A DNA stretch of 64,000 bases from Verrucomicrobium sp. BvORR034 (lineage in GTDB: Bacteria; Verrucomicrobiota; Verrucomicrobiia; Verrucomicrobiales; Verrucomicrobiaceae): the NCBI RefSeq assembly GCF_000739635.1, contig NZ_BATQ01000067.1:62001-126000 (forward strand), in the 5' to 3' direction. Numbering within the stretch: the first letter of the stretch is position 1; every line of letters starts with the position of its first letter. The notes under the pieces are model-generated. The model was not told the DNA's origin and did not search any database. It saw only the letters and a program-made list of their open reading frames with translations. Position numbers and translations under genes: made by a program. Shown piece by piece: positions 1 to 64,000 of the stretch.

Positions 1-179
1 CCGGTGGTGATTTCCTCGGCATCCACCATGCTTTCGTCCAGACGACCGTCGGCGTTCGTGCGGGCGGTGAACAAAGGCTCCCGATACTCTCCGGTCAGGC
101 GGTGCAGTTCCACCAGCATGCCGGCGGCGGGCTTGCCGTGATAGGTGTCCAGGACGTGTGTGGAAATGCGGCCGGGCAT
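1..179 (-). CDS. uraH: 5-hydroxyisourate hydrolase, partial (C-terminus outside window)
   Basis: Translating the minus strand from the ATG at 177-179 gives a protein beginning MPGRISTHVLDTYHGKPAAG. This is the N-terminal signature of the transthyretin-like 5-hydroxyisourate hydrolases (HIUase), including the S-T-H-V-L-D-T box that carries the active-site histidine. Only about 59 residues are present because the gene runs off the left edge. HIUase opens 5-hydroxyisourate, the product of urate oxidation, to OHCU in the cytoplasm. The gene starts about 20 bp after the stop of the OHCU decarboxylase gene on the same strand, so the two are probably co-transcribed. The later C-terminal Y-R-G-S signature cannot be checked. 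Confidence 0.85.
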   Translation of the reverse strand, partial: MPGRISTHVLDTYHGKPAAGMLVELHRLTGEYREPLFTARTNADGRLDESMVDAEEITT

Positions 180-199
180 GGAGAAACGTGTGCTTGGGG

Positions 200-700
200 C
201 TAGCTTGAGAATAGCTGGTCCAGGCGCAGTCTGGCAATCTTTTCGATCTCGGCCAGCGCGGTGGCGATTTCCGTTTCGTGGTCGTTGGGGAGACGGGATT
301 CAAACGCTCTGAGCATGCTCTCGGGGTCATTGAGCCGGGCACAGAGAATGAAAGGGAAGTCAAAGCGCTCCTTGTAGCTGGCGTTGAAGGACTGAAAGCG
401 CGCCTGCTCGGATTCGGTCAATGACTTCAAACCGGAGGCCTGCTGCTCTGCGGCGGACTCGGGTGAAAGAGCGGCCAGCCGGTCGCCCAGGTCAGGGTGG
501 GCGCGGATGAGAGTGAGCTTTTCAGCATCTGATGCCTCATGCATGACGGCGCACATGGCCGCGTGCAAGGTGCCGATATCAGCGAACGGCCGACGCGTCC
601 AAGCTCGGAACCCCACCCAGTCGGAGTGCTCGAAGATCCCGGCCAAAGCGGCTGTGAAGGAGTCTTGGGGAAGCGTGTTGAGTTCCGACAGGGAAGGCAT
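200..700 (-). CDS. uraD: OHCU decarboxylase (2-oxo-4-hydroxy-4-carboxy-5-ureidoimidazoline decarboxylase)
   Basis: The protein of about 166 aa matches the usual family length when started at the ATG at 698-700. The open frame extends about 62 codons further upstream, but that part shows no family similarity. Family signatures visible are HPDLGDRLA in the middle, the following SxxEQxxxGL region, and the SYKERFDFPFILCAR segment. The enzyme converts OHCU stereospecifically to S-allantoin, directly after HIUase. Its gene lies just upstream of uraH with a gap of about 20 bp. The rest of the region is rich in purine genes, but no urate oxidase is seen, so the supplier of 5-hydroxyisourate is not identified here. 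Confidence 0.9.
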   Translation of the reverse strand: MPSLSELNTLPQDSFTAALAGIFEHSDWVGFRAWTRRPFADIGTLHAAMCAVMHEASDAEKLTLIRAHPDLGDRLAALSPESAAEQQASGLKSLTESEQARFQSFNASYKERFDFPFILCARLNDPESMLRAFESRLPNDHETEIATALAEIEKIARLRLDQLFSS

Positions 701-851
701 GTCCGAAGTGGGACGATGGAGGCCACTCAGGCAACCGAAAGATACGACGGACAGTGTGCGACGCGGGATCTGTAGCGTTTGGTAATTTGTTTTGTCTTTT
801 CCAAAATGACCCCAGTCACTATAAAACCTCCTAAACAGGTGGGCGCGACAA

Positions 852-1634
852 TTGAATAGGTCTCCACCAAACCCCGGGAGTGACAAGGAATCTGAAGACG
901 CGCTGAACCAATCCGTGCCTCAAGACGTGAGGGATCTGCCAGTGGCGGCGGATGGCCCTTCTCGATGGAAGATCCTTGCCGAGTTTGTCCTCTTCGGGGC
1001 CATGTTCCTTTCAGACCGCTGGATTCAGGCCATCACCACCATCTCGTGGGGGCGGGTTGAGATCTCTCTCACCAATCTTCATAGCAACCCGCCCTGTCTG
1101 GCGATCATCGCGGTACTGTTGCTTTGGCTCAACGGTGGGCTGGGCAGCCTCAACTTCGAATGGCCTGCCAACTGGAGACGTTGCCTGTGGCAGCTGGCGG
1201 TGGTGTTGGTTGTCGCCTTTCTCGCTACAGAGATTTTCGCCCGTGTCAGCCATGCCTTGTGGGGAACAGCTCCCGAGGCAAACGCGATCAAGACGATGAT
1301 TGGACATCCCCAGGTGAGATACCTTTTTGCCTTTCTCATCTTTCCGATCTGGGCGGTCGTGGAAGAGGTTCTCTATCGCGCCTACTTCCTTCAGCGGATC
1401 GAGTGGCTGGCCCGGCCGTGGCGCTACGCGCTGCCCTTGGCTATGTTGATTTCGTCTGCCATCTTTGCAATGAGACACCTGAACTACGGCGTGCAGGAAT
1501 TCCCGTATTATGTCTTCGCTGGCATGATGTTTTCAGCCATCTTTCTCTACACCAAACGCAGCATCTGGTTTGTCTCCGTCATTCACTATCTGAAAAACAC
1601 AGCGCTTTTGGTGTGGCTCAATTTGGCGGGATGA
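852..1634 (+). CDS. CPBP-family intramembrane metalloprotease (CAAX protease/bacteriocin-processing type)
   Basis: A membrane protein of about 260 aa with several hydrophobic segments. The CPBP (Abi, Rce1-like) motifs are visible: the paired glutamates of EEVLYR at about residues 174-179, a later F-x-x-x-H as FAMRHL, and a histidine in the last segment (VIHYLKN). Family members are intramembrane glutamate proteases. In bacteria they are linked to prenylated-protein processing, bacteriocin self-immunity or sigma/anti-sigma cleavage; which applies here cannot be told. The apparent start is a TTG at 852, and no better ATG lies before the first membrane segment. The gene is divergent from uraD and convergent with the ABM protein gene, so it looks monocistronic. 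Confidence 0.75.
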   Translation: MNRSPPNPGSDKESEDALNQSVPQDVRDLPVAADGPSRWKILAEFVLFGAMFLSDRWIQAITTISWGRVEISLTNLHSNPPCLAIIAVLLLWLNGGLGSLNFEWPANWRRCLWQLAVVLVVAFLATEIFARVSHALWGTAPEANAIKTMIGHPQVRYLFAFLIFPIWAVVEEVLYRAYFLQRIEWLARPWRYALPLAMLISSAIFAMRHLNYGVQEFPYYVFAGMMFSAIFLYTKRSIWFVSVIHYLKNTALLVWLNLAG

Positions 1635-1636
1635 GG

Positions 1637-2596
1637 TCAATGCAAGAGCCAGAAAGTCGTGGCTTCGATCAACAAGATGCCTGCTATCATGCCAAGGCCT
1701 TTGAGGGTGCCTTTGGAAAGGTGGGCTGTTTCTCCCGTTGCGGGCATCAACCACCAACTGAATCGCCCGACCAAAAACGGCATGGTGATATAGGTCGTGG
1801 CGGCGACGGTAAGGATGTTGAGCATGAGGGTGACGAGCGTGATGTCCAGACTGCCAAACAGGGGGCGGACGTAGCTGAGATTGATCATCACCAGGGGATA
1901 GAGACCGACCAGGACGAGGAGTCCGGTCTTCCAGCGGGGTGGAGCGGCTCCGGTCTTGGGATCAATGGGAGTCCAGCCGGGGAAGGGAGACTTGAGGCGG
2001 GTGGCTTCGGTCTTGTGGATGACCTCGCGTGCTTCTTCCAAGAGGGCGGAGCGCTCGGGGGAGTGACGCCAGCGATCCAGATTGGCCTCCGAATCAAAGC
2101 GCAGGAGGGTAGTCCATTCGGAGGAGCCGCTGCCTGGGGTGGGGGCGATGATGTGCACGCCGCGAAATCCCTCGAACCGTGCCTGCGCCTCCTGAGTGCG
2201 TCGGGTCCAGAGGCGGTAGGCCTCCTCCATGCCGGGGCGGATCTGGGAGCGAATAATCTCGGTGACGCCTCCCGGATGGGAGGTTTCCTCCTTCTCGGGA
2301 AGGATTTCTGAAAAGACCGCGCCGTCCGCCAGCAGTTCCTCTGCCTCGGCAATGAGCCAGCTCCGCTCGGCAGAGTGCATCCAATGGTCAAGTTGATCCG
2401 GCGTGCGGAATCGGACAATGAGTTTCCAATCCCGGCTGTTCGAATGAGGTGGGGGCAGGAGATCTGCGCTCATGAACCCCTCAAACCGGATCACCTTGGT
2501 ATGAAACCGGATCTGCCATGAGGATACGGCCCGGTTGATGCCGGTACCGGTGCGGGCGGGGAGGGTGCAGATCAGAGTGGCGTGGGTGTCGTTCAT
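1637..2596 (-). CDS. Tandem antibiotic-biosynthesis-monooxygenase (ABM) domain protein with C-terminal membrane segments
   Basis: A protein of about 319 aa. Residues about 1-90 and 105-200 look like two copies of the ferredoxin-like ABM fold: each has an F-E-G-F strand and a second half ending in W-x-H-S-x-E-R. The C-terminal 100 residues hold three hydrophobic stretches, around WKTGLLVLVGLYPLVMINL, SLDITLVTLMLNILTVAATT and LGMIAGILLIEATTFWLL. Small ABM proteins are cofactor-poor oxygenases or heme-degrading enzymes, but many are uncharacterised. The gene follows the xanthine dehydrogenase FAD subunit by about 30 bp on the same strand and may share its transcript. A role in purine oxidation is speculation. 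Confidence 0.6.
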   Translation of the reverse strand: MNDTHATLICTLPARTGTGINRAVSSWQIRFHTKVIRFEGFMSADLLPPPHSNSRDWKLIVRFRTPDQLDHWMHSAERSWLIAEAEELLADGAVFSEILPEKEETSHPGGVTEIIRSQIRPGMEEAYRLWTRRTQEAQARFEGFRGVHIIAPTPGSGSSEWTTLLRFDSEANLDRWRHSPERSALLEEAREVIHKTEATRLKSPFPGWTPIDPKTGAAPPRWKTGLLVLVGLYPLVMINLSYVRPLFGSLDITLVTLMLNILTVAATTYITMPFLVGRFSWWLMPATGETAHLSKGTLKGLGMIAGILLIEATTFWLLH

Positions 2597-2628
2597 GGCA
2601 GAAGCGCGGAGATGAACGACAGCGGATG

Positions 2629-3459
2629 TCAGGCCAGTTCCTCGATGATCTGCGGGGCAAAATAGTGCACCAGATGACGGCGGTGGTCCGCGGTGCCGTG
2701 GGGATCACTGAAATAAGCAGTGGGAAGAATCGCTGCCTCCAGGCTGGCAGCCAGGTCCCGGGCTCCGGGTGGGGTGGCAAACCGGAGTTGCACCGGGCGG
2801 ACGGTGGCGGCGGTGATGGTGAGGAGGATCTCTGCTGTGACCGGGCAACGGGTGCCGATGAGCAATGCGGAGGACCGCCCTTCCTGCGTCTGGGAGAAAC
2901 GGCGGAAAGCGGGTTGTTTCCGCAATGCCGACGCAGGCAGGTGGATGCTGCGGAGGAGTTCGCCGGGCCGAAGAACCGTCTGCTGCACGCCAGTGACGAA
3001 CTCGAGCGCGGAGACGGATCGCGGAAGATCCTGACGGGGCCAAAGGACGCAAGTGCCTTCCAGCGCCACCGCCAGGGAGATAAGAGCACCAGCCGGGAGT
3101 CCCAGGCATAGGTTGCCCCCCACGGTGGCTTCGTTCCAGATTTTGAAAGAGGACTGAAGCGATTCGCAGCAAGTCTGGATGAGCGGGAAGGCCTGCCAGG
3201 AAGCGGGAACACCGGTGCTGCCGCCGAAGGCATGCAGTTGGGCGATGGTGCAGGTCGCGGCGATTTCCAGTCCAGTCTCCTCAACGGCTTGGAGAGATGG
3301 CCAGTTGAAGTTCCCCATGTCCAGCAGGGTGTGCAGGACTGGTTGCGGCTCAGAGAACAGCCAGGTGCCACCTGCCAACCAAGCGAGCCCGGGTTCCCAG
3401 GTCTGGACTTCGTCCGGAGTCTGGGGAGATTGCTGGGCGGTGATGTGATGGAGATCCAT
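2629..3459 (-). CDS. Xanthine dehydrogenase-type FAD-binding subunit
   Basis: A protein of 276 aa, the usual size of a separate FAD subunit (CoxM/XdhB type). The two FAD-contact signatures are present: AGGTWLF near residue 31 and TVGGNLCLGLPAG near residue 115. A C-terminal CO_deh_flav_C-like domain follows. In the hydroxylase complex this subunit passes electrons from the iron-sulfur clusters to NAD+. The other two modules are fused in one polypeptide at 7008-9764, so the complex is encoded in two separated places, with a cytidylyltransferase and a deaminase gene between. The ATG at 3457-3459 gives a normal N-terminus. The substrate is inferred from neighbours. Confidence 0.8.
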   Translation of the reverse strand: MDLHHITAQQSPQTPDEVQTWEPGLAWLAGGTWLFSEPQPVLHTLLDMGNFNWPSLQAVEETGLEIAATCTIAQLHAFGGSTGVPASWQAFPLIQTCCESLQSSFKIWNEATVGGNLCLGLPAGALISLAVALEGTCVLWPRQDLPRSVSALEFVTGVQQTVLRPGELLRSIHLPASALRKQPAFRRFSQTQEGRSSALLIGTRCPVTAEILLTITAATVRPVQLRFATPPGARDLAASLEAAILPTAYFSDPHGTADHRRHLVHYFAPQIIEELA

Positions 3460-3515
3460 GCTTGGACGCGCCGGTTTTTAAGGTGAGGAATGACCGGAAT
3501 GATCTACGCTAGATC

Positions 3516-4145
3516 GTGAAAAATTGCAGCCATCGTTTTGGGGTTCTCGTGCTGGCTGCCGGGGCGTCCCGGCGGATGGGGCGTCCCAAAGCGTTGCTCC
3601 CATGGCGAAAAGGGACGGTGCTGGCGCATCATCAGAGCGTTTGGAACTTGGCAGGGGCTCAGCAGGTTGCGATGGTGGTTGATCCCGCCAACAATGCGGT
3701 ATTGGACGAACTGAGGTGCTTGAACTGGGTGGATGTGATTGCGAATGACCAACCGGAGGATGGTATGATGTCGTCCTTGCGTATCGCTTCCGCCTGGCCG
3801 CATTGGCAGAAGGACCTTCAAAGCGTGGCGGTGATCTTGGTGGATCAGCCGCAGTTTCCACTCACCGCTGCGCGACGTCTCATGGATCTGGCGGCGGTTC
3901 ATGTTGACGAGATCTGCCAGCCTCAAAGTGGAGGTCGACGTGGGCACCCAGTGGTTTTGCCGTATTCGGTCTTCGCTGGTCTGGCATCGACTCCCGCAGC
4001 AACGATGCGGGACTATCTGCGGGAGATTCACATCCCAAGACGAGTGCTGGAACTGGAGTCCAGCTGGTGGCTGGACGACATGAATGTGCCTGGGGCGTAT
4101 GAGAGGATTCTGGAACTGAGCGTTGAAAGCAACGCGCTGGGTTGA
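3516..4145 (+). CDS. MobA/MocA-like nucleotidyltransferase (molybdenum cofactor cytidylyltransferase type)
   Basis: A protein of about 209 aa starting at a GTG (3516-3518), followed shortly by the nucleotide-binding signature LAAGASRRMGRPKALLPW. A later DQPQFPL matches the metal-binding D-x-P loop of this fold, and GRRGHPVVLP is the family's typical substrate-loop sequence. Homologues such as MocA transfer CMP to molybdopterin, making the MCD cofactor needed by xanthine-dehydrogenase-family enzymes. Lying between the two parts of such an enzyme strongly supports that role. It is the only plus-strand gene in this purine cluster, so it has its own promoter. No XdhC-type sulfuration chaperone is visible nearby. 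Confidence 0.8.
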   Translation: MKNCSHRFGVLVLAAGASRRMGRPKALLPWRKGTVLAHHQSVWNLAGAQQVAMVVDPANNAVLDELRCLNWVDVIANDQPEDGMMSSLRIASAWPHWQKDLQSVAVILVDQPQFPLTAARRLMDLAAVHVDEICQPQSGGRRGHPVVLPYSVFAGLASTPAATMRDYLREIHIPRRVLELESSWWLDDMNVPGAYERILELSVESNALG

Positions 4146-4161
4146 GGATCCCGTTGGAAAG

Positions 4162-5550
4162 CTACACTGCACTGGCCAACCTTGAAGCGTGGCGGTTGTG
4201 CTCCTCAATCACGGGCGGCATGTCCACTGTCACGACCAGACCGTCTTTCACTACCGGGCGTCCATGCACAATGGTGTGCCGCACGCGCTGGGGAGCGCAA
4301 AACACGATGGCTGCCACCGGATCATGCAGCGCTCCTGCGTAGTTCAGGGTGTGCAGGTCCAGAGTGAAAAAGTCTGCGCATTTCCCAGGTTCGAGGGAAC
4401 CGATGTCTTGACGACCGAGCACCTTTGCTCCGCCCAAGGTGGCCAGTTCTAATGCCTCCCGTGCGGTCATCCAGTCTTCTGGAGGAGGTGGCGGCAGATC
4501 GGCAGGACGCAGCCCCAGGGCCAGCCGGGCGAGCAGCATCGTTTGGCGCACTTCCAGCAACATATTGGAGGCATCGTTGCTGGCGGAGCCATCCACGCCC
4601 AGGCCTACCTTCACTCCCGCTGCAAGGTACTTCTTGATGGGGGCAATGCCGGAGGCCAGCCGCATGTTCGAGCAGGGGCAGTGGGCGGCCCCCACGCCAG
4701 TTTGAGCAAAGCGCTGGATCTCTGAATCGCTGACATGCACCGTATGCGCAAACCATACGTCGTCACCCAGCCAGCCGAGCGTCTCCATCCACTCCACGGG
4801 ACGCATGGCAAAGCGTTGGAGCGTGTAGCGCTCCTCATCCAAGGTCTCGCAGAGGTGGGTGTGCAGTTTCACACCGTGCTGGCGGGCCAAAGCTGCCGAG
4901 TCTCTTAGCAGTCCCGTGCTTACTGAAAAAGGGGAGCAGGGGGCCAGGACGACCTGGGTCATGGAACCCACCTTTGGATCGTGGTGGGTGCGGATGACGC
5001 GTTCGCTGTCGGTGAGGATAAAGGCCTCGTCCTCCACGCAGTCATCGGGTGGCAGACCGCCTTGAGACTGGCCCAACGACATGGACCCCCGGCTGGCATG
5101 AAAGCGAACCCCCAACTGCCGGGCCGCCTCAATCTGGCAATCCACGTTGTTGCCGCTCTGGTAGAGGTAGGTGTGGTCAAACACCGTGGTGCAGCCGGAA
5201 AGTGCCAGCTCGGCCAGACCCACCAGCGTGCTGGTGCGGGAGGCCGCCTCTGTGGTGCCTGCCCAGATTCGATACTGGGCTTGGAGCCAGGGAAAGAGAT
5301 TGTTGTCCTGTGCGGCGGGCAGGCAGCGGGTCAGCGTTTGGTTGAGGTGATGGTGGGTGTTGACGAATCCCGGTAGCACGATCTGACCGCTCAGATCCAA
5401 AACCTCATCCGCCGTCGTCGGCAGTGAGGCGCTGGCACCCATTTGCTGGATGATGCCATCCACCGCATAGAGTCCCGCATCCTTCAGTTCACGACGCTGC
5501 CCGTCCATGGTGACGAGCATGGCGGCATTGCGAACCAGGAGCGTGGGCAT
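4162..5550 (-). CDS. Amidohydrolase, 8-oxoguanine deaminase-like
   Basis: A protein of 462 aa of the cytosine deaminase/AtzB-like amidohydrolase superfamily. Metal ligands are visible as NTHHHLNQT after strand 1, HTHLCET in the middle and the aspartate of DGSASNDASNML. The sequence CPCSNMRLASGIAPI is characteristic of the 8-oxoguanine deaminase subgroup, which converts 8-oxoguanine to urate and some of whose members also act on guanine-like or isocytosine substrates. It ends the transcript order dehydrogenase, AzgA permease, deaminase, with 24 bp separating it from the permease. It would feed urate or xanthine into the same pathway. The exact substrate is not provable from sequence; guanine deaminase is the main alternative. 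Confidence 0.8.
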   Translation of the reverse strand: MPTLLVRNAAMLVTMDGQRRELKDAGLYAVDGIIQQMGASASLPTTADEVLDLSGQIVLPGFVNTHHHLNQTLTRCLPAAQDNNLFPWLQAQYRIWAGTTEAASRTSTLVGLAELALSGCTTVFDHTYLYQSGNNVDCQIEAARQLGVRFHASRGSMSLGQSQGGLPPDDCVEDEAFILTDSERVIRTHHDPKVGSMTQVVLAPCSPFSVSTGLLRDSAALARQHGVKLHTHLCETLDEERYTLQRFAMRPVEWMETLGWLGDDVWFAHTVHVSDSEIQRFAQTGVGAAHCPCSNMRLASGIAPIKKYLAAGVKVGLGVDGSASNDASNMLLEVRQTMLLARLALGLRPADLPPPPPEDWMTAREALELATLGGAKVLGRQDIGSLEPGKCADFFTLDLHTLNYAGALHDPVAAIVFCAPQRVRHTIVHGRPVVKDGLVVTVDMPPVIEEHNRHASRLASAV

Positions 5551-5574
5551 CGAAAATGAGAGGTGGGGTGGCTC

Positions 5575-7011
5575 CTACTTTTCCATCACCTTGAACAACC
5601 ACTTCTCGAAGAAGTGGAGCAGGAAGATGAGGGCCAGGGCGTAGGTGAAGGGGGTCAGGTCACGCGGACGGGCGGGCGGATCTTCCTCGAACTCCCGATG
5701 AAGCTCCGTCACGGCGGAGGCCTTGCCCTTGCGGTTCATGGTGCCCAGGGAGATGACGGTGAGCGCGATGAGGCCGATGCCGATGCCGGTGCTGATGCTG
5801 AAGGTCATGGGCATGGCCATGAGTGTCAGGATGGCGGGGGCGGATACCTCGAACCGGGTGAGATCAATCTCGCTCACACTTTCAAACATGAGGATGCCCA
5901 CCACCACCAGGGCGGGGGCCACGGCCACACCGGGGATCATGAGGATGAGGGGCGTCAGGAACAGGGCGAGAAGGAAGAGCACAGCCACCACCACGGAGGT
6001 GAGGCCGGTGCGTCCGCCCGCCTGCACGCCGGTGGCGCTCTCGATGTAGCTCACCACAGTAGATGTCCCCAACAGAGAGCTGAGGATGGCGGCCAGGGAG
6101 TCGGCCGTCAGAGCCTTGGACAGGCCGGGCACGTGGCCGTTCTTGTCCATCAGTCCGGCACGCTTCGTCACCCCAATGAGCGTGCCGATGTTGTCAAAGA
6201 GGTCCACGAGCAGCAGCGTCATGATGACGGGCAGGGCCTTGGCGGGTTCCTTCAGGAGGAAGGTGAAGTCCAGCTTGAGAAAGGTCGGCTCAATGGAGGC
6301 AGGCAGAGACAGCATGCTGGTTGGCATCTGGGTGATTTTTCCGCCCTTGCCATCCGGCAGGAAGAAACCGATGACCGTGATGACGGCCATCGAAATGATG
6401 ATGGCTGCCGGAGTGCCCCTGGCCACCAGCACACAGGTGAGCAGCACGCCCACGCCAAAGAGGGCCACCGACGGGTTTGAGATGTCACCCAGAGTCACAA
6501 AGGTGTGCGGGTGCCCCACTACCAGGCCGCCATTTTTCAATCCAATGAACCCTATAAAGAGCCCGACGCCGGCGCAGACCGCCGCTTTCAGAGAGTTGGG
6601 CAGGGCGTTGACGATGCGTTCTCGCATGCCTGTCACTGAGAGGAGCAGAAAGATGCACCCATTCACAAACACCAGCGCCAGGGCACTCTGCCACGGGACG
6701 CCCATCGTCAGACACACCGTGTAAGCGAAGAAGGCGTTGATCCCCATGCCCGGAGCGAGGGCGAGGGGGAAGTTGGCAAGAAACGCCATCAACAGGCTGG
6801 CTCCAGCGGCGGCCAGCGCTGTGGCCGTCACCACGGCGGCCTGGGGCATGCCCGCGTCCTTGAGGATCTGCGGATTCACCACCAGGATGTAGGCCATGGC
6901 CGCGAAGGTGGTGCAGCCGGCGATGATCTCACGATTCACCGACGTGCCATGACGCGAGAGCTGAAAGCGGCGTTCGAGGAAACCAGAGGTGGCGGGACGG
7001 GGAGGCGTCAT
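5575..7011 (-). CDS. NCS2-family purine permease, AzgA type (guanine/hypoxanthine/adenine)
   Basis: A protein of 478 aa with about 12 to 14 hydrophobic segments. It has the AzgA-like hallmarks near the N-terminus: EIIAGCTTFAAMAYILVVNP, followed by FPLALAPGMGINAFFAYTVC, which holds the substrate-site region. The central AGVGLFIGFIGLKNGGLVV is also typical. Such permeases import purine bases through the inner membrane with protons. The start codon overlaps the stop of the upstream dehydrogenase gene by 4 bp (ATGA), and the deaminase gene follows after 24 bp, so uptake, oxidation and deamination of purines are translationally linked in one operon. Confidence 0.92.
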   Translation of the reverse strand: MTPPRPATSGFLERRFQLSRHGTSVNREIIAGCTTFAAMAYILVVNPQILKDAGMPQAAVVTATALAAAGASLLMAFLANFPLALAPGMGINAFFAYTVCLTMGVPWQSALALVFVNGCIFLLLSVTGMRERIVNALPNSLKAAVCAGVGLFIGFIGLKNGGLVVGHPHTFVTLGDISNPSVALFGVGVLLTCVLVARGTPAAIIISMAVITVIGFFLPDGKGGKITQMPTSMLSLPASIEPTFLKLDFTFLLKEPAKALPVIMTLLLVDLFDNIGTLIGVTKRAGLMDKNGHVPGLSKALTADSLAAILSSLLGTSTVVSYIESATGVQAGGRTGLTSVVVAVLFLLALFLTPLILMIPGVAVAPALVVVGILMFESVSEIDLTRFEVSAPAILTLMAMPMTFSISTGIGIGLIALTVISLGTMNRKGKASAVTELHREFEEDPPARPRDLTPFTYALALIFLLHFFEKWLFKVMEK

Positions 7012-9764
7012 GAGAGGGCGATGTCTTGTGCAGGTAGAGTGGGACGGTGGGCAAGCGTTGGGTACAGCCGCGGAGCAGTGAGGGGGAGATCGGTGAAACG
7101 GATGCCGGTAGCGTTGGCAATGGCATTGGCCAGGGCCGGAGCCACGGGATTGACCGGGCTCTCGCTCATGGGCTTGGCCCCCATGGGGCCGATGCGGTCG
7201 TGCGTATGCGCAAAGTACACCTCAGTCTCGGGCAGATCCGCCATGGCCGGGATGCGGAAGTGGCGCAGCGTGGGGTTGGCGATGCGCCCCTCCGGAGTGA
7301 GCTGCATGTCCTCTCTGAGCACCCAGCCTATGCCTTGGGCCACGCCGCCTTCTACCTGCCCGCGGCATTGCATGGGATTGAGCACCTGCCCGGCGTCTGC
7401 GGCATGCACGCTCTGCAAGATGCGGACCTGACCGGTGATGCGATGCACAGCTACGCGAAAGCCATGGACATTAAAGGCCACCGATCTGGGCGCGGCATAG
7501 GCACGACGGACAGCGCTGAGGCGATGTCCCTCCTTCTCAGCCCGTGCAAGCAATTCACTCAAAGGAAGGGGATGGTTCGCACAATCAACAGCGGCCCCAG
7601 AGAGCTGGCAGGAGTCAATCGGTTGTCCTGTGTAGCGGCTGGCGAGCCGGAGGAGCTGTTCCTTCAGCACCTTGGCCGCAGCGAGCACCGCGCCGCCGCC
7701 CACCAGCGTGCCAGTGCTGGCAAAGGTGCCGGTGTCGTAGGGTGTCTTGTCCGTGTCCGCAGTGACCATTTTGACTGATTCGACCGGGCACCCCAAAACA
7801 GTTGCCGCAATCTGCCGTTGTACAGTGAGCGAGCCACTGCCGAACTCCGCAGACCCGATGGCGACCTGATAGGACCCATTAGCGAGGAGATCAATGCGAG
7901 CCTCAGAGCGATGCTCAGTGGGCGGGCCGCAGTCCAGCATGGCTAGTGCCAGACCCTGCCCGGTGCACCACTCTGGGCTCTGCGGCACGGGTTCCCCGCG
8001 GCCGCTGGCAAGCGCTGCTTCCACCAGATCGAGGCATTCGGCCAGACCGTAGCTGCCGATCTCCAAATCGCCGGGATGGGGCCAGATGCTCAAGAGCGTG
8101 TCCCCGGGCTGGATCATGTTTTTCCGCCGGAGAGCGGCTGGCACCATGCCGAGGGTGCTGGCCAGTTCATCCATGGCGCACTCCACGGCATAAGCGGTCT
8201 GTGTGAGGCCATATCCCCGGAAGGCGCCCGCGGGGACACAGTTCGTGTACACCGCATAGCCGTCCGCCTGTTTGTTGGGGCAGCGATACACGGCAAAGGC
8301 CTCGTTGAGCGAATGGCCCAGCACCTCGCCGCCGTGATTGCCGTAGGCGCCCGTGTTGGTCACTACCCGCATGCTCATGGCCGTGAGCGTGCCGTCGCGT
8401 CGTGCGCCAAGTTTCACCTTCACACGGAAGGGGTGCCGCGTGGTGGTGGCGGTGAACTCCTCCTCACGGGTGAACTCCCAACGGGCGGGCCGTCCTGTCT
8501 TGAGGGTCACCAAGACGCAGAGGTCTTCGGTCAACACCTCCTGCTTGCCGCCGAAGCCGCCGCCCACCCGCTCGGTGTACACATGCAGATTCTCGGGATA
8601 GAGGTTAAACAGGTACACCAGCTTTACCTTCGTCAGGAAGGGCGTCTGGCTGCTGGTGCGCACATGCAGCCGCCCGTCTGGCGAGAGGTGGCTGTGACTG
8701 TTGTGCGTCTCCAGAGTCACGTGCGGCTGCCGGTGCGTGGCATAGGTGTTCTCCACGATGACGTCTGCTTCCTCGAACCCTGCGGCCACGTTGCCATTCT
8801 CGCCGTGGATCTCCCGCAGCACATTGCGCTCCGGGTGGGAGATGCGTGAGGCGGCGTCTTTGCCATGGTGCAGGATCGGAGCGTCGGGGCGCATGGCCTC
8901 CTCGGGATCAAACACGGCAGGCAGTATCTCGTAGTCCACCTCAATCTTGTCGCAGGCGAGAGCGGCAGCCTGTTCAGAGTCGGCCGCCACCAACACGACA
9001 CGTTGCCCGACGAATCTCATCACCCGGTCCAGCATGAGGGTGTCATCCGGATCCACGTGATAGTCATCATGTGTGGCGCTGGTGAAAGGGCGATGCTGCG
9101 GCACATCCTCCCAGGTGAAGATGCTGTGCACTCCCGGCACCTCAAGGGCGGCCTCTTTCCGAATGGCCAGCACCTGGGCATGCGCATGGGGAGAGCGCAC
9201 CACCTTCAGATGCAACAGACCAGGAAGCGGGGGCTCATCGGCCGTGAAGCGGGCCTGACCCGTGACCAGAGCGGGGCCCAGCGGGCTGCCCAGGCTGCGG
9301 CCCACGCTGGCACCGGGCAAGTCTTCCTGCACGTGACGACGTCCTTCAATGGCATCCCGAATGGCCCGGTAGCCGGTGCACCGGCAGAGGTTCCCTTTCA
9401 GGACCCTCTCCATAGGCGTGCGCATGGCACCGCCTTTCGCGGCGGCAGTCATGATCGTGCCTGCGGTGCAAAATCCACACTGAAACCCCTGGGCCGCCAG
9501 GAACTGCGCCTGCATCGGATGCAGGGTGCCATTTTCTGGGGACAGCCCTTCGATGGTGGTGATATGACGATCCTTCGCCCGGAAGGCTGGGTAGAGACAA
9601 CTGTGCACCGGGTTGTCATCCACCCAGACCGTGCAGGCACCGCAGTCACCGGCATCACACCCTTTTTTCACTCCATACCAGCCGTGCTCTCTAAGCAAGG
9701 TTCTCAGGCACTGTCCCGGTCGTGGGGCCACCTCGGCGGGATTGCCATTGATGGTCAATTGCAT
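7008..9764 (-). CDS. Xanthine dehydrogenase-type fused [2Fe-2S] and molybdopterin-binding subunit
   Basis: A protein of about 918 aa. The start was set at the ATG 9762-9764, just before MQLTINGNPAEV; about 35 extra upstream codons are open but unlike the family. Residues 1-80 form a plant-type ferredoxin domain with Cys36, Cys41, Cys44 and Cys56. Residues 85-150 form the second cluster domain with Cys96, Cys99, Cys127 and Cys129. The rest is the molybdopterin domain with GGGFGGK, TREEEF, AFRGYG and SESP. The Glu and Arg of TREEEF and AFRGYG correspond to xanthine oxidase Glu802 and Arg880, supporting hydroxylation of hypoxanthine/xanthine. There is no FAD domain; that subunit is encoded separately at 2629-3459. 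The fusion resembles Mop-type aldehyde oxidoreductase in layout. Confidence 0.88.
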   Translation of the reverse strand: MQLTINGNPAEVAPRPGQCLRTLLREHGWYGVKKGCDAGDCGACTVWVDDNPVHSCLYPAFRAKDRHITTIEGLSPENGTLHPMQAQFLAAQGFQCGFCTAGTIMTAAAKGGAMRTPMERVLKGNLCRCTGYRAIRDAIEGRRHVQEDLPGASVGRSLGSPLGPALVTGQARFTADEPPLPGLLHLKVVRSPHAHAQVLAIRKEAALEVPGVHSIFTWEDVPQHRPFTSATHDDYHVDPDDTLMLDRVMRFVGQRVVLVAADSEQAAALACDKIEVDYEILPAVFDPEEAMRPDAPILHHGKDAASRISHPERNVLREIHGENGNVAAGFEEADVIVENTYATHRQPHVTLETHNSHSHLSPDGRLHVRTSSQTPFLTKVKLVYLFNLYPENLHVYTERVGGGFGGKQEVLTEDLCVLVTLKTGRPARWEFTREEEFTATTTRHPFRVKVKLGARRDGTLTAMSMRVVTNTGAYGNHGGEVLGHSLNEAFAVYRCPNKQADGYAVYTNCVPAGAFRGYGLTQTAYAVECAMDELASTLGMVPAALRRKNMIQPGDTLLSIWPHPGDLEIGSYGLAECLDLVEAALASGRGEPVPQSPEWCTGQGLALAMLDCGPPTEHRSEARIDLLANGSYQVAIGSAEFGSGSLTVQRQIAATVLGCPVESVKMVTADTDKTPYDTGTFASTGTLVGGGAVLAAAKVLKEQLLRLASRYTGQPIDSCQLSGAAVDCANHPLPLSELLARAEKEGHRLSAVRRAYAAPRSVAFNVHGFRVAVHRITGQVRILQSVHAADAGQVLNPMQCRGQVEGGVAQGIGWVLREDMQLTPEGRIANPTLRHFRIPAMADLPETEVYFAHTHDRIGPMGAKPMSESPVNPVAPALANAIANATGIRFTDLPLTAPRLYPTLAHRPTLPAQDIALS

Positions 9765-9892
9765 GGGCCGGTTGCGGGAAAGAGCTGCTGAGGAAAGGGG
9801 ACGACTGTAAGAGAGTCCTGGCACCATAGAACAGCACACTTTGGGGGATGTCGCGCAGATTTTGCGCAACTCAGGGGCGCGCTGGACAATCG

Positions 9893-10804
9893 TTAGAACT
9901 CGAACTCCAGCACTGCCTGCGGCACGACATCGTGCTGCCCCTTCAGGCCATATTCATTGACCCAGATGTCCACCTCGGTGCCGATCCACAGTTTGGACTT
10001 CTTGCCAAACAGCTTGGCCCCAAGGTCCATCATGAGCTGGGGGCTGGTGTGAAAGGACTCTGCCAGTTCACCTTCCGCACCGTTGTAGTCGGCAAAGCCT
10101 CTGAACATGAAATCGCAGCCTGCCAGGCGGAAGGGGATGCCCCACACGTAGGTGATCTGCCAGGTGCTGCCGCTGATGTCGAAGTCATCCCGCCAGAAGA
10201 AGTTGATGCTGGAGTAGGCGAACCCCGGAAGGTCGAGCTCCAGCGCCATGCCGTGGAGCTGACGGAGCTGGGTTTTATCCAGCTGTGCGCCGAAGCTCCG
10301 GTTGATGTTGGCGAGGGAGTCGGAGGTGCCAAACTCCAACATGCCCGAGTAGAAGTAGATGTCCTTCACCGGACCAAAACGGTAGGATTTGCCGGTGAGC
10401 TTGCCCAGGCTGAGCCTGGGGTTTACTTCGCCGTAGAGGTCAAAACCTGTTTCCGGGTGGCCTCGTCCTTCCGTGGTGAGGTTGGTGAAGTCTGTGAAGA
10501 AGAAAAGATCCCCCCAGGCGTTGTCCTGGTAGTGTTCCAGAGTGATCAGGTCCCGCTCATGACTGGAGGCGAAAGGCTTGTCCCAGTTGAAGCCATACAG
10601 GTACCAAAGACTTGTGGTGGAAATGTTGATGAACTTGTCCGAGCCGGGGGGCTGAACGGGGAGCGTGCCTACGGCCTTTTCTGAGGAGAGTACTGGCTCA
10701 CCGGCCAGGATGCTGGCGGGGGTGACGAGGGCCAATCCCATAAGGCTGGCAATGGCGAGCGAGGTAATCTTGGGGACAGGGGAGCAGGGGCGCGACTTCA
10801 ACAC
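9893..10804 (-). CDS. Tsx-like outer-membrane nucleoside channel protein
   Basis: The mature part resembles the Tsx/OmpK channel family: short beta-strand-like segments rich in Trp, Tyr and Phe, an N-terminal SLWYLYGFNWDKP strand, a D-L-F-F-F-T-D-F-T segment, and a C-terminal phenylalanine (VLEFEF) typical of porins. The open frame begins at 10954, but that ATG lies inside a perfect hairpin. A start at the GTG 10802-10804 gives a normal signal peptide: basic KSRPCSPVPK, a hydrophobic stretch to PASILA, then cleavage before GEP. Tsx proteins let nucleosides cross the outer membrane, which fits the purine genes next to it. The start choice is uncertain. Confidence 0.7.
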   Translation of the reverse strand: MLKSRPCSPVPKITSLAIASLMGLALVTPASILAGEPVLSSEKAVGTLPVQPPGSDKFINISTTSLWYLYGFNWDKPFASSHERDLITLEHYQDNAWGDLFFFTDFTNLTTEGRGHPETGFDLYGEVNPRLSLGKLTGKSYRFGPVKDIYFYSGMLEFGTSDSLANINRSFGAQLDKTQLRQLHGMALELDLPGFAYSSINFFWRDDFDISGSTWQITYVWGIPFRLAGCDFMFRGFADYNGAEGELAESFHTSPQLMMDLGAKLFGKKSKLWIGTEVDIWVNEYGLKGQHDVVPQAVLEFEF

Positions 10805-10951
10805 TGGGAGGGAGATGACGTGAGGTGGATTGGAAAATTTAAGAAAGCGAATAATGCCAGAAAGTGATCCGATCAATCGAGGAAAAGTAGTGGAGAAAAT
10901 AGAATGCCGCAGCAGCGAACATGCCTGTCCGCAGGACGGAAGTTTCTCTCG

Positions 10952-10971
10952 CATACGCCTTTTGGCGTATG
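10952..10971. promoter_or_regulatory. Perfect hairpin upstream of the Tsx-like gene
   Basis: The sequence CATACGCC-TTTT-GGCGTATG forms an 8-bp perfect stem with a 4-base loop. It lies between the LysR gene and the Tsx-like gene, about 150 bp before the chosen start. It could be a terminator-like or regulatory structure, or one member of the short-hairpin family seen elsewhere in the window. A T-tract is absent. Confidence 0.5.
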
Positions 10972-11014
10972 TCGATGTGATGACTATGGTAGGTCGATGC
11001 CTAGTCGTCCCAGA

Positions 11015-11893
11015 TCAGGGATCGACGGGATGTGCCTTCACCAGATTGACTAGAGCCTTGGCCGCGTGCGACAGGTAGAAATCCCGACACCAAGCGATGG
11101 CGATATTCCACTGAATGTCGGGTTCCTCCAGGCGGATGACGGCCACGGCGTTGGTCCCTCGTACCACGGACATGGGAAGCAGGGAGATGCCGACACCGCT
11201 GTCGATCAACCCCGCAATCAGGGAGAAGTGACTGCTGCTGGCAGCGATTTCTGGAGTGAATCCCGCCGCTGCGCAGGCGTTGCGCACCGTGTCGTTGAGG
11301 GCGAAATCCTCTGGAAAAATAATAAACGGCTCGTCTTTGAGCTCCTTCAGTGTCACGCTTTCCCGCTTGGCCCAATGGGAATGGAGCGGTGCTGCAAGCG
11401 CGAGACGATCGTGGAAAAAGGGGACGGAGTCGTACAATGCGGAGTCCAGGGGCAGGATCAGGGTGCCCAGTTGCATGTCTGCGCCTAGCAGGGCGCGCTC
11501 GGTGGCCTTGGATCCCTTCTCGAACAGAACGAGCTCAATGTCCGGATAGGTCTTCTTGTAACGTTTGATCAGCGGAACAAAGAGCGTGCCGCTCAGGGGA
11601 GGGATGCCGAGCGTCAGAACCCCTCGCTTCAACCCTGCGAGGTCCGCCAGCTCTGTTTCGAGTGCGGCGTGATCCCGCAGGAGGTTCTGCGCGTGTCGAA
11701 ACAGGATCTTGCCGGCGTCGGTCAGCACGATGGATCGATGCTGACGGGTGATCAGGACCTGGCCTATGTCATCCTCAAGCTGCTTAATCACCCGGCTGAT
11801 GGAAGGCTGGGTCAGCGCCACCTTGGAACTCGCCGCCGTGAAGCCGCCACGGCGCACCACTTCGACAAACACGCCAAGGGAACGGAGATCCAT
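11015..11893 (-). CDS. LysR-family transcriptional regulator
   Basis: A protein of 292 aa, a standard LTTR length. Residues about 1-60 form the winged helix-turn-helix (MDLRSLGVFVEVVRRGGFTA, then LTQPSISRVIKQLED). Residues about 90-290 form the two-lobed effector-binding domain, with LTLGIPPLSGTLFVPLI and a late GVGISLLP turn. It lies upstream of the Tsx-like gene on the same strand and is divergent from the response-regulator-like gene at 12068. LysR proteins usually act on adjacent or divergent promoters, so the purine uptake/oxidation genes downstream are the likely targets, with a purine intermediate as effector. Both points are inference. Confidence 0.88.
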   Translation of the reverse strand: MDLRSLGVFVEVVRRGGFTAASSKVALTQPSISRVIKQLEDDIGQVLITRQHRSIVLTDAGKILFRHAQNLLRDHAALETELADLAGLKRGVLTLGIPPLSGTLFVPLIKRYKKTYPDIELVLFEKGSKATERALLGADMQLGTLILPLDSALYDSVPFFHDRLALAAPLHSHWAKRESVTLKELKDEPFIIFPEDFALNDTVRNACAAAGFTPEIAASSSHFSLIAGLIDSGVGISLLPMSVVRGTNAVAVIRLEEPDIQWNIAIAWCRDFYLSHAAKALVNLVKAHPVDP

Positions 11894-12067
11894 GCCATAC
11901 GGTTAGTGCATGGAACACATACGTACAATGCATTTCACAAATTGATTGCTTGCGAACACAATCGCCAGCGTGAGCGCAACTCCCTACTCACCAATTTCTT
12001 ATGACGGCGATTTAGTTGCCGTTTCCAAGATTTCCATCGGGATGCAACAACCTGACGAGGCGACAAA

Positions 12068-12745
12068 ATGAAAATCTCTAGCGCAAAGGTCTGCGTGGTC
12101 GATCCGGACGTTTCTGGAAGGTTCCGGATACTGGAATGGCTGGATGAAGCTGGGTATCAAGCGGAAACGTACTCTAGCGGCAGGGGATTCCTGTCTGGAT
12201 GCCACGCTGCCAGCCCTGTGTGTGTGATCCTTGAAGTGGATCTTCCGGACATGACCGGGATCGAACTGCAGCGACACCTCAAGGAGCGAGGGCGCAGCGA
12301 TCAAATGGTGTTTGTGACGGCGAGGCAGGGCGTCGAGGCCTGTGTTGCCGCCATGAAAATGGGGGCAGTGGATTATTTTTCCAAGCCTGTGCAGCGTGAA
12401 CCCCTGATGGATGCGGTCAGTCTGGCGCTCAAGCGCTCGGCAAACCTGGCGACCAAACGAGCCATACAAAAGGAGGCGCACACCCGGGTTTCATCGCTGA
12501 CTCAGCGTCAGATGGAGGTGTTGGAACTGCTCATTCGCGGGATGTCCAACCGTTCCGTCGCCCAGGCCCTGGGGGCGACAGAGGCGACTATCAAGATTCA
12601 CCGCCGCCGGATCATGGAAAAGATGACCGCAGACTCGCTCCCGGAACTGGTGGCGATGGCGCGCGAGGCGGGGATCAAAGTCCCGTGGCAGATGACCTTC
12701 CGCTCGGAACTGGTGACGGGCATGTCTCTGCGCTCCGCCGACTAA
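12068..12745 (+). CDS. NarL/FixJ-like response regulator with Glu in place of the phosphoacceptor Asp
   Basis: A protein of 225 aa. Residues about 5-120 form a receiver domain; residues about 140-205 form a LuxR-type helix-turn-helix (LTQRQMEVLELLIRGMSNRS, then a recognition helix around ATIKIHRRRIMEKM). The conserved Thr84 (FVTARQ) and Lys106 (YFSKPV) are present. The phosphorylation-site position is glutamate: ILEVDLPDMTG has Glu56 where FixJ proteins have Asp, with codon GAA clear in the DNA. The usual acidic pair near residue 12 is Asp12-Pro13. It is therefore probably not controlled by normal phosphorylation and may be constitutively active. No partner kinase is adjacent. Confidence 0.85.
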   Translation: MKISSAKVCVVDPDVSGRFRILEWLDEAGYQAETYSSGRGFLSGCHAASPVCVILEVDLPDMTGIELQRHLKERGRSDQMVFVTARQGVEACVAAMKMGAVDYFSKPVQREPLMDAVSLALKRSANLATKRAIQKEAHTRVSSLTQRQMEVLELLIRGMSNRSVAQALGATEATIKIHRRRIMEKMTADSLPELVAMAREAGIKVPWQMTFRSELVTGMSLRSAD

Positions 12746-12795
12746 AGTTTTGGGAGTTGCTTTTGCTGCACGGCTTCGACCCTGCGGCAAAAAGA

Positions 12796-12830
12796 AAGGG
12801 TCAAAGTGGCGAATGCCTACTTTGACCCTT
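12796..12830. terminator. Bidirectional terminator hairpin
   Basis: A 12-bp perfect stem (AAGGGTCAAAGT paired with ACTTTGACCCTT) around an 11-base loop lies between the convergent regulator gene (ends 12745) and fumC (ends 12861). Short A and T tracts flank it, so it can serve both strands. Confidence 0.85.
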
Positions 12831-12860
12831 CAAGTTTAGGGGCAGATCGTGACGGGCAGA

Positions 12861-14285
12861 CTAGCCGCCACCGGCCCCGACCATGCCTGCATCTGGTGCC
12901 GTCATGCGGGCGGGATCCAGGGCTTCGGTCAGCTCTGCTTCGGTGATGCCCAATTCCTCCAGGCGCTCCAGGCACAACTGACGGACCGGAGTGCCAGTCT
13001 TGGCAGAAAGCTTGGCGATCACGGAGGCCTTGTCGTAGCCGATCTTCGAGTTCAGGCCGGTCACCATGGCGAGACTGTATTCAATGAGCTCGGCGCACCG
13101 CTCGCGTTTGGCTTCGATGCCATCCACACAACGCTCGCGGAAGATGCCGGCGGCGTTCGTGAGCAGTTCGATGCTTTCGAGTAGAGCGGCTGCCAGAGCG
13201 GGCATCATCACGTTGAGCTCGAAGTTGCCGTTGGCCGCGCACCAGGTGACCGTGGCGTCATTGCCCACCACGCGGGCGCAGACCTGCATGAGGCTCTCTG
13301 ACATCACCGGGTTCACCTTGCCGGGCATGATGCTGCTGCCGGGCTGAGTAGCGGGGAGGGAGATTTCACCAATGCCGCACTGGGGGCCGCTGCTGAGCCA
13401 ACGCACGTCATTGGCGATCTTGAAGAGACTGGTGGCGATGGTCTTGAGCTGGCCGCTGGCTTCAACGAGGGCGTCCTTGGCGGACTGGGCTTCGAAGTGG
13501 TCTTTGGCCTCGCGGAAGGCGATTCCGGTCTTCTCTGCGAGGAGCGCGATCGCTTTGGCCGGGAAATCAGGGTGACAGTTCAGGCCCGTGCCCACTGCGG
13601 TGCCGCCGAGAGGCAACTCGAGAATGGCGTTGATGGCCTTGTGGGAGCGATCCACGGCGAGTTCCACCTGACGGGCGAACCCTTTGAATTCCTGCCCGAG
13701 ACGAACCGGGGTCGCATCCATAAGGTGGGTGCGACCGATTTTGAGGACATCCCAGAACTCCTTGCTCTTGGCTTCGAGGGAAGCCTGTAGCTTCTGAAGG
13801 GAGGGGACAAGCTTGTTGAGCAACTCCTGGGCGACGGCGACGTGGATGGCAGTGGGGAAGGTGTCGTTGGACGACTGCCCCATGTTCACGTGGTCATTCG
13901 GATGAACGGGGTCCTTGGCACCAATTGGCTTGCCAGCGATCTGGCAGATCCGGTTGGAGATGACCTCATTGGCGTTCATGTTAGTGCTCGTGCCGGAGCC
14001 AGTCTGATACGTGTCCAGCACAAAATGGGCGTCCAGATCTCCGGCTGCGACTTCCAGGGCGGCCTGTTCGATCAAAGCAGCCTTGTCAGCGGCAAGGATG
14101 CCGAGGTCGGCATGCACCTTGGCGGCGGCCCACTTAATGAGGCCATAGGCGTGCACCACCGGGTAGGGGACCGGCCGGCCGCTCACGGGGAAATTGAGCA
14201 CGGCACGCTGGGTGGAGGCACCGTAGAGGGCTTCAGCGGGCACGGGCATCTCGCCCATGCTGTCTTTTTCAATGCGGGTACTCAT
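12861..14285 (-). CDS. fumC: Class II fumarate hydratase
   Basis: A protein of 474 aa, the usual class II fumarase length. It carries the superfamily signature GSSIMPGKVNP with the flexible catalytic loop, the N-terminal TGSGTSTNMNANEVI and SSNDTFPTA regions, and GRTHLMDATPV with the conserved histidine. It catalyses fumarate to malate in the TCA cycle and is iron-independent. A Gly-rich tail (GMVGAGGG) ends the protein. The ATG at 14283-14285 gives MSTRIEKDSMGEMPVPAEAL, a standard start. Aspartase is a relative but lacks the fumarase pattern seen here. It ends against a strong bidirectional terminator. Confidence 0.95.
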   Translation of the reverse strand: MSTRIEKDSMGEMPVPAEALYGASTQRAVLNFPVSGRPVPYPVVHAYGLIKWAAAKVHADLGILAADKAALIEQAALEVAAGDLDAHFVLDTYQTGSGTSTNMNANEVISNRICQIAGKPIGAKDPVHPNDHVNMGQSSNDTFPTAIHVAVAQELLNKLVPSLQKLQASLEAKSKEFWDVLKIGRTHLMDATPVRLGQEFKGFARQVELAVDRSHKAINAILELPLGGTAVGTGLNCHPDFPAKAIALLAEKTGIAFREAKDHFEAQSAKDALVEASGQLKTIATSLFKIANDVRWLSSGPQCGIGEISLPATQPGSSIMPGKVNPVMSESLMQVCARVVGNDATVTWCAANGNFELNVMMPALAAALLESIELLTNAAGIFRERCVDGIEAKRERCAELIEYSLAMVTGLNSKIGYDKASVIAKLSAKTGTPVRQLCLERLEELGITEAELTEALDPARMTAPDAGMVGAGGG

Positions 14286-14291
14286 GACCGA

Positions 14292-14387
14292 TTACATTGA
14301 ACCTTTCTTCAGATATGTGAATGCAAAGGCCCCCGCGACCAGAAAACATACTGCGATGATCATTCCGATAGTCATGCTGAATGGCAT
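14292..14387 (-). CDS. Possible small single-pass membrane protein upstream of fumC
   Basis: A frame ending 6 bp before the fumC start codes for one strongly hydrophobic helix followed by a basic tail. From the ATG at 14385-14387 it reads MPFSMTIGMIIAVCFLVAGA, then FAFTYLKKGSM, about 31 aa. The close spacing suggests a translationally coupled leader or small membrane protein. Other starts in the frame are open up to 14588, but that part is low-complexity and unlikely. No family is recognised and the feature may be chance. Confidence 0.3.
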   Translation of the reverse strand: MPFSMTIGMIIAVCFLVAGAFAFTYLKKGSM

Positions 14388-14639
14388 AGCCGGGATTGGC
14401 AGGCTTGCCAGATCTTTTTGTCTTTCCGACGAATCGTTTTCAGAATCGCCAGAGTCAGCGTGACGCTCGCCAGAAACCCTCGTCGGGATCCAGAGGGATC
14501 CGGGGGAATTAAAAGGGATTGCAAGGCCGTTCTTTGGAGGGAAAATGTCCGGATTCCGCTCAGCAGGCCGAAAAGAAAGCGCAAACAATCTTCATTTTAG
14601 GTTGCGCGCCGACAGGTTTTATATATCTTGGCAAGCTCT
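14388..14639. other. Intergenic region between fumC side and rpsN
   Basis: About 250 bp without a convincing gene. It must hold the outward promoters for the fumC unit (minus) and rpsN (plus). The last part, close to rpsN, is AT-rich (TTTTATATATC around 14617-14629), which is plausible for a rpsN promoter. No defined operator was recognised. Confidence 0.4.
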
Positions 14640-14909
14640 ATGGCTAAAACGAGCTGGATCGAACGCAACAAGCGCAAACAAAAGACGGTTGAGAAGTACG
14701 CGAAACTTCGCGAAGAACTCAAGGCTAAGGGTGACTACGTGGGTCTCTCCATGCTTCCCCGCGACGCCAGCCCGACTCGCCTCGTGAACCGCTGCCGTGT
14801 GTCCGGTCGTCGTCGTGCGTTCATTCGCCGCTTTGAGATGTCCCGTCTGACCTTCCGCGAAATGGCTTCCGCAGGGCTCATTCCCGGTGTGACCAAATCC
14901 AGCTGGTAA
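14640..14909 (+). CDS. rpsN: 30S ribosomal protein S14, zinc-independent type
   Basis: A protein of 89 aa with the S14 sequence: [20 protein letters not shown] at the start, a conserved middle [20 protein letters not shown], and the C-terminal end PGVTKSSW. Only one cysteine is present in the region where zinc-ribbon S14 proteins have C-x2-C-x12-C-x2-C, so this is the C-minus form. S14 helps assemble the head of the 30S subunit. The gene is alone rather than in the spc ribosomal operon, and a textbook intrinsic terminator follows 33 bp after the stop. The start at 14640 was preferred over an upstream in-frame ATG at 14628. Confidence 0.96.
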
Positions 14910-14942
14910 TTTCAGTTCAGGTTACATCAAATTGACTTTGCG

Positions 14943-14972
14943 AAGGTGCTGCGACGCAGCACCTTTGTTTTT
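14943..14972 (+). terminator. Intrinsic terminator of rpsN
   Basis: A 10-bp perfect stem (AAGGTGCTGC / GCAGCACCTT) with a 3-base loop, followed by TGTTTTT. It lies 33 bp after the rpsN stop and just before the next small gene. Confidence 0.92.
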
Positions 14973-14976
14973 GTAG

Positions 14977-15228
14977 ATGCCGACCTACCACTACATCGCC
15001 ACCAAACCTGAAGACGGCTGCCCCCGCTGCAGCAAGGGGTTTGATTTGCGACGTCCCATCAGCCGGCCTGCTCTTACGGAGTGCCCACTGTGCAAAACGC
15101 CGGTGAGGAAAGTAATCACCTCCGTGAACACCCCCCGGGTATCGAAACCGATGTCCGTTTCCGACGCCAAAAGTGCAGGATTTACCATCCTCGAGAAGCG
15201 TTGTGATGGATCTTACGAAAAACTTTGA
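14977..15228 (+). CDS. FmdB-like zinc-ribbon protein
   Basis: A protein of 83 aa. The N-terminal half has two CxxC-type pairs (CPRCSKGF and CPLCKTPV) separated by about 20 residues, with the opening MPTYHYIA and the V-x-K-V-I sequence after the second pair seen in the FmdB/putative regulatory zinc-ribbon family. The function of this family is poorly known; regulation or folding of other proteins has been suggested. It starts only 4 bp after the rpsN terminator and 36 bp before the next gene. It may be expressed by readthrough or from a promoter inside the rpsN gene. Confidence 0.75.
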   Translation: MPTYHYIATKPEDGCPRCSKGFDLRRPISRPALTECPLCKTPVRKVITSVNTPRVSKPMSVSDAKSAGFTILEKRCDGSYEKL

Positions 15229-15264
15229 CACTGTTGAGGCGCGGAAAACGCTTCGCGCCGACTC

Positions 15265-16713
15265 ATGATTCTCTCTCTTTCCACTATTGTCCTCGCCAGC
15301 GCCGCCGAACCGGTGGTGCGGGAGTGGCATCTCACCGGGAGCCAGGTGTTGTGGCAGATCTCGGTGATCATGTTCTTTGTGCTCCTGAACGGCTTCTTCG
15401 TGGCCGCGGAGTTCGCGATCGTCAAGGTCCGCGACAGTCAGCTCCAGGAGGAGATCGACGAAGGCAATCGCGGTGCCAAGTTCGCCCGCTCGGTGACGCG
15501 TCATTTGGACGCTTATCTTTCTGCTACACAGCTTGGCATCACCCTTGCCAGTATCGCCCTGGGCATGCTGGGTGAGCCGTACCTTTCCCATATGCTCCAG
15601 CCACTTTTGTTTAAGGTGGGCTTGGAGAATGAAGCGGTGGTGCGGGGGATCGGCTGGGGCGCGGGCTTTGCCATCATCACCTTCCTACACGTGGTGCTGG
15701 GCGAGTTGACTCCCAAGTCCATGGCCATTCGCAAGGCCCTGGCCACCACGCTGCTGATCAGCCGGCCGCTGCACCTCTTCTATGTGGTGCTCAAGCCCGC
15801 GATCTTCCTCCTCAATGGCACCGCCAACTGGATTCTCCGTGTGGTTTTCAAACTCGACCCTGTGGCGGAAGGGGAGCGCGTGCACTCTGAAGAGGAGCTC
15901 AAGCACATCGTCGCGGAAAGTCAGCGGTCCGAGGAAGTAACCGAGACCGAAAAGCACATTGTGCTGAACGCCCTGGCGTTGAATGATCGCGCGGTTCGCG
16001 ATGTCATGACGCCGCGCAAGGATGTGATTTCCCTGGATGTGGATGAACCCTTCGAGTCCAGCTTGAAGCTCGCCATTGAGTCCAAGCATACGCGGTTTCC
16101 GCTGGTGGAAGGCCATTTGGACCACACCATCGGCCTCGTGCACATCAAGGACATTCTGAAACTCGTTCACGAGGGTGGTAAGGACGGCAGCGATCTGCGC
16201 CGGATCAAGCGCGAGTTGCTGCTGGTGCCGGAGATGATGCCCATCGACAAGCTCCTGAAGTTTTTCCTGGAGAAGCACGCCCACCTTGCGCTGGCGGTGG
16301 ATGAGTACGGCGGCGGCGTGGGTATTGTGACGCTCGACAACGTCGTGGAAGAAATCGTGGGTGACATCCAGGACGAATTCGACCTTCCGGTGAAGCCTGA
16401 GTTTCGCCGTATCAACACCGAGGAGTTCGAAGTGGAAGGCATGCTCAACCTCTATGAGCTCAATGATCTGACGGATCTCGAGCTGGAGAGTGATGAGGTC
16501 ACCACTGTCGGTGGCTATGTGACTCATTTCCTCGGGCATTTCCCCAAGCAGGGTGAGATGCTGCGGATTGAGAACTATGAGGTCACCGCCACCAAGGTTG
16601 AGGCTCGTCGTGTGGCCCAGCTTCATTTCAAGCGTGTCGAACTGTTGCCTGAAGACGAAGAGGAAAAGGCGGCGCGTGAAGTGCTTGAGGCTCCCGAGGA
16701 AGTGCGCCAGTAG
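15265..16713 (+). CDS. CorC/HlyC-type CNNM-CBS membrane protein (hemolysin-family)
   Basis: A protein of 482 aa with the standard three-part order. Residues about 30-205 form the DUF21/CNNM membrane domain, containing FFVLLNGFFVAAEFAIVKVR and SATQLGITLASIALGMLGEP. Residues about 230-350 form a CBS pair (RDVMTPRKDVISLDVDEP, then IGLVHIKDIL). Residues about 370-455 form the CorC_HlyC transporter-associated domain (VEGMLNLYELND). Homologues are involved in magnesium and other divalent cation efflux or resistance, despite the historical hemolysin name. A short acidic tail rich in Glu ends the protein. Confidence 0.92.
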   Translation: MILSLSTIVLASAAEPVVREWHLTGSQVLWQISVIMFFVLLNGFFVAAEFAIVKVRDSQLQEEIDEGNRGAKFARSVTRHLDAYLSATQLGITLASIALGMLGEPYLSHMLQPLLFKVGLENEAVVRGIGWGAGFAIITFLHVVLGELTPKSMAIRKALATTLLISRPLHLFYVVLKPAIFLLNGTANWILRVVFKLDPVAEGERVHSEEELKHIVAESQRSEEVTETEKHIVLNALALNDRAVRDVMTPRKDVISLDVDEPFESSLKLAIESKHTRFPLVEGHLDHTIGLVHIKDILKLVHEGGKDGSDLRRIKRELLLVPEMMPIDKLLKFFLEKHAHLALAVDEYGGGVGIVTLDNVVEEIVGDIQDEFDLPVKPEFRRINTEEFEVEGMLNLYELNDLTDLELESDEVTTVGGYVTHFLGHFPKQGEMLRIENYEVTATKVEARRVAQLHFKRVELLPEDEEEKAAREVLEAPEEVRQ

Positions 16714-16770
16714 GTTGAGGCTGTGAGGTGGTGCTCAGGCCGATGGACGGGCTTGAGCGGTGGCGTCGTC

Positions 16771-16790
16771 GTGGGACGTTTGATGCGTGA
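16771..16790 (+). repeat. 20-bp dispersed repeat, copy 1
   Basis: The 20-mer gtgggacgtttgatgcgtga is identical to a copy at 51575-51594 in this window, and its second half (ttgatgcgtga) recurs at 51727-51737. It lies in a gene-free gap. The function is unknown. Confidence 0.7.
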
Positions 16791-16882
16791 ACCGCACTCT
16801 CACGAATGCAGCTGCGAGTGCGCCTGAGAAGGAATCGCCTTCGAAGAGGTTGCCCAGTACTTCGTAATACTGGAACCAGGAT

Positions 16883-17113
16883 TCAGGAAATAAAAATCCC
16901 AATCAGCAAGGTCAGAACTCCAAGGCCCGCACCTGAGATGGCGATGGCAGCGGAATCGTCCAGCTGTTCTGCTTTGGGCCGCCAGTGGCCCACGGTCACA
17001 ACTCCGACTACCGCACACAGCGCTTTTGCGACGGGTGCATTCCACCCCAGCTCGTGCAGAGCCCAAAGGATGAGCAACGGTGCGGCAATGACGATGGTCA
17101 ACCAGGTGCTCAT
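16883..17113 (-). CDS. Small hydrophobic membrane protein, unknown function
   Basis: A protein of 76 aa with hydrophobic segments near both ends (TWLTIVIAAPLLILWALHEL and AIAISGAGLGVLTLLIGIFI) and a central soluble loop, suggesting two or three membrane passes. No family was recognised. It lies after the nadA terminator on the same strand, with its own start ATG at 17111-17113. It could be expressed by nadA readthrough. Moderate support only; length and hydrophobicity argue for a real gene. Confidence 0.5.
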   Translation of the reverse strand: MSTWLTIVIAAPLLILWALHELGWNAPVAKALCAVVGVVTVGHWRPKAEQLDDSAAIAISGAGLGVLTLLIGIFIS

Positions 17114-17141
17114 AAGGTCAGGGGAGGGAGAGGAAACAAAA

Positions 17142-17177
17142 AGGGAGACGTCGGGGTGTGGGTCCCTTCGTCTCCCT
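17142..17177 (-). terminator. Terminator of nadA (minus strand)
   Basis: The 9-bp stem AGGGAGACG / CGTCTCCCT with a long loop is followed, on the minus strand, by TTTTTGTTT. It lies just after the nadA stop. Confidence 0.8.
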
Positions 17178-17204
17178 CAACATAGTTCGTGGAAATTAAA
17201 CTCT

Positions 17205-18146
17205 CTAGCGGCTCAGCTCTAGCATCCGCAAGATGGGCTTCTCGGCGCGCTTGCGCACCTCTTCGGCCATTTCCACCTGCGGGCGCAGGTTGAGCAGGCA
17301 GTCGTGAAGCTTCTCGAGATTGTTCATCTTCATGTAGCGGCAGTCGGCGCAGCGGCAGTGGCCGGTGGGACCGGGGATGAAGCGCTTGTTGGGCACCTCC
17401 CTCTCCAGGCGGTGCAGCATGCCGCTTTCTGTCACGATGATGAAGCTCTCGGCCTCACTGTCGCGACAGTAGTGCACCATTTTCTCCGTGCTGCAGACTT
17501 CGTCGGCGAGGAGGCGCACGGCATAGGTGCATTCTGGGTGGGCGACGACCTTGGCGTCCGGGTATTCCGCTTTGATCTGGTTGATGCTGTCGCGGGTAAA
17601 TTCCACGTGCACGTAGCAGGCTCCCTGCCAGAGATCCATCTTGCGGCCGGTCTGCTCCATGACCCAGGCTCCGAGATTCTGATCTGGCACAAACAGGATG
17701 GGGCGATCCTTGGGGGCTGCTTCAACGATCTTCACCGCATTGCCGCTGGTGCAAATGCAGTCGCTGAGGGCTTTGACGCCAGCGCTACAGTTGATGTAGG
17801 CAATGACGTAGTAGTTCTTCTCCTTGTGGATTTCGAGGAACTTCTCAAGCTGCGGGGCAGGGCAGCTTTGCTCAAGCGAGCAGCCGGCGTTGGCGTCAGG
17901 CAGGACGACAATCTTTTCCGGATTCACAATCTTGGCGGTCTCCGCCATGAAGTGAACGCCGCAAAAGCAGATCACGTCCGCTTTGGTTTCCTTGGCCTTG
18001 TAAGCGAGGCCGAGGGAGTCGCCCACGAAATCGGCCAGTTCCTGAATCTCACGACTCTGATAGTTGTGAGCAAGGATAATGGCGTTGCGTTGCTTTTTCA
18101 GCCGAAGAATCTCCTCGGTGATACTTGGGGCGGCGATTTGAACCAT
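17205..18146 (-). CDS. nadA: Quinolinate synthase
   Basis: A protein of about 313 aa starting at the ATG 18144-18146 (MVQIAAPSITEEILRLKKQR). It matches NadA through AIILAHNYQSREIQELADFV, CFCGVHFMAETAKI, YINCSAGVKA and the C-terminal GHCRCADCRYMKMN. Cysteines in CFCGVHF, HPECTYAV and the final HCRCADC region supply ligands for the [4Fe-4S] cluster. The enzyme condenses iminoaspartate with dihydroxyacetone phosphate to quinolinate in NAD synthesis. The nadB and nadC partners are not in the window. The gene looks monocistronic, with a strong terminator. Confidence 0.96.
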   Translation of the reverse strand: MVQIAAPSITEEILRLKKQRNAIILAHNYQSREIQELADFVGDSLGLAYKAKETKADVICFCGVHFMAETAKIVNPEKIVVLPDANAGCSLEQSCPAPQLEKFLEIHKEKNYYVIAYINCSAGVKALSDCICTSGNAVKIVEAAPKDRPILFVPDQNLGAWVMEQTGRKMDLWQGACYVHVEFTRDSINQIKAEYPDAKVVAHPECTYAVRLLADEVCSTEKMVHYCRDSEAESFIIVTESGMLHRLEREVPNKRFIPGPTGHCRCADCRYMKMNNLEKLHDCLLNLRPQVEMAEEVRKRAEKPILRMLELSR

Positions 18147-18413
18147 GCTGAATATGGTACGCATGCACCAATCTGCAAGCCGCAACCGCGGATCAAGGGA
18201 TTGGCCGTAGCCGTGACAAGCCTGTGCTGACTCCTGGGTCCGGTGGCTGTAAGGGGCTCACGCCCAATGGATAGTTTCAAAAAACCCGAGCCGAGTGGCA
18301 TTGGGCTCAACAGGCAGCTAAAAATTGTGATCCATGCCGCCAGGTCCTGCTTTGGCGCGGTTGAGCCGAACCGGAGCGTCCCGGGAGGGGGTGTCCAGAC
18401 TGCCCGAAAAAAA
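18147..18413. other. Intergenic region between nadA and zinc-ribbon bactofilin
   Basis: About 270 bp without a gene. It contains the nadA promoter region and, at its far end, the T-tract of the bactofilin terminator on the minus strand. Nothing else was recognised. Confidence 0.4.
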
Positions 18414-18441
18414 CGAACCCGAAGCAGATGCTTCGGGTTCG
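18405..18441 (-). terminator. Terminator of the zinc-ribbon bactofilin gene (minus strand)
   Basis: A 12-bp perfect stem (CGAACCCGAAGC / GCTTCGGGTTCG) with a 4-base loop is followed on the minus strand by a run of seven T. It lies 8 bp after the bactofilin stop codon. Confidence 0.93.
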
Positions 18442-18448
18442 AAAATCG

Positions 18449-19726
18449 TCAGGGGGTGGATTTGGGGGCTGGGCCGCAGCCCGTGACCAGCGATGAAGCG
18501 CTGACCTGGCGTGGCGCGCTGGGTTCCACTTTTGGCTCTACCCGGAGAATATTCATGGAGCCGTCGAGCTCGCCACCGGGATCAATGCCGATGGAGCGGG
18601 CGGTGACGTCACCCTGAACACTGCCGGTACCTGTGAGCAGGACCCGGCCGGTGCATTGGATGCTTCCGATGACCTTGGCCTGGATCTCGACTTCGGCGGC
18701 CTGGATGGTTCTCGCGAACTGGACCTCGCTGCCTTTTTCGATCACCAGCCGATTGCACCGCACTTCACCTTCGATCAAGCCGGAGGTCTTGAGCGTGATG
18801 TCCCCGCTGCAAAAGAGGCTGGCATTCACCTGGCCCTGCTGCACGCGAAGGTCGCGGCAGCGGATTTCGGTGGTCTTCACAACGCCGTTGCGGCGGATCA
18901 GCACATCGCCACGGGTGTCGATCGGGGTGCTGTAGTCGAGATTGATGTCGAAATCCTCCATGCAGATCGTGGCGGAGCACGAGGGGCAGGTGGTGGATTT
19001 GGCGGAACGACCGACCTTGAACTTGTGCTGGCACTTTCCGCACTCGACTTCCTTGAAGTACTGCTGGCGGTAGTAGCCTTGCTCCTTCATTTTCTGGAAA
19101 GTGCTCTGGGCCATGGGACCCTGCACCTCGCCAGTAGGCTTGGGGCGTTCGGCTTTTTCTGAAATTTCTGTGCGCTGCAGGTAAGCCGGCTTTTTGAGCG
19201 CGGCGAGTCCAAGTGGCTGAGGCGCAGGGACCTGCGGCTGGGGCTGAGGTCGCTGACGGAGTCCGGTGCGCGTTTGAGCGCCAGTATACAGTGATGGTGC
19301 TGCAGGTTCAGCTTCCTTGAAGCCCATCATATCGCCGAGACCCAGAGGCAATTCCTCCTGAAGAGGGCCATCGGTCGGGAGGAGCGCCTTGAATTCTTCC
19401 TGAGCCTGAGTCTCAGGCTGGGATGGCAGGGTCTCCGGGGTGGCGGGGGCGTCTGGCTTCCTTAGCTCGGCCAGGAGGGGATCCTTGGCCGACGCATCCA
19501 TCACCGCAGGAAAGACTGCGCTGGGATTCGGGTTGCACTGGGACGAGGCAATCGCACGCTGCTTTTCGATTCGCAGGTGCTCCCCGCACTTCTTGCAGAA
19601 GGTCGTCACCACCAGACGCGGCTCACGCTGAGCCGCGCCACAAATGGGGCAAGTGACTTCGATTTGATTTTTTGAGAGTGCGGATTTCTCGTCTTTCGGT
19701 TCTCTGACTAGAAATTTTCCAAGCAC
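18449..19726 (-). CDS. Bactofilin-like polymer-forming protein with N-terminal zinc ribbons
   Basis: A protein of 425 aa. Residues about 20-60 hold a zinc-ribbon-like pair (CPICGAAQ and CKKCGEH). The middle (about 70-220) is low-complexity, rich in Pro, Gln and Glu, and probably disordered. A second ribbon follows (CGKCQHKF and CPSCSATIC). Residues about 265-400 carry the bactofilin right-handed beta-helix repeats with alternating hydrophobic residues (LFCSGDITLKTSGLIEGEVR). Bactofilins self-assemble into filaments for cell shape or polarity. The next gene upstream is a plain bactofilin, and the pair probably assembles together. The zinc ribbons are the unusual part. Confidence 0.8.
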   Translation of the reverse strand: MLGKFLVREPKDEKSALSKNQIEVTCPICGAAQREPRLVVTTFCKKCGEHLRIEKQRAIASSQCNPNPSAVFPAVMDASAKDPLLAELRKPDAPATPETLPSQPETQAQEEFKALLPTDGPLQEELPLGLGDMMGFKEAEPAAPSLYTGAQTRTGLRQRPQPQPQVPAPQPLGLAALKKPAYLQRTEISEKAERPKPTGEVQGPMAQSTFQKMKEQGYYRQQYFKEVECGKCQHKFKVGRSAKSTTCPSCSATICMEDFDINLDYSTPIDTRGDVLIRRNGVVKTTEIRCRDLRVQQGQVNASLFCSGDITLKTSGLIEGEVRCNRLVIEKGSEVQFARTIQAAEVEIQAKVIGSIQCTGRVLLTGTGSVQGDVTARSIGIDPGGELDGSMNILRVEPKVEPSAPRQVSASSLVTGCGPAPKSTP

Positions 19727-19747
19727 GTCTTTAGAAAGGGTTGGGGA

Positions 19748-20266
19748 TTAGGGCTTCTGAGGGCCACCCGCGCCGCTGTTCGCTGCCTTGGCGGCAGCGC
19801 CTTTGCCCACCTGGGACCGGCCCAGGAAAGTGGCTCCTTCTTCAATCGCCAAGGTTGCTGCGGTCACGTCGCCCACCAGTACGGCATTCGACTTGAGTTC
19901 ACAACGTTCTTGTACGGTTATATTGCCTTCGACTTTTCCGAAAAGGGTTACTGCGCGAGTTTTGATCTCGCCTTTGATCAACGCATTTTCGCCAACGGTC
20001 AATGCGCCATCTGAACTGACTTCACCTTCAATCTTTCCGTCGATGATCAGGTCGTGAGAAAATTTAATGGATCCTTTGATTTCGACGTCGTTGGCGAGAA
20101 CGTTCTTGCTGGTGGTCATGAGTGGTTGGGTTGACGATCTTGGCGATTGTGTTGTGGGAGAGGGGGATTGTGCTGCGCCGGAGTGGGCAGGAGAAGCGGC
20201 GGAAATATCGCTGCGCCGTTCATCTTTCATGCCTTCCGTGGGTTGTCCGATAATTTGTTTCAGCAT
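19748..20266 (-). CDS. Bactofilin family cytoskeletal protein
   Basis: A protein of about 172 aa. After a disordered N-terminus rich in Ser, Thr, Pro and Gln, residues about 55-150 form the DUF583 bactofilin core: VEIKGSIKFSHDLIIDGKIE, then GEVSSDGALTVGENALIKGE and later ITVQERCELKSNAVLVGDVT. The C-terminus is Ala/Gly-rich. It is 21 bp upstream of the zinc-ribbon bactofilin on the same strand, so the two are likely co-expressed. The frame is open to 20302, but MLKQIIGQ at 20264-20266 was preferred as start; neither has a clear ribosome-binding site. Confidence 0.88.
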   Translation of the reverse strand: MLKQIIGQPTEGMKDERRSDISAASPAHSGAAQSPSPTTQSPRSSTQPLMTTSKNVLANDVEIKGSIKFSHDLIIDGKIEGEVSSDGALTVGENALIKGEIKTRAVTLFGKVEGNITVQERCELKSNAVLVGDVTAATLAIEEGATFLGRSQVGKGAAAKAANSGAGGPQKP

Positions 20267-20347
20267 TAGGAAAAAGTAATCATTCTGAGGGAAGGGTGTC
20301 AATCAATCACTCGGATGTTTTTGAGGCCCATGGAGTTATTTCTTTGG

Positions 20348-21787
20348 TCAAATTTTCGCATCCATTTGTTCTGCAATCTCCTCTGCGGGATAAGTCCATA
20401 TTTCACTAAGTGTTGGATGGTAGTGGGGAGCGGTTGCCACCTGGGCTGCAGTGGCGCCAAGGTGCATGGCCATAGCGATTTCGTGGATGAGTTCAGTGGC
20501 TTCTGGACCCACTACAGAGCCGCCCAAAATCTCTCCTGTTTCAGGGTCACCCAACAACTTCACAAAGCCTTCCATCTCATCCATCACCATGGATTTGCCA
20601 TGGTCATTGAAGGGATAGCTGGCGACGAGATAAGGTACGCGTTTTTCACGTGCTTCTGTCTCTGAAAGTCCCACAACAGCAACTTGTGGATGAGTGAAGA
20701 CTCCAAAGAGTTTGCAACGATAATCCATGCGGTGTTTGGAGGGCTGGTTCTTCAGCGTGCTTGCTGCGTTTTTCGCTGCAACTTCGCCTTGTTGAATCGC
20801 GAGGTGCACCACTTCCAAAGGACCCGTCACATCACCTGCGGCGAAAACACGTGGATGGCTTGTGAACATTTCTGGAGAAACCGGAATTTGCCCTTTTCGA
20901 TCCAACTCAATGCCGATGTTTCCAGCTTCCAAATTGGCTGTTGCCGGGGTTCTTCCCAGAGCCACTAAAATTTCCGCAGCTTCAGACACTTGTTCCGCTC
21001 CGGCGTGCTGAAAATACACGCGCTTTTTGCCATCCGGAGCAGTTTCCATACGAAGGAGACGCGTGCCGCAGAAAATGCCCATACCGCGTCTCTCAAACGC
21101 ACCATGGACCACGGCGGCGAGATCGGTGTCCATACCGGTGAGCAGGTGGGGGCTGCGTTGGATCACCGACACTTCGCGGCCGATTCCCTCCAGGTAGTGC
21201 GCCATTTCCAAGGCAATGGCACCGCCGCCCAGCACGGCGAACGAGGAGGGGGTGTCCTCCGCGTCCAGAAGCGTGTCGCTCGTCCAGTACCCCGTTTCCT
21301 GGAGGCCGGGTACGGAGGGCACATTGATGACCGATCCGGTGGCGATCAAGGCTGTCCCGGCCGTCAGGCGGCGGATCTGGCCGTCCTTGAGCGTGACCTT
21401 GAGATTCACGGCATCGTCAGGGGATTCGGCAAACTGGGCCATTCCGCGAATGACGGTGAATCTGCCATCGTTGATCTGCTGCTGGCGATACCCGGCAAAA
21501 TCGGCGATCAAGTGCCGTTTCCGCTGGCGTATGACCCGGGTGTCCACCCCTTGGGAGGTTGCTTGCAGGCCGAAAGAGGCAGCATTCCGGATGACGAGGT
21601 TGCGGTTGGCGGATTCGATGAGGGTTTTGCTGGGCATGCAGCCCCGCAGAATGCAGAGCCCGCCGAGCTCTTCTGCGCCGTCGATGATGGCGGTTTTCAG
21701 GCCCAGGGCGACGGCGGTGCGGGCGGCGGCGTAACCGGCGCTGCCGCCACCTAAAACGGCGAAATCGAAGTCGGTATCGGGGTGCAT
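20348..21787 (-). CDS. Pyridine nucleotide-disulfide oxidoreductase (dihydrolipoyl dehydrogenase/mercuric reductase-like)
   Basis: A protein of about 479 aa. It has the FAD-binding FAVLGGGSAGYAAARTAVAL, the redox-active disulfide GGLCILRGCMPSKTL (Cys-x4-Cys), a second dinucleotide fold (FAVLGGGAIALEMAHYLEGI), the FAD signature VFAAGDVTG and a C-terminal HYHPTLSE with the His-Glu pair of the dimer active site. The closest families are dihydrolipoamide dehydrogenases and mercuric-reductase-like enzymes; no HMA domain is present. No E2 or other 2-oxoacid dehydrogenase subunit is nearby. The exact substrate is unknown. The start ATG is at 21785-21787, and the gene is divergent from gyrB. Confidence 0.82.
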   Translation of the reverse strand: MHPDTDFDFAVLGGGSAGYAAARTAVALGLKTAIIDGAEELGGLCILRGCMPSKTLIESANRNLVIRNAASFGLQATSQGVDTRVIRQRKRHLIADFAGYRQQQINDGRFTVIRGMAQFAESPDDAVNLKVTLKDGQIRRLTAGTALIATGSVINVPSVPGLQETGYWTSDTLLDAEDTPSSFAVLGGGAIALEMAHYLEGIGREVSVIQRSPHLLTGMDTDLAAVVHGAFERRGMGIFCGTRLLRMETAPDGKKRVYFQHAGAEQVSEAAEILVALGRTPATANLEAGNIGIELDRKGQIPVSPEMFTSHPRVFAAGDVTGPLEVVHLAIQQGEVAAKNAASTLKNQPSKHRMDYRCKLFGVFTHPQVAVVGLSETEAREKRVPYLVASYPFNDHGKSMVMDEMEGFVKLLGDPETGEILGGSVVGPEATELIHEIAMAMHLGATAAQVATAPHYHPTLSEIWTYPAEEIAEQMDAKI

Positions 21788-21847
21788 GGGAGGGTATGTA
21801 ACGGCGTTCTGGATACGAACCAGCGGAAACAAGGGGAACAGAGGGTG

Positions 21848-21861
21848 TTTTCCCGGGAAAA
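21848..21861. promoter_or_regulatory. 14-bp perfect palindrome in the divergent gyrB promoter region
   Basis: TTTTCCCGGGAAAA is a perfect inverted repeat between the divergent oxidoreductase gene and gyrB. A half-site-like TTTTCCCGCCCAAAA follows about 12 bp later. It could be an operator. Confidence 0.4.
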
Positions 21862-21950
21862 ACCACCAGTTTTCCCGCCCAAAACCGTAAAAAAAATTGG
21901 CGCTCTTGTGCCCGCTCGCTAAACTGATCTACCCCGCTGGCGGCGCTTAA

Positions 21951-24632
<2,682 letters not shown>

Positions 24633-24715
24633 CAGACGCCCGGCTGACCATCTGACCCCGCAGAGCTGCCGGTGAGACCGGCGTTCTCTGCACCGACATC
24701 GCACTGCTTTTTCCT

Positions 24716-27367
24716 GTGAGCGAAGACAACATCAAGCCCATCAACGTAGAAGAGGAACTCAAAGGTTCTTTCCTCGACTACTCCATGTCCGTCATCATTT
24801 CGCGCGCCCTGCCCGACGTGCGAGACGGACTCAAGCCGAGCCAGCGCCGCATTCTGTATGCGATGCACGAGCTCTCGCTCTATCCGCCGAAGAAGCACAT
24901 GAAGTGTGCGAAGATCTGCGGTGACACCTCAGGGAACTACCACCCGCACGGGGAGGCGGTGATCTACCCCACCCTGGTAAACATGGCGCAGCCGTGGTCC
25001 ATGCGGGATCCGCTGGTGCATCCGCAGGGAAACTTCGGTTCAGTCGAAGGTGACCCTCCGGCAGCCATGCGTTATACGGAGGCCCGGCTCACCCATTTGG
25101 GCGGGCACCTCATGGACGACATGGAGAAGGAGACGGTGGATTTCGTCCCCAACTATGACGAACGTCTCACCGAGCCGGTGGTGTTTCCCGCCGCGTTCCC
25201 GAACCTGCTGATCAACGGCGGCACCGGCATCGCCGTGGGCATGGCCACGAACCTGCCTCCGCACAATCTGCGGGAGATTGTGGATGGCATTTGCGCGCAG
25301 ATCGACAATCCTGCCATCACCCTGCAGGGACTGATGCAGTACGTGCGAGGCCCAGACTTCCCCACCGGTTGTACTCTTCTGGGGACCGCAGGTATTCGTG
25401 ACTACTTTGAGTCTGGTCATGGCTCGCTGCGTATCCGCGGCCATGCAGAAATCTCGGAAACGGGCACGAAGCCCCAGATCATCATCACTGCCATTCCGTA
25501 TGGTGTGAACCGCGCGGAACTGTGCAAACGCATTGGCGAGCTGGCCTCTGAGAAGATCATCCCGGAAGTGACGGCCATCCGCGACGAGTCGGATGAAAAT
25601 ACCCGTGTGGTGGTGGATCTGCGTCGTGAAGCCCGCCCCCAGGTGGTGCTGAACAATCTCTATAAGCAGACCTCGCTGGAGACGACCTTCTCCGTGCACA
25701 TGCTGGCGATCGACAACCGTCGTCCGCGCCTGCTTTCGCTGAAAGATGCGATCAGTTGCTACATCGAGCACCGCCGCGAAGTGATCATTCGCCGCACGAA
25801 GTACCTTCTCAAGCAGGCGGAGATCGATGCAGAGAAGCTGGAGGCGCTCCTGTTGGCGCTGAGCCAGCTTGATGACTTCATCAAAATGATCCGCACGGCT
25901 TCGAGCCGTGACGAGGCGGAAAGCCGGATCAAGGCCTACACCTTCACCTTGGAAGCCGCCCAGTCGCTGGGGATCCTGATCCGCTCCCAACCGAGCATTC
26001 GCAGTGGCCGGTATGTCTTCACAGACCTTCAGGTGAAGCACATCCTCGACCTGCGCCTCTATCAACTGACGGCGCTGGAGCGGACAAAGCTTCAGGCTGA
26101 CTACGAGGCTCTGCTCAATACCATCACGGACCTGATGGACATCCTGGCGAAGGAGAGCCGAGTGCTCACCATCATCAAGGATGAACTGGGCAACATCCGC
26201 GCCAAGTACGGCACCGAGCGTCTCACCAAGATCGAAGCCGCGGAAGGCGAGATCAACATTGAGGACCTCATCGCCAACGAGCGCAATATCGTTACCATCA
26301 CGCACCGTGGCTTCGTCAAGCGCACGCTGGCCAGCGAGTTCCGCACGCAGGCACGCGGAGGCAAGGGCCTGAAAGGCATGGAGACGCGGGAGGCGGCGGG
26401 TGAAGATGATGCTGCCGACTTTGTGGAGCACCTCTTTGCCGCGAGCGCGCATGACTATTTGATGTTCTTCACCAACACCGGTCGTGTGTATGTGGAGCGT
26501 GTTTATCAGGTTCCTGAAATGGCGCGAACTGGCAAGGGGCGAAGCATCAAGAACCTGCTCAATCTCCGCGCAGAGGAGAAAATCGCTGCTGTGCTCCGTC
26601 TCGAAGCGGACAGTGACCACGATGAGGGCGTGTGGCGCTCTGACCGCTTTGTCCTGTTTGCGACCAAGGATGGCACGGTGAAGAAGACCGAGCTGGCCGA
26701 CTTCAAGAACATCCGCAAAGACGGGATCATCGCAGTGAAGCTGGATGAAGGAAATGACCTGATCCAGGTCATCCTCACCAATGGCTCCAGTGAGATCTGC
26801 CTCGTCACCAGTGAGGGCATGTGCGTGAAGTGTGAGGAAACGGACATCCGCCCCATGGGCCGCGCTGCCGCCGGGGTGATGGGCATTCGCCCAGGTGAGA
26901 CCGACCATGTCGTCTCCCTGACGGCGGTGGATGAGACGGCACAGCTTTTGGTGGTATCGGAGAACGGCTTGGGCAAACGCACGCCGTTTGAAGAATATCG
27001 CAAGACCAACCGTGGTGCTAAAGGCGTGACCACCATGAACGTGACCGAGAAGACCGGCAACGTGGTGGCGGCCATGGCGGTGCATGAAGAAGACGAGCTC
27101 ATGCTCATGACCAGCAGCGGCCAGAGCGTGCGAATCCGGGTGGCGGACATTCGCCAGACGGGCCGCAATGCCCAGGGCGTGAAGCTCATGAACCTGAGCG
27201 AAGGCGAAACCATTCAGGATGTGGCCAAGGTCATCCCCGACGACGAAGAGAAAGTCGAAGGTGAAATCTTGGGTGCTGAGGGTGGAACTCCTGCCGCCGA
27301 GGGGGCTGGTGAAGGCGGAAGCCAGGGGGATGGGCCGCCTGCGTCGTCAGCAGCGCCAACCGAGTGA
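24716..27367 (+). CDS. gyrA: DNA gyrase subunit A
   Basis: A protein of 883 aa starting at a GTG (24716-24718). The catalytic region AAMRYTEARL has the DNA-cleaving Tyr120. C-terminal beta-pinwheel blades include the GyrA-box-like QARGGKGLKG, which marks gyrase rather than topoisomerase IV. An acidic, Ala/Gly-rich tail ends the protein. The quinolone-determining loop reads HPHGEAVIYPT: Ala81 and Pro85 occupy the positions of E. coli Ser83 and Asp87. The protein works with GyrB to introduce negative supercoils. A strong terminator follows 53 bp after the stop. Confidence 0.97.
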   Translation: MSEDNIKPINVEEELKGSFLDYSMSVIISRALPDVRDGLKPSQRRILYAMHELSLYPPKKHMKCAKICGDTSGNYHPHGEAVIYPTLVNMAQPWSMRDPLVHPQGNFGSVEGDPPAAMRYTEARLTHLGGHLMDDMEKETVDFVPNYDERLTEPVVFPAAFPNLLINGGTGIAVGMATNLPPHNLREIVDGICAQIDNPAITLQGLMQYVRGPDFPTGCTLLGTAGIRDYFESGHGSLRIRGHAEISETGTKPQIIITAIPYGVNRAELCKRIGELASEKIIPEVTAIRDESDENTRVVVDLRREARPQVVLNNLYKQTSLETTFSVHMLAIDNRRPRLLSLKDAISCYIEHRREVIIRRTKYLLKQAEIDAEKLEALLLALSQLDDFIKMIRTASSRDEAESRIKAYTFTLEAAQSLGILIRSQPSIRSGRYVFTDLQVKHILDLRLYQLTALERTKLQADYEALLNTITDLMDILAKESRVLTIIKDELGNIRAKYGTERLTKIEAAEGEINIEDLIANERNIVTITHRGFVKRTLASEFRTQARGGKGLKGMETREAAGEDDAADFVEHLFAASAHDYLMFFTNTGRVYVERVYQVPEMARTGKGRSIKNLLNLRAEEKIAAVLRLEADSDHDEGVWRSDRFVLFATKDGTVKKTELADFKNIRKDGIIAVKLDEGNDLIQVILTNGSSEICLVTSEGMCVKCEETDIRPMGRAAAGVMGIRPGETDHVVSLTAVDETAQLLVVSENGLGKRTPFEEYRKTNRGAKGVTTMNVTEKTGNVVAAMAVHEEDELMLMTSSGQSVRIRVADIRQTGRNAQGVKLMNLSEGETIQDVAKVIPDDEEKVEGEILGAEGGTPAAEGAGEGGSQGDGPPASSAAPTE

Positions 27368-27420
27368 TCGGTCTTCGTGATCGGCAAAGTTAACGAGAGC
27401 GCACGCCTTCTATTCCAATC

Positions 27421-27462
27421 TCGCCCGACCAGCGCCCCCGCTGTTCGGGCGATTTTCGTTTT
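27421..27462 (+). terminator. Terminator of the gyrBA unit
   Basis: A stem of TCGCCCGA / TCGGGCGA plus an inner CAGCG / CGCTG is followed by TTTTCGTTTT, 53 bp after gyrA. Confidence 0.92.
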
Positions 27463-27603
27463 AGTCACCCGTCGTTCGCTCGCAGGCGCTCGAGTGCGCT
27501 CCCAGCAGAGACGCCGCGATGGAGGAAGTTTCTCCGCACTTTTGCGGTATTCTCTCGATAGACGAGCAGCGGCCCGACGCGCTACAGTTCCCGTACTTCT
27601 GTC

Positions 27604-29304
27604 ATGAGCAAATTTCCACTGAGCAGATTTTCCTTTATGGACAGGCTTTTGTCGCCTGGCGACGTCGAGGCACTCGCGACATCGCTGGTGGACATTCCCG
27701 GATACAGCCAGTTCCCCGGTGGCGATGGTTGGGATGAAGAATTCATCCCATTGAACTTCAAGGCGCTCGACTCGTTTGTGAGTTCTGTTCCGATTGGAGT
27801 AATGGCCGAACGTGCCTCTGAAGTCTATCGGCGTCGGGGGGAGACCAGCCTGAATCTTCGTTACCGTTTACAGGCCGGTTTGGTCTCAGCCTCCCACATT
27901 CGGCGGTGGATCGATCTTGTGAAGGCTCGACACGATGTCCAGCACTCTGTCCAGTTCAAAGTGTGGGCCTCGCCATCCAAGCAGCTTGGCACCTTGGAGT
28001 TGAGCATCTCGATGTCTTGGGATCACAACGACTGTTTTGCGGTGCATTGGATGAAGGGGTTCTCGACATCCGAAGCCGAAGCCGCCACTGGTCGTGCTTT
28101 CGGTGAATATGAAAAGGAAGTGAGTGAACTCCTTTCCGGCTGTTATTCAAAGTTGAAACTACAGGGGGCGGGTATCACGGAAAGAGGAACGTTTTTTTCG
28201 GAGGGGAAGACTGATGTCGCAGCTTTCTGGGATGCGATGCTTGGCATTGACTGGTTGCGTCCGGCTTTGCTCAAGACGGAGATCTGGCCCTGGCTCATCA
28301 TTGACTATGCGGAGGGAGTGGTAAGCGCCAAGTCTGCGCTGGCATCGGTAAAGGAACTTGCTGGCGTAATGGAAAGTTCATGTGGTGCACTGCCGGGATC
28401 CACCTGCCTGAACTGGCGGGGATTTCGGCAACTCCATCCCGAGTGGCTAAAGATGGGGGCCTTCGTAGCTGGAATGGAGCCCACTCACTTTCCTGTTGAG
28501 ATGCCGCTGGGATATATCAGCACCACCAAGTCGGGCTCCAGCCGCGTTCCTCTGCTCTTGTACACATTTGAGGCCGGTTCGGTCCTTGCAGTGAGAGGAG
28601 GCAATGACAAACTGAGGACTACTTTGTCTCAGCACTTTGGTGCGCCATGGGTTAAGGGGGAGGCTCCCATCCGTATTTCTGGGAAACTTGGGACACCTCC
28701 ATTCGATGAGCCGCCCCCCGATTGGAAGGTGCCTGCGGTTGCTCGCAAGATTCCTCCCTTCTTCACACAAAAATCTGCCGAAAACGAGGAAGAGGAATTT
28801 GCCGAATTTTTGAAGGTGGCGCTAGATGTCGACTATCTGGAACATTATCCAGACGATGTCAGGGAGCGTGCCATCTCGGATTTTCGGGACGGCTATTCTC
28901 ATGCCAGAATCCCGGACGAACGACTGAATGCGACGATCGAGCGCTGGCAAGAACCAGAGGAGTGGACGGAGGACCTGGCGACCCTCATCAATGAGATAGC
29001 GGAAGCGTCCTACGGGCTTTTCACTCCTAAGAACATCACGATTGAGTTTGAGGACGAGGAAGTTCCGCCGGACCCTGGTAGTGAGGTGCGAATTGGGTTC
29101 GACTTCGCGGGAAAGAAACATCAGTATGCGAATGAGTTCTATCACGGAGCCATTCCACACTTGTTGTTGCCGTTCCTGTGGCAGGTGATGGAGGAAAACT
29201 GCAATGGAGTCGCCTTGCGACAGATCTTCAAGGGGAAGGCTGGGTATGCCTTGTGCACCGCAGGCGCTCTTGAACGGCTGAAGAAGGCCCTGGATTTGGC
29301 CTAG
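27604..29304 (+). CDS. Orphan 566-aa protein of unknown function
   Basis: No family was recognised. The protein is soluble in appearance, with no signal peptide or membrane segment. It is rich in Trp and acidic residues, and its second half has an acidic stretch (ENEEEEFAEFLK) and a DFEG-like pattern with EDEEVPPDPGSE. The C-terminus alternates charged and hydrophobic residues around HGAIPHLLLPFLWQVMEENC. The ATG at 27604-27606 has no clear ribosome-binding site. It is flanked by the gyrA terminator and its own hairpin terminator, so it is a single-gene unit. The long intact frame supports a real gene; any role would be a guess. Confidence 0.6.
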   Translation: MSKFPLSRFSFMDRLLSPGDVEALATSLVDIPGYSQFPGGDGWDEEFIPLNFKALDSFVSSVPIGVMAERASEVYRRRGETSLNLRYRLQAGLVSASHIRRWIDLVKARHDVQHSVQFKVWASPSKQLGTLELSISMSWDHNDCFAVHWMKGFSTSEAEAATGRAFGEYEKEVSELLSGCYSKLKLQGAGITERGTFFSEGKTDVAAFWDAMLGIDWLRPALLKTEIWPWLIIDYAEGVVSAKSALASVKELAGVMESSCGALPGSTCLNWRGFRQLHPEWLKMGAFVAGMEPTHFPVEMPLGYISTTKSGSSRVPLLLYTFEAGSVLAVRGGNDKLRTTLSQHFGAPWVKGEAPIRISGKLGTPPFDEPPPDWKVPAVARKIPPFFTQKSAENEEEEFAEFLKVALDVDYLEHYPDDVRERAISDFRDGYSHARIPDERLNATIERWQEPEEWTEDLATLINEIAEASYGLFTPKNITIEFEDEEVPPDPGSEVRIGFDFAGKKHQYANEFYHGAIPHLLLPFLWQVMEENCNGVALRQIFKGKAGYALCTAGALERLKKALDLA

Positions 29305-29349
29305 GTCCCGCGAACGCACAAAACCGCTCAACGATCGTTCGAATTCAAC

Positions 29350-29398
29350 AACGCCTTCCTTCGCCGGGTCATCCGGATGGAGGAAGGCGTTTAAACTT
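29350..29398 (+). terminator. Terminator-like hairpin after the orphan gene
   Basis: An 11-bp perfect stem (AACGCCTTCCT / AGGAAGGCGTT) with a 20-base loop is followed by TAAACTTT. It lies 45 bp after the stop of the 566-aa gene. Confidence 0.75.
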
Positions 29399-29533
29399 TG
29401 GGGACTTGTCGAATCAACTTGAAGTTGAGCATCCTTTTCCTGGCGGGCATGCGATGGTATATTGCCCGTGTATCTCCCGCTTAACGGTGGGAGACTGGTT
29501 TCGAACCTTTCGCACCTCTAATTTTCTGCTGCC

Positions 29534-29908
29534 ATGCCAACCAACGTTCTGGGTACTGAACTGAAGTGTTGCTGCAAGAAGCCCCTGACCGGCTTTTACC
29601 GGGACGGCTACTGTCGCACTGGATCGGAAGACCGTGGCCTGCACACCGTCTGTGCGGTGATGACGGATGATTTTCTCCTGTTCTCGAAAGCCTGTGGGAA
29701 TGACTTGCTGACCCCGGTGCCGGAGTGGGGATTCAACGGCCTGAAGAACGGGGACAAGTGGTGCCTCTGCATTACCCGCTGGAAAGAGGCGTTGGAGGCG
29801 GGATGGGCGCCGGATGTGGTGCTGGAAGCCACCCACATGTCGGCGCTGGAGTTTGTCTCGCTGGAGGATCTCAAGAAGTTTGAGTACAAGGACCAGGAGG
29901 CGAAGTAG
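29534..29908 (+). CDS. DUF2237 family protein
   Basis: A protein of 124 aa that covers the full DUF2237 domain. Conserved blocks are NVLGTELKCC, TGFYRDGYCRTG, GLHTVCAVMTDDFLLFS, GNDLLTPVPE, GDKWCLCITRWKEA and LEATHMSALE. The several conserved cysteines suggest a metal or redox role, but the family function is unknown. The ATG at 29534-29536 leads directly into the conserved part. It is a stand-alone gene and borders the repeat-rich gene-free region. Confidence 0.88.
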   Translation: MPTNVLGTELKCCCKKPLTGFYRDGYCRTGSEDRGLHTVCAVMTDDFLLFSKACGNDLLTPVPEWGFNGLKNGDKWCLCITRWKEALEAGWAPDVVLEATHMSALEFVSLEDLKKFEYKDQEAK

Positions 29909-29956
29909 GGTGGGGCTGAGACTAGAGGCCTTTGGTCGCTAGGCTAGGCGCCTCTT

Positions 29957-30057
29957 CTGGCACCCCTTCAGGGTGCAATCGTTTGTGCGAGATTCCAGGG
30001 GCAGGGCTCGTGAAACTCGCCCGGCCCCTGGCTACCGTCTGGGATGCCTTCGGCATG
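29957..30057 (+). repeat. About 100-bp imperfect direct repeat, copy 1
   Basis: It begins CTGGCACCCCTTCAGGGTGC and ends ATGCCTTCGGCATG. It matches 30548-30647 closely along its whole length, including the shared CAATCGTTTGTGCGAG block and the hairpin at the end. Confidence 0.85.
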
Positions 30058-30087
30058 GTTGACCGCCCGGCGGATGGTGAACAAGGA

Positions 30088-30132
30088 AACTCGCCCAGCC
30101 TCTGGCTATTGTCTGAGGATGCCTTCGGTATG
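30088..30132 (+). repeat. 45-bp repeat unit, variant
   Basis: A copy of the second half of the 100-bp repeat (related to 30013-30057 and 30603-30647): same AAACTCGCCCAGCC-type start, CTGGCTATTGTCTG, and ATGCCTTCGGTATG end. Confidence 0.75.
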
Positions 30133-30308
30133 TACTGATCGCGTCGAGAGAGGAGCCAGAACTCAACAGGAAAGGTGGACAAGTCATCGCACCTGGAAGA
30201 GGGGCGAGGGCGTCGATGCTGAAACTGTGCAGGCAAAGGGACCTCGCTGGCATCCCCTCCGGGATGCAATACTCATTTTGATCCTCCGGAGGTGTCAGTC
30301 GCTACGCT

Positions 30309-30348
30309 CCCTCAACCTCCGGCTAAGGGCTTTGATGCCTCCGGCATC
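30309..30348 (+). repeat. Degenerate repeat unit with GATGCC-TCC-GGCATC hairpin
   Basis: It has CTCAACCTCCGGCTAAGG followed by the perfect 6-bp stem hairpin at 30334-30348. It is related to the other units of the cluster but diverged. Confidence 0.6.
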
Positions 30349-30427
30349 GGGAAGCCCGGAGGCAAAAAAGCATGGGAAGGCCTAGTACCTCGAGAGATTT
30401 TTCGCTACTGGGTGGCCATCCTTCCTT

Positions 30428-30466
30428 CATGCCGAAGCCATTTGAGACGGTAGCCAGAGGTTGAGC
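30428..30466 (-). repeat. Repeat unit in inverted orientation
   Basis: On the minus strand it reads CGCTCAACCTCTGGCTACCG, then TCTCAAATGGCTTCGGCATG, which matches the other units. This shows that the family occurs in both orientations. Confidence 0.7.
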
Positions 30467-30547
30467 GAAGCGATGCCCTTGGAGGGCGTGGTACAATGAA
30501 TGCATCTTGGAGGGGTGCAAGAATCGTTGCTGGGAGGAACACGCTTT

Positions 30548-30647
30548 CTGGCGTCCCTTCAGGGGCAATCGTTTGTGCGAGTTTCCTGGGGCTGGGCTCG
30601 TCAAATTCGCCCGACCCCTGGCTGCCTTCTGGGATGCCTTCGGCATG
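30548..30647 (+). repeat. About 100-bp imperfect direct repeat, copy 2
   Basis: The second copy of the 29957-30057 sequence, with a few substitutions and a one-base length difference. Confidence 0.85.
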
Positions 30648-30810
30648 CAACGTTCGTATCGGGAAGGGGGCCAGAAGTTTGAAGCGAGGTTCAGAGGCCA
30701 TGGCGTGGCCGCATTGTGGGATGAGGACCGTAGGGAATGGGAATTTCGTCTCCAGGTAGCTTGGACGGTTTGTTGAACTCCGTTGGAGTTCCAGTGCTAC
30801 TCTATCGATA

Positions 30811-30846
30811 CCCGGGGTGGCGACCGCTTCGCGGTCTGACCCCGGG
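30811..30846. repeat. Large REP-like palindrome
   Basis: CCCGGGG pairs with CCCCGGG, and an inner GACCGC-TTC-GCGGTC stem lies between them. It is flanked at 30776-30790 and 30858-30872 by two smaller hairpins with GTT loops (AACTCC/GGAGTT and CACGCC/GGCGTG). Confidence 0.75.
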
Positions 30847-31163
30847 CTCTTATGTATCACGCCGTTGGCGTGGAGCGCTTGGTGGGAGGTTGATGGCGTT
30901 CCGTACCCCTGAGGGTGAGCATGGCAAAGTACATGGACATCTGAAGGGGATCGAGCATGTGCATGTGCTTGTGCTTGCGAGTATCTGGAACGTGCCGTTT
31001 TCGCCTGCCACGCTGCGAGTCACGACAGTGTCTTGGAGTACGTGCGGCTCGACGCCGCTTTGGTGGCCCTTGTGATTTCCATGTTGTGAACATCGACAAC
31101 AGGGAGGATTGGGCTGCTGCAATTCGTACGCGGCCGTAGTCAAGGCGTGCTGGTTTTTGCTGT

Positions 31164-31334
31164 CCAAGGAGCGGCGGTTTGTGCTTGCACAACCGCCGGA
31201 GTTGGCCGGAGCGGAATTGATCCCAAGTCTGCAAGCAGCAATTGGGCCTCACACGGCAGTCGGGTTTTTGTGGCCAATCGCTCCGCTTCCCATCGGCGGT
31301 TGTGCAAGCGCAAGCACAAACCGCCGCTCCTTGG
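31164..31334. repeat. Spaced inverted repeat with palindromic arms
   Basis: The left arm at 31164-31197 (CCAAGGAGCGGCGGTTTGTG...) and the right arm at 31294-31334 (ending ...CCGCCGCTCCTTGG) are reverse complements, differing by a 6-bp deletion in the left arm. Each arm is itself partly self-complementary around GGCGGTT. The spacer is about 96 bp and has no gene. Confidence 0.8.
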
Positions 31335-31369
31335 TGGTGGGGGGGCGCTCAGGCTTTTGGTGACGCTGC

Positions 31370-32401
31370 TTACCCCTTTCTGGCGACCACCAGCGGGGGC
31401 ATGCCGGTGATGTATTGGATGCGGTCGGCGTAGTGAGTGGGGTCAATGATCGTGGCCGTCCGGGGCAGGGCGCGGGCCACGATGATGCCGGAGTGAAATT
31501 TGAAGCGGTTCAGATAGGTGGAAAGGGAGTCATCCAGCACCACGGCTTTGTGGTTCTTGGAGGCGTGCATGAAGTGGAGCACACCGTCTTTCGTGCGGTA
31601 CGCCATGCCCACATGGGAGCAGTGGCCGCCAGTCTGGTTGGTGACGATGCCGATGATGTCTCCATTTTGGAGGTTCTTCTCCATGGCGGCCACCTTGCTC
31701 TTCGGGATGTAGTTGAAGGGGAGGGCGCTTTCCCTCCGCTCGATGCGGCCCATTTCTGGCAGCATGGAGGGGTCGTTCTTCAGATAGCGGTAGCCTTTCC
31801 AGAGCACGGTCATCTCCTGACACTTTCTCCCGACCAGGGCGACGGTGGGGCCTACGTCTCCAGTGACGTTGAGCACATTCCCACGGGCTTCGTTGTCATA
31901 CCACCACTCCGCCAGGTAGTGGATGCGTTCCAGATAGAAGCCGGTGCAGACGCCTCCTCGGTAGCGGGTCCACTCGATCTCGGCAAGGAGATCGCTGGGA
32001 GTGTAGGCGGGCTTGGGGGTCCCAATCATTCGAGCCAGACCGAGCGCGGTCTCGAAATAGGTCCAGCAGTCCAGGCCATTGAAGTTGCAGGAGGCGGACT
32101 CGATTTTGTTGTCGATCTCCAGTGTGTACCCGACGTACGGGGTGCCGCGGAGGGCCAGACCGAACTGGGCCACTCGCTCGCCCATGGGGAGTGCACGCCA
32201 ATTCTCCCGGAGGGCTCGCGTCACCAAGGCTTGGAATTTGTCCTCTCCTTTGAAGGTGACCGACTGGGGCAGGTACTCGCGGGCCTGGGCCTGATACTGA
32301 CCGATCATTCCCAGGAAAAAGGCGGCAAAAGCGCCCAGCGCGGTCTGGACGAGGCGGCTTCGGGAAACGGCGGACGAATGGGAAGGGGATCGTGGGGCCA
32401 T
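31370..32401 (-). CDS. DUF1460 family protein (N-acetylmuramoyl-L-alanine amidase/NlpC-like)
   Basis: A protein of about 343 aa from the ATG 32399-32401; the open frame reaches 32974 but the extra part is shadow sequence. It has an N-terminal basic stretch followed by a hydrophobic segment (RLVQTALGAFAAFFLGMIG), which fits export. The DUF1460 domain carries the likely nucleophile in FNGLDCWTYFETALGLAR and the histidine in GGHCSHVGMAYR. DUF1460 proteins have an NlpC/P60-related cysteine fold and act as peptidoglycan amidases or endopeptidases. It starts 18 bp after the TPM protein gene stops on the same strand. Confidence 0.82.
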   Translation of the reverse strand: MAPRSPSHSSAVSRSRLVQTALGAFAAFFLGMIGQYQAQAREYLPQSVTFKGEDKFQALVTRALRENWRALPMGERVAQFGLALRGTPYVGYTLEIDNKIESASCNFNGLDCWTYFETALGLARMIGTPKPAYTPSDLLAEIEWTRYRGGVCTGFYLERIHYLAEWWYDNEARGNVLNVTGDVGPTVALVGRKCQEMTVLWKGYRYLKNDPSMLPEMGRIERRESALPFNYIPKSKVAAMEKNLQNGDIIGIVTNQTGGHCSHVGMAYRTKDGVLHFMHASKNHKAVVLDDSLSTYLNRFKFHSGIIVARALPRTATIIDPTHYADRIQYITGMPPLVVARKG

Positions 32402-32418
32402 AGGGCGAGGCTGGCTAC

Positions 32419-33021
32419 TTAGTAGGCAAACTCTGCCTCCGTGCTCAATGGTGATGCGACTTTTTCTTCGTGGAGGCCGTAGATGGCGGGAATGGCTCGG
32501 CTGATGGCCGTCAGATGCAGGTCGACGTGCTCCAAGCAGGCCTGAAAGGCTCCGGCGGCATCTCCTCTGGCAAGCAGGGGCTGTGCCGATTGCACAATTT
32601 GCTCCAGAGTGGTCTGGTTTACGAAGGGCTCCAGGCCGTAACCCAGCATGCAGCACAGTTGCATCTGGTTCATTTCCAGCGTGAAGAGCACGATGCGGCA
32701 GTCGCCCCCTTTTTCCATGGCGCTGACCAGGCTGCCGCGATTGAGCAGCCAGAAAGTATAGGCGCGCAGGGGCACCTGAGGGGGGATCTGAAGGGTGACG
32801 CAGGCGAACTGAAGCTGAGGGAAACGTCGCTCCTTCTCGCGGATCATCTCCTGGAGCAGTGAGGTCTGGCCAGGGGTGAGCACGCCTGCCAGATCTGTGA
32901 CGTCTGGTTGCAGCCGCGGCACCATGCCCAAGTGTTGCACGGCGATGGTGAGATCGAAGCTGCAATGCGGGCACGCCGGGGAGACTTCATGGAGGCTCTG
33001 TTGACAAACGGGGCACCGCAT
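32419..33021 (-). CDS. TPM-domain protein with N-terminal zinc ribbon
   Basis: A protein of 200 aa. The first 25 residues have a CPVC and CPHC zinc ribbon. The rest resembles the TPM (TLP18.3, Psb32, MOLO-1) domain: DVTDLAGVLTPGQTSLLQEM near the start, a central strand region, and LGYGLEPFV in place of the usual VGYGLE. TPM domains occur in membrane repair and envelope proteins. No membrane segment is visible. The DUF1460 gene lies 18 bp downstream, so the two are probably an envelope-related operon. The function is inferred only. Confidence 0.65.
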   Translation of the reverse strand: MRCPVCQQSLHEVSPACPHCSFDLTIAVQHLGMVPRLQPDVTDLAGVLTPGQTSLLQEMIREKERRFPQLQFACVTLQIPPQVPLRAYTFWLLNRGSLVSAMEKGGDCRIVLFTLEMNQMQLCCMLGYGLEPFVNQTTLEQIVQSAQPLLARGDAAGAFQACLEHVDLHLTAISRAIPAIYGLHEEKVASPLSTEAEFAY

Positions 33022-33118
33022 GGGGCGAGTGTAGCTGTCACAACTTCAAGAGCAAGAAGAAGGAAATGGTGCCGCATTCTGGGTTGCAAGCCCGCCCGGG
33101 CTTCGCTAATGACCCTGA

Positions 33119-33865
33119 ATGAGCAAGCTCCTCAATCGAGTCGCAGTAGTTACCGGTGCCGGCCGTGGGATCGGTCGCGCCATCGCAGAACGTTTTGCCG
33201 CAGAAGGCGCCAAGGTTGCCATCGTCAGCCGCACGGAAAACAGTTCCCAAGGAGCCGCCGAGGCCATCAATGCCGCCTATCCCGGAGCCGCGAAGGCTTA
33301 CGCTGTGGACGTGGCCGATGCCGCCGCCGTGCTGGCGATGGGCAAACAGGTGCTGGCCGATCTGGGTAGCGTGGACATTCTGGTGAACAACGCTGGCGTC
33401 ACGCGCGATGGCCTGGCCCTACGCATGAGCGACGAGGATTGGGATGTCGTTCTTAACACCAACCTCAAAGGGGCGTTCAACCTCGTAAAGGCCTTCCAGC
33501 GCTCCATCCTGAAGTCAAAGACCGGGCGCATCATCAACGTGGCCAGCGTCATTGGTTTGATCGGCAATGCTGGCCAGTGCAACTATGCTGCGAGCAAGGC
33601 TGGCCTCATTGGCTTCAGCAAGTCTCTGGCGCGGGAGTTTGCAGGTCGTGCCGTCACTGTCAACGCCATTGCTCCGGGGTTCATCGTCACAGACATGACC
33701 AATGAACTGAACGACGCCCAGAAGGAAGGGGTGCTCAAGCAGATCCCGCTCGCCAGCTTCGGTGAGGCGGTGGACATCGCCAATGCCGCTGCCTTCCTCG
33801 CGAGCGACGAAGCACGCTACATCACGGGCCAGACGCTGGCGGTGGATGGCGGTATGGTGATGTAA
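33119..33865 (+). CDS. fabG: 3-oxoacyl-ACP reductase
   Basis: A protein of 248 aa with the full short-chain dehydrogenase pattern: TGAGRGIGRAIAERF for NADPH binding, NNAGVTRDGLALRM, the catalytic Ser-Tyr-Lys set (NVASVIGLIGN and NYAASKAG), and the C-terminal YITGQTLAVDGGMVM ending typical of FabG. It reduces 3-oxoacyl-ACP in fatty acid synthesis. The ATG at 33119-33121 overlaps no neighbour. No acpP or fabD/fabF gene is adjacent, so it stands alone, and another member of the SDR family cannot be fully excluded. Confidence 0.9.
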   Translation: MSKLLNRVAVVTGAGRGIGRAIAERFAAEGAKVAIVSRTENSSQGAAEAINAAYPGAAKAYAVDVADAAAVLAMGKQVLADLGSVDILVNNAGVTRDGLALRMSDEDWDVVLNTNLKGAFNLVKAFQRSILKSKTGRIINVASVIGLIGNAGQCNYAASKAGLIGFSKSLAREFAGRAVTVNAIAPGFIVTDMTNELNDAQKEGVLKQIPLASFGEAVDIANAAAFLASDEARYITGQTLAVDGGMVM

Positions 33866-33956
33866 AAAGGCCCAGTAATCCGGTAATTCCGCGAACCAGT
33901 AGTCCAGAACCTTAGCAATAAGGCAGTACGGTAGTTTGTCGCGCGGATTGATTTGC

Positions 33957-33988
33957 AAGGGCGGTTGTGTGTAAACGCTGCCGCCCTT
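33957..33988 (+). terminator. Hairpin after fabG, possible terminator
   Basis: AAGGGCGG and CCGCCCTT form an 8-bp stem with a 16-base loop, about 90 bp after fabG. Only a short T run follows, so it is a weak terminator. Confidence 0.45.
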
Positions 33989-34291
33989 TGTGCTGGGTAG
34001 GGAAGTTCAGGAAAGTCCAGGCGTGAATTTGTGTGTTTTTGTTTGCTTCATGCACTTACGCATCGTTTTTTTTGCGAATCGGCGCTGAAGGAATGGTTGG
34101 AGAGGGCGATCTGCAAGTGGTTGTCCATGAATGTGAAAAATTGGCGAGGCGATCCGAAGAGGGGTGGGGTAGTAGCGGTTTGTAAGTATGCCTTAACCAA
34201 CAATGTGTTGACAAACATTGTGTAGGTTGTTCGATGTGAGGGTATATTGATTTGATGCTGGGTGCCGTGCCATTGGGCTTTTGCGCGTGTC
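33989..34291. promoter_or_regulatory. Upstream region of the signalling operon with a 22-bp inverted repeat
   Basis: A gene-free, relatively AT-rich stretch. At 34200-34221 an inverted repeat, ACAATGT-N8-ACATTGT, overlaps a TTGACA (34208-34213) that could be a -35 element. A TATATT follows at 34243-34248, but the spacing is too long for one simple promoter. The repeat could be an operator for the kinase/receiver operon. Confidence 0.5.
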
Positions 34292-36004
34292 ATGAAGGCG
34301 GAATCTAACAGGGACGTTGAAAGCCGATTTGCCCGGCTTGCTGTGGCATTTGAAAACCTAAGGGCTGGAGGGCGGCCGCTTTGTTCGCTGGCAGTCAATT
34401 TGATCGGTCTCGCCTTCAGGGATCTGCCTCACCATGCGGCGGGTGGGCTGATTGTGCCTCAGATCGGGGATGGGGCGGGGCGAGAGCTGGAATTTCTGGT
34501 GGATGACGAAGATATGCTGGAGACGAGGTGCTGCGCGGCCCTGGAGAAGGTGCAGGAGCTTTGGTCGAGGATGGAACTGAAGGAACCTCGGCAGTGCAAG
34601 CTGGATCTGCCGACGGGAGGGGATGCGGTGCTGCTATTGACGCCAGTGGTTTCAGGATTTGACAACCCGATCGGCTGCTTCTGGGTGTTGGTGGATGAAA
34701 AGGTTCTGGAGAAGGCGCAGCCGCGTATCGAGTACGTGGCCACATATGTCTCCCGGGCGGTCAGGGCGGAGAAAGCCTGCGCGGCGATTGAGCAACTGTC
34801 CAGCCAGGACCTTAACGTGCCCAGTTCGTCCAACGCAATTGCTGATGCCGTGGCGGAGGCGGGGCGTCTGGCCTTGGCGGCGGCGGCGGTAGTGGTGTGG
34901 ATTGTGGACAAATCCCGTGGAGCGTTGAAGACACGCGGTTTTGCCCTGGACCCGCCCGGACGGGTGCATCTGGACATGAACATCGGGGAGGGCATTGCTG
35001 GCAAGGCGGTCCAGAACGGGAAACCGGTGATGTTGAATGACCTGCTCGATGAAGACGAACTCAAGGAGAAGAGTTTGGGGGTGGCTCATCACCGGGATCT
35101 GGTGAAGCAGCGGAATTGGCGCGCGGCCATATTTGTACCGCTGGACATTGGTGGGGAGGCTGCGGGGGTGATTGCGGCTTATGCGAAGCGTCAGTTTGGC
35201 TTCTCTGAAATTGATCTACATATTCTACAGGCCTTTGCGAACCGCATGAGCGCGGGGCTGGCCAATGCGGATCGGATCCAGATGCTCACGGAGATGGAGC
35301 GTCGCATCATCCAGGCGGCACCGGCGATTGAGGCAGGAAGGCTGGCACTGGAGAATGTGCATGATGCGATAGAGCAACTCCTGCACGCGCAGAACTATTT
35401 GTCCACGGCGCTATACCAGGCCGCGCGCGGGGTGTCTGGTGTGCCGGAGATTGAGCAAGCCCTTGTGTGCGTGGACAAGGGCAAGAAGAGGATTCACTCT
35501 CTAACGAGGCTGGCCCGATTCAGCGAAGTCAGGAAGACGCGAGTGTCTCTGCGAGAGTTTCTGGACAGGGCAGTGGACCAGGTGAGGAATGAGGCCGCGA
35601 AGATACGGGTGAACGTCGAGGTAAAGTGCCCCCATGCGTGGCGTATTCGCGTGGATGAGGACAAACTGCAGCGGGTCTTTGCCAACCTCTTTGCGAACTC
35701 GCTGTGGTTTCTGGAGCGGGACACTAAGGGGATGCAGAAGCTGATTCGCATATCGGCGGAGCAGGTGGATGAGGGGCTGATGATCAAGTTTTATGACAAC
35801 GGGCCAGGCATCGAGTCCTCCAAACTAGAGCGTGTATTTGACTACCTTTTCACCACGCGGATGCATGAGGGCATGGGACTGGGGTTGGCGATTGTGCGCC
35901 AATTGATCCACGCTCATGGCGGGACTGTGCGGGCGGCTTCCAAGTGGGGCTACCACACGGAGATGATCATCCATCTACCGGGAATGCAGGTCGAGTTTGC
36001 ATAG
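34292..36004 (+). CDS. GAF-domain sensor histidine kinase lacking a canonical H-box
   Basis: A protein of about 570 aa starting at the ATG 34292-34294. Residues about 30-160 look like a weak GAF-like domain and about 180-330 a clear GAF domain (IGEGIAGKAVQNGKPVMLND). No membrane segment is present, so it is cytoplasmic. Residues about 340-420 form the helical linker where the phosphoaccepting histidine should be; the best candidate is His357 in ENVHDAIEQLLHAQ, which lacks the usual H-E/D-x-R/N-x-P pattern. Residues about 450-565 are the HATPase_c domain with NLFANSLWFL, YDNGPGI and GMGLGLAIV. It is first of three tightly packed genes and likely signals to the receiver encoded 24 bp downstream. 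Confidence 0.82.
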   Translation: MKAESNRDVESRFARLAVAFENLRAGGRPLCSLAVNLIGLAFRDLPHHAAGGLIVPQIGDGAGRELEFLVDDEDMLETRCCAALEKVQELWSRMELKEPRQCKLDLPTGGDAVLLLTPVVSGFDNPIGCFWVLVDEKVLEKAQPRIEYVATYVSRAVRAEKACAAIEQLSSQDLNVPSSSNAIADAVAEAGRLALAAAAVVVWIVDKSRGALKTRGFALDPPGRVHLDMNIGEGIAGKAVQNGKPVMLNDLLDEDELKEKSLGVAHHRDLVKQRNWRAAIFVPLDIGGEAAGVIAAYAKRQFGFSEIDLHILQAFANRMSAGLANADRIQMLTEMERRIIQAAPAIEAGRLALENVHDAIEQLLHAQNYLSTALYQAARGVSGVPEIEQALVCVDKGKKRIHSLTRLARFSEVRKTRVSLREFLDRAVDQVRNEAAKIRVNVEVKCPHAWRIRVDEDKLQRVFANLFANSLWFLERDTKGMQKLIRISAEQVDEGLMIKFYDNGPGIESSKLERVFDYLFTTRMHEGMGLGLAIVRQLIHAHGGTVRAASKWGYHTEMIIHLPGMQVEFA

Positions 36005-36028
36005 AAGCATGTTCAGGAGCCTTCGCCT

Positions 36029-37246
36029 ATGAAAAAGAACGAAAGACGACAATTGTTGTGGGTTGATGACCAGATTGCGCAGCTTTCGTCCTTTGTCAGG
36101 GCCCTGGATGAAAACGGGTTTCAGGTAACCACTGCAGACTGTACGGCGACGGCCGTGGCTCTGGCGCGGGAGACTGAGTTCGAGGCCTGCTTGGTAGACA
36201 TCAACATGCCGCCGCCAGATGGGGTTGAGTGCCTGCGGCAGTTGCGTCAGATCTTGCCCAAAACCAGGCTAGCGGTCCTGTCGGGCTATCTTTACCTAGC
36301 GCGATACCAAGCGGAGCTGCGGTCGTTGGGCTTTGATGTGCAGCTGATGGACAAAGACTTTGACAACCCCAGCAGTTCGAAGTTTGACTCGGAGTTCCTT
36401 GCCCCGATCCGGCGGTTGATGGAGGAGGGGGTCACTACCACGATCAAAATCCAGGACGAGGTAGCTATTGAACTGCGGGGCAAGAACCCATTTGACATGC
36501 CGTTGTCAGAGTTCACCGAGCTGCCGTTGGTGGTAAAGGACCAGCTACGCGTGCAAGCGGGCAAAATTGCCCGGAAGACGCTCGACCGGGCATTTGCGGA
36601 AGGGAAGCTCTGGGTGCTGCTGTGCGGGGACCACCAAGTGGTGCGGGCCTATGGTAGCTCTCCGGAAGAGAACTGGGACGAGGAGAGCATGATGGACTTT
36701 GGGCGGATCCAGCAGCGGGTGCCGTTTGTGTTTTGGAATGATGTGGAAGTGGATGACGTGGATATGGCCTGGGCTCCCTGTGGAGACCAGAGTGGAAGGT
36801 CTTTCTACCCCACGGTGACGCTGGCCTTTGCGGGCGACAAGGAGGTGTCGGCCCATTTTGATACGGGGGCACCCATGACGTTTTTCAGCTATGAGGCGTT
36901 GTTGGCCCTCGAACTGATCAAACCCACGACTTTTTGGGCTCCAAAGCGTCGGCTGGGAGCGGACTCCGCGCACTACTGGGCTACGGCTCTCAAGCTTCAA
37001 TGCCTGGTGCGCTGCCAAGGGAATGGAGGGACGGTGGGGGTAGAGATCCGCGGGCAGGCGGTCCGAAATTGGGAGGAGGGACCATTTGCGAGGTTCTGCA
37101 AGCCTACCTGCCCGCTGCGGTTGGAGACTGGAGGGGGGAGGATTCTCTGTCCGGGCCGGAAGGCTTTGGTCGGACGCAACTTGCTAATTGAAAACTCGCT
37201 GACAGTCGTTCTGGACGGTACTAAGCGACTAACCATGTTACAATGA
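36029..37246 (+). CDS. Receiver domain fused to a retropepsin-like aspartic protease domain
   Basis: A protein of 405 aa preceded by a good AGGAG site. Residues 7-130 form a receiver: Asp13-Asp14, phosphoacceptor Asp57 in LVDINMPPPDG, Ser85 and Lys109. There is no DNA-binding output domain. Residues about 165-245 resemble the DUF5678-like module (LWVLLCGDHQVVRAYG). Residues about 258-405 look like a single-domain retropepsin: AHFDTGAPMTFFSYEAL holds the catalytic Asp-Thr-Gly-Ala (278-281), and VGRNLLIENSLTVVLDG matches the second conserved G-R-x-L-L and V-x-L-D elements. The domain pairing is inferred from motif order. The next gene overlaps by 4 bp. Regulated proteolysis is the obvious hypothesis, not shown. 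Confidence 0.75.
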   Translation: MKKNERRQLLWVDDQIAQLSSFVRALDENGFQVTTADCTATAVALARETEFEACLVDINMPPPDGVECLRQLRQILPKTRLAVLSGYLYLARYQAELRSLGFDVQLMDKDFDNPSSSKFDSEFLAPIRRLMEEGVTTTIKIQDEVAIELRGKNPFDMPLSEFTELPLVVKDQLRVQAGKIARKTLDRAFAEGKLWVLLCGDHQVVRAYGSSPEENWDEESMMDFGRIQQRVPFVFWNDVEVDDVDMAWAPCGDQSGRSFYPTVTLAFAGDKEVSAHFDTGAPMTFFSYEALLALELIKPTTFWAPKRRLGADSAHYWATALKLQCLVRCQGNGGTVGVEIRGQAVRNWEEGPFARFCKPTCPLRLETGGGRILCPGRKALVGRNLLIENSLTVVLDGTKRLTMLQ

Positions 37247-37725
37247 AAGAACTGGACATTCTCTTTGGTTTGATCGGTCTCGCTGGTTACGAAGCGTTGC
37301 GCCTCTACAAGAGCTTTATTGCTAGGAGGGCGTTGATTCCCAAGCGGCAAATGAAGGTCTATCTCTTGATCGTGGGAGTGCTGGCGGTTTTTGCGGGGGC
37401 TTGCGCCTACGCGCTCGCAAACGGAAACTTGGCCAACGCCCTCTTCGTGGGCTTCTCTGTGCCGACCGGGATCAGGGCGTTATTATCTCCTGCGCCCGAG
37501 GCCGGGCGTGACAGGAGCGTGGAAGGTGGCAAAAAGTCTGCCAAAGCTCCCAAGACTGGCGCGGACAACAACGAGGTGGAGGTGGATGACTTCGATGTGG
37601 AGGACTCGGAAGATGAGCCGAATCGAGAAGCGGCAGGAAGTCTGGAGTCTGAGGCGATCAAGGAATCGCGTCGCCAAGAGTTGTCCAGCAATGCCAGGGG
37701 TGCGCTGAGAGAGTACTTTCAATAA
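37243..37725 (+). CDS. Small membrane protein with acidic cytoplasmic tail, third gene of the signalling operon
   Basis: A protein of 160 aa whose ATG overlaps the stop of the receiver-protease gene (ATGA). Two hydrophobic segments lie near residues 5-20 and 38-60 (VYLLIVGVLAVFAGACAYAL). The C-terminal half is hydrophilic and acidic (VEVDDFDVEDSEDEPNREAA) and ends in a charged helix-like stretch. No family is recognised. Tight coupling to the kinase and receiver-protease genes suggests a partner, anchor or substrate of the protease. That is inference; no cleavage site can be read from sequence. Confidence 0.65.
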   Translation: MKELDILFGLIGLAGYEALRLYKSFIARRALIPKRQMKVYLLIVGVLAVFAGACAYALANGNLANALFVGFSVPTGIRALLSPAPEAGRDRSVEGGKKSAKAPKTGADNNEVEVDDFDVEDSEDEPNREAAGSLESEAIKESRRQELSSNARGALREYFQ

Positions 37726-37745
37726 TCCAGGGCTTTCAGCTGTGC

Positions 37746-38675
37746 CTAAACTATGTACTCCCGCCACTTGTCGCGCAGGGTCAGGGCGGAACCCAGCCAG
37801 GCGGCGAAGGTGGGGCTGCCGGGAACCACCCAGTGGCCGCTCTGGTCCCAATAGTTCACGGGACTGCTGAGGTCGCCATCGCTTGGGACGACCCAGTAGC
37901 AGGCGTTGGAGGCCATGGCGATAGGATAGAGGCGTGCCTCCTGCAAGGTCGGTATGACGTGCTCCCAGTCGGTGGTGATTTCCTCCAATCCATCCAGCCT
38001 GAGGAACTGGGCGTACTCCCCATCAGGCGATTCTGGTGAAGGGCATGCGAATTCTACTCCGGCCAGCGGGAGCGAGGTCATGAGCTCCTCCCACCAGGTG
38101 GGAACCTGGAGCTGGGGCAGGGTGCGGGCCAGAATCCAGGGTTCGAGGACTTCACCTCGAGATCCGTCTTTTGCGACTGTCTCCAGGAGCAGCCGCAGGG
38201 GACCGGCCACCTCGGGTGGGGCGGTGGCCCACCAGTTGGAGGTGGCGATGGGGTCGGGCTGGGTATCCAGGCTGGCGAGCAGGGCCGCCACCTCGGTGGA
38301 CTTGGTGTACAGGGCGCCGTCCAACGCGGTCTTGCGCCTGCGGTCACGGGCTTTGGGATCAGCGCCCGCCTCCAGAAGGACTTTCACGGCGGGCAGGCTT
38401 CCTTTGAAGGCGGCGTGCATCAAAGCGGTCTCACCGCGGCTGTTGGGGCGGTCCACTTCGGCACCCAGTGTCAACAGGGCCTTGATGGTTTCTGGCTGCC
38501 CTCTGCCTGCAGCATGTTCCAGCAGGGTGGCGCTGGCGCCGTAGTTGGCATCCACGAGGAACTCCTCGCCGGCATCTTGAAGGGCCTTTACAGATTCCAG
38601 GAATTTTTCCACCTTCCCTGTGCGGACGTAGAGTTCCAGGTCGTTTTTGATGCGGGCAATGGAATCGGAAGACAT
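37746..38675 (-). CDS. Ankyrin-repeat protein with possible SMI1/KNR4-like C-terminal region
   Basis: A protein of about 309 aa from the ATG 38673-38675. Residues about 40-140 contain three ankyrin-like repeats with the consensus LLEHAAGRGQPETIKALLTL, GETALMHAAFKGSLPAVKVL and KTALDGALYTKSTEVAALLA. The second half holds a Trp-rich region (EITTDWEHVIPTLQEARLYP) that resembles SUKH (SMI1/KNR4) immunity-type domains in layout, but this match is weak. No signal peptide is seen. It is convergent with the three-gene signalling operon. A role as antitoxin or scaffold is a guess. Confidence 0.7.
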   Translation of the reverse strand: MSSDSIARIKNDLELYVRTGKVEKFLESVKALQDAGEEFLVDANYGASATLLEHAAGRGQPETIKALLTLGAEVDRPNSRGETALMHAAFKGSLPAVKVLLEAGADPKARDRRRKTALDGALYTKSTEVAALLASLDTQPDPIATSNWWATAPPEVAGPLRLLLETVAKDGSRGEVLEPWILARTLPQLQVPTWWEELMTSLPLAGVEFACPSPESPDGEYAQFLRLDGLEEITTDWEHVIPTLQEARLYPIAMASNACYWVVPSDGDLSSPVNYWDQSGHWVVPGSPTFAAWLGSALTLRDKWREYIV

Positions 38676-39011
38676 GGGGTGGGGGGAGTGTGGCAATTAT
38701 AGATGTTCCATGTGCCAAAAATCAAGCAGTGGCTGTGAGGCTCTCTTTGGACATGCGGTTGAGTTTCTCGGGCAGGCGCCGCACACGGCGAGGCTGGATC
38801 CTGTCAACGAACCTTGGTGCCGAAGTGAGCCAGGCCGCCACAACTCCTTCGGAGTAGATTCCCGAACCTCATCTTCCAAACGTAGACTCGCTTGAAGCTC
38901 GTCCAACGTTGGGCTTGTGGCCTCATCCTCTTCGAGGAAGAGCTTCAACTGAGCATTTGCACTGCAAAGTTTACTGGGCCCTGCAGGTCTGGATCATCTC
39001 TTGCACACGCC
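38676..39011. other. Gene-free region between ankyrin gene and cassette protein D
   Basis: About 336 bp with no convincing gene; an 83-codon minus-strand frame at 38697-38948 lacks any protein-like signature. It contains one ACTCC-TTC-GGAGT hairpin (38843-38855) like those in the 30-kb cluster. The end of the long minus-strand cassette transcript falls here. Confidence 0.5.
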
Positions 39012-39596
39012 CTAGTACAGTTGAACCGCTGCGGTGTGGGGATTGATCACCAGGACGCGGTGGTTCGCGGGAGGGGTGGATTCGTCTTTTATTTCCTCTT
39101 CCAGTGCCAGAGTCAAGCACCAGCGGTCGGTGGCGCCTTTGTCCAGATCCGTGGTGCCGGAGGCCTTCAGCGTGTAGTAGCCGTCGGGGATGGTGGTGGA
39201 TTTGTGCTTGAGCAGGGAGGAGTGCACTTCGTTTTCCAGGATGACGACGCCGGGATCGAGGAAGATCGGTTCGCCCACGGGGCTGGGCAGGCCGGTGGTG
39301 GGCTCCACGGCATAGATCTGCACGCCCCGCAGGCGGTTGGCGGGACTGATGTCCAGTGTGCGGCGGAGCAGGCGGACTTCGAGACTGCGATTCTCCCGCA
39401 CGGCCTGGAGGGTGGCGGCACCGTGTTCACCGGCGAGGCGGGTGGCGGAGGCGCTGAGCCTCTGGGACTGCAGGGACTGGTTGAGCCCGCCAATGGAGAG
39501 GCTCATGATCACACTGGCCACGGCGATCACCACGATCAGCTCCACGAGGGTGAATCCGCGGGCCGATGGACGGGGGGCGGGAGAGTGTGGGTTCAT
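39012..39596 (-). CDS. Verru_Chthon cassette protein D (prepilin-like)
   Basis: A protein of about 194 aa from the ATG 39594-39596. It has a type IV prepilin-like N-terminus: basic SARG, cleavage before the methylated Phe, then FTLVELIVVIAVASVIMSLS with Glu at position 5. The rest is soluble and resembles minor pseudopilins (GspH/FimT-like size). It is the last gene of the cassette (order A, B, C, D), 47 bp after C. Known from the Verru_Chthon cassette, a conserved gene set of Verrucomicrobium and Chthoniobacter of unknown function. Membership is inferred from size, order and prepilin signature. Confidence 0.82.
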   Translation of the reverse strand: MNPHSPAPRPSARGFTLVELIVVIAVASVIMSLSIGGLNQSLQSQRLSASATRLAGEHGAATLQAVRENRSLEVRLLRRTLDISPANRLRGVQIYAVEPTTGLPSPVGEPIFLDPGVVILENEVHSSLLKHKSTTIPDGYYTLKASGTTDLDKGATDRWCLTLALEEEIKDESTPPANHRVLVINPHTAAVQLY

Positions 39597-39643
39597 GGAA
39601 ACAAAATGGCGTGGGAATTTGTGGGATCCATCTGCCGCAGCAC

Positions 39644-40726
39644 CTACGGAGTGGTCGTGGGATTCTTCTGTTTCTCGGTATGCCACTTGGCGGCGCGGAT
39701 GGAGACCGTGGTATTGAAGATGCGGTGTTGCAGGTTCATGGTGGTCAGGGTGGCCGAGAGCTCGGTCAGATCCTCCTCCAGCTTGGCAGGCCGGGTGAAG
39801 AGCTCGTTGTTGACGAGGTTCACCAGTTCTGTGGAGAGGGTTTCGTCGTGCTCCATCTTGAGCCAGGAGCTTTCATCCAGAGCCACGAGCACGATGCGGA
39901 TGGCCGGAGGCAGCTGGTGACGGCGGGCCGCATCCACATCGGAAATGTTGCCGCTGGAGAGCTGACAGCTGCGCGTGTCATAGAGATAGTCATCCGGCTG
40001 GGTGGACTGTCCGGGGAAGGTGGGCCGGATGATGAGGGCCAGGATGTTTTCCGCGAGCGGTTCCGACCGCGTTTGCAAAGGGGTGCGGAACCAGGAGTAG
40101 AGACCCGAGGCGGTGGAGGCGGCATGCAAGGCCGGACGGGTGCCTGCGGTGGCGGTGCTGGGCAGCTTGAAGAGATCAAAGTTCTCCGAGGGCAGGCGGA
40201 ACTCCATGAGCCGGAAGCGCTTTTTCTCAGGGTGGGTGGGGGAGGCTATCGTCATGAACCCGGGACGGGTGGGCAGGTCAGAATTGTACTCCACATAGTA
40301 GCCCCAGGCGTTGAGGGCCTGGTCCAGTCCGGCACCGGGTTGGGTGGCGGGGTCCAGATGATCCACCCCCAGAGGTGCCTGGAAGAACACGCTGTGACCG
40401 ATGGTGGGATTGGCCATGGAAGTGAGCAAAGAGGAGGCGGGGCCGGAGACATAGTGCAGCTCGGACTGTCGCTGGTAGTAAGTGGGCTGGTTGGGGTCGT
40501 TGTAGTCCCAGTAGTTGTTCAGGGTGGCCTGGGCGAGCTGGCGGGAGATGCTCTCGAAGGCCTCACGTGCACTCCGGAAGGCCTCGGCCTGGGACTTGGT
40601 GCGCTGCCAGGTCTGCTGGGTGGTGCCCATGATCTGCACCATGAGCGTGAGCAGGATGGAGGTGATCGTCATGGAGACGAGCATCTCCAGCAGGGTGAAG
40701 GCGGGGGCGTGCAGGCGGCGGTTCAT
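39644..40726 (-). CDS. Verru_Chthon cassette protein C (prepilin-like)
   Basis: A protein of 360 aa. The N-terminus is prepilin-like (APA, then FTLLEMLVSMTITSILLTLM with Glu5), followed by a large soluble part containing QTWQRTKSQAEAFRSAREAF. This is the layout of cassette protein C (GspJ-like minor pseudopilin). Its start is 14 bp after the stop of protein B, and protein D follows 47 bp on. It would be processed by a prepilin peptidase, which is not encoded in the window. Confidence 0.88.
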   Translation of the reverse strand: MNRRLHAPAFTLLEMLVSMTITSILLTLMVQIMGTTQQTWQRTKSQAEAFRSAREAFESISRQLAQATLNNYWDYNDPNQPTYYQRQSELHYVSGPASSLLTSMANPTIGHSVFFQAPLGVDHLDPATQPGAGLDQALNAWGYYVEYNSDLPTRPGFMTIASPTHPEKKRFRLMEFRLPSENFDLFKLPSTATAGTRPALHAASTASGLYSWFRTPLQTRSEPLAENILALIIRPTFPGQSTQPDDYLYDTRSCQLSSGNISDVDAARRHQLPPAIRIVLVALDESSWLKMEHDETLSTELVNLVNNELFTRPAKLEEDLTELSATLTTMNLQHRIFNTTVSIRAAKWHTEKQKNPTTTP

Positions 40727-40740
40727 GGAAGCAACTTGGG

Positions 40741-41238
40741 TTAGGGGGTGTCATCCATCTGGGCGATCTGCGTGGCGTAGGTGTTGCAGCGTGGGGTGCC
40801 AAAGTCTGAGGGACTGGAGCCGGTGACGATATCGATGCGGAGGAGCCGCAGCCGGGGATTTGTGGCTGTGCTGCCCGGCAGGGGTGGGGCATCCTGCACC
40901 CGGCCCCTGGCCAGGTAGGTGACTTGAGCGCTCTCCAGGCTCTCCAGCTCACCTCCTTGATAGTCGAAGGCGTAAGTGCGGCTGGAGTAGCCGGAACTGG
41001 TGATCTCCTGCCAGGTGCTCATCTGGGCCTGCCCGGCAAGCGTCTGCAGGATCCGGGCATGGGCGGCTGTATTGGCCGACTGGCGCATGCCATCCAGACC
41101 TGCCGGAAGGAGGCCCAGGAGAGTCATGGCCACGGTGGCGGTCACAGCCACCGCGAGGGTGACTTCAACAAGTGAGAAGGCAGAGGAGCAGCGGACCCGG
41201 TACAGACGGGCTCGCACGTCGGGGAAGACAAGTTTCAT
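40741..41238 (-). CDS. Verru_Chthon cassette protein B (prepilin-like)
   Basis: A protein of 165 aa. After an Arg-rich start (RARLYRVRCSSA) it has the prepilin core FSLVEVTLAVAVTATVAMTL, with Glu at position 5, and a short soluble domain. Size and position match cassette protein B (GspI-like). It is 54 bp after protein A and 14 bp before protein C, all on the minus strand. Confidence 0.85.
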   Translation of the reverse strand: MKLVFPDVRARLYRVRCSSAFSLVEVTLAVAVTATVAMTLLGLLPAGLDGMRQSANTAAHARILQTLAGQAQMSTWQEITSSGYSSRTYAFDYQGGELESLESAQVTYLARGRVQDAPPLPGSTATNPRLRLLRIDIVTGSSPSDFGTPRCNTYATQIAQMDDTP

Positions 41239-41292
41239 GGGGAATGGCGGTGCTCAAATGAGGGTGGGGGTGCATGAAGTGGGAACAGAAAG

Positions 41293-44200
41293 TCACGGGG
41301 CGAACTGCTTGCGCTGGATGACGCGGAAGCGGTAGTGGTCGTCCAGGGCGGCGGAGGAGTTGCCGGGGTTGGTGATGAAGTTGGGCAGACCGGTGATGTT
41401 GGGATCGAGGTAGCGCTCCAGGATAGCGGAGCCGCGATAGTCGCTGGAGATCGTGTCCCGGGTCTCGTCCCACCGGCTGGCGCTGGTGGAGCGGGACTTG
41501 CGGAGTGCCTGCACGCGATAGTGCACCTGGAAGACATTTGACCGCGTGGTGAGGCGCGGGTAGAGCTGGTTGTACGGCGACTCACGCGTGTTGTCGCCGG
41601 TGAGCTCCATGCCATCCTTCTGGGTGTTCAGGGCGCCGTTCCACCAGTCTGTCATTTCCTCGTACTGTGGATTGCGTGAAGGCTTGCCGCCTGCAGCGGT
41701 GCTGTAGGTGCGGCCCGGGATCATCTGGGGCACGAGGAAGACCTCGCAGATCTCCGAGGCGGAGCGGAACACGTCCTTCTGGGTGTTGAACCGGTGGGTG
41801 AAGGCCTTGAGTGTCTCCGTCACATTCACGTCATAGCTGGTCTCGAACTTCATCCAGTGGCCGGAAGACTTGTAGCACTCCTCCACGCCATTGGTGATGT
41901 CGCGATAGTTGGTCCGGTCGCTGTTTCCCACCCACGCCAGGGAGGCGGGCATGGCTCGTACCCTCACGCTGCGCAGGGCCGCATGCAGCGCGGTGGCCCG
42001 TTGCAAGTAGGTGAAGGGCAGCATCTGGTGGTTCATGTTCACCTTGCCCGCGGTGGAGAAGGGCTCGCTGATGGCGTAGGGCTCCACGATGGGCATCCAG
42101 AAGGAGTCCAGAAGCAGGTGGTCCCGCGGCAGCGTGAAACCGAAGTGATCTGCTGCGACAGGCTGCTGAAGCGCCAGGGTGCTGCGGGAGTGGGGGTTGG
42201 GGCAGAACAGGAGCGTCTGCCAGGGGCGGGAGACGGGGGTGGTGGCATTCCCAAGCACACCACTGGGCAGCGAGCCAAAAGCCACGGCAGAGGCGATCTG
42301 CCGGTTGGGGGAGTAGGCCTTGCCGCTGTCCTCGGCGAATCCGCCACGCTCGAAGTACTTGTTGGCACTGCCATCGTAGCCGCCTTCATCCGGCTTGTTG
42401 ATGTAAGCGCCGTCCTCCACCCGGCCGATGCCGTTGTCCCAGTCGCCCGGACGGTTCAAGGAATTGTAGGCCCCGTTGAGCTTGATGGGGCCCGCAGGCT
42501 GGCAGTCCTGCCAGTAGAAGACGTCCCTCAGCAGACCATAGGGCTTGGTGCTGGAGAGGTTGGGGGAGGAGCCGGTCCACTCCCAACCGGCCGTCTGCCA
42601 GGAGTGCTGGGCTCCATCGGCAATGCTGTCGAAGTAGCCCGGTGCGACGATGTTGGGGTGGCCGTAGTGGCCGGTATGGGTCTTGGAGGCGAGACGCAAG
42701 CTCTGGGCCTCGTACACGAAGCTGCCTTTGGTACCGTCGGCATCGTAGAAGTATTCTGGATGGGGCTTGAAGTGGTCGGCTGTCACCAACGCCTTGGCGG
42801 TGATGATGCGGTAGTCTCCGCCGCTGGGAGAGGTGGGGGAGGAATTGACGACGACGGAGCGAATGACGTCGCCGGGGCGGGTCACTTCTGACTGGAAGCT
42901 CCCCTGGTCGATGCGGCGCTGCAGCCCCATGAGCGGCGTATCCTTCCACTCACCGAGATAGAGTCGAGGGGTGCGCAACTTCACGGTGGGGAACCGCATC
43001 TTGATCGTCTGAAGAGGAGTGTCATTGGGGCCAGGTGCAGGACCATACCCGGAGTAGATCTTGATCGTGATCTCCTGGTTCGATCCGTCATCGCCGGGAC
43101 TACCGGGAAAGGTGAAGGTGCCCTGGTTGGGGTCCACGGGGATTTCCCGGCCGATGAAGGGGTAGCAATTGCCCTCGTTGGGCGAGCCCACAAACTCGCG
43201 GGGCAGTTTGTCCATGATGATCGCCTGCAGTCCGGTGTAGGAGGTCATGTGGGCATTTTCATCGGTGCTCCCATTGGAGCGCTCCGTGCGAAGGGTGTTC
43301 AACGTGCCGATGTCGGCGAACATTGCGGTGGTGCCATTGACCTTCCAGGTCTCCAGCCCCTCGATCCGGTAGCGGATGTTGGCGCTGTAGGGAGGCATGC
43401 CCACCACCGGGGTGAAGGGCTGGATCATGAGGTAGGGCCGCATCTTGACGGTTCGGTCTGCCCACTTCTGCCCCGGGCCGTCTGGCGGCGTCCAGGTGGG
43501 GCCGCTGTCAGCGTAGAGATTGGTCACGCCTTCGAACTTGGCCTTGTTCACCTCGATGGTATCGAAGCTGTCGCGCAGGACGGTGTTGTTCTTGGCCTTG
43601 ATCTCTGTGGGCATGAAGACGACGGCCACCTCCACGACGGTGGGCCAGCGGCCGAATGCCTTGAGCCCATCGGGTGGCACGGCTCCGCCATCTGGCAGGG
43701 TGCTTACCTTTGTCGGCAGGGCGGAGCATTCGCCCACCCAGCCGCCGGATGGTCTCACATAGGCCCGCGGGGGGACGTAGGCATAGCTCTTCGTGAAATC
43801 AATCGCCCCGCCAGCGCCGCGTTCCGCGTACCAGGAGTTCACCCCCCAACGTTGCAGGTCGAACATTTGCAGGAGGATCTGGTTGCGGTTCAGCTCGCCA
43901 TACTTGGTGACAAAGGTGTCGGTGCCAAAGCCGGGCACGGGTTTGGCGGTGAGGGACTGAAGGTACGAGAAGAGCTGCTGGTTGTGTTGCAGGTTGAAGT
44001 CCGCATCCGGGCTTTGCGATGAGCCTGGGTTCGAATCGGAAACCCATTTCTGGGCGCGATACCAGGCGGCGGTCTGCCCGGATGAAGTGGCTGCGAAGGC
44101 TATGAGGCGGTCTTTGGGGTTGCGGGTGTTCGGGTCCGCAAAGAGGGGCCAGAGACAAATGCGAGGCCGGTTGAAGAGATTGGTCTCTGGTGCGCGGCTG

Positions 44201-45507
44201 TGCGCCGTGAGGAAGGCGCGGGCCATGCGGATTTCATTGCCATCCACGCGGCTGGCGGAGTCATTGGGCAGGCGCTGGCCGGAGCCGTTCAGGTTCGAGG
44301 CATAAAAGAACTCATCCACGGAGGCGAAGATGCGCTCCGCCTTCACGGGAAGCCCGGTGTCCACCGTGACGGCGGTGGTTCCCGCGCGGGAGCTCTGCCC
44401 CAAGTCGCCCCAGTTGGTACGGGGCAGCATTTCGTACAGGTTTTTGAAATAATCTGTGCTGGCATAGGTGGCCTCGCCCGTGCCGGCGGTGTAGGCGGAG
44501 CTCATCTGCTGGGTGAGGCGGGTGAAGGCGGGGTCGAAGCTCTTCATCACGGTGCTCAGACAGGTCATGGCGGGATGTCCGGGGAAGCGTTGGAATTCAT
44601 TCTGGCCGGGCATGAACTTGGCCCAGTTCTGGTCCTGCCAGGAGGTGCCCACCGGCACGTCCCAGGGCACCCCTTCACTGGCGGTGTTGATGTTCACCTT
44701 GCAGGACTCGTCATCCGTCCAGAAGGCGATGCGGCCGGTGATGGGATTGGCGGTGGTGACCACGGATGAATCAAAGAGAGCCTCGCCATTCTGCTCGCCG
44801 CTGGGCACGACCAGCCGTCCGTCCTCGCACACATACATCCAGCGTACGGGCATGGGCAGCGGGTGCGAGGCGTCGGTGCCGGGGAGGGCTGAAAGGATGC
44901 GGGCACCGTCGATTCGTCCATCGCTGCTGCCGACAAGGTCAGCCACACCATCGGAGTTGGAGTCGAAGACACTCACGTCCATGATGGGGAATGTCTTCCT
45001 GAGGATGGTCTGCGTGCCGGAAGGAAGAGGGGTGACTACAGGTTCGTTGAGGTCTGTGAAGTGGGCCTTTTTGGTCTCCCATCCCGTCAGACCTGCCGCT
45101 TCCGTCGTGGAGTCAAAGGCAGCTCCGGCCACCATGGCATCCGAGGAGTAGAGCCGATAAGCCTGGATGAGGCTGGCGCGATTCGATGGGCCAGGTGCGG
45201 TGCCGAACACCCGGATCATGCCTGGCTGGGAGGTCCACGACTTGCCATCACCCAATCCGGAAGTTGCCTGCCGGATCTGGCCCATCACCACATTTACCGG
45301 TAGATCCGCCAGGGTGCGCACATCAGTGATGCGGGCGTACGATGATGAAGCGCGCGTTTCCGTGCGACTCATGGAGAGCACAGCAAGCACGAGCACCATG
45401 AGCAGCGCCAGCACGCAGAGCACGGAGATCAAGGCCATGCCTGACGAGGTTCTTTGCTGCGCCCGCATATTGCTACCAGTGGTAGTGATGGACTGCTCCA
45501 GGTTCAT
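41293..45507 (-). CDS. Verru_Chthon cassette protein A (large GspK-like component)
   Basis: A protein of 1404 aa. A hydrophobic segment near residues 24-46 has the pseudopilin-like GMALISVLCVLALLMVLVLA without a Glu5, as in GspK proteins that cap the pseudopilus tip. The long soluble part contains many Ser/Thr-Gly stretches and the Trp-rich sequence EEMTDWWNGALNTQ, with no catalytic motif recognised. It is the first and largest gene of the cassette and lies 179 bp after the PEP-CTERM protein gene. It probably forms the tip or core of a pseudopilus-like assembly; this is inference from the N-terminus and gene set. Confidence 0.85.
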   Translation of the reverse strand: MNLEQSITTTGSNMRAQQRTSSGMALISVLCVLALLMVLVLAVLSMSRTETRASSSYARITDVRTLADLPVNVVMGQIRQATSGLGDGKSWTSQPGMIRVFGTAPGPSNRASLIQAYRLYSSDAMVAGAAFDSTTEAAGLTGWETKKAHFTDLNEPVVTPLPSGTQTILRKTFPIMDVSVFDSNSDGVADLVGSSDGRIDGARILSALPGTDASHPLPMPVRWMYVCEDGRLVVPSGEQNGEALFDSSVVTTANPITGRIAFWTDDESCKVNINTASEGVPWDVPVGTSWQDQNWAKFMPGQNEFQRFPGHPAMTCLSTVMKSFDPAFTRLTQQMSSAYTAGTGEATYASTDYFKNLYEMLPRTNWGDLGQSSRAGTTAVTVDTGLPVKAERIFASVDEFFYASNLNGSGQRLPNDSASRVDGNEIRMARAFLTAHSRAPETNLFNRPRICLWPLFADPNTRNPKDRLIAFAATSSGQTAAWYRAQKWVSDSNPGSSQSPDADFNLQHNQQLFSYLQSLTAKPVPGFGTDTFVTKYGELNRNQILLQMFDLQRWGVNSWYAERGAGGAIDFTKSYAYVPPRAYVRPSGGWVGECSALPTKVSTLPDGGAVPPDGLKAFGRWPTVVEVAVVFMPTEIKAKNNTVLRDSFDTIEVNKAKFEGVTNLYADSGPTWTPPDGPGQKWADRTVKMRPYLMIQPFTPVVGMPPYSANIRYRIEGLETWKVNGTTAMFADIGTLNTLRTERSNGSTDENAHMTSYTGLQAIIMDKLPREFVGSPNEGNCYPFIGREIPVDPNQGTFTFPGSPGDDGSNQEITIKIYSGYGPAPGPNDTPLQTIKMRFPTVKLRTPRLYLGEWKDTPLMGLQRRIDQGSFQSEVTRPGDVIRSVVVNSSPTSPSGGDYRIITAKALVTADHFKPHPEYFYDADGTKGSFVYEAQSLRLASKTHTGHYGHPNIVAPGYFDSIADGAQHSWQTAGWEWTGSSPNLSSTKPYGLLRDVFYWQDCQPAGPIKLNGAYNSLNRPGDWDNGIGRVEDGAYINKPDEGGYDGSANKYFERGGFAEDSGKAYSPNRQIASAVAFGSLPSGVLGNATTPVSRPWQTLLFCPNPHSRSTLALQQPVAADHFGFTLPRDHLLLDSFWMPIVEPYAISEPFSTAGKVNMNHQMLPFTYLQRATALHAALRSVRVRAMPASLAWVGNSDRTNYRDITNGVEECYKSSGHWMKFETSYDVNVTETLKAFTHRFNTQKDVFRSASEICEVFLVPQMIPGRTYSTAAGGKPSRNPQYEEMTDWWNGALNTQKDGMELTGDNTRESPYNQLYPRLTTRSNVFQVHYRVQALRKSRSTSASRWDETRDTISSDYRGSAILERYLDPNITGLPNFITNPGNSSAALDDHYRFRVIQRKQFAP

Positions 45508-45686
45508 AAAAAATGAAACGCGGTGTGTACGATGTAATGACGAATCGAAACTCGATTCAAGACTTAAATCTCAAAAGTGTGCCGCTTGTGCTTCAGCCAT
45601 CAGTGCATGAGGGGGTGGGCCGGCCGTGCCGGTCTCCACCCGCCCGATAGACCGGGGGATGAACGATGTGGGTATGATGAAATAAT

Positions 45687-48600
45687 CTATCCGATCAGAC
45701 GATGGCGGGGATCACGACGTCGCCGTTGCAAAGCGATGCTGCCAAGCGCAGCGAGCAAAAGGGTGCTGACAAGCGGCTCTGGCACGGTGGCAATGAGTAC
45801 GATGTCATTACCACCATACAGGGAGTCGCTGCCGAAGTTCGCATCATAGAAGAGGGCGAAGTCCACGCCATCCACGGTCACCTTGTAGCCCAGGTGAAAA
45901 GGAGCCTCCTCTGCGGTGTAGAGAATGCCGGTCCAGTCCCAGACCTCGCTGTTGGCGAAGGTTCCGTTGATGGTCCACGTGCCGCCGTTGGTGCCGATCC
46001 AGTAGCGGGTGTTGTCTTCCCGGTCGTCGAAGGTGCCTTGAAACACACCCGAAAGGTTGACCTCTGAACCCAAGGTCAGCCCGCTGCCCGCGGCCATGCG
46101 GTCTGAGGCACCCACGCCGCCGCCGAGATGAGTGCCGAGCTGGACGAAGTAGCTGCTGCCCTGGGCGAAGTTGACCGTGTTGGTGAAGGTGATGGTGCCC
46201 ATCCCGTAGCCATTGGTCTTGGCATCATTCCCCGGTGACAGGGTGCCATTGATGATGATCTGACCGGCGGCAGTGCCGGTGCCTCCGAGAGTGGCGCCGC
46301 TGGCCACCGTGACCTTGGAGTTGGCCAGCGCTCCGGTGAGCAACAGAGCTCCAGCATTCACGTTGGTATCGCCCGTGTAGCTGCTGGTGCCGCCCAGTTT
46401 CCAGATGCCGATGCCGGTCTTGTTCACCGTCGTGGTGCCGCCCGTCTCGGTGATGGCCATGTTAAAGGTGTTGTTTCCTTGGTTCGTGCCGGTGAAGGTG
46501 AGCTGACGGCTGCCGCCGTTTTCGAAGAAGTCTGGAGAACTGCCACGAGTGAAGGAGAGGGTGGCGTCGATGTTGGAGCCGGAGGCGTCGATGAACGCCC
46601 CGCCTGTGGTGCTCACCCGGATGGCGCGATCGGTGGTCTGGGCGGTGCTGCCCGTGTACTGCAAAGTGCCGCCACGGAAGATGAGGCCCACGTCGCTGGC
46701 GGCGTTGTCTGCCGCACGGTTGCCGATGCTGCTGTTTTCCCCAAGGTTGCCGATCTTGGCGATGTTCAGAATGCCCTGGGCCAGCACGGTGAACCCGCCG
46801 TAGGTGCTGTTCGTTCCGGTCAGGTACTGGGTGCCCGTTCCGGTTTTGATGAGGTCGTCCGCCTTGGTGGCACCCGAGCCGGTGATCACACCAGCAAAGG
46901 TGCCGTCACGATTGCCGCCGCCTAGGGTGAGGGCAAAGGTCTGAAGATCGACTTTGCCACCCGTGGACCCACCGCCGCCCAGAGCTCCGATGGTTTCGTT
47001 GGCGTCGAGGCGAAGGGTGGCGGTGGCTTCATCCGCCAGGTTGACGAGGCTGCTGTTGCCGATGCCAAAGCCCCGTGTGGCCAGGATGCCCTGATTGATG
47101 TTGGTGTCACCACTGTAGGTGCTCTCAGAGGAGGTGCCGCTTCCGTTGGTCAGGATCCAGGTGCCAATGCCGGTCTTGTTCAGTGTGGTCTTGCCGCTCG
47201 TGACATTCTGGTCGGTGAGCAGGAGGTTGAACGTGTTGTTTCCTTGATTGGTGCCGGTGAGGGTAAGCTGGCGGGCACCGGCGTTTTCGTACAGGTCGGC
47301 CGAGGAGACCGCGGTAAAGCTGAGAGTGGCCTCAGGAGTGGATCCCGAAGCATCGATGTAGGCTCCGCCCGTGGTGCTGATGCGGATACCGCGATTGGTG
47401 CTCTGGGCGGTGCTGCCAGTGTATTGCAAGATGCCACCCCGGAACAGGATGCCGATACGATCTGTGCCCGAGGGACCCTCTGTGGCGAGGCGGGCTCCCA
47501 GGCTGCCAGCCACTCCGTAGTCCGAGAGGGAGGCCACATTGAGAGTCCCGCCCTGAAGAATGGTGGTGCCGGTGTAGGTGTTGTTCGTGTTGGCGATGTA
47601 CCAGGTGCCCGCACCCGTTTTCTGCAGGCTGGTCTTGTTCGTGTCCTGGTCCGTGAGTTGCAGGTGGAACTCGTTTTGGCCTGCGTTCGTGCCCGTCAGG
47701 GTGAAGGTGCGAGCGCCGGTGCCTTCGAAGAGGTCGGGGGAACTGGTGGCGGTGAACTTGACGGTCGCGCTGAGCGTGGAGCCGGAGGCGTCGATGGTGC
47801 CGCCAGCGGTGCCAATGCGCAGAGCGCGATTGGTGGACTGGGCTGTGGCCCCGACGTATTGCAAGATGCCACCGCGAAACACCAGGCCCACATCGCCTGC
47901 GGCATCTGCAGCGCGATTGCCCAGGCTGCTGGTGGCACCGTAGTCGGCGAGCTTTGCCACGCCCAGGATGCCAGCTTCAAGATAGGTGATGCCTGTGTAG
48001 CTGGAGCCGGTGTTGCCCAGATGGATCGTGCCTGCGCCCGATTTGATCACGCTACCGCTGCCGCTGATGGCGACACTGAGGGTCTCTGCCACTGCGGTGG
48101 TGTTCGTGTGTTGGAGATTCAGCGTGGCGTTGTTGACGATGGCGCTGGCCCAGTGGGTGATGGCCCGGGTGTTGTTGTAGTACACCGCCCCATTCGTGCG
48201 AATCACGAGCGTGCCGCCGCTGATGGTGGTGGTGCCGGTGTGAATGAGAGCACCTTCCAAAATCTGGGTGCCCGTACCTTTCTTTTCGAGTGAGAGGGCG
48301 CTGGTGGTCCCGCCATTGCGCACGATCCCGCCGTTAAAGTGGTAGGAATTCGATCCGGCCACATCAAGAATGAGCGTGGAAGGCCGGTTGGTGCCGGATT
48401 CCGTGGCCTGGACGAGCGTGGTGCTGCCGGTGGCCTGGAGGCCGCCAATGGTCTCGGTGCGGCCTTCCAGGATGAGCTTGGCGCCGTTGGCGAGGGTCAC
48501 GATGGCTGTGTTGGCGATCTGCTCGTCATTGGCCAGGATGATGTTCGCTCCGTGGGCGGTGGCGGAGATGTTGCCTGCGATGGCGTTCACCCCCGCTGAT

Positions 48601-49211
48601 TTGGCGAGGATGAGGGCTCCAGCAGAGAGGGTGGTGGTGCCGGTGTAAGTGTTGGCAGCTGTACCCGTGAACCGAAAGCCGGCAGTATAGTCGCCGGCGG
48701 CGCTGGAAAGATTCAGGTTGAAGTTCCCACTGATGGGACCGTTGACCACCAGTGCCCGCCCGGTGCCCACCGTCCAGGTCTGGTCGGCGTCGAGAGCGAT
48801 GGCATGGTTCAAGGTAACGCTGTGGGACCCGGCTTCCACCACAATGCCGCTGGCACCGAGGGTGAGCACCTTGCTCCCGCCGTCATTGATGACAAAAGTG
48901 GAGGGCGTGGTGACCGCGGCGAAATTCAAGCCCAGCAGCGAGACATTCTCTGCCAGCGTGAGAGTGGTGGGGACGCCATTGCCGAACTGCCCGACATCTG
49001 CCGATGTGGGAGCGATGGGTGAACTGCTGCCATCCACCCAGTCGGTCGCAGTCTGGGTGATGTTCGCCGTACCGTTCTTGAGCACGGTGGCCGCAGGCAG
49101 CGCGAGCGCTGTGCCAAGCAAGACCACGAGACCTGCCGCCAGGGAGAGGGCGCGCGTGCGGAGGCGGGCTGTGAAGGAAGGGAAGCTGGCTGCGGAGATG
49201 GGGAGAGCCAT
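45687..49211 (-). CDS. Autotransporter-repeat, PEP-CTERM surface protein
   Basis: A protein of 1174 aa with a signal-like N-terminus (ALSLAAGLVVLLGTALALPA). It is built of beta-rich autotransporter-associated strand repeats such as TYTGTTTLSAGALILAKSAG. Three larger repeats of about 140-155 aa occur at roughly residues 405-545, 547-700 and 805-960, each containing FRGGILQYTGSTAQSTNR or similar and TLTGTNQGNNTFNLLL. The C-terminus has PEP, a hydrophobic helix and an Arg-rich end (ATVPEPLVSTLLLAALGS), which is a PEP-CTERM sorting signal. It is predicted to be exported and anchored or shed at the surface. Its location between the FecR gene and cassette A suggests it is a client of that assembly. 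Confidence 0.88.
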   Translation of the reverse strand: MALPISAASFPSFTARLRTRALSLAAGLVVLLGTALALPAATVLKNGTANITQTATDWVDGSSSPIAPTSADVGQFGNGVPTTLTLAENVSLLGLNFAAVTTPSTFVINDGGSKVLTLGASGIVVEAGSHSVTLNHAIALDADQTWTVGTGRALVVNGPISGNFNLNLSSAAGDYTAGFRFTGTAANTYTGTTTLSAGALILAKSAGVNAIAGNISATAHGANIILANDEQIANTAIVTLANGAKLILEGRTETIGGLQATGSTTLVQATESGTNRPSTLILDVAGSNSYHFNGGIVRNGGTTSALSLEKKGTGTQILEGALIHTGTTTISGGTLVIRTNGAVYYNNTRAITHWASAIVNNATLNLQHTNTTAVAETLSVAISGSGSVIKSGAGTIHLGNTGSSYTGITYLEAGILGVAKLADYGATSSLGNRAADAAGDVGLVFRGGILQYVGATAQSTNRALRIGTAGGTIDASGSTLSATVKFTATSSPDLFEGTGARTFTLTGTNAGQNEFHLQLTDQDTNKTSLQKTGAGTWYIANTNNTYTGTTILQGGTLNVASLSDYGVAGSLGARLATEGPSGTDRIGILFRGGILQYTGSTAQSTNRGIRISTTGGAYIDASGSTPEATLSFTAVSSADLYENAGARQLTLTGTNQGNNTFNLLLTDQNVTSGKTTLNKTGIGTWILTNGSGTSSESTYSGDTNINQGILATRGFGIGNSSLVNLADEATATLRLDANETIGALGGGGSTGGKVDLQTFALTLGGGNRDGTFAGVITGSGATKADDLIKTGTGTQYLTGTNSTYGGFTVLAQGILNIAKIGNLGENSSIGNRAADNAASDVGLIFRGGTLQYTGSTAQTTDRAIRVSTTGGAFIDASGSNIDATLSFTRGSSPDFFENGGSRQLTFTGTNQGNNTFNMAITETGGTTTVNKTGIGIWKLGGTSSYTGDTNVNAGALLLTGALANSKVTVASGATLGGTGTAAGQIIINGTLSPGNDAKTNGYGMGTITFTNTVNFAQGSSYFVQLGTHLGGGVGASDRMAAGSGLTLGSEVNLSGVFQGTFDDREDNTRYWIGTNGGTWTINGTFANSEVWDWTGILYTAEEAPFHLGYKVTVDGVDFALFYDANFGSDSLYGGNDIVLIATVPEPLVSTLLLAALGSIALQRRRRDPRHRLIG

Positions 49212-49259
49212 GAGGGTGAGGAGCCAAAAGGAAGAGGTACCGCGGGGTGAGCGCGGCGG

Positions 49260-50891
49260 TTATTGGGACGAACTTGAAGCGGGGGCGGGAGTGCTGTCGT
49301 CCAGTCTGAAAACGGGGAGGTTCTGCCACTCGAGCTGGAAGCCGTCGCGGGATTCGGAAAAGGCCTTGATGTGAGCCCGGTCTTCCGTGCTCAGACGGCG
49401 GGTCACGAAGGGGGGCAGGATGGGGGAGCCGTCGCTCCGCACGTTGTAGGCTGTGCGGCGGTTCTCCACCATGAGGAGCCCGCCCATCTGGGTGCCCACC
49501 CGTTCCCCCACGACAATGTCAATCCGCGTCGGGCCGTTCAGAGCCACCCACTTGCCGGCATGGGCCTTGCCATTGAGCACCGCCTGGGTGCCAAAGGGCT
49601 GGCGCAATTCGCCATCGGGGTGTGGCTCGCCAGCGTTGATCATCTCATCACGTGAGCCGTCCAACACTGGTTGTCCGTTGATGTACACCGCCAGGGCGTC
49701 ATCGAAGTAGCCGACAAAACGCCATTCCCCACTGGTGGGCGGCGTCACCACACCGCTGTAGTGGGCGACCCAGCCTGTGGGTTGCATGGATTGCTCCGCC
49801 CCCAGTGTCCAGGGGGCGAGATCAGCCTCCTCCACTGGCATGGCCAGGTAGGCGAAGCGCCGCTGGAGTGGCGGCACACGGAAATAACCTTGCACCTCCC
49901 CGGCCGGGAATCCCGCCGCGCCGAGTGCCTTCACCTTTTTGAAATAACGTCCGGAGTCAAAAGGGATGTCCTGCTTCTGCGGATCCTGCTTGAAGTCATA
50001 GACGACCCCTGGCAGGCCGGCTCCGTTGCCCAGATTGCAGAAGTCGCCATGAGCGGTGCGCGGGCTGGGCGTGTCGGGCGTGGCCGAGACGGGGACCTGC
50101 TGGTCCATGGTATTGCGCAGTTGCTGCACCGTCTCTGGCTGGGTGAAGAACTGGCGGCGACCGCCAGTTACGGCCCCTGGGGGCGAGCCATCGCCCGGCA
50201 TGGTCAGGGCCTCGCCCTTGGTGAGGTTGCGATGACTGCCCTGACGTTTGGGGGTGACCACCACCGCTCCCAGGTACACCTGCACCTCCGCGGAACCGTC
50301 GGCATCCACGTCCACGCCGAACTCGGTGCCATAGTCGACGATCTTGCCCGCCGGAGTCACCACGGTGAAACCTTTGCCCTCGGGCGAGACCATGGCCAGG
50401 ACCCGGCCGTGATCGAGCCGCAGTTCCTGCGCTGAAGTGAACCGGAAGGTGGCCGGACCTTCCACAATGACGCGGTTGCCCGTGGCGGTTTGGAAGCCCA
50501 CGGCACCCGATTGGACGTGCTGCATCTTTCCTCGTACCTCAGTGGGGCCGCTCCATTCCGTTCCCTGTGAGGTGATGACGGTGGCAAAGGGCGCACGATC
50601 ATCCTGGGTCATCCACCAACCCAATGCGGAGATCAGGACCAGGGCGGTGGCGATGGTGGTGCCAATCCAGGTCAGGCGCTTGTTCCTGACGGCGCGGGCC
50701 CGTCTTTCCTCGCGGGTGCCCGCTGCTGCCACGGCCAGGGCGGAGTCCAGGTTGAGCATCGCGGCGAAGTCCCGTCGTGCCGCGGGATCATGGCGCAGGC
50801 GCTCATTTAGCAGTCGGCGGTCATCAGCGTTTAGCTGGCCGGCGAGGTAGCGGCCCAGCAGGGCATCCCAGGGGTCGTTGGGCCGGTTCAT
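49260..50891 (-). CDS. FecR-type anti-sigma/regulatory protein with C-terminal PA14-like domain
   Basis: A protein of about 543 aa from the ATG 50889-50891, overlapping the sigma gene by 4 bp (ATGA). Residues about 1-65 form a cytoplasmic anti-sigma-like helical part ([20 protein letters not shown]). A membrane segment lies at about 72-95 ([20 protein letters not shown]). Residues about 105-225 form a FecR domain ([30 protein letters not shown]). Residues about 350-500 contain a PA14-like region ([20 protein letters not shown]) that may bind carbohydrate. It would hold the adjacent sigma factor inactive and respond to a surface signal. Confidence 0.85.
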
Positions 50892-51421
50892 GACCAGACC
50901 CTCCCCATGGGGCCACGTTGAATGCACTCCAGCAGGAGGCGTCGCACCCGGTGGAGCCATTGATAAAAGCCCGCCACCGTACGCCCGCTCTGCTGGGCGA
51001 CGGTCTGAATGGAGACGCCCTCTTCATAGGCCAGCATGAGAAGATCCCGCTGACCAGCGTTCATCTTCGCCAGGCAGCCTTCCAGGGCCTGGCGCTGCAG
51101 GTGCAGGCGAGGCTCGTCCTGAACCGTTTCTTCGGCGAGCCGCTCCAGGACATCGTCGTCCAGCACGAGGCGGTCGCGGCCCTTGTCCCTGCGCCAGGAA
51201 AGCACCTCGTAGCGGGCGATGCCAAAGGCCCAAGCTCGGAAGTCGCCGTTCTCACGGAAAGTACCGAACTTTTCCCAGAGCACCACTGCGACCTCCTGCA
51301 TCACGTCATCCGCATCGGCACGGGAGGGCACCAACCGCCGGACGTAAGCCCGGATGGCCATCTCGTGCGCGGTAAACACCCGCAGGAATCGGGTATGCCG
51401 CTCTGTTTCACCAGGTAACAT
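50888..51421 (-). CDS. ECF-type RNA polymerase sigma factor (Rhodopirellula/Verrucomicrobium family)
   Basis: A protein of 177 aa. Region 2 is visible as [14 protein letters not shown] and [20 protein letters not shown]. Region 4 is [20 protein letters not shown] followed by [18 protein letters not shown]. Size and sequence style match the ECF sigma factors typical of Planctomycetes and Verrucomicrobia. It is first in the minus-strand order, and its stop overlaps the FecR gene start by 4 bp, a classic sigma/anti-sigma pair. The target promoter is probably its own operon: FecR, the PEP-CTERM protein and the pseudopilin-like cassette. Confidence 0.9.
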
Positions 51422-51828
51422 GAGAAAGGGGATATGGAGTGATCTCCACCTGCGGACTTTTTTTAACGGTAAAAAACAAAAAAGTTTTGGGTGAGAGGGT
51501 GCGACCCACTGCGCTGGAGACGCCAGACATGAATGCCGGCGCAGGCTTGTCCGTGCCCACTGTGGTCAAGGATCGTGGGACGTTTGATGCGTGAGCGGGG
51601 CTGGGAACCCCCGCCTCCTGTACCCGGAAACAAGCTTCAAGGTGACAAGGCCGCAGAGTAAAGGAGGCGCGGTCTCCGGCCCCGCGGTCTGTGGGGGGGC
51701 GGAGCGGGAAGAGGATCGAGAGGCGCTTGATGCGTGAGCCGGTTGGCACAACCGGACTACGCCTGCTGAGTTTTTCAGGAGCCGTCTGGATACGTTAGAC
51801 GGAGTTATGGCCGTCGAGGGAATCTGAA
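51422..51828. other. Gene-free region upstream of the sigma operon
   Basis: About 407 bp without a convincing gene. It holds the second copy of the 20-bp dispersed repeat (51575-51594), a GCGGGG-CTGGGAAC-CCCCGC hairpin right after it, and a partial third copy (51727-51737) followed by a CCGGTTG-GCA-CAACCGG hairpin. The promoter for the sigma operon on the minus strand must lie here. Confidence 0.55.
51575..51594 (+). repeat. 20-bp dispersed repeat, copy 2
   Basis: Identical to 16771-16790. It is followed by a GC-rich hairpin. A shorter copy (11 bp) lies at 51727-51737. Confidence 0.7.
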
Positions 51829-52473
51829 CTACGGCACAATCGTCACCGGTGTGCCCATGGGAGTGGCTTCATAGAACTTCTCCGCCATTTTGCCGGGCAG
51901 GCGGATGCAGCCGTGGGAGGCGGCGTAGCCTGGGAGGTAGCCCTGGTGCATGCCGACGCCGCCGTAGATGCGCATGAAGTAGTTCATCTTGGCTCCTTCA
52001 AAGCGGGTGCCGGGCGGGCGGGGATGTTTGCGGTTGTCCACGTTTTGCACGATGACATTGCCGTCGTAGTCCTCGTAGTCGCCGTAGATGGAGGACTTGT
52101 GGTCGATGTCCTTTTCAATGATGCGATAGCGTCCGGGGCGGGTGGAGTAGCCCTCTCTACCGGACGAGATGGGGGAGCCGCCGGCAAGTTCATCCCCTTT
52201 GTAGAAATAGACCATCTGCTCGCCGAGATCGATGCGGATGGAGGGGGCGCCGGTCATGTCGTCGGCATCCCAGAAGGATCCGTCGCGACGCATCAGGGCC
52301 ATCAGTTTGGCAGGCAGCTTGCGGACGTCCTGGAGCTTCTTCTTCCCGTACAAGAATGCCGACTGGGCCGGGGGGGAGGAGGAGCTGCCAGTGTATGTGC
52401 TACAGCCGGTGCCGTTCAGCAGCAGGGCGGCGGCGCTGCAGAGAATGAGGATGCGGAGGGAGGGGATTTTCAT
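51829..52473 (-). CDS. L,D-transpeptidase lipoprotein (YkuD fold)
   Basis: A protein of 214 aa with a lipoprotein signal peptide: basic start, hydrophobic core (LRILILCSAAALLLNGTG) and Cys24. The C-terminal half is the YkuD domain, with GVGMHQGYLPGYAASHGCIR carrying the catalytic H-x16-S-H-G-C-x-R set and ending TPMGTPVTIVP. L,D-transpeptidases make 3-3 cross-links in peptidoglycan or attach lipoproteins. The gene is last of a minus-strand group (PgeF, alpha/beta hydrolase, GNAT, L,D-transpeptidase), 18 bp after the GNAT gene, with an envelope-related theme. Confidence 0.92.
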   Translation of the reverse strand: MKIPSLRILILCSAAALLLNGTGCSTYTGSSSSPPAQSAFLYGKKKLQDVRKLPAKLMALMRRDGSFWDADDMTGAPSIRIDLGEQMVYFYKGDELAGGSPISSGREGYSTRPGRYRIIEKDIDHKSSIYGDYEDYDGNVIVQNVDNRKHPRPPGTRFEGAKMNYFMRIYGGVGMHQGYLPGYAASHGCIRLPGKMAEKFYEATPMGTPVTIVP

Positions 52474-52491
52474 GACGGGAAAGTGGGCAAC

Positions 52492-52980
52492 TCAGACGAC
52501 CTTGGTCACATCGGAAGGGGACACGGGCGGGCCGAGAGTCTTGCGCAAAAAGTACTGCGTGTGCCCGGCTGGGAATCCCTCCAGCGAGCCGTAGATCACA
52601 TAGCCAAGTTTCTCGTAGAGGGGGATGGCGCCAAAGTCGAAGGAATCGAGCCGGGCATGACGGCAACGTTCATTGAGGGCACAGGCTTCGGCCAGCTCCA
52701 GGAGCTCGCGGCCAAACCCATGCCCGCGGAAGGTTTCCTCGACCCACAGGAGGTCGATCTGCAGCCAGTCCCAGGCAATGGAGCCCAGAAGGCCACCCCG
52801 GATGATGCCTGCTCCATCGCGCATCACCAGATTGAGGGGACGGTAGTTCCGCGGCGGGGAGTGCCGTTCGCCCGAAATCGCCAGTTGGTTGAAGAGCTCC
52901 TGAACCTCCTCAGAGCCCAGTTCGGGCTCAATGCTGATCAATGCGGACGGCGCGGCGCTGGGCGGGGAGGTGGGATTCAT
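52492..52980 (-). CDS. GNAT-family N-acetyltransferase
   Basis: A protein of 162 aa with the GNAT fold motifs: the acetyl-CoA loop in VEETFRGHGFGRELLELAEA and the later strand-helix ALNERCRHARLDSFDFGAIP followed by YEKLGYVIYGSLEGFPAG. The substrate is unknown. Its ATG overlaps the stop of the alpha/beta hydrolase gene by 4 bp (ATGA), and the L,D-transpeptidase gene follows 18 bp downstream. Confidence 0.88.
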   Translation of the reverse strand: MNPTSPPSAAPSALISIEPELGSEEVQELFNQLAISGERHSPPRNYRPLNLVMRDGAGIIRGGLLGSIAWDWLQIDLLWVEETFRGHGFGRELLELAEACALNERCRHARLDSFDFGAIPLYEKLGYVIYGSLEGFPAGHTQYFLRKTLGPPVSPSDVTKVV

Positions 52981-53870
52981 GGAGCGGTGGACTGCGGCAG
53001 GCTGGCGGATAGGAAGCTTGCCACCCGCGATTCATACTCGGAAGTGGCGAAGCGGTGCAAGTTTACATGCGCAGCTCCGGGAATTTCCCAGAACTCCTTG
53101 GGACCGGGGGCCCGGTCGTAGATGGCGCGGCCTTCTCCGATCTTTGCATGCTGGTCTCTGGCCCCATGGATGACCAGCAGCGGGCAGGGGACCCGCTGGG
53201 CGGCGGCCACGGGGTTCAGTTCTTCCAAGTTCAGGCCCAGCAGCCACTCTGCCTGGAGGGTGAGCAACGGATGCAACGGACGGGCCCAGGTGCCGAAGCG
53301 CATCTCCAGCCGGTTGGCCACGGCAGTGGGGACATCAGCAAAGACTGCCTCCACCACGATGGCCTGGGGAGGATGCTCATAGCGGGCCAGCAGAGCGGCG
53401 ACTCCGCCCAAGGAACTGCCGATGACGGCGACGGGAGTGGAGGGGAACTCCTGCTGCAGCCAGGCGACTGCGGCAGCGGCATTGCGAGATTCCAGGTGCC
53501 CCATGGTGATGTGATCTCCCGCACTCTCGCCATGCGCCTGGAGGTCGATGCACAGGGTGTGGTAGCCCAACTTGGAAAGGAAACGAGCCCTGCCGACCAT
53601 GCTCTGCCGGTCAGACCGGATACCGTGCATGAGCAGTACGGAACCGCGTGCCGCAGTGGTGTCTGGGGCGCGAAGCATCCAACCTGCTACGGAGGCGTTG
53701 CCCTCTCCCGGGATCGTAACGTTTTTCGCCGGATAGCTGGCAGGTGGCGGGCCGATCTTCGCCGGAGCAGGCGCGGCCAAGTCTCTGCCGATCCAGAGCA
53801 GGAATCCTGCTGCTGCGAGCGAGGCGAAGATGAAGGCCCCGGCGATGCGGAGAAGCCAACGACGGGACAT
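52977..53870 (-). CDS. Membrane-anchored alpha/beta hydrolase
   Basis: A protein of 297 aa. An N-terminal hydrophobic segment (WLLRIAGAFIFASLAAAGFL) suggests a membrane anchor or signal. The alpha/beta hydrolase signs are the oxyanion-loop HGIRSDRQS, the nucleophile elbow GSSLGG and late HGARDQHA and AAHVNLH for the catalytic Asp and His. The substrate is not known; cell-envelope esterases and peptidases have this layout. It lies 36 bp after the PgeF-like gene and overlaps the GNAT gene, so all four envelope-related genes are probably one operon. Confidence 0.85.
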   Translation of the reverse strand: MSRRWLLRIAGAFIFASLAAAGFLLWIGRDLAAPAPAKIGPPPASYPAKNVTIPGEGNASVAGWMLRAPDTTAARGSVLLMHGIRSDRQSMVGRARFLSKLGYHTLCIDLQAHGESAGDHITMGHLESRNAAAAVAWLQQEFPSTPVAVIGSSLGGVAALLARYEHPPQAIVVEAVFADVPTAVANRLEMRFGTWARPLHPLLTLQAEWLLGLNLEELNPVAAAQRVPCPLLVIHGARDQHAKIGEGRAIYDRAPGPKEFWEIPGAAHVNLHRFATSEYESRVASFLSASLPQSTAP

Positions 53871-53906
53871 AGAGTGGGGAGAAGAGAAGCTAATGAGCCC
53901 GCTGCG

Positions 53907-54581
53907 CTAGGCGGTGCGCCCCAGCAAGGCGAGCATCCGGCCCGTTTTGCCCTTCTCCACCCGATAGCTGTAATAGAGAGCGGGGTCCGAGGAGGTGCAG
54001 ACGCCATCATCGTGCACGTTCTCTGGACGGACGCCGGCGGCGATGGCCTGTTGGCGAATGTCCGCGGCGAAGTCCACCTCATACACGGGTGGCCGGATGC
54101 AGGGCGATAGTTGCACGATGACGTCCTCAGGCCGCGTGCCGAACTCGCGCTGCATGGTGGCGATGGCTTCGCCGGTGATGTTGAGCTCCGTGCCTTTGCG
54201 CCCGGAATGGACAAGGCCAAAGGCACCCGAGACTGGATCGGCAAAATAGACCGCTCCGCAGTCGGCCACATAGATGCCCAGAATGATGCCGGGCGTGTTG
54301 CAGACCAGTCCATCTGTATTCGGCACGGCTTCAGGACTGGCGGCGGAGACGACTGCCACCTGATTGCCATGGACTTGATTGGCGGTGGCAAACTTGGCCA
54401 CAGGGAATCCGAGCTCTGCCACGACTTCGTGGTGCCAACTGGTCAGCCGGCGGAGCGCCTCCTCGCGATCCACAGTCACTTCGATCTCCGGATGGCGCAG
54501 GGTGAAGGCGTTCCGAAATTGGGGCAAGGCGCTCAGTGCGGGGAAAGTGGCCCAGGACGAGGGTGGGGCGGGGGATTCCAT
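53907..54581 (-). CDS. pgeF: Peptidoglycan editing factor PgeF (polyphenol oxidase/laccase-domain family)
   Basis: A protein of about 224 aa from the ATG 54579-54581. The laccase-domain (YfiH/PgeF) motifs are visible: VHGNQVAVVS with the active-site histidine, the cysteine in YVADCGAVYFAD, and a later histidine in GLVHSGRKGTELNITGEAI. The last is normally H-A-G-W-R-G-T; here it is H-S-G-R-K-G-T, a variant that keeps the His and Gly-Thr. The PgeF family removes wrongly placed L-Ser from peptidoglycan precursors; older annotation calls it polyphenol oxidase. It starts the group with alpha/beta hydrolase, GNAT and L,D-transpeptidase. Confidence 0.85.
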   Translation of the reverse strand: MESPAPPSSWATFPALSALPQFRNAFTLRHPEIEVTVDREEALRRLTSWHHEVVAELGFPVAKFATANQVHGNQVAVVSAASPEAVPNTDGLVCNTPGIILGIYVADCGAVYFADPVSGAFGLVHSGRKGTELNITGEAIATMQREFGTRPEDVIVQLSPCIRPPVYEVDFAADIRQQAIAAGVRPENVHDDGVCTSSDPALYYSYRVEKGKTGRMLALLGRTA

Positions 54582-54676
54582 GGTAGGAGGAAGATGGCGA
54601 AGATTCGGAGGGGCGGCCAAGTGAATTTTCGAAACTCTGGAGTATGCGCGTGGTGGCTCCCGTGCATCCACAAAAA

Positions 54677-54708
54677 AGCGGCGTCACCCCGCAAAGGGAG
54701 ACGCCGCT
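54677..54708 (-). terminator. Terminator of the glutamine synthetase gene (minus strand)
   Basis: A 9-bp stem (AGCGGCGTC / GACGCCGCT) with a 14-base loop is followed, on the minus strand, by TTTTTTGTGG. It lies 26 bp after the stop. Confidence 0.92.
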
Positions 54709-54733
54709 GAAGGAGAGCTGGGTAGCGATCCGA

Positions 54734-55750
54734 TTAAGGAGTCGGCACCGTGGAGACCGTCTTCAGAATGCGGGAAGCAATCTGGTAGGGGTCGCCCTGG
54801 GAGTTCGGACGGCGGTCTTCAAGGTAGCCCTTGTAGCCGCTGTTGATGAAGCTGTGCGGGATGCGGATGGACGCGCCGCGGTCAGCCAGACCGTAGGTGA
54901 ACTTGTCGATGGACTGCGTTTCATGCAGGCCGGTGAGGCGGAGGTGGTTGTCCGGACCGTACACGGCGATATGCTCGTCCATGTGCTTCTGGAAAGCAGC
55001 CATGAGGCCTTCAAAGTAGTCCTTGCCGCCCACGGAGCGCATGTACTCGGTGGAGAAGTTGGCGTGCATGCCGGAGCCGTTCCAGTCACCCTTGATCGGC
55101 TTGCAGTGATACTCAACGTCCACGCAATACTTCTCACAGAGGCGGTTCAGGATGTAGCGGGCCACCCAAACGTCGTCAGCGGCTTTCTTGGAGCCCTTGC
55201 CGAAGATCTGGAACTCCCACTGGCCCTTGGCCACTTCGGCATTGATGCCTTCGTGGTTGATGCCGGCGTCAAGGCAGAGGTCGAGGTGCTCTTCCACGAT
55301 CTGGCGGGCCACATCGCCCACGTTCTTGAAGCCCACGCCCGTGTAGTACGGACCCTGGGGGGCGGGGAAGCCTTCCTCAGGGAACCCGAGAGGACGGCCG
55401 TCCTGATAGAGGAAATATTCCTGCTCAAAGCCGAACCAGGTGCCGGCGTCGTCGAGAATGGTGGCGCGGTGGTTGGTCGGGTGGGGAGTGACGCCATCGG
55501 GAAGCATGACTTCGCACATCACCAGCACGCCGTTCTTGCGGGTCGTGTCAGGATACACGGCGACGGGCTTGAGCACGCAGTCAGAGCTCTTGCCTTCGGC
55601 CTGCTGGGTGGAGCTGCCGTCGAAACCCCAGTTTGGAAGCTCTTCAAGTTTTGGAAAGCTGGCGTATTCTTTGATCTGAGTCTTGCCGCGGAGATTCGGC
55701 ACGGGCGTGTAACCGTCGAGCCAGATGTATTCCAGTTTGTACTTGGCCAT
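54734..55750 (-). CDS. glnII: Glutamine synthetase type II (eukaryote-like)
   Basis: A protein of about 338 aa, much shorter than the GlnA type I form (about 470). From the ATG 55748-55750 it reads MAKYKLEYIWLDGYTPVPNL. Type II signatures are visible: WGFDGSSTQQAEG, FGFEQEYFLYQDGRPLGFP, AGINHEGINAEVAKGQWEFQ, DWNGSGMHANFSTE and GLADRGASIRIP. These hold the metal and ATP/glutamate-binding residues. The enzyme makes glutamine from glutamate, ammonia and ATP. GSII is sporadic in bacteria. It is a single-gene unit with its own terminator. About 40 open codons upstream are not counted. Confidence 0.95.
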   Translation of the reverse strand: MAKYKLEYIWLDGYTPVPNLRGKTQIKEYASFPKLEELPNWGFDGSSTQQAEGKSSDCVLKPVAVYPDTTRKNGVLVMCEVMLPDGVTPHPTNHRATILDDAGTWFGFEQEYFLYQDGRPLGFPEEGFPAPQGPYYTGVGFKNVGDVARQIVEEHLDLCLDAGINHEGINAEVAKGQWEFQIFGKGSKKAADDVWVARYILNRLCEKYCVDVEYHCKPIKGDWNGSGMHANFSTEYMRSVGGKDYFEGLMAAFQKHMDEHIAVYGPDNHLRLTGLHETQSIDKFTYGLADRGASIRIPHSFINSGYKGYLEDRRPNSQGDPYQIASRILKTVSTVPTP

Positions 55751-55969
55751 GGATTTTATACTTGTGGTGTTAGGGTTGGTTGTGCCTTGAGGGCAAATTC
55801 CCGCAGGAATTCCAATGACGGCTCCCGTGGATATCGCCCTTCGATGAAGCATATCCCGTGCCATGTGCAATCAAAAATAGATGCAAAAGGCACCTTTTCG
55901 GTCACCGATGAAGACATCTTCACAACTGCGTCTTGCGACCGCCATGCCAAAGTGGAATGGTGAGCGCCA

Positions 55970-56386
55970 ATGCACGAAGTCAAAGACACCGCCAGGGCTA
56001 GCGTTCGCATCGGGTATGACGGGCGGGTTCACAAGGTATTTCGCGGGCACCTTGCGAAAGAGAGGTTCGAGAATGAGGTGAGGGTGCTGAGGTATCTCGA
56101 AGAGCGCGGGTGCGACTTTGTGCCTCGTGTGCTGGAGGCTGAGGCCGAGGGGCTGAGGCTGGTAACGACCAACTGCGGGGCGCGTGTGGAGCACATGTCG
56201 GAAGGTCGGATGAAGGAGGTCTTCGCGGAGCTGGAGCAGTACGGCGTGCGCCATGAAGATGCCTTCCTGCGCAACATCACCTACCGGGCTTCTGATGGAC
56301 GTTTTTGTGTGATTGACTTTGAGTTCGCCACCTTGCTAGATGAGGAACCCTCAGCCTCTGCTTCTGCGCTTCCTCAGTCTTCATGA
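55970..56386 (+). CDS. Minimal kinase-like protein (138 aa) overlapping a PP2C phosphatase gene
   Basis: A protein of 138 aa, much shorter than an ordinary kinase domain. The core catalytic residues are all visible in order: Lys22 (VHKVF), Glu36 (FENEVRVLRYL), a loop with His95, Asp97 and Asn102 (RHEDAFLRNITY) and Asp116 in VIDFEFA. The helical C-lobe that usually follows is missing, so it resembles a stripped-down RIO/Bud32-like or aminoglycoside-phosphotransferase-like fold. Its stop overlaps the PP2C start by 4 bp (ATGA), giving a coupled kinase-phosphatase pair. Substrate and activity are unproven. Confidence 0.7.
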   Translation: MHEVKDTARASVRIGYDGRVHKVFRGHLAKERFENEVRVLRYLEERGCDFVPRVLEAEAEGLRLVTTNCGARVEHMSEGRMKEVFAELEQYGVRHEDAFLRNITYRASDGRFCVIDFEFATLLDEEPSASASALPQSS

Positions 56387-57222
56387 TAGAACCTGCTTCT
56401 GAATCGACCCCTCTCCGCCTTCGATGGTCTGGCATGACGCACCGTGGCCGGGTGCGCGTGAACAACGAGGACACCTTTCTGGCTCTCACCTTCGATGCCC
56501 ACGAGGTGCGCTACCTCGGGAAGATCGGAGAATCCACGCTGGCGGAGTCTGACTTCATCTTTGCCGTGAGTGATGGCATGGGGGGCGCCAAGTCAGGCGA
56601 GTTCGCGAGCCGGATTGCGGCGGAGAAGATCACCCGTTTGCTCCCCCGGAGCTTCAAGTTTTCTGCGCAGCGGTTGGTGCCGGGCTTTGCCGATATTCTC
56701 TCGCTCCTGTTCGACAACATCCACACGGAACTCACTCGCATGGGCCGGGTGTACGATGAATGCGCAGGCATGGGGGCCACCCTGAGTCTGGGCTGGTTCA
56801 CACCAGGGTGGATGTACTTTGGCCATCTGGGGGACAGCCGGATCTATTACTTCCCCAAGGACGGCGAGATGACGCAGGTCACCCATGACCACTCCCACGT
56901 GGGGTGGCTCCGTCGCACTGGCAAGATCAATGAGCGGGAGGCGCGGACGCATCCCCGCCGGAATGTGCTGCAGCAGGCGCTGGGGGCGGGGCATCAACTG
57001 CTCGATCCTCACGTGGGCGCGGTAAGCTGCCAGGCCGGGGACCGCTTCTTGTTCTGCACAGATGGGCTCATGGACGGGCTGTGGGATCGTGCGATCAAAG
57101 ACCTCGTGATGGCTCCTTCGCCCGCTCAAAAGGAACTGCCTGTGGCGCAACTCCTGGTGGAGACTGCGCTGGCGGAGTCAGGGAAGGACAACATCACGGC
57201 GCTGGTCGTGGAGATGTTGTAG
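56383..57222 (+). CDS. PP2C-type protein serine/threonine phosphatase
   Basis: A protein of 279 aa with the PP2C motifs in order: RVRVNNEDTF near the start, VSDGMGGAKSGEFASRIAAE, GMGATLSLGWF, YFGHLGDSRIYYF, LFCTDGLMDGLWD and SGKDNITALVVEML. The acidic residues that bind the two metal ions are kept. The first gene of the pair is a mini-kinase with a 4-bp overlap, so this phosphatase probably reverses that kinase's phosphorylation. A GGGCCC-TTC-GGGCCC hairpin follows at 57227-57241. Confidence 0.93.
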   Translation: MIEPASESTPLRLRWSGMTHRGRVRVNNEDTFLALTFDAHEVRYLGKIGESTLAESDFIFAVSDGMGGAKSGEFASRIAAEKITRLLPRSFKFSAQRLVPGFADILSLLFDNIHTELTRMGRVYDECAGMGATLSLGWFTPGWMYFGHLGDSRIYYFPKDGEMTQVTHDHSHVGWLRRTGKINEREARTHPRRNVLQQALGAGHQLLDPHVGAVSCQAGDRFLFCTDGLMDGLWDRAIKDLVMAPSPAQKELPVAQLLVETALAESGKDNITALVVEML

Positions 57223-57342
57223 CCAGGGGCCCTTCGGGCCCGAAACATCATTTCAAACAGGCCCTCATCCTCCCGGCCCTCATTGCACGGCGCATCCATC
57301 GCTTTTGAGGAGCGCGCAGACCTTGAAGAAGACTCTGTCCCT

Positions 57343-57885
57343 TCAATGGTGAAGGGTGAGTGATGGGGCGTGGTTGCCGCCTTCGCTCATGGCGGCCACG
57401 GCGCTGGGGTGGAAGGGGCCGAGATGGAGCTTCTGCATGTGGCTCTTCAGCTCCGACTCGTTGGCCGGGATGTAGAGGAGATGGTCGGATCGCATGAACT
57501 CGCGCCAGTAGCGATGGCGCTCACTGAGCTCAGCATCCTCGTCGCCCTCCATCGCATCGGTGGGGTATTCCTCTGTCAGAAAGATGGGATGGATGGGCTT
57601 GTTGAACTTGGCGGCCAGATTTCCCTCCAGGGCGTGCAGGTAGATCTGCTCCCGCGAAGGGGGGAGCCCCTTGAGAAATGGGGTAGTCCGATAGCCGATG
57701 ATCTGTATGACCATGTCCGCTGCCTGGATCTGTCGCTTCACCTCTTCCGCCTCTCCGCCATCGGGATCTATCGCAGGCTGCAGCACCCTACATCCCCGCT
57801 TGGCCAGCAACTCCGCCACTTGACGGCGGGTGCTGTCCAGATCCCGCGTAGGCGCGGAGAGATAGATGACCGGAGAGGAGGTCAT
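57343..57885 (-). CDS. DUF4062-like (TIR-related fold) single-domain protein
   Basis: A protein of 180 aa. The start VIYLSAPTRDLDSTRRQVAE and the middle VKRQIQAADMVIQIIGYRT with SREQIYLHALEG have the pattern of DUF4062 domains, where a Rossmann-like TIR-related fold often heads STAND/NLR-type proteins. No NTPase or repeat domain follows here; the protein ends with a charged region and a His-rich tail. A stand-alone copy could be an enzyme or a scaffold. It is convergent with the PP2C gene. The function is unknown and the family match is moderate. Confidence 0.55.
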   Translation of the reverse strand: MTSSPVIYLSAPTRDLDSTRRQVAELLAKRGCRVLQPAIDPDGGEAEEVKRQIQAADMVIQIIGYRTTPFLKGLPPSREQIYLHALEGNLAAKFNKPIHPIFLTEEYPTDAMEGDEDAELSERHRYWREFMRSDHLLYIPANESELKSHMQKLHLGPFHPSAVAAMSEGGNHAPSLTLHH

Positions 57886-58023
57886 GCCAAAATAAGCCTA
57901 AAATGTTATTCGTCGCCTGACAAGTATAAGTTTTGCTTATTCGTGTCTCAATTGTTCGGTTTCTATCATCAACGAGATGACTACGGGCTGATTCCCTGCG
58001 AGGTTGCCTAAGAAAGCGGAAAT

Positions 58024-59400
58024 CTAAGCGGGGAGCTTCCAGGGGGTGCGATACTCACGGCCAAGAAGTTTCGCAGCGGCGGGGTCATTCAGGAGCTGTT
58101 CAGCGGCAAAATCCCACTTCAGGGTGCGGTTTTCCATCAGGGCGATGAGGGCGAGGTGCCCGGGGATCGCGCTGTGGTGAGCGGTGGTGACCGGGGTGAT
58201 GGTGGGCTGGCGTGACTTCACGCAGTCCAGGAAGTTCCGGTGATGGCCGGGGGAGCGGTAGAGGGGGGACTTGATAATGTCATCTCCCAGCTTGGGGGCC
58301 ACGTAGGCGTCCACCACCTTGCCGTCCTTGTCGCGTTTCTGGATCTTCCGGCGCAGGTCGTCCTTGGAGGCATCGTACCCGCTCCGGTCCACCCATACCC
58401 AGCCATCTGTTCCGATCCATTTGGTGCCGCTGCGAATGTCTGGATGACCCCCGGCAATGGTCATGGTGATGCCGTCGGCGTACTTCGCCTCGGCGCGGTA
58501 CTTGGTGGCGGTGTTCCAGACGGCATCCCTGGGCGGGAAGTCAGCACCCAGCGGGATCACCTCGCTTGGGCCGGTGTTGTCGCAATCCATGCCCCAGTGG
58601 GCGATGTCGCAGTGGTGGCCAATCCAGTCCAGCAACTGGCCGCCGCCGATGTTGTAGTTCCACCGCCAGTTCTTGTGAACCCGGGCCTCGATATAGGGCT
58701 CCATCTGGGCGGGACCGATCCACATTTCATAGTCCAGGTCTGCGGGGGGCGGGGTGATCTGGGTTTTGTCCCCAGTCTTGGCGAAGTCGTTGTGTCCAGA
58801 GGGCAATCCCACCTCCACGCTCGTGATCTTGCCGATCAGGCCGTTGCGGACCACCTCGGCCGCAATGCGGAATTCGTCGCGAGAACGCTGCCAGGAGCCG
58901 GTCTGCCAGATGCGGTTGTTGGCCTGCACGGCTTTTACAATGGCCTGCTGCTCGTGAATGGTCCGGGCGAGGGGCTTTTCACCGTAGATGTCCTTGCCGT
59001 TCTTCGCGGCTTCGATGGCGGTGAGGGCGTGCCAGTGGTCGGGGACGGCCAGCATCACGGTGTCGATGTCCTTGCGGGCCATCACTTCCCGGTAGTCATG
59101 GTAGGTTTTGCAGTCCTGGTTCTTGTAGGTTTCGTTGATGGTTTTCAGCGCTGCATCCAGACGGCCTTTGTCGAGGTCACACGCGGCCACGATCTGGCAG
59201 TCGGTTTCGTTGAGGAAGCTCTTGGCGTTGCTCGGCCCCATCATGCCCCAGCCGATGACCGCCATGGTGATGCGGTTGGACGGTGCGTTCTGCCCAAAGA
59301 CGCTGGAGGGGACGATCGTGGGGAAACCAAAGGTGGCGGCTGCGGCGGCGCCGGACTGGAGAAACCGGCGACGTGAGGTGGTGGTGGACGGTGTGTTCAT
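58024..59400 (-). CDS. Gfo/Idh/MocA-family oxidoreductase with Tat signal
   Basis: A protein of about 458 aa from the ATG 59398-59400. A twin-arginine signal is visible (SRRRFLQSGAAAAATFGFP), so the folded protein is exported to the periplasm. The Rossmann fold follows as TMAVIGWGMMGPSNAKSFLN, with the typical EKPLARTIHE catalytic block (Lys) and a C-terminal sandwich containing WIGTDGWVWVDRSG. Such proteins use NAD(P) or a bound cofactor on sugars or inositols; Tat-exported forms are common in Planctomycetes and Verrucomicrobia and act on glycosides. The substrate is unknown. Confidence 0.9.
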   Translation of the reverse strand: MNTPSTTTSRRRFLQSGAAAAATFGFPTIVPSSVFGQNAPSNRITMAVIGWGMMGPSNAKSFLNETDCQIVAACDLDKGRLDAALKTINETYKNQDCKTYHDYREVMARKDIDTVMLAVPDHWHALTAIEAAKNGKDIYGEKPLARTIHEQQAIVKAVQANNRIWQTGSWQRSRDEFRIAAEVVRNGLIGKITSVEVGLPSGHNDFAKTGDKTQITPPPADLDYEMWIGPAQMEPYIEARVHKNWRWNYNIGGGQLLDWIGHHCDIAHWGMDCDNTGPSEVIPLGADFPPRDAVWNTATKYRAEAKYADGITMTIAGGHPDIRSGTKWIGTDGWVWVDRSGYDASKDDLRRKIQKRDKDGKVVDAYVAPKLGDDIIKSPLYRSPGHHRNFLDCVKSRQPTITPVTTAHHSAIPGHLALIALMENRTLKWDFAAEQLLNDPAAAKLLGREYRTPWKLPA

Positions 59401-59502
59401 GAAGGCCATCACGCGAGGCCCCGGCGCGTTCTTGCATCGACAAAGGCGGCTCATGCTGAAACATTTGTCTTGCGTGTGAGGGCGGCTGACTGAGGTTTTC
59501 AC

Positions 59503-60351
59503 ATGAATCAGTTTCGAGCGCTATTTATGGTCATGCTGGTAGCCGTGGCGGGCATGGGCGCCTGGGTGTGGCAGACGAAGGAGAAGCTCTGGCTAGCCCA
59601 AGACTCCCTGCAGCAGGCGGAGGCGATCAAGATGAGTGAATTGAAAGCCCAGGCGGACCGGCATCGCGTGGAACTGGCGGCGCGTTCCAAGGAGCACGAC
59701 GAGGCCATCCTGGCGATTAACGCGGACTGGGAGGGGAGGCTGGACAATCTGCGGAAGGAAGAGCGCCAGCGAATGAGCGGGGCTTTTGAGCAATTCGGCG
59801 ATATCCTGGACGGGAGCAAGAAGACGCTGGACTACATCAATGCGCTAGAACAGAAGGTGAAGGCGGGCCAGGAAATCTCCAAGGCTGAGAATCAGCGTCT
59901 GGCGGTGATTGCGACGGGGCTGGGCTATCTGCAGAAGCAGTATCAGAAGCCGTTTCAGGAATTTACGGAGCTGGAGGCTTACCTCTCCAAGCGGGCCAGC
60001 GCCAGCGTGGAGACGCCGGACATGAAGAACGCGTTTTGGAAACGGATGTTCAGCCGGGAGTTCCGGGAGCAGGAACGGGAGTTCTATCGCACGGAAGGGG
60101 AGCGGCGTGGGTTTCAGGAGGCAAGCGCGAAGTTCAACTCCGCGTACAAGGCGGCCCAGAAGCAAATGGGCGCGGTGGACCTGAACTTCACGAAGGCGCT
60201 GCATGACCTGAACACGGCGGTGAAGGAGCAGAAGACCGAAGATTTGAGCACGTTCTTTGCCCAGGCCAGGAAGGCGCTTTCCACCCATCAGAAACTGCTG
60301 GAGTTCGAGCCGGAGGTGCCCAAGCCCGAGACGGGGACGGTGAAGCCGTAG
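59503..60351 (+). CDS. Membrane-anchored coiled-coil protein, unknown
   Basis: A protein of 282 aa. A single hydrophobic N-terminal segment (ALFMVMLVAVAGMGAWVWQT) is followed by a long, charged, helical region rich in Glu, Lys, Gln and Ala with heptad-like patterns (for example QAEAIKMSELKAQADRHRVE). The rest is soluble and probably periplasmic. No family was recognised. A TGAGG motif precedes the ATG at 59503-59505. It is divergent from the Tat oxidoreductase gene, so the two may share the promoter region. A structural or scaffolding role is a guess. Confidence 0.6.
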   Translation: MNQFRALFMVMLVAVAGMGAWVWQTKEKLWLAQDSLQQAEAIKMSELKAQADRHRVELAARSKEHDEAILAINADWEGRLDNLRKEERQRMSGAFEQFGDILDGSKKTLDYINALEQKVKAGQEISKAENQRLAVIATGLGYLQKQYQKPFQEFTELEAYLSKRASASVETPDMKNAFWKRMFSREFREQEREFYRTEGERRGFQEASAKFNSAYKAAQKQMGAVDLNFTKALHDLNTAVKEQKTEDLSTFFAQARKALSTHQKLLEFEPEVPKPETGTVKP

Positions 60352-60385
60352 GGGAGTTTTCAGTTTTAAGTGGAGGGCATGCTGG

Positions 60386-61957
60386 TCAGCCGTGCCCTGC
60401 CATGTGGGTGCCGATCACGGCCAGGTCGGCGGTGGCGGTGGGGGTCTCGTAGGTGATCTGGCCGCCGCTCATGACGAGGAGGCGGTCGGTGATTTTGAGG
60501 AGTTCGTCGAGGTCGGAACTGACCACGAGGACGGCGACGCCGCGATCGCGGGCTTCGGTGATCTTCTGGTGCACGAAGTCGGTTGCGGCGAAGTCGAGCC
60601 CGAAGCAGGGCTCGGAGACGACGAGGATCTTGAGGGGTAGGGTGGAGAGTTCCCGGGCAAGGATGGCCCGCTGGACGTTGCCGCCGGAGAGATCGCGAAT
60701 GGGCGTGTCTGGCCCGCGGGTCTTGATGGAATAAGCCTCGATGAGTGGCAGGGCGGATTTGCGAATGGCGCGGAAGTTGAGAAGCCATTTCCAGCGTGCT
60801 TGAGGAGGCTGGTCAAAGGTGCGCAGGGCGATGTTTTCCGCCATGCTGAGCATGGGGGCGCAGGCGTTGCGGAGCGGCTCCTCCGGCAAGGTGTGGAACT
60901 GGTGGGCGAGGATGTCCCGGCGGGTGCCGTGGTAGGGCTGGCCATGGGCCTCCAGAGAGCCTGTGGCTGCGGGGCGCTGGCCGCCGAGCACCTCCATGAG
61001 CTCCCTTTGACCGTTTCCTGCGACTCCGGCAATCCCGAGAACCTCGCCCTCGGCGAGTTCAAAGGAGACGTCCTTCACGGCGGTGAGTCCATTGTCACCT
61101 AGAACCGAGAGCTGCTTGACCCGGAGTGCAGTGCGTCGGCTGGATGTGGAAGTTGTCGCTCGCGGTGCAGACGGAACAGGTTTGGCGCTGGAGGTTCCGC
61201 CCATCATCATGGCTGCCAGGGAGTCGCGGTCCAGGTCCTTCACTTTGCCTTGGCCGGCTAGCTTGCCCCGGCGGAGCACGGTGACGTCGTCTGCAAAGGA
61301 AAAGACCTCGCGGAACTTATGCGTGATGATGATGATGCTCAGCCTGCCCGCTACGGTCATCTGGCGTAGCAGGGCGAGCACCTCGGTGGCCTCGGCGGGG
61401 GTGAGCACGGAGGTGGGCTCATCCAGAATAAGGATGCGACTCTTGAGGTAGAGCTGCTTGAGGATCTCCGTCTTCTGCTTCTCTCCAGCGGCGAGCTCGG
61501 AGGCGCGCTTGTGAAGGGGCACCTTGAACGGGGCCTCCGTGGCCATGAATTCCTCCAGGCGGGCGGTTTCCCTTTTCCAGTTCACCGCTGCAGGCACATC
61601 TGGTCGGGAGAGCACCAGATTCTCCGTGACGGTCATGCTGGGCACCAAGGTAAAATGCTGGTACACCATGCCGATGCCGTATTTCCTCGCATCCGAAGGG
61701 TGCTGGATCTCGCGGACATGGCCGCCCACCATGATCTCACCAGAGGTGGCCGGGTGAAAACCCATGACACACTTCACCAGGGTGCTCTTGCCAGCGCCGT
61801 TCTCACCCAGCAGGGCGTGCACGGTGCCCGGTGGCACGGTAAGGGAGATCTCATCGGCGGCAGTGAAGTCGCCGAACTTCTTGGTGATGCGGTAGAGGTC
61901 CAGTGAGGCTGGGGCCTGGGTGAATCTCTCCAGATTTTCCGGTGGGATGAGAGTCAT
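60386..61957 (-). CDS. ABC transporter ATP-binding protein, BMP/Nup nucleoside type (two NBDs)
   Basis: A protein of 523 aa with two nucleotide-binding domains. The first has Walker A GENGAGKST, an unusual signature LAAGEKQKTEILKQLY, and Walker B ILILDEPTSVLT. The second has a degenerate Walker A (GVAGNGQREL), an intact LSGGNVQR signature and a Walker B-like LVVSEPCFGLDF. This pattern matches NupA/YufO-type ATPases paired with BMP-family binding proteins for purine nucleosides. It is followed in transcription order by nothing in this strand; the permease genes lie just upstream. It fits the purine-uptake theme seen at the left end of the window. Confidence 0.88.
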   Translation of the reverse strand: MTLIPPENLERFTQAPASLDLYRITKKFGDFTAADEISLTVPPGTVHALLGENGAGKSTLVKCVMGFHPATSGEIMVGGHVREIQHPSDARKYGIGMVYQHFTLVPSMTVTENLVLSRPDVPAAVNWKRETARLEEFMATEAPFKVPLHKRASELAAGEKQKTEILKQLYLKSRILILDEPTSVLTPAEATEVLALLRQMTVAGRLSIIIITHKFREVFSFADDVTVLRRGKLAGQGKVKDLDRDSLAAMMMGGTSSAKPVPSAPRATTSTSSRRTALRVKQLSVLGDNGLTAVKDVSFELAEGEVLGIAGVAGNGQRELMEVLGGQRPAATGSLEAHGQPYHGTRRDILAHQFHTLPEEPLRNACAPMLSMAENIALRTFDQPPQARWKWLLNFRAIRKSALPLIEAYSIKTRGPDTPIRDLSGGNVQRAILARELSTLPLKILVVSEPCFGLDFAATDFVHQKITEARDRGVAVLVVSSDLDELLKITDRLLVMSGGQITYETPTATADLAVIGTHMAGHG

Positions 61958-61975
61958 GACAGGAACGGGAAAAAA

Positions 61976-62890
61976 TTACTCACCCGTGGCGAGGGCCCCC
62001 GGGGCGCCAGCGAGTGATTTCTTGGTCGAGCAGGTGATGACCATGACGATCAGCGTCAGGACGTAGGGGGAGGCATTCCAAAGGTAATAACCTGTCTGGA
62101 TGCCGGCGGCTTGGAGCGCGGGACCTACGGACTGAGCCCCGCCGAAGAGCAGCGAGGCCACGAGACACATCTTGGGATCCCAGCGGGCAAAGATGACGAG
62201 GGCGACAGCCATGAGCCCCTGGCCACCGGAGATGGCCTCGGTCCAGGCTCCGGGATAGTAGAGAGACAGGTAGGAACCGCCCACGGCGGCCAGGCCGCTT
62301 CCCGCCATGGCTGCCCAGGTGCGGACGGCCTTCAATGAGATGCCGAGAGCCCGGGCGGCGGAAGGCTGGTCTCCCGCAGCGCGGATCTGCAAGCCCCAGC
62401 GAGTGCTGCGAAGGAACCACGCCAGGAAGTAGGCGGTGAGCAGCCCCAGGAAAAAGAGGGGGCAGATGCGGAGCGCGGCCTGGATCTGGGTGGAGTCGCT
62501 CCAGGCCCCGAGGGGGATGCCGGGCAGAAGCGGGGCGCTGGGCTGGATGTAGGGTTTGCCAAAGAAGAAGGCGATGCCGCTGCCAAAGAGCATGAGGGCG
62601 ATGCCGACGGCAATGTCATTGGTTCGAGGTAATTGTGACAGCCACGCGAAGAGGAGCCCGAGCAGCATGCCCACTCCCATGGCGGCGAGTACTCCGTACC
62701 AGGGGGAGCCGGAGTGGTAGGAGACGGCATAGGCCGTCATGGCCCCGGCCAGGAGGGAGCCTTCCTGGCCCAGATTGATCTTGCCGCTCTTTTCCGTGAG
62801 GCATTCTCCCAGGCTGACAAAGAGGAAGGGCGTGCCTCCGCGCACCGCTCCAGCCAGGATGGCCATTGTGACAAGCCAGAATGAATCCAT
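61976..62890 (-). CDS. ABC transporter permease, BMP/Nup nucleoside type
   Basis: A protein of 304 aa with about eight hydrophobic segments. It begins MDSFWLVTMAILAGAVRGGT and has the G-E-x-x-x-x-K-x-G-x-x-N-L-G-Q-E-G pattern as GECLTEKSGKINLGQEGSLL, which is the hallmark of BPD_transp_2 (YufQ/NupC-like) permeases. Late ARWDPKMCLVASLLFGGAQS is also typical. It is the second permease of the transporter, lying 18 bp upstream of the ATPase gene and 18 bp downstream of the first permease gene. Confidence 0.9.
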   Translation of the reverse strand: MDSFWLVTMAILAGAVRGGTPFLFVSLGECLTEKSGKINLGQEGSLLAGAMTAYAVSYHSGSPWYGVLAAMGVGMLLGLLFAWLSQLPRTNDIAVGIALMLFGSGIAFFFGKPYIQPSAPLLPGIPLGAWSDSTQIQAALRICPLFFLGLLTAYFLAWFLRSTRWGLQIRAAGDQPSAARALGISLKAVRTWAAMAGSGLAAVGGSYLSLYYPGAWTEAISGGQGLMAVALVIFARWDPKMCLVASLLFGGAQSVGPALQAAGIQTGYYLWNASPYVLTLIVMVITCSTKKSLAGAPGALATGE

Positions 62891-62908
62891 GACGTGGGTT
62901 TTAGGAAA

Positions 62909-64000
62909 TCAGGGTTTGAAGATCTTGAACCTGCCGTAGAGCGAGTCGCTGAAGAGGATGACCAGGAACACGAGCCCCTGGAAAACGAGCGAGGTGGAGT
63001 CAGGCAGCTTGTGGGCGCGCTGCAAGATGCCGGAGCTGGCGAGGATGCCGCCGAGCAACAGGGAGACGGGGACGATGGCCAGGGGGTGAAACCGGGCGAC
63101 GAAGGCCACCAGGATGCCTGCGTAGCCGAAACCTGCGGCCAGGGATTCATTGGCCCGGCCGTGAACGGCGGCGACCTCCACCATGCCGGCCACGCCCGCA
63201 CAGCCACCCGCCAGGAAACAGGTGATGAGCGTGGTGCGATTGACGGGGAGCCCTCCAAGGCGTGCCGCCTTGGGGTTGGCTCCTATAAACCGGGCCTGGA
63301 AACCGAAGGTGGTGCGCTGCATGAGAAACCACAGGATCACACAGGCCACGAGCCCGAAGGCCAGGCCCCAGTGGACCCGCATGGTGAAGTCTCCAAAGGT
63401 GATGCGGCCCAGCATGATCTCTTCTGCGATGGGGAAGCTGGAGGGCTTGTTCAGGCTGGTGGGGTCCTTCATGGGCCCGTTCACCAGATGATTGAGGATG
63501 GCGATGGAGATGTAGTTCAGCAGCAGGCTGCTGATGGTCTCGTTCACCCCGCGATACTGGCGCAGACCGGCAGAGAGGGAGATCCAGAGACCGCCCCAGA
63601 CAATGCCGGAAAGGGCCATGAAGCCGAGGGCCAGATGGTGCGGCCAGGCTGGGACCGCCAGACCGGCGATGACAGCTCCGATGCCGCCCATGACGAGGGC
63701 CCCTTCGTTGCCAATGACGATCATGCCCAGCCGCGCTGGCAGGGCCGTGCAGAGGGCAGTGAGCATCAGCGGGGCGGTCCGCATCAGGGTGTTCTGAAAG
63801 GCGAACCAACTGCCAAAGGAGGCCTTGTAGATGCTGGCGTACACCTTGAAGGGATCCTGCCCCTGCGCTTTGCAGAAGAGACCGAACAGGACCAGCGCCA
63901 GAAGGATGGCTCCCAGTGGGATGAGGATGGCTTCAAACGCCGGTCCCCAGGCGCGTCGCAGCCGGGGACTGGCAGGGAGCGGGGCCAGCCCGGCAGATCC
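62909..64000 (-). CDS. ABC transporter permease, BMP/Nup nucleoside type, partial (start outside window)
   Basis: The frame stays open from the stop at 62909 to the right edge, so the start lies beyond the window and about 364 residues are visible. The first visible part contains a hydrophobic segment (IPLGAILLALVLFGLF). It then has YASIYKASFGSWFAFQNTLM and ARLGMIVIGNEGALVMGGIG, the conserved pattern of YufP/NupB-like permeases. About eight further hydrophobic segments follow. It pairs with the next permease and the ATPase. A BMP-type lipoprotein gene might be found just outside the window, but that is only expected, not seen. Confidence 0.9.
   Translation of the reverse strand, partial: GSAGLAPLPASPRLRRAWGPAFEAILIPLGAILLALVLFGLFCKAQGQDPFKVYASIYKASFGSWFAFQNTLMRTAPLMLTALCTALPARLGMIVIGNEGALVMGGIGAVIAGLAVPAWPHHLALGFMALSGIVWGGLWISLSAGLRQYRGVNETISSLLLNYISIAILNHLVNGPMKDPTSLNKPSSFPIAEEIMLGRITFGDFTMRVHWGLAFGLVACVILWFLMQRTTFGFQARFIGANPKAARLGGLPVNRTTLITCFLAGGCAGVAGMVEVAAVHGRANESLAAGFGYAGILVAFVARFHPLAIVPVSLLLGGILASSGILQRAHKLPDSTSLVFQGLVFLVILFSDSLYGRFKIFKP

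Follow-up and report, generated by a model that had tools for sequence, protein, structure and literature searches.

A probable retropepsin-like output domain in an orphan two-component cassette

Response regulators are known mostly for outputs that act on DNA, on second messengers or on partner proteins. Those with enzymatic outputs resemble the locus described here in coupling a receiver, served by a partner kinase, to an enzyme-like domain, but no retropepsin-type output was found among them in the literature searched. More generally, our searches, which covered few subscription journals and are therefore weak evidence, returned no described protein pairing a receiver with a retropepsin or aspartic protease, in agreement with a sequence-only reading of this DNA, which knew of no described system of such architecture. 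Signal-controlled aspartic proteolysis does have a precedent in SpoIIGA of Bacillus, a membrane-embedded protein without a receiver domain. SpoIIGA is a signal-transducing aspartic protease that cuts a regulator, pro-sigma-E, and its activator is SpoIIR, not a kinase (PMC7593790).

Two further groups of bacterial enzymes are close to the present case. RimB is a cytoplasmic retropepsin-like protease of Pseudomonas which works with RimK on a polyglutamylated ribosomal protein; it is comparable to the probable protease described here as an aspartic protease of the bacterial cytoplasm that has a DTG motif, has been modelled as a dimer and plays a regulatory part, whereas the accessible part of its description mentions no receiver or two-component control (PMC11957791). 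RloA and RloA2 are secreted retropepsins of Pseudomonas, and RloA2 is encoded in a predicted operon with the CreBC two-component system (PMC12239564). RloA forms dimers with the active-site aspartates at the interface, and an alanine after DTG is typical of retropepsins rather than pepsins (PMC12239564). These proteins are thus dimeric retropepsins of the DTGA type, with RloA2 placed beside a two-component system, but they are secreted as separate proteins and are not the output domain of a response regulator. The substrates of both RimB (PMC11957791) and RloA (PMC12239564) are rich in glutamate. RloA required at least eight consecutive Glu residues, and left a mixed Asp/Glu stretch uncut; in its model, acidic peptides are held by conserved basic residues (PMC12239564).

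Ordinary retropepsins are common in relatives of the strain analysed here, PF13650 being present in 39 of 57 sampled genomes. At the profile level, the retropepsins of the same order (PF13650/PF13975) and the regulator described below probably have a fold family in common. Many of the retropepsins examined start with lipoprotein- or signal-type N-termini, unlike the regulator, which is headed by a receiver. A regular expression that recognises the receiver of the present regulator found a receiver-like motif in none of 50 retropepsin frames from relatives, a set that includes some redundancy.

The window (the whole 64-kb stretch of DNA that was analysed, from a Verrucomicrobium-type bacterium) contains an operon of three + strand genes between positions 34292 and 37725, encoding a kinase, a receiver protein and a small membrane protein. 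Gene order and spacing were as the sequence-only reading had given them, with a 24-bp gap between kinase and regulator genes and a 4-bp overlap between the genes for the regulator and the membrane protein. The features discussed are as follows.

34292-36004, + strand: GAF sensor histidine kinase, 570 aa, predicted cytoplasmic, with GAF_2 and HATPase_c domains
36029-37246, + strand: response regulator, 405 aa, with a receiver, a middle region without family and a retropepsin-like C-terminal region
36029-36388, + strand: receiver domain (Pfam Response_reg, E 5.5e-12)
36419-36799, + strand: middle region, residues 131-257, no family
36800-37243, + strand: retropepsin-like region, residues 258-405, recognised by a sub-threshold PF13650 match and by profile comparison with shuffled sequences
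36860-36871, + strand: DTGA catalytic-type motif, residues 278-281
37001-37150, + strand: stretch with five cysteines (C325, C329, C357, C361 and C374) between the two protease motifs
37172-37186, + strand: GRNLL motif, residues 382-386, in a hydrophobic-hydrophobic-Gly segment of the kind that typically ends a retropepsin
37243-37725, + strand: membrane protein, 160 aa, no family, candidate substrate or partner
37351-37416, + strand: main hydrophobic segment of the membrane protein, residues 37-58, mean hydropathy up to 2.27
37561-37677, + strand: acidic tail segment of the membrane protein, residues 107-145, 15 D/E and 4 K/R
33908-37752, no strand assigned: strain-specific insert, a stretch that a same-genus genome lacks at the equivalent site

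The kinase contains a GAF domain at residues 181-322 (Pfam GAF_2, E 4.8e-15) and a HATPase_c domain (Pfam, E 8.8e-21). All kinase motifs were located, comprising a plausible H-box and the N, G1, F and G2 boxes; the Pfam HisKA model was not matched, and the phosphoacceptor H357 was assigned by motif. The protein therefore has the elements of a two-component kinase. Two GAF domains had been proposed from the sequence. One was recognised, and the other is only plausible by eye, since residues 1-178 matched no Pfam or NCBIfam family. No full-length relative of the kinase was found among 368 genomes of the phylum.

The residue set that defines a response regulator is complete in the receiver (acidic pair D13/D14, phospho-Asp D57, S85 and K109). 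The middle region (residues 131-257) gave no Pfam match up to E 10 and no PHROGs match. In the known DUF5678-retropepsin proteins, a DUF5678 domain stands ahead of the protease; the regulator could not be assigned to this group, as DUF5678 was matched neither in residues 131-257 nor anywhere in the strain's own genome. Searches with the full-length regulator returned only receivers, and no sequence match was found among solved structures.

Both short motifs of retropepsins (clan AA, family A2) were found in the C-terminal region, DTGA at the residues read from the sequence beforehand. The D-T/S-G-A/S signature follows a hydrophobic residue (F277-D278-T-G-A281), and the hydrophobic-hydrophobic-Gly segment near the C-terminus reads L380-V381-G382-R-N-L-L, as part of a VGRNLL...VVLD sequence at residues 381-396. 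Around DTGA, the Pfam family Asp_protease_2 (PF13650) was matched at E 0.029 as a domain and at E 0.0049 with a piece of 50 residues, the scores of 15.5-18.0 bits remaining below the curated cut-off of 24.3; no curated family threshold was reached. Comparison with a retropepsin profile of relatives by hhalign gave a probability of 59% (P 9.5e-5). AlphaFold, run on the single sequence with no relatives to align, returned a mean pLDDT of 33.0 for the whole regulator and 31.7 for residues 254-405.

The C-terminal region could instead be an unrelated, fast-evolving and beta-rich output domain in which the motif match is coincidental. The match below every curated cut-off and the lack of homologues in the collections searched are consistent with this explanation. 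DTGA by itself is weak evidence and does not go beyond chance, since FDTGAxxTF was also present in 19 long frames of viral contigs, none of them recognised as a retropepsin. The wider context of the motif argues against a coincidence. Scored against a profile made from the retropepsin domains of relatives (28 in all), the C-terminal region reached 14.1 bits, a value attained by 0 of 5,000 full shuffles and by 1 of 5,000 shuffles that preserved FDTGA; an earlier, smaller profile gave an equal rank against full shuffles. The flanks therefore add evidence beyond DTGA, as 4,999 of the motif-keeping shuffles scored lower than the real region. The late motif LVGRNLL was found in 3 of 10,000 shuffled tails (0.03%), a figure that is optimistic because the pattern was written after the sequence had been seen; a looser pattern occurred in 5.7%. 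We consider coincidence an unlikely explanation for the resemblance.

Collectively, the two motifs and their profile context exceed chance. By judgement rather than computation, a retropepsin-type fold is quite likely in the C-terminus of the regulator. The proposal that a retropepsin-like domain is the output of the receiver thus stands as probable on motif and profile statistics, short of the curated Pfam level. The region also has features of its own. The aspartate of the first motif and the glycine of the second are 104 residues apart, against 72-83 in the retropepsins of relatives, and the five cysteines between them, which include two CxxxC pairs, may bind metal, form disulphides or make a redox site.

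The small membrane protein matched no known family. Its acidic tail is as described from the sequence; the two membrane segments claimed were replaced by a less clear picture, with one strong hydrophobic segment and two weaker ones at residues 4-22 and 64-82. No relative was found in 96 related genomes, plasmids or viral contigs, and two weak matches (L049 and L050) were rejected as lying in unrelated genes or frames. The protein is a natural candidate substrate or partner of the regulator, the one tie between the two being gene order.

The reading we prefer, tentatively, is that of a two-component system with regulated proteolysis as its probable output, in which the membrane protein is cut or acted on. 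The tight operon layout and the complete catalytic sets of kinase and receiver are in favour of it, as is the resemblance to retropepsins in motif and profile. The sub-threshold family scores and the long, five-cysteine spacing between the two protease motifs weigh against it. The GAF kinase, predicted to be cytoplasmic, would sense an internal signal and phosphorylate D57 of the receiver. It is common for phosphorylated receivers to pair differently. Modification of D57 could alter receiver pairing so that two retropepsin-like domains meet, and this pairing would build an active site, as each domain would supply one catalytic aspartate (D278). By analogy, the dimers of RloA with their interface aspartates, taken together with receiver pairing on phosphorylation, suggest such an assembly switch. 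The active dimer would then cut or act on the co-encoded membrane protein, whose exposed acidic tail would be the most plausible site. This tail is only a loose hint of a substrate, since RloA needs eight Glu in a row and the tail of the small protein has no such run. What was observed is the gene layout, the intact kinase and receiver residues, the resemblance to retropepsins in motif and profile, and the strain-restricted presence; catalytic activity, pairing driven by phosphorylation, the identity of the substrate and any advantage for the cell are inferred. In its most specific form, a kinase-controlled aspartic protease with a two-chain site assembled by receiver pairing would clip the acidic tail of a co-encoded membrane effector and thereby free or remodel it, making this accessory cassette a phosphorylation-triggered membrane switch or a self-inactivation device; so detailed a version is quite improbable.

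The regulator might also be a phosphorylation-controlled protease with its target elsewhere, for example a regulator or an anti-sigma-like protein, leaving the membrane protein to act as an anchor or inhibitor, or as an effector with no connection to it. The retropepsin profile and Pfam evidence holds equally for this explanation, and the membrane protein, having no known family, fits it as well. The 4-bp overlap speaks against it: it implies translational coupling of both products and so favours a direct partnership, and we find a target elsewhere improbable. A retropepsin-type fold that no longer cuts, and instead places the regulator on the membrane protein by dimerising or by binding peptides, would suit both the elongated, five-cysteine region between the motifs, which differs from the enzymes of relatives, and the acidic-peptide binding modelled for RloA (PMC12239564), but it is very unlikely; D-T-G-A is intact, and a domain that had ceased to cut should show an eroded motif.

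If the preferred reading of regulated proteolysis is true, a receiver-controlled, obligate-dimer protease would convert phosphorylation into irreversible proteolysis very directly, and the little-studied bacterial retropepsins would gain a clear upstream signal. Regulated proteolysis is also easily testable here, since the genes for the candidate substrate and for the protein with both key residues, D57 and D278, are neighbours.

The distribution of the cassette was examined in several collections. The C-terminal 275 residues of the regulator had no convincing match beyond the window in three overlapping samples, with 289 genomes from the order, 388 from the phylum and 384 from the class, nor in plasmid, phage and viral-contig collections, where the scan of viral contigs by exact peptides reaches close relatives only. 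Degenerate motif patterns of the regulator retrieved no relative from viral contigs; they were derived from an alignment with artificial, partly randomised rows and served as a search aid, not as evidence. Several weak matches were rejected. Those to the C-terminal region with E values of 0.004-0.05 were attributed to chance, no DTGA-type motif being present in the loci scanned; later ones (L118-L122) were likewise attributed to chance, as judged by short matches and in-frame stops alone. A match in a Nitrospirae contig, obtained in the genome-contig scan, was an unrelated receiver. The Verrucomicrobiota samples yielded no second copy of the cassette and no orthologue in which D278 could be compared. 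The cassette is thus a regulatory orphan in the collections searched, its output probably of a new type, a claim limited by its single copy.

The cassette is flanked by fabG (33119-33865) on one side and, on the other, by an ankyrin-repeat gene that converges on it (37746-38696, minus strand), both names having been read off the sequences by eye. In the same-genus genome G003, the homologues of window positions 33907 and 37753 are only 59 bp apart, about 3.8 kb being missing, and in a second one, G002, the cassette is absent together with the ankyrin-repeat gene. The most fitting reading is therefore that this strain gained the cassette, on the strength of only two good same-genus genomes. The variability of the ankyrin-repeat gene, kept in G003 and gone in G002, suggests that the site downstream of fabG is prone to change. 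The G+C content of the insert is slightly lower than that of the window (0.56-0.59 vs 0.60), and its ends carry no long or obvious repeats. No tRNA genes were found in the window, and Rfam gave no match between positions 30000 and 40000.

Repeated DNA was observed elsewhere in the window. A high-copy repeat, apparently intergenic, occurs at 30222-30361, 30747-30877, 31159-31335 and 38780-38965; its units of about 110-185 bp, found in both orientations and with about 75-94% identity, have many copies in all three large same-genus genomes. An 86-nt direct repeat is present at 29972-30057 and 30562-30647, the two copies being 90% identical and 590 bp apart. A large minus-strand gene at 41293-45507 lies within a block holding pilin-like genes, and one part (about 41292-42549) recurs in the same genus as numerous paralogous copies with 65-70% DNA identity.
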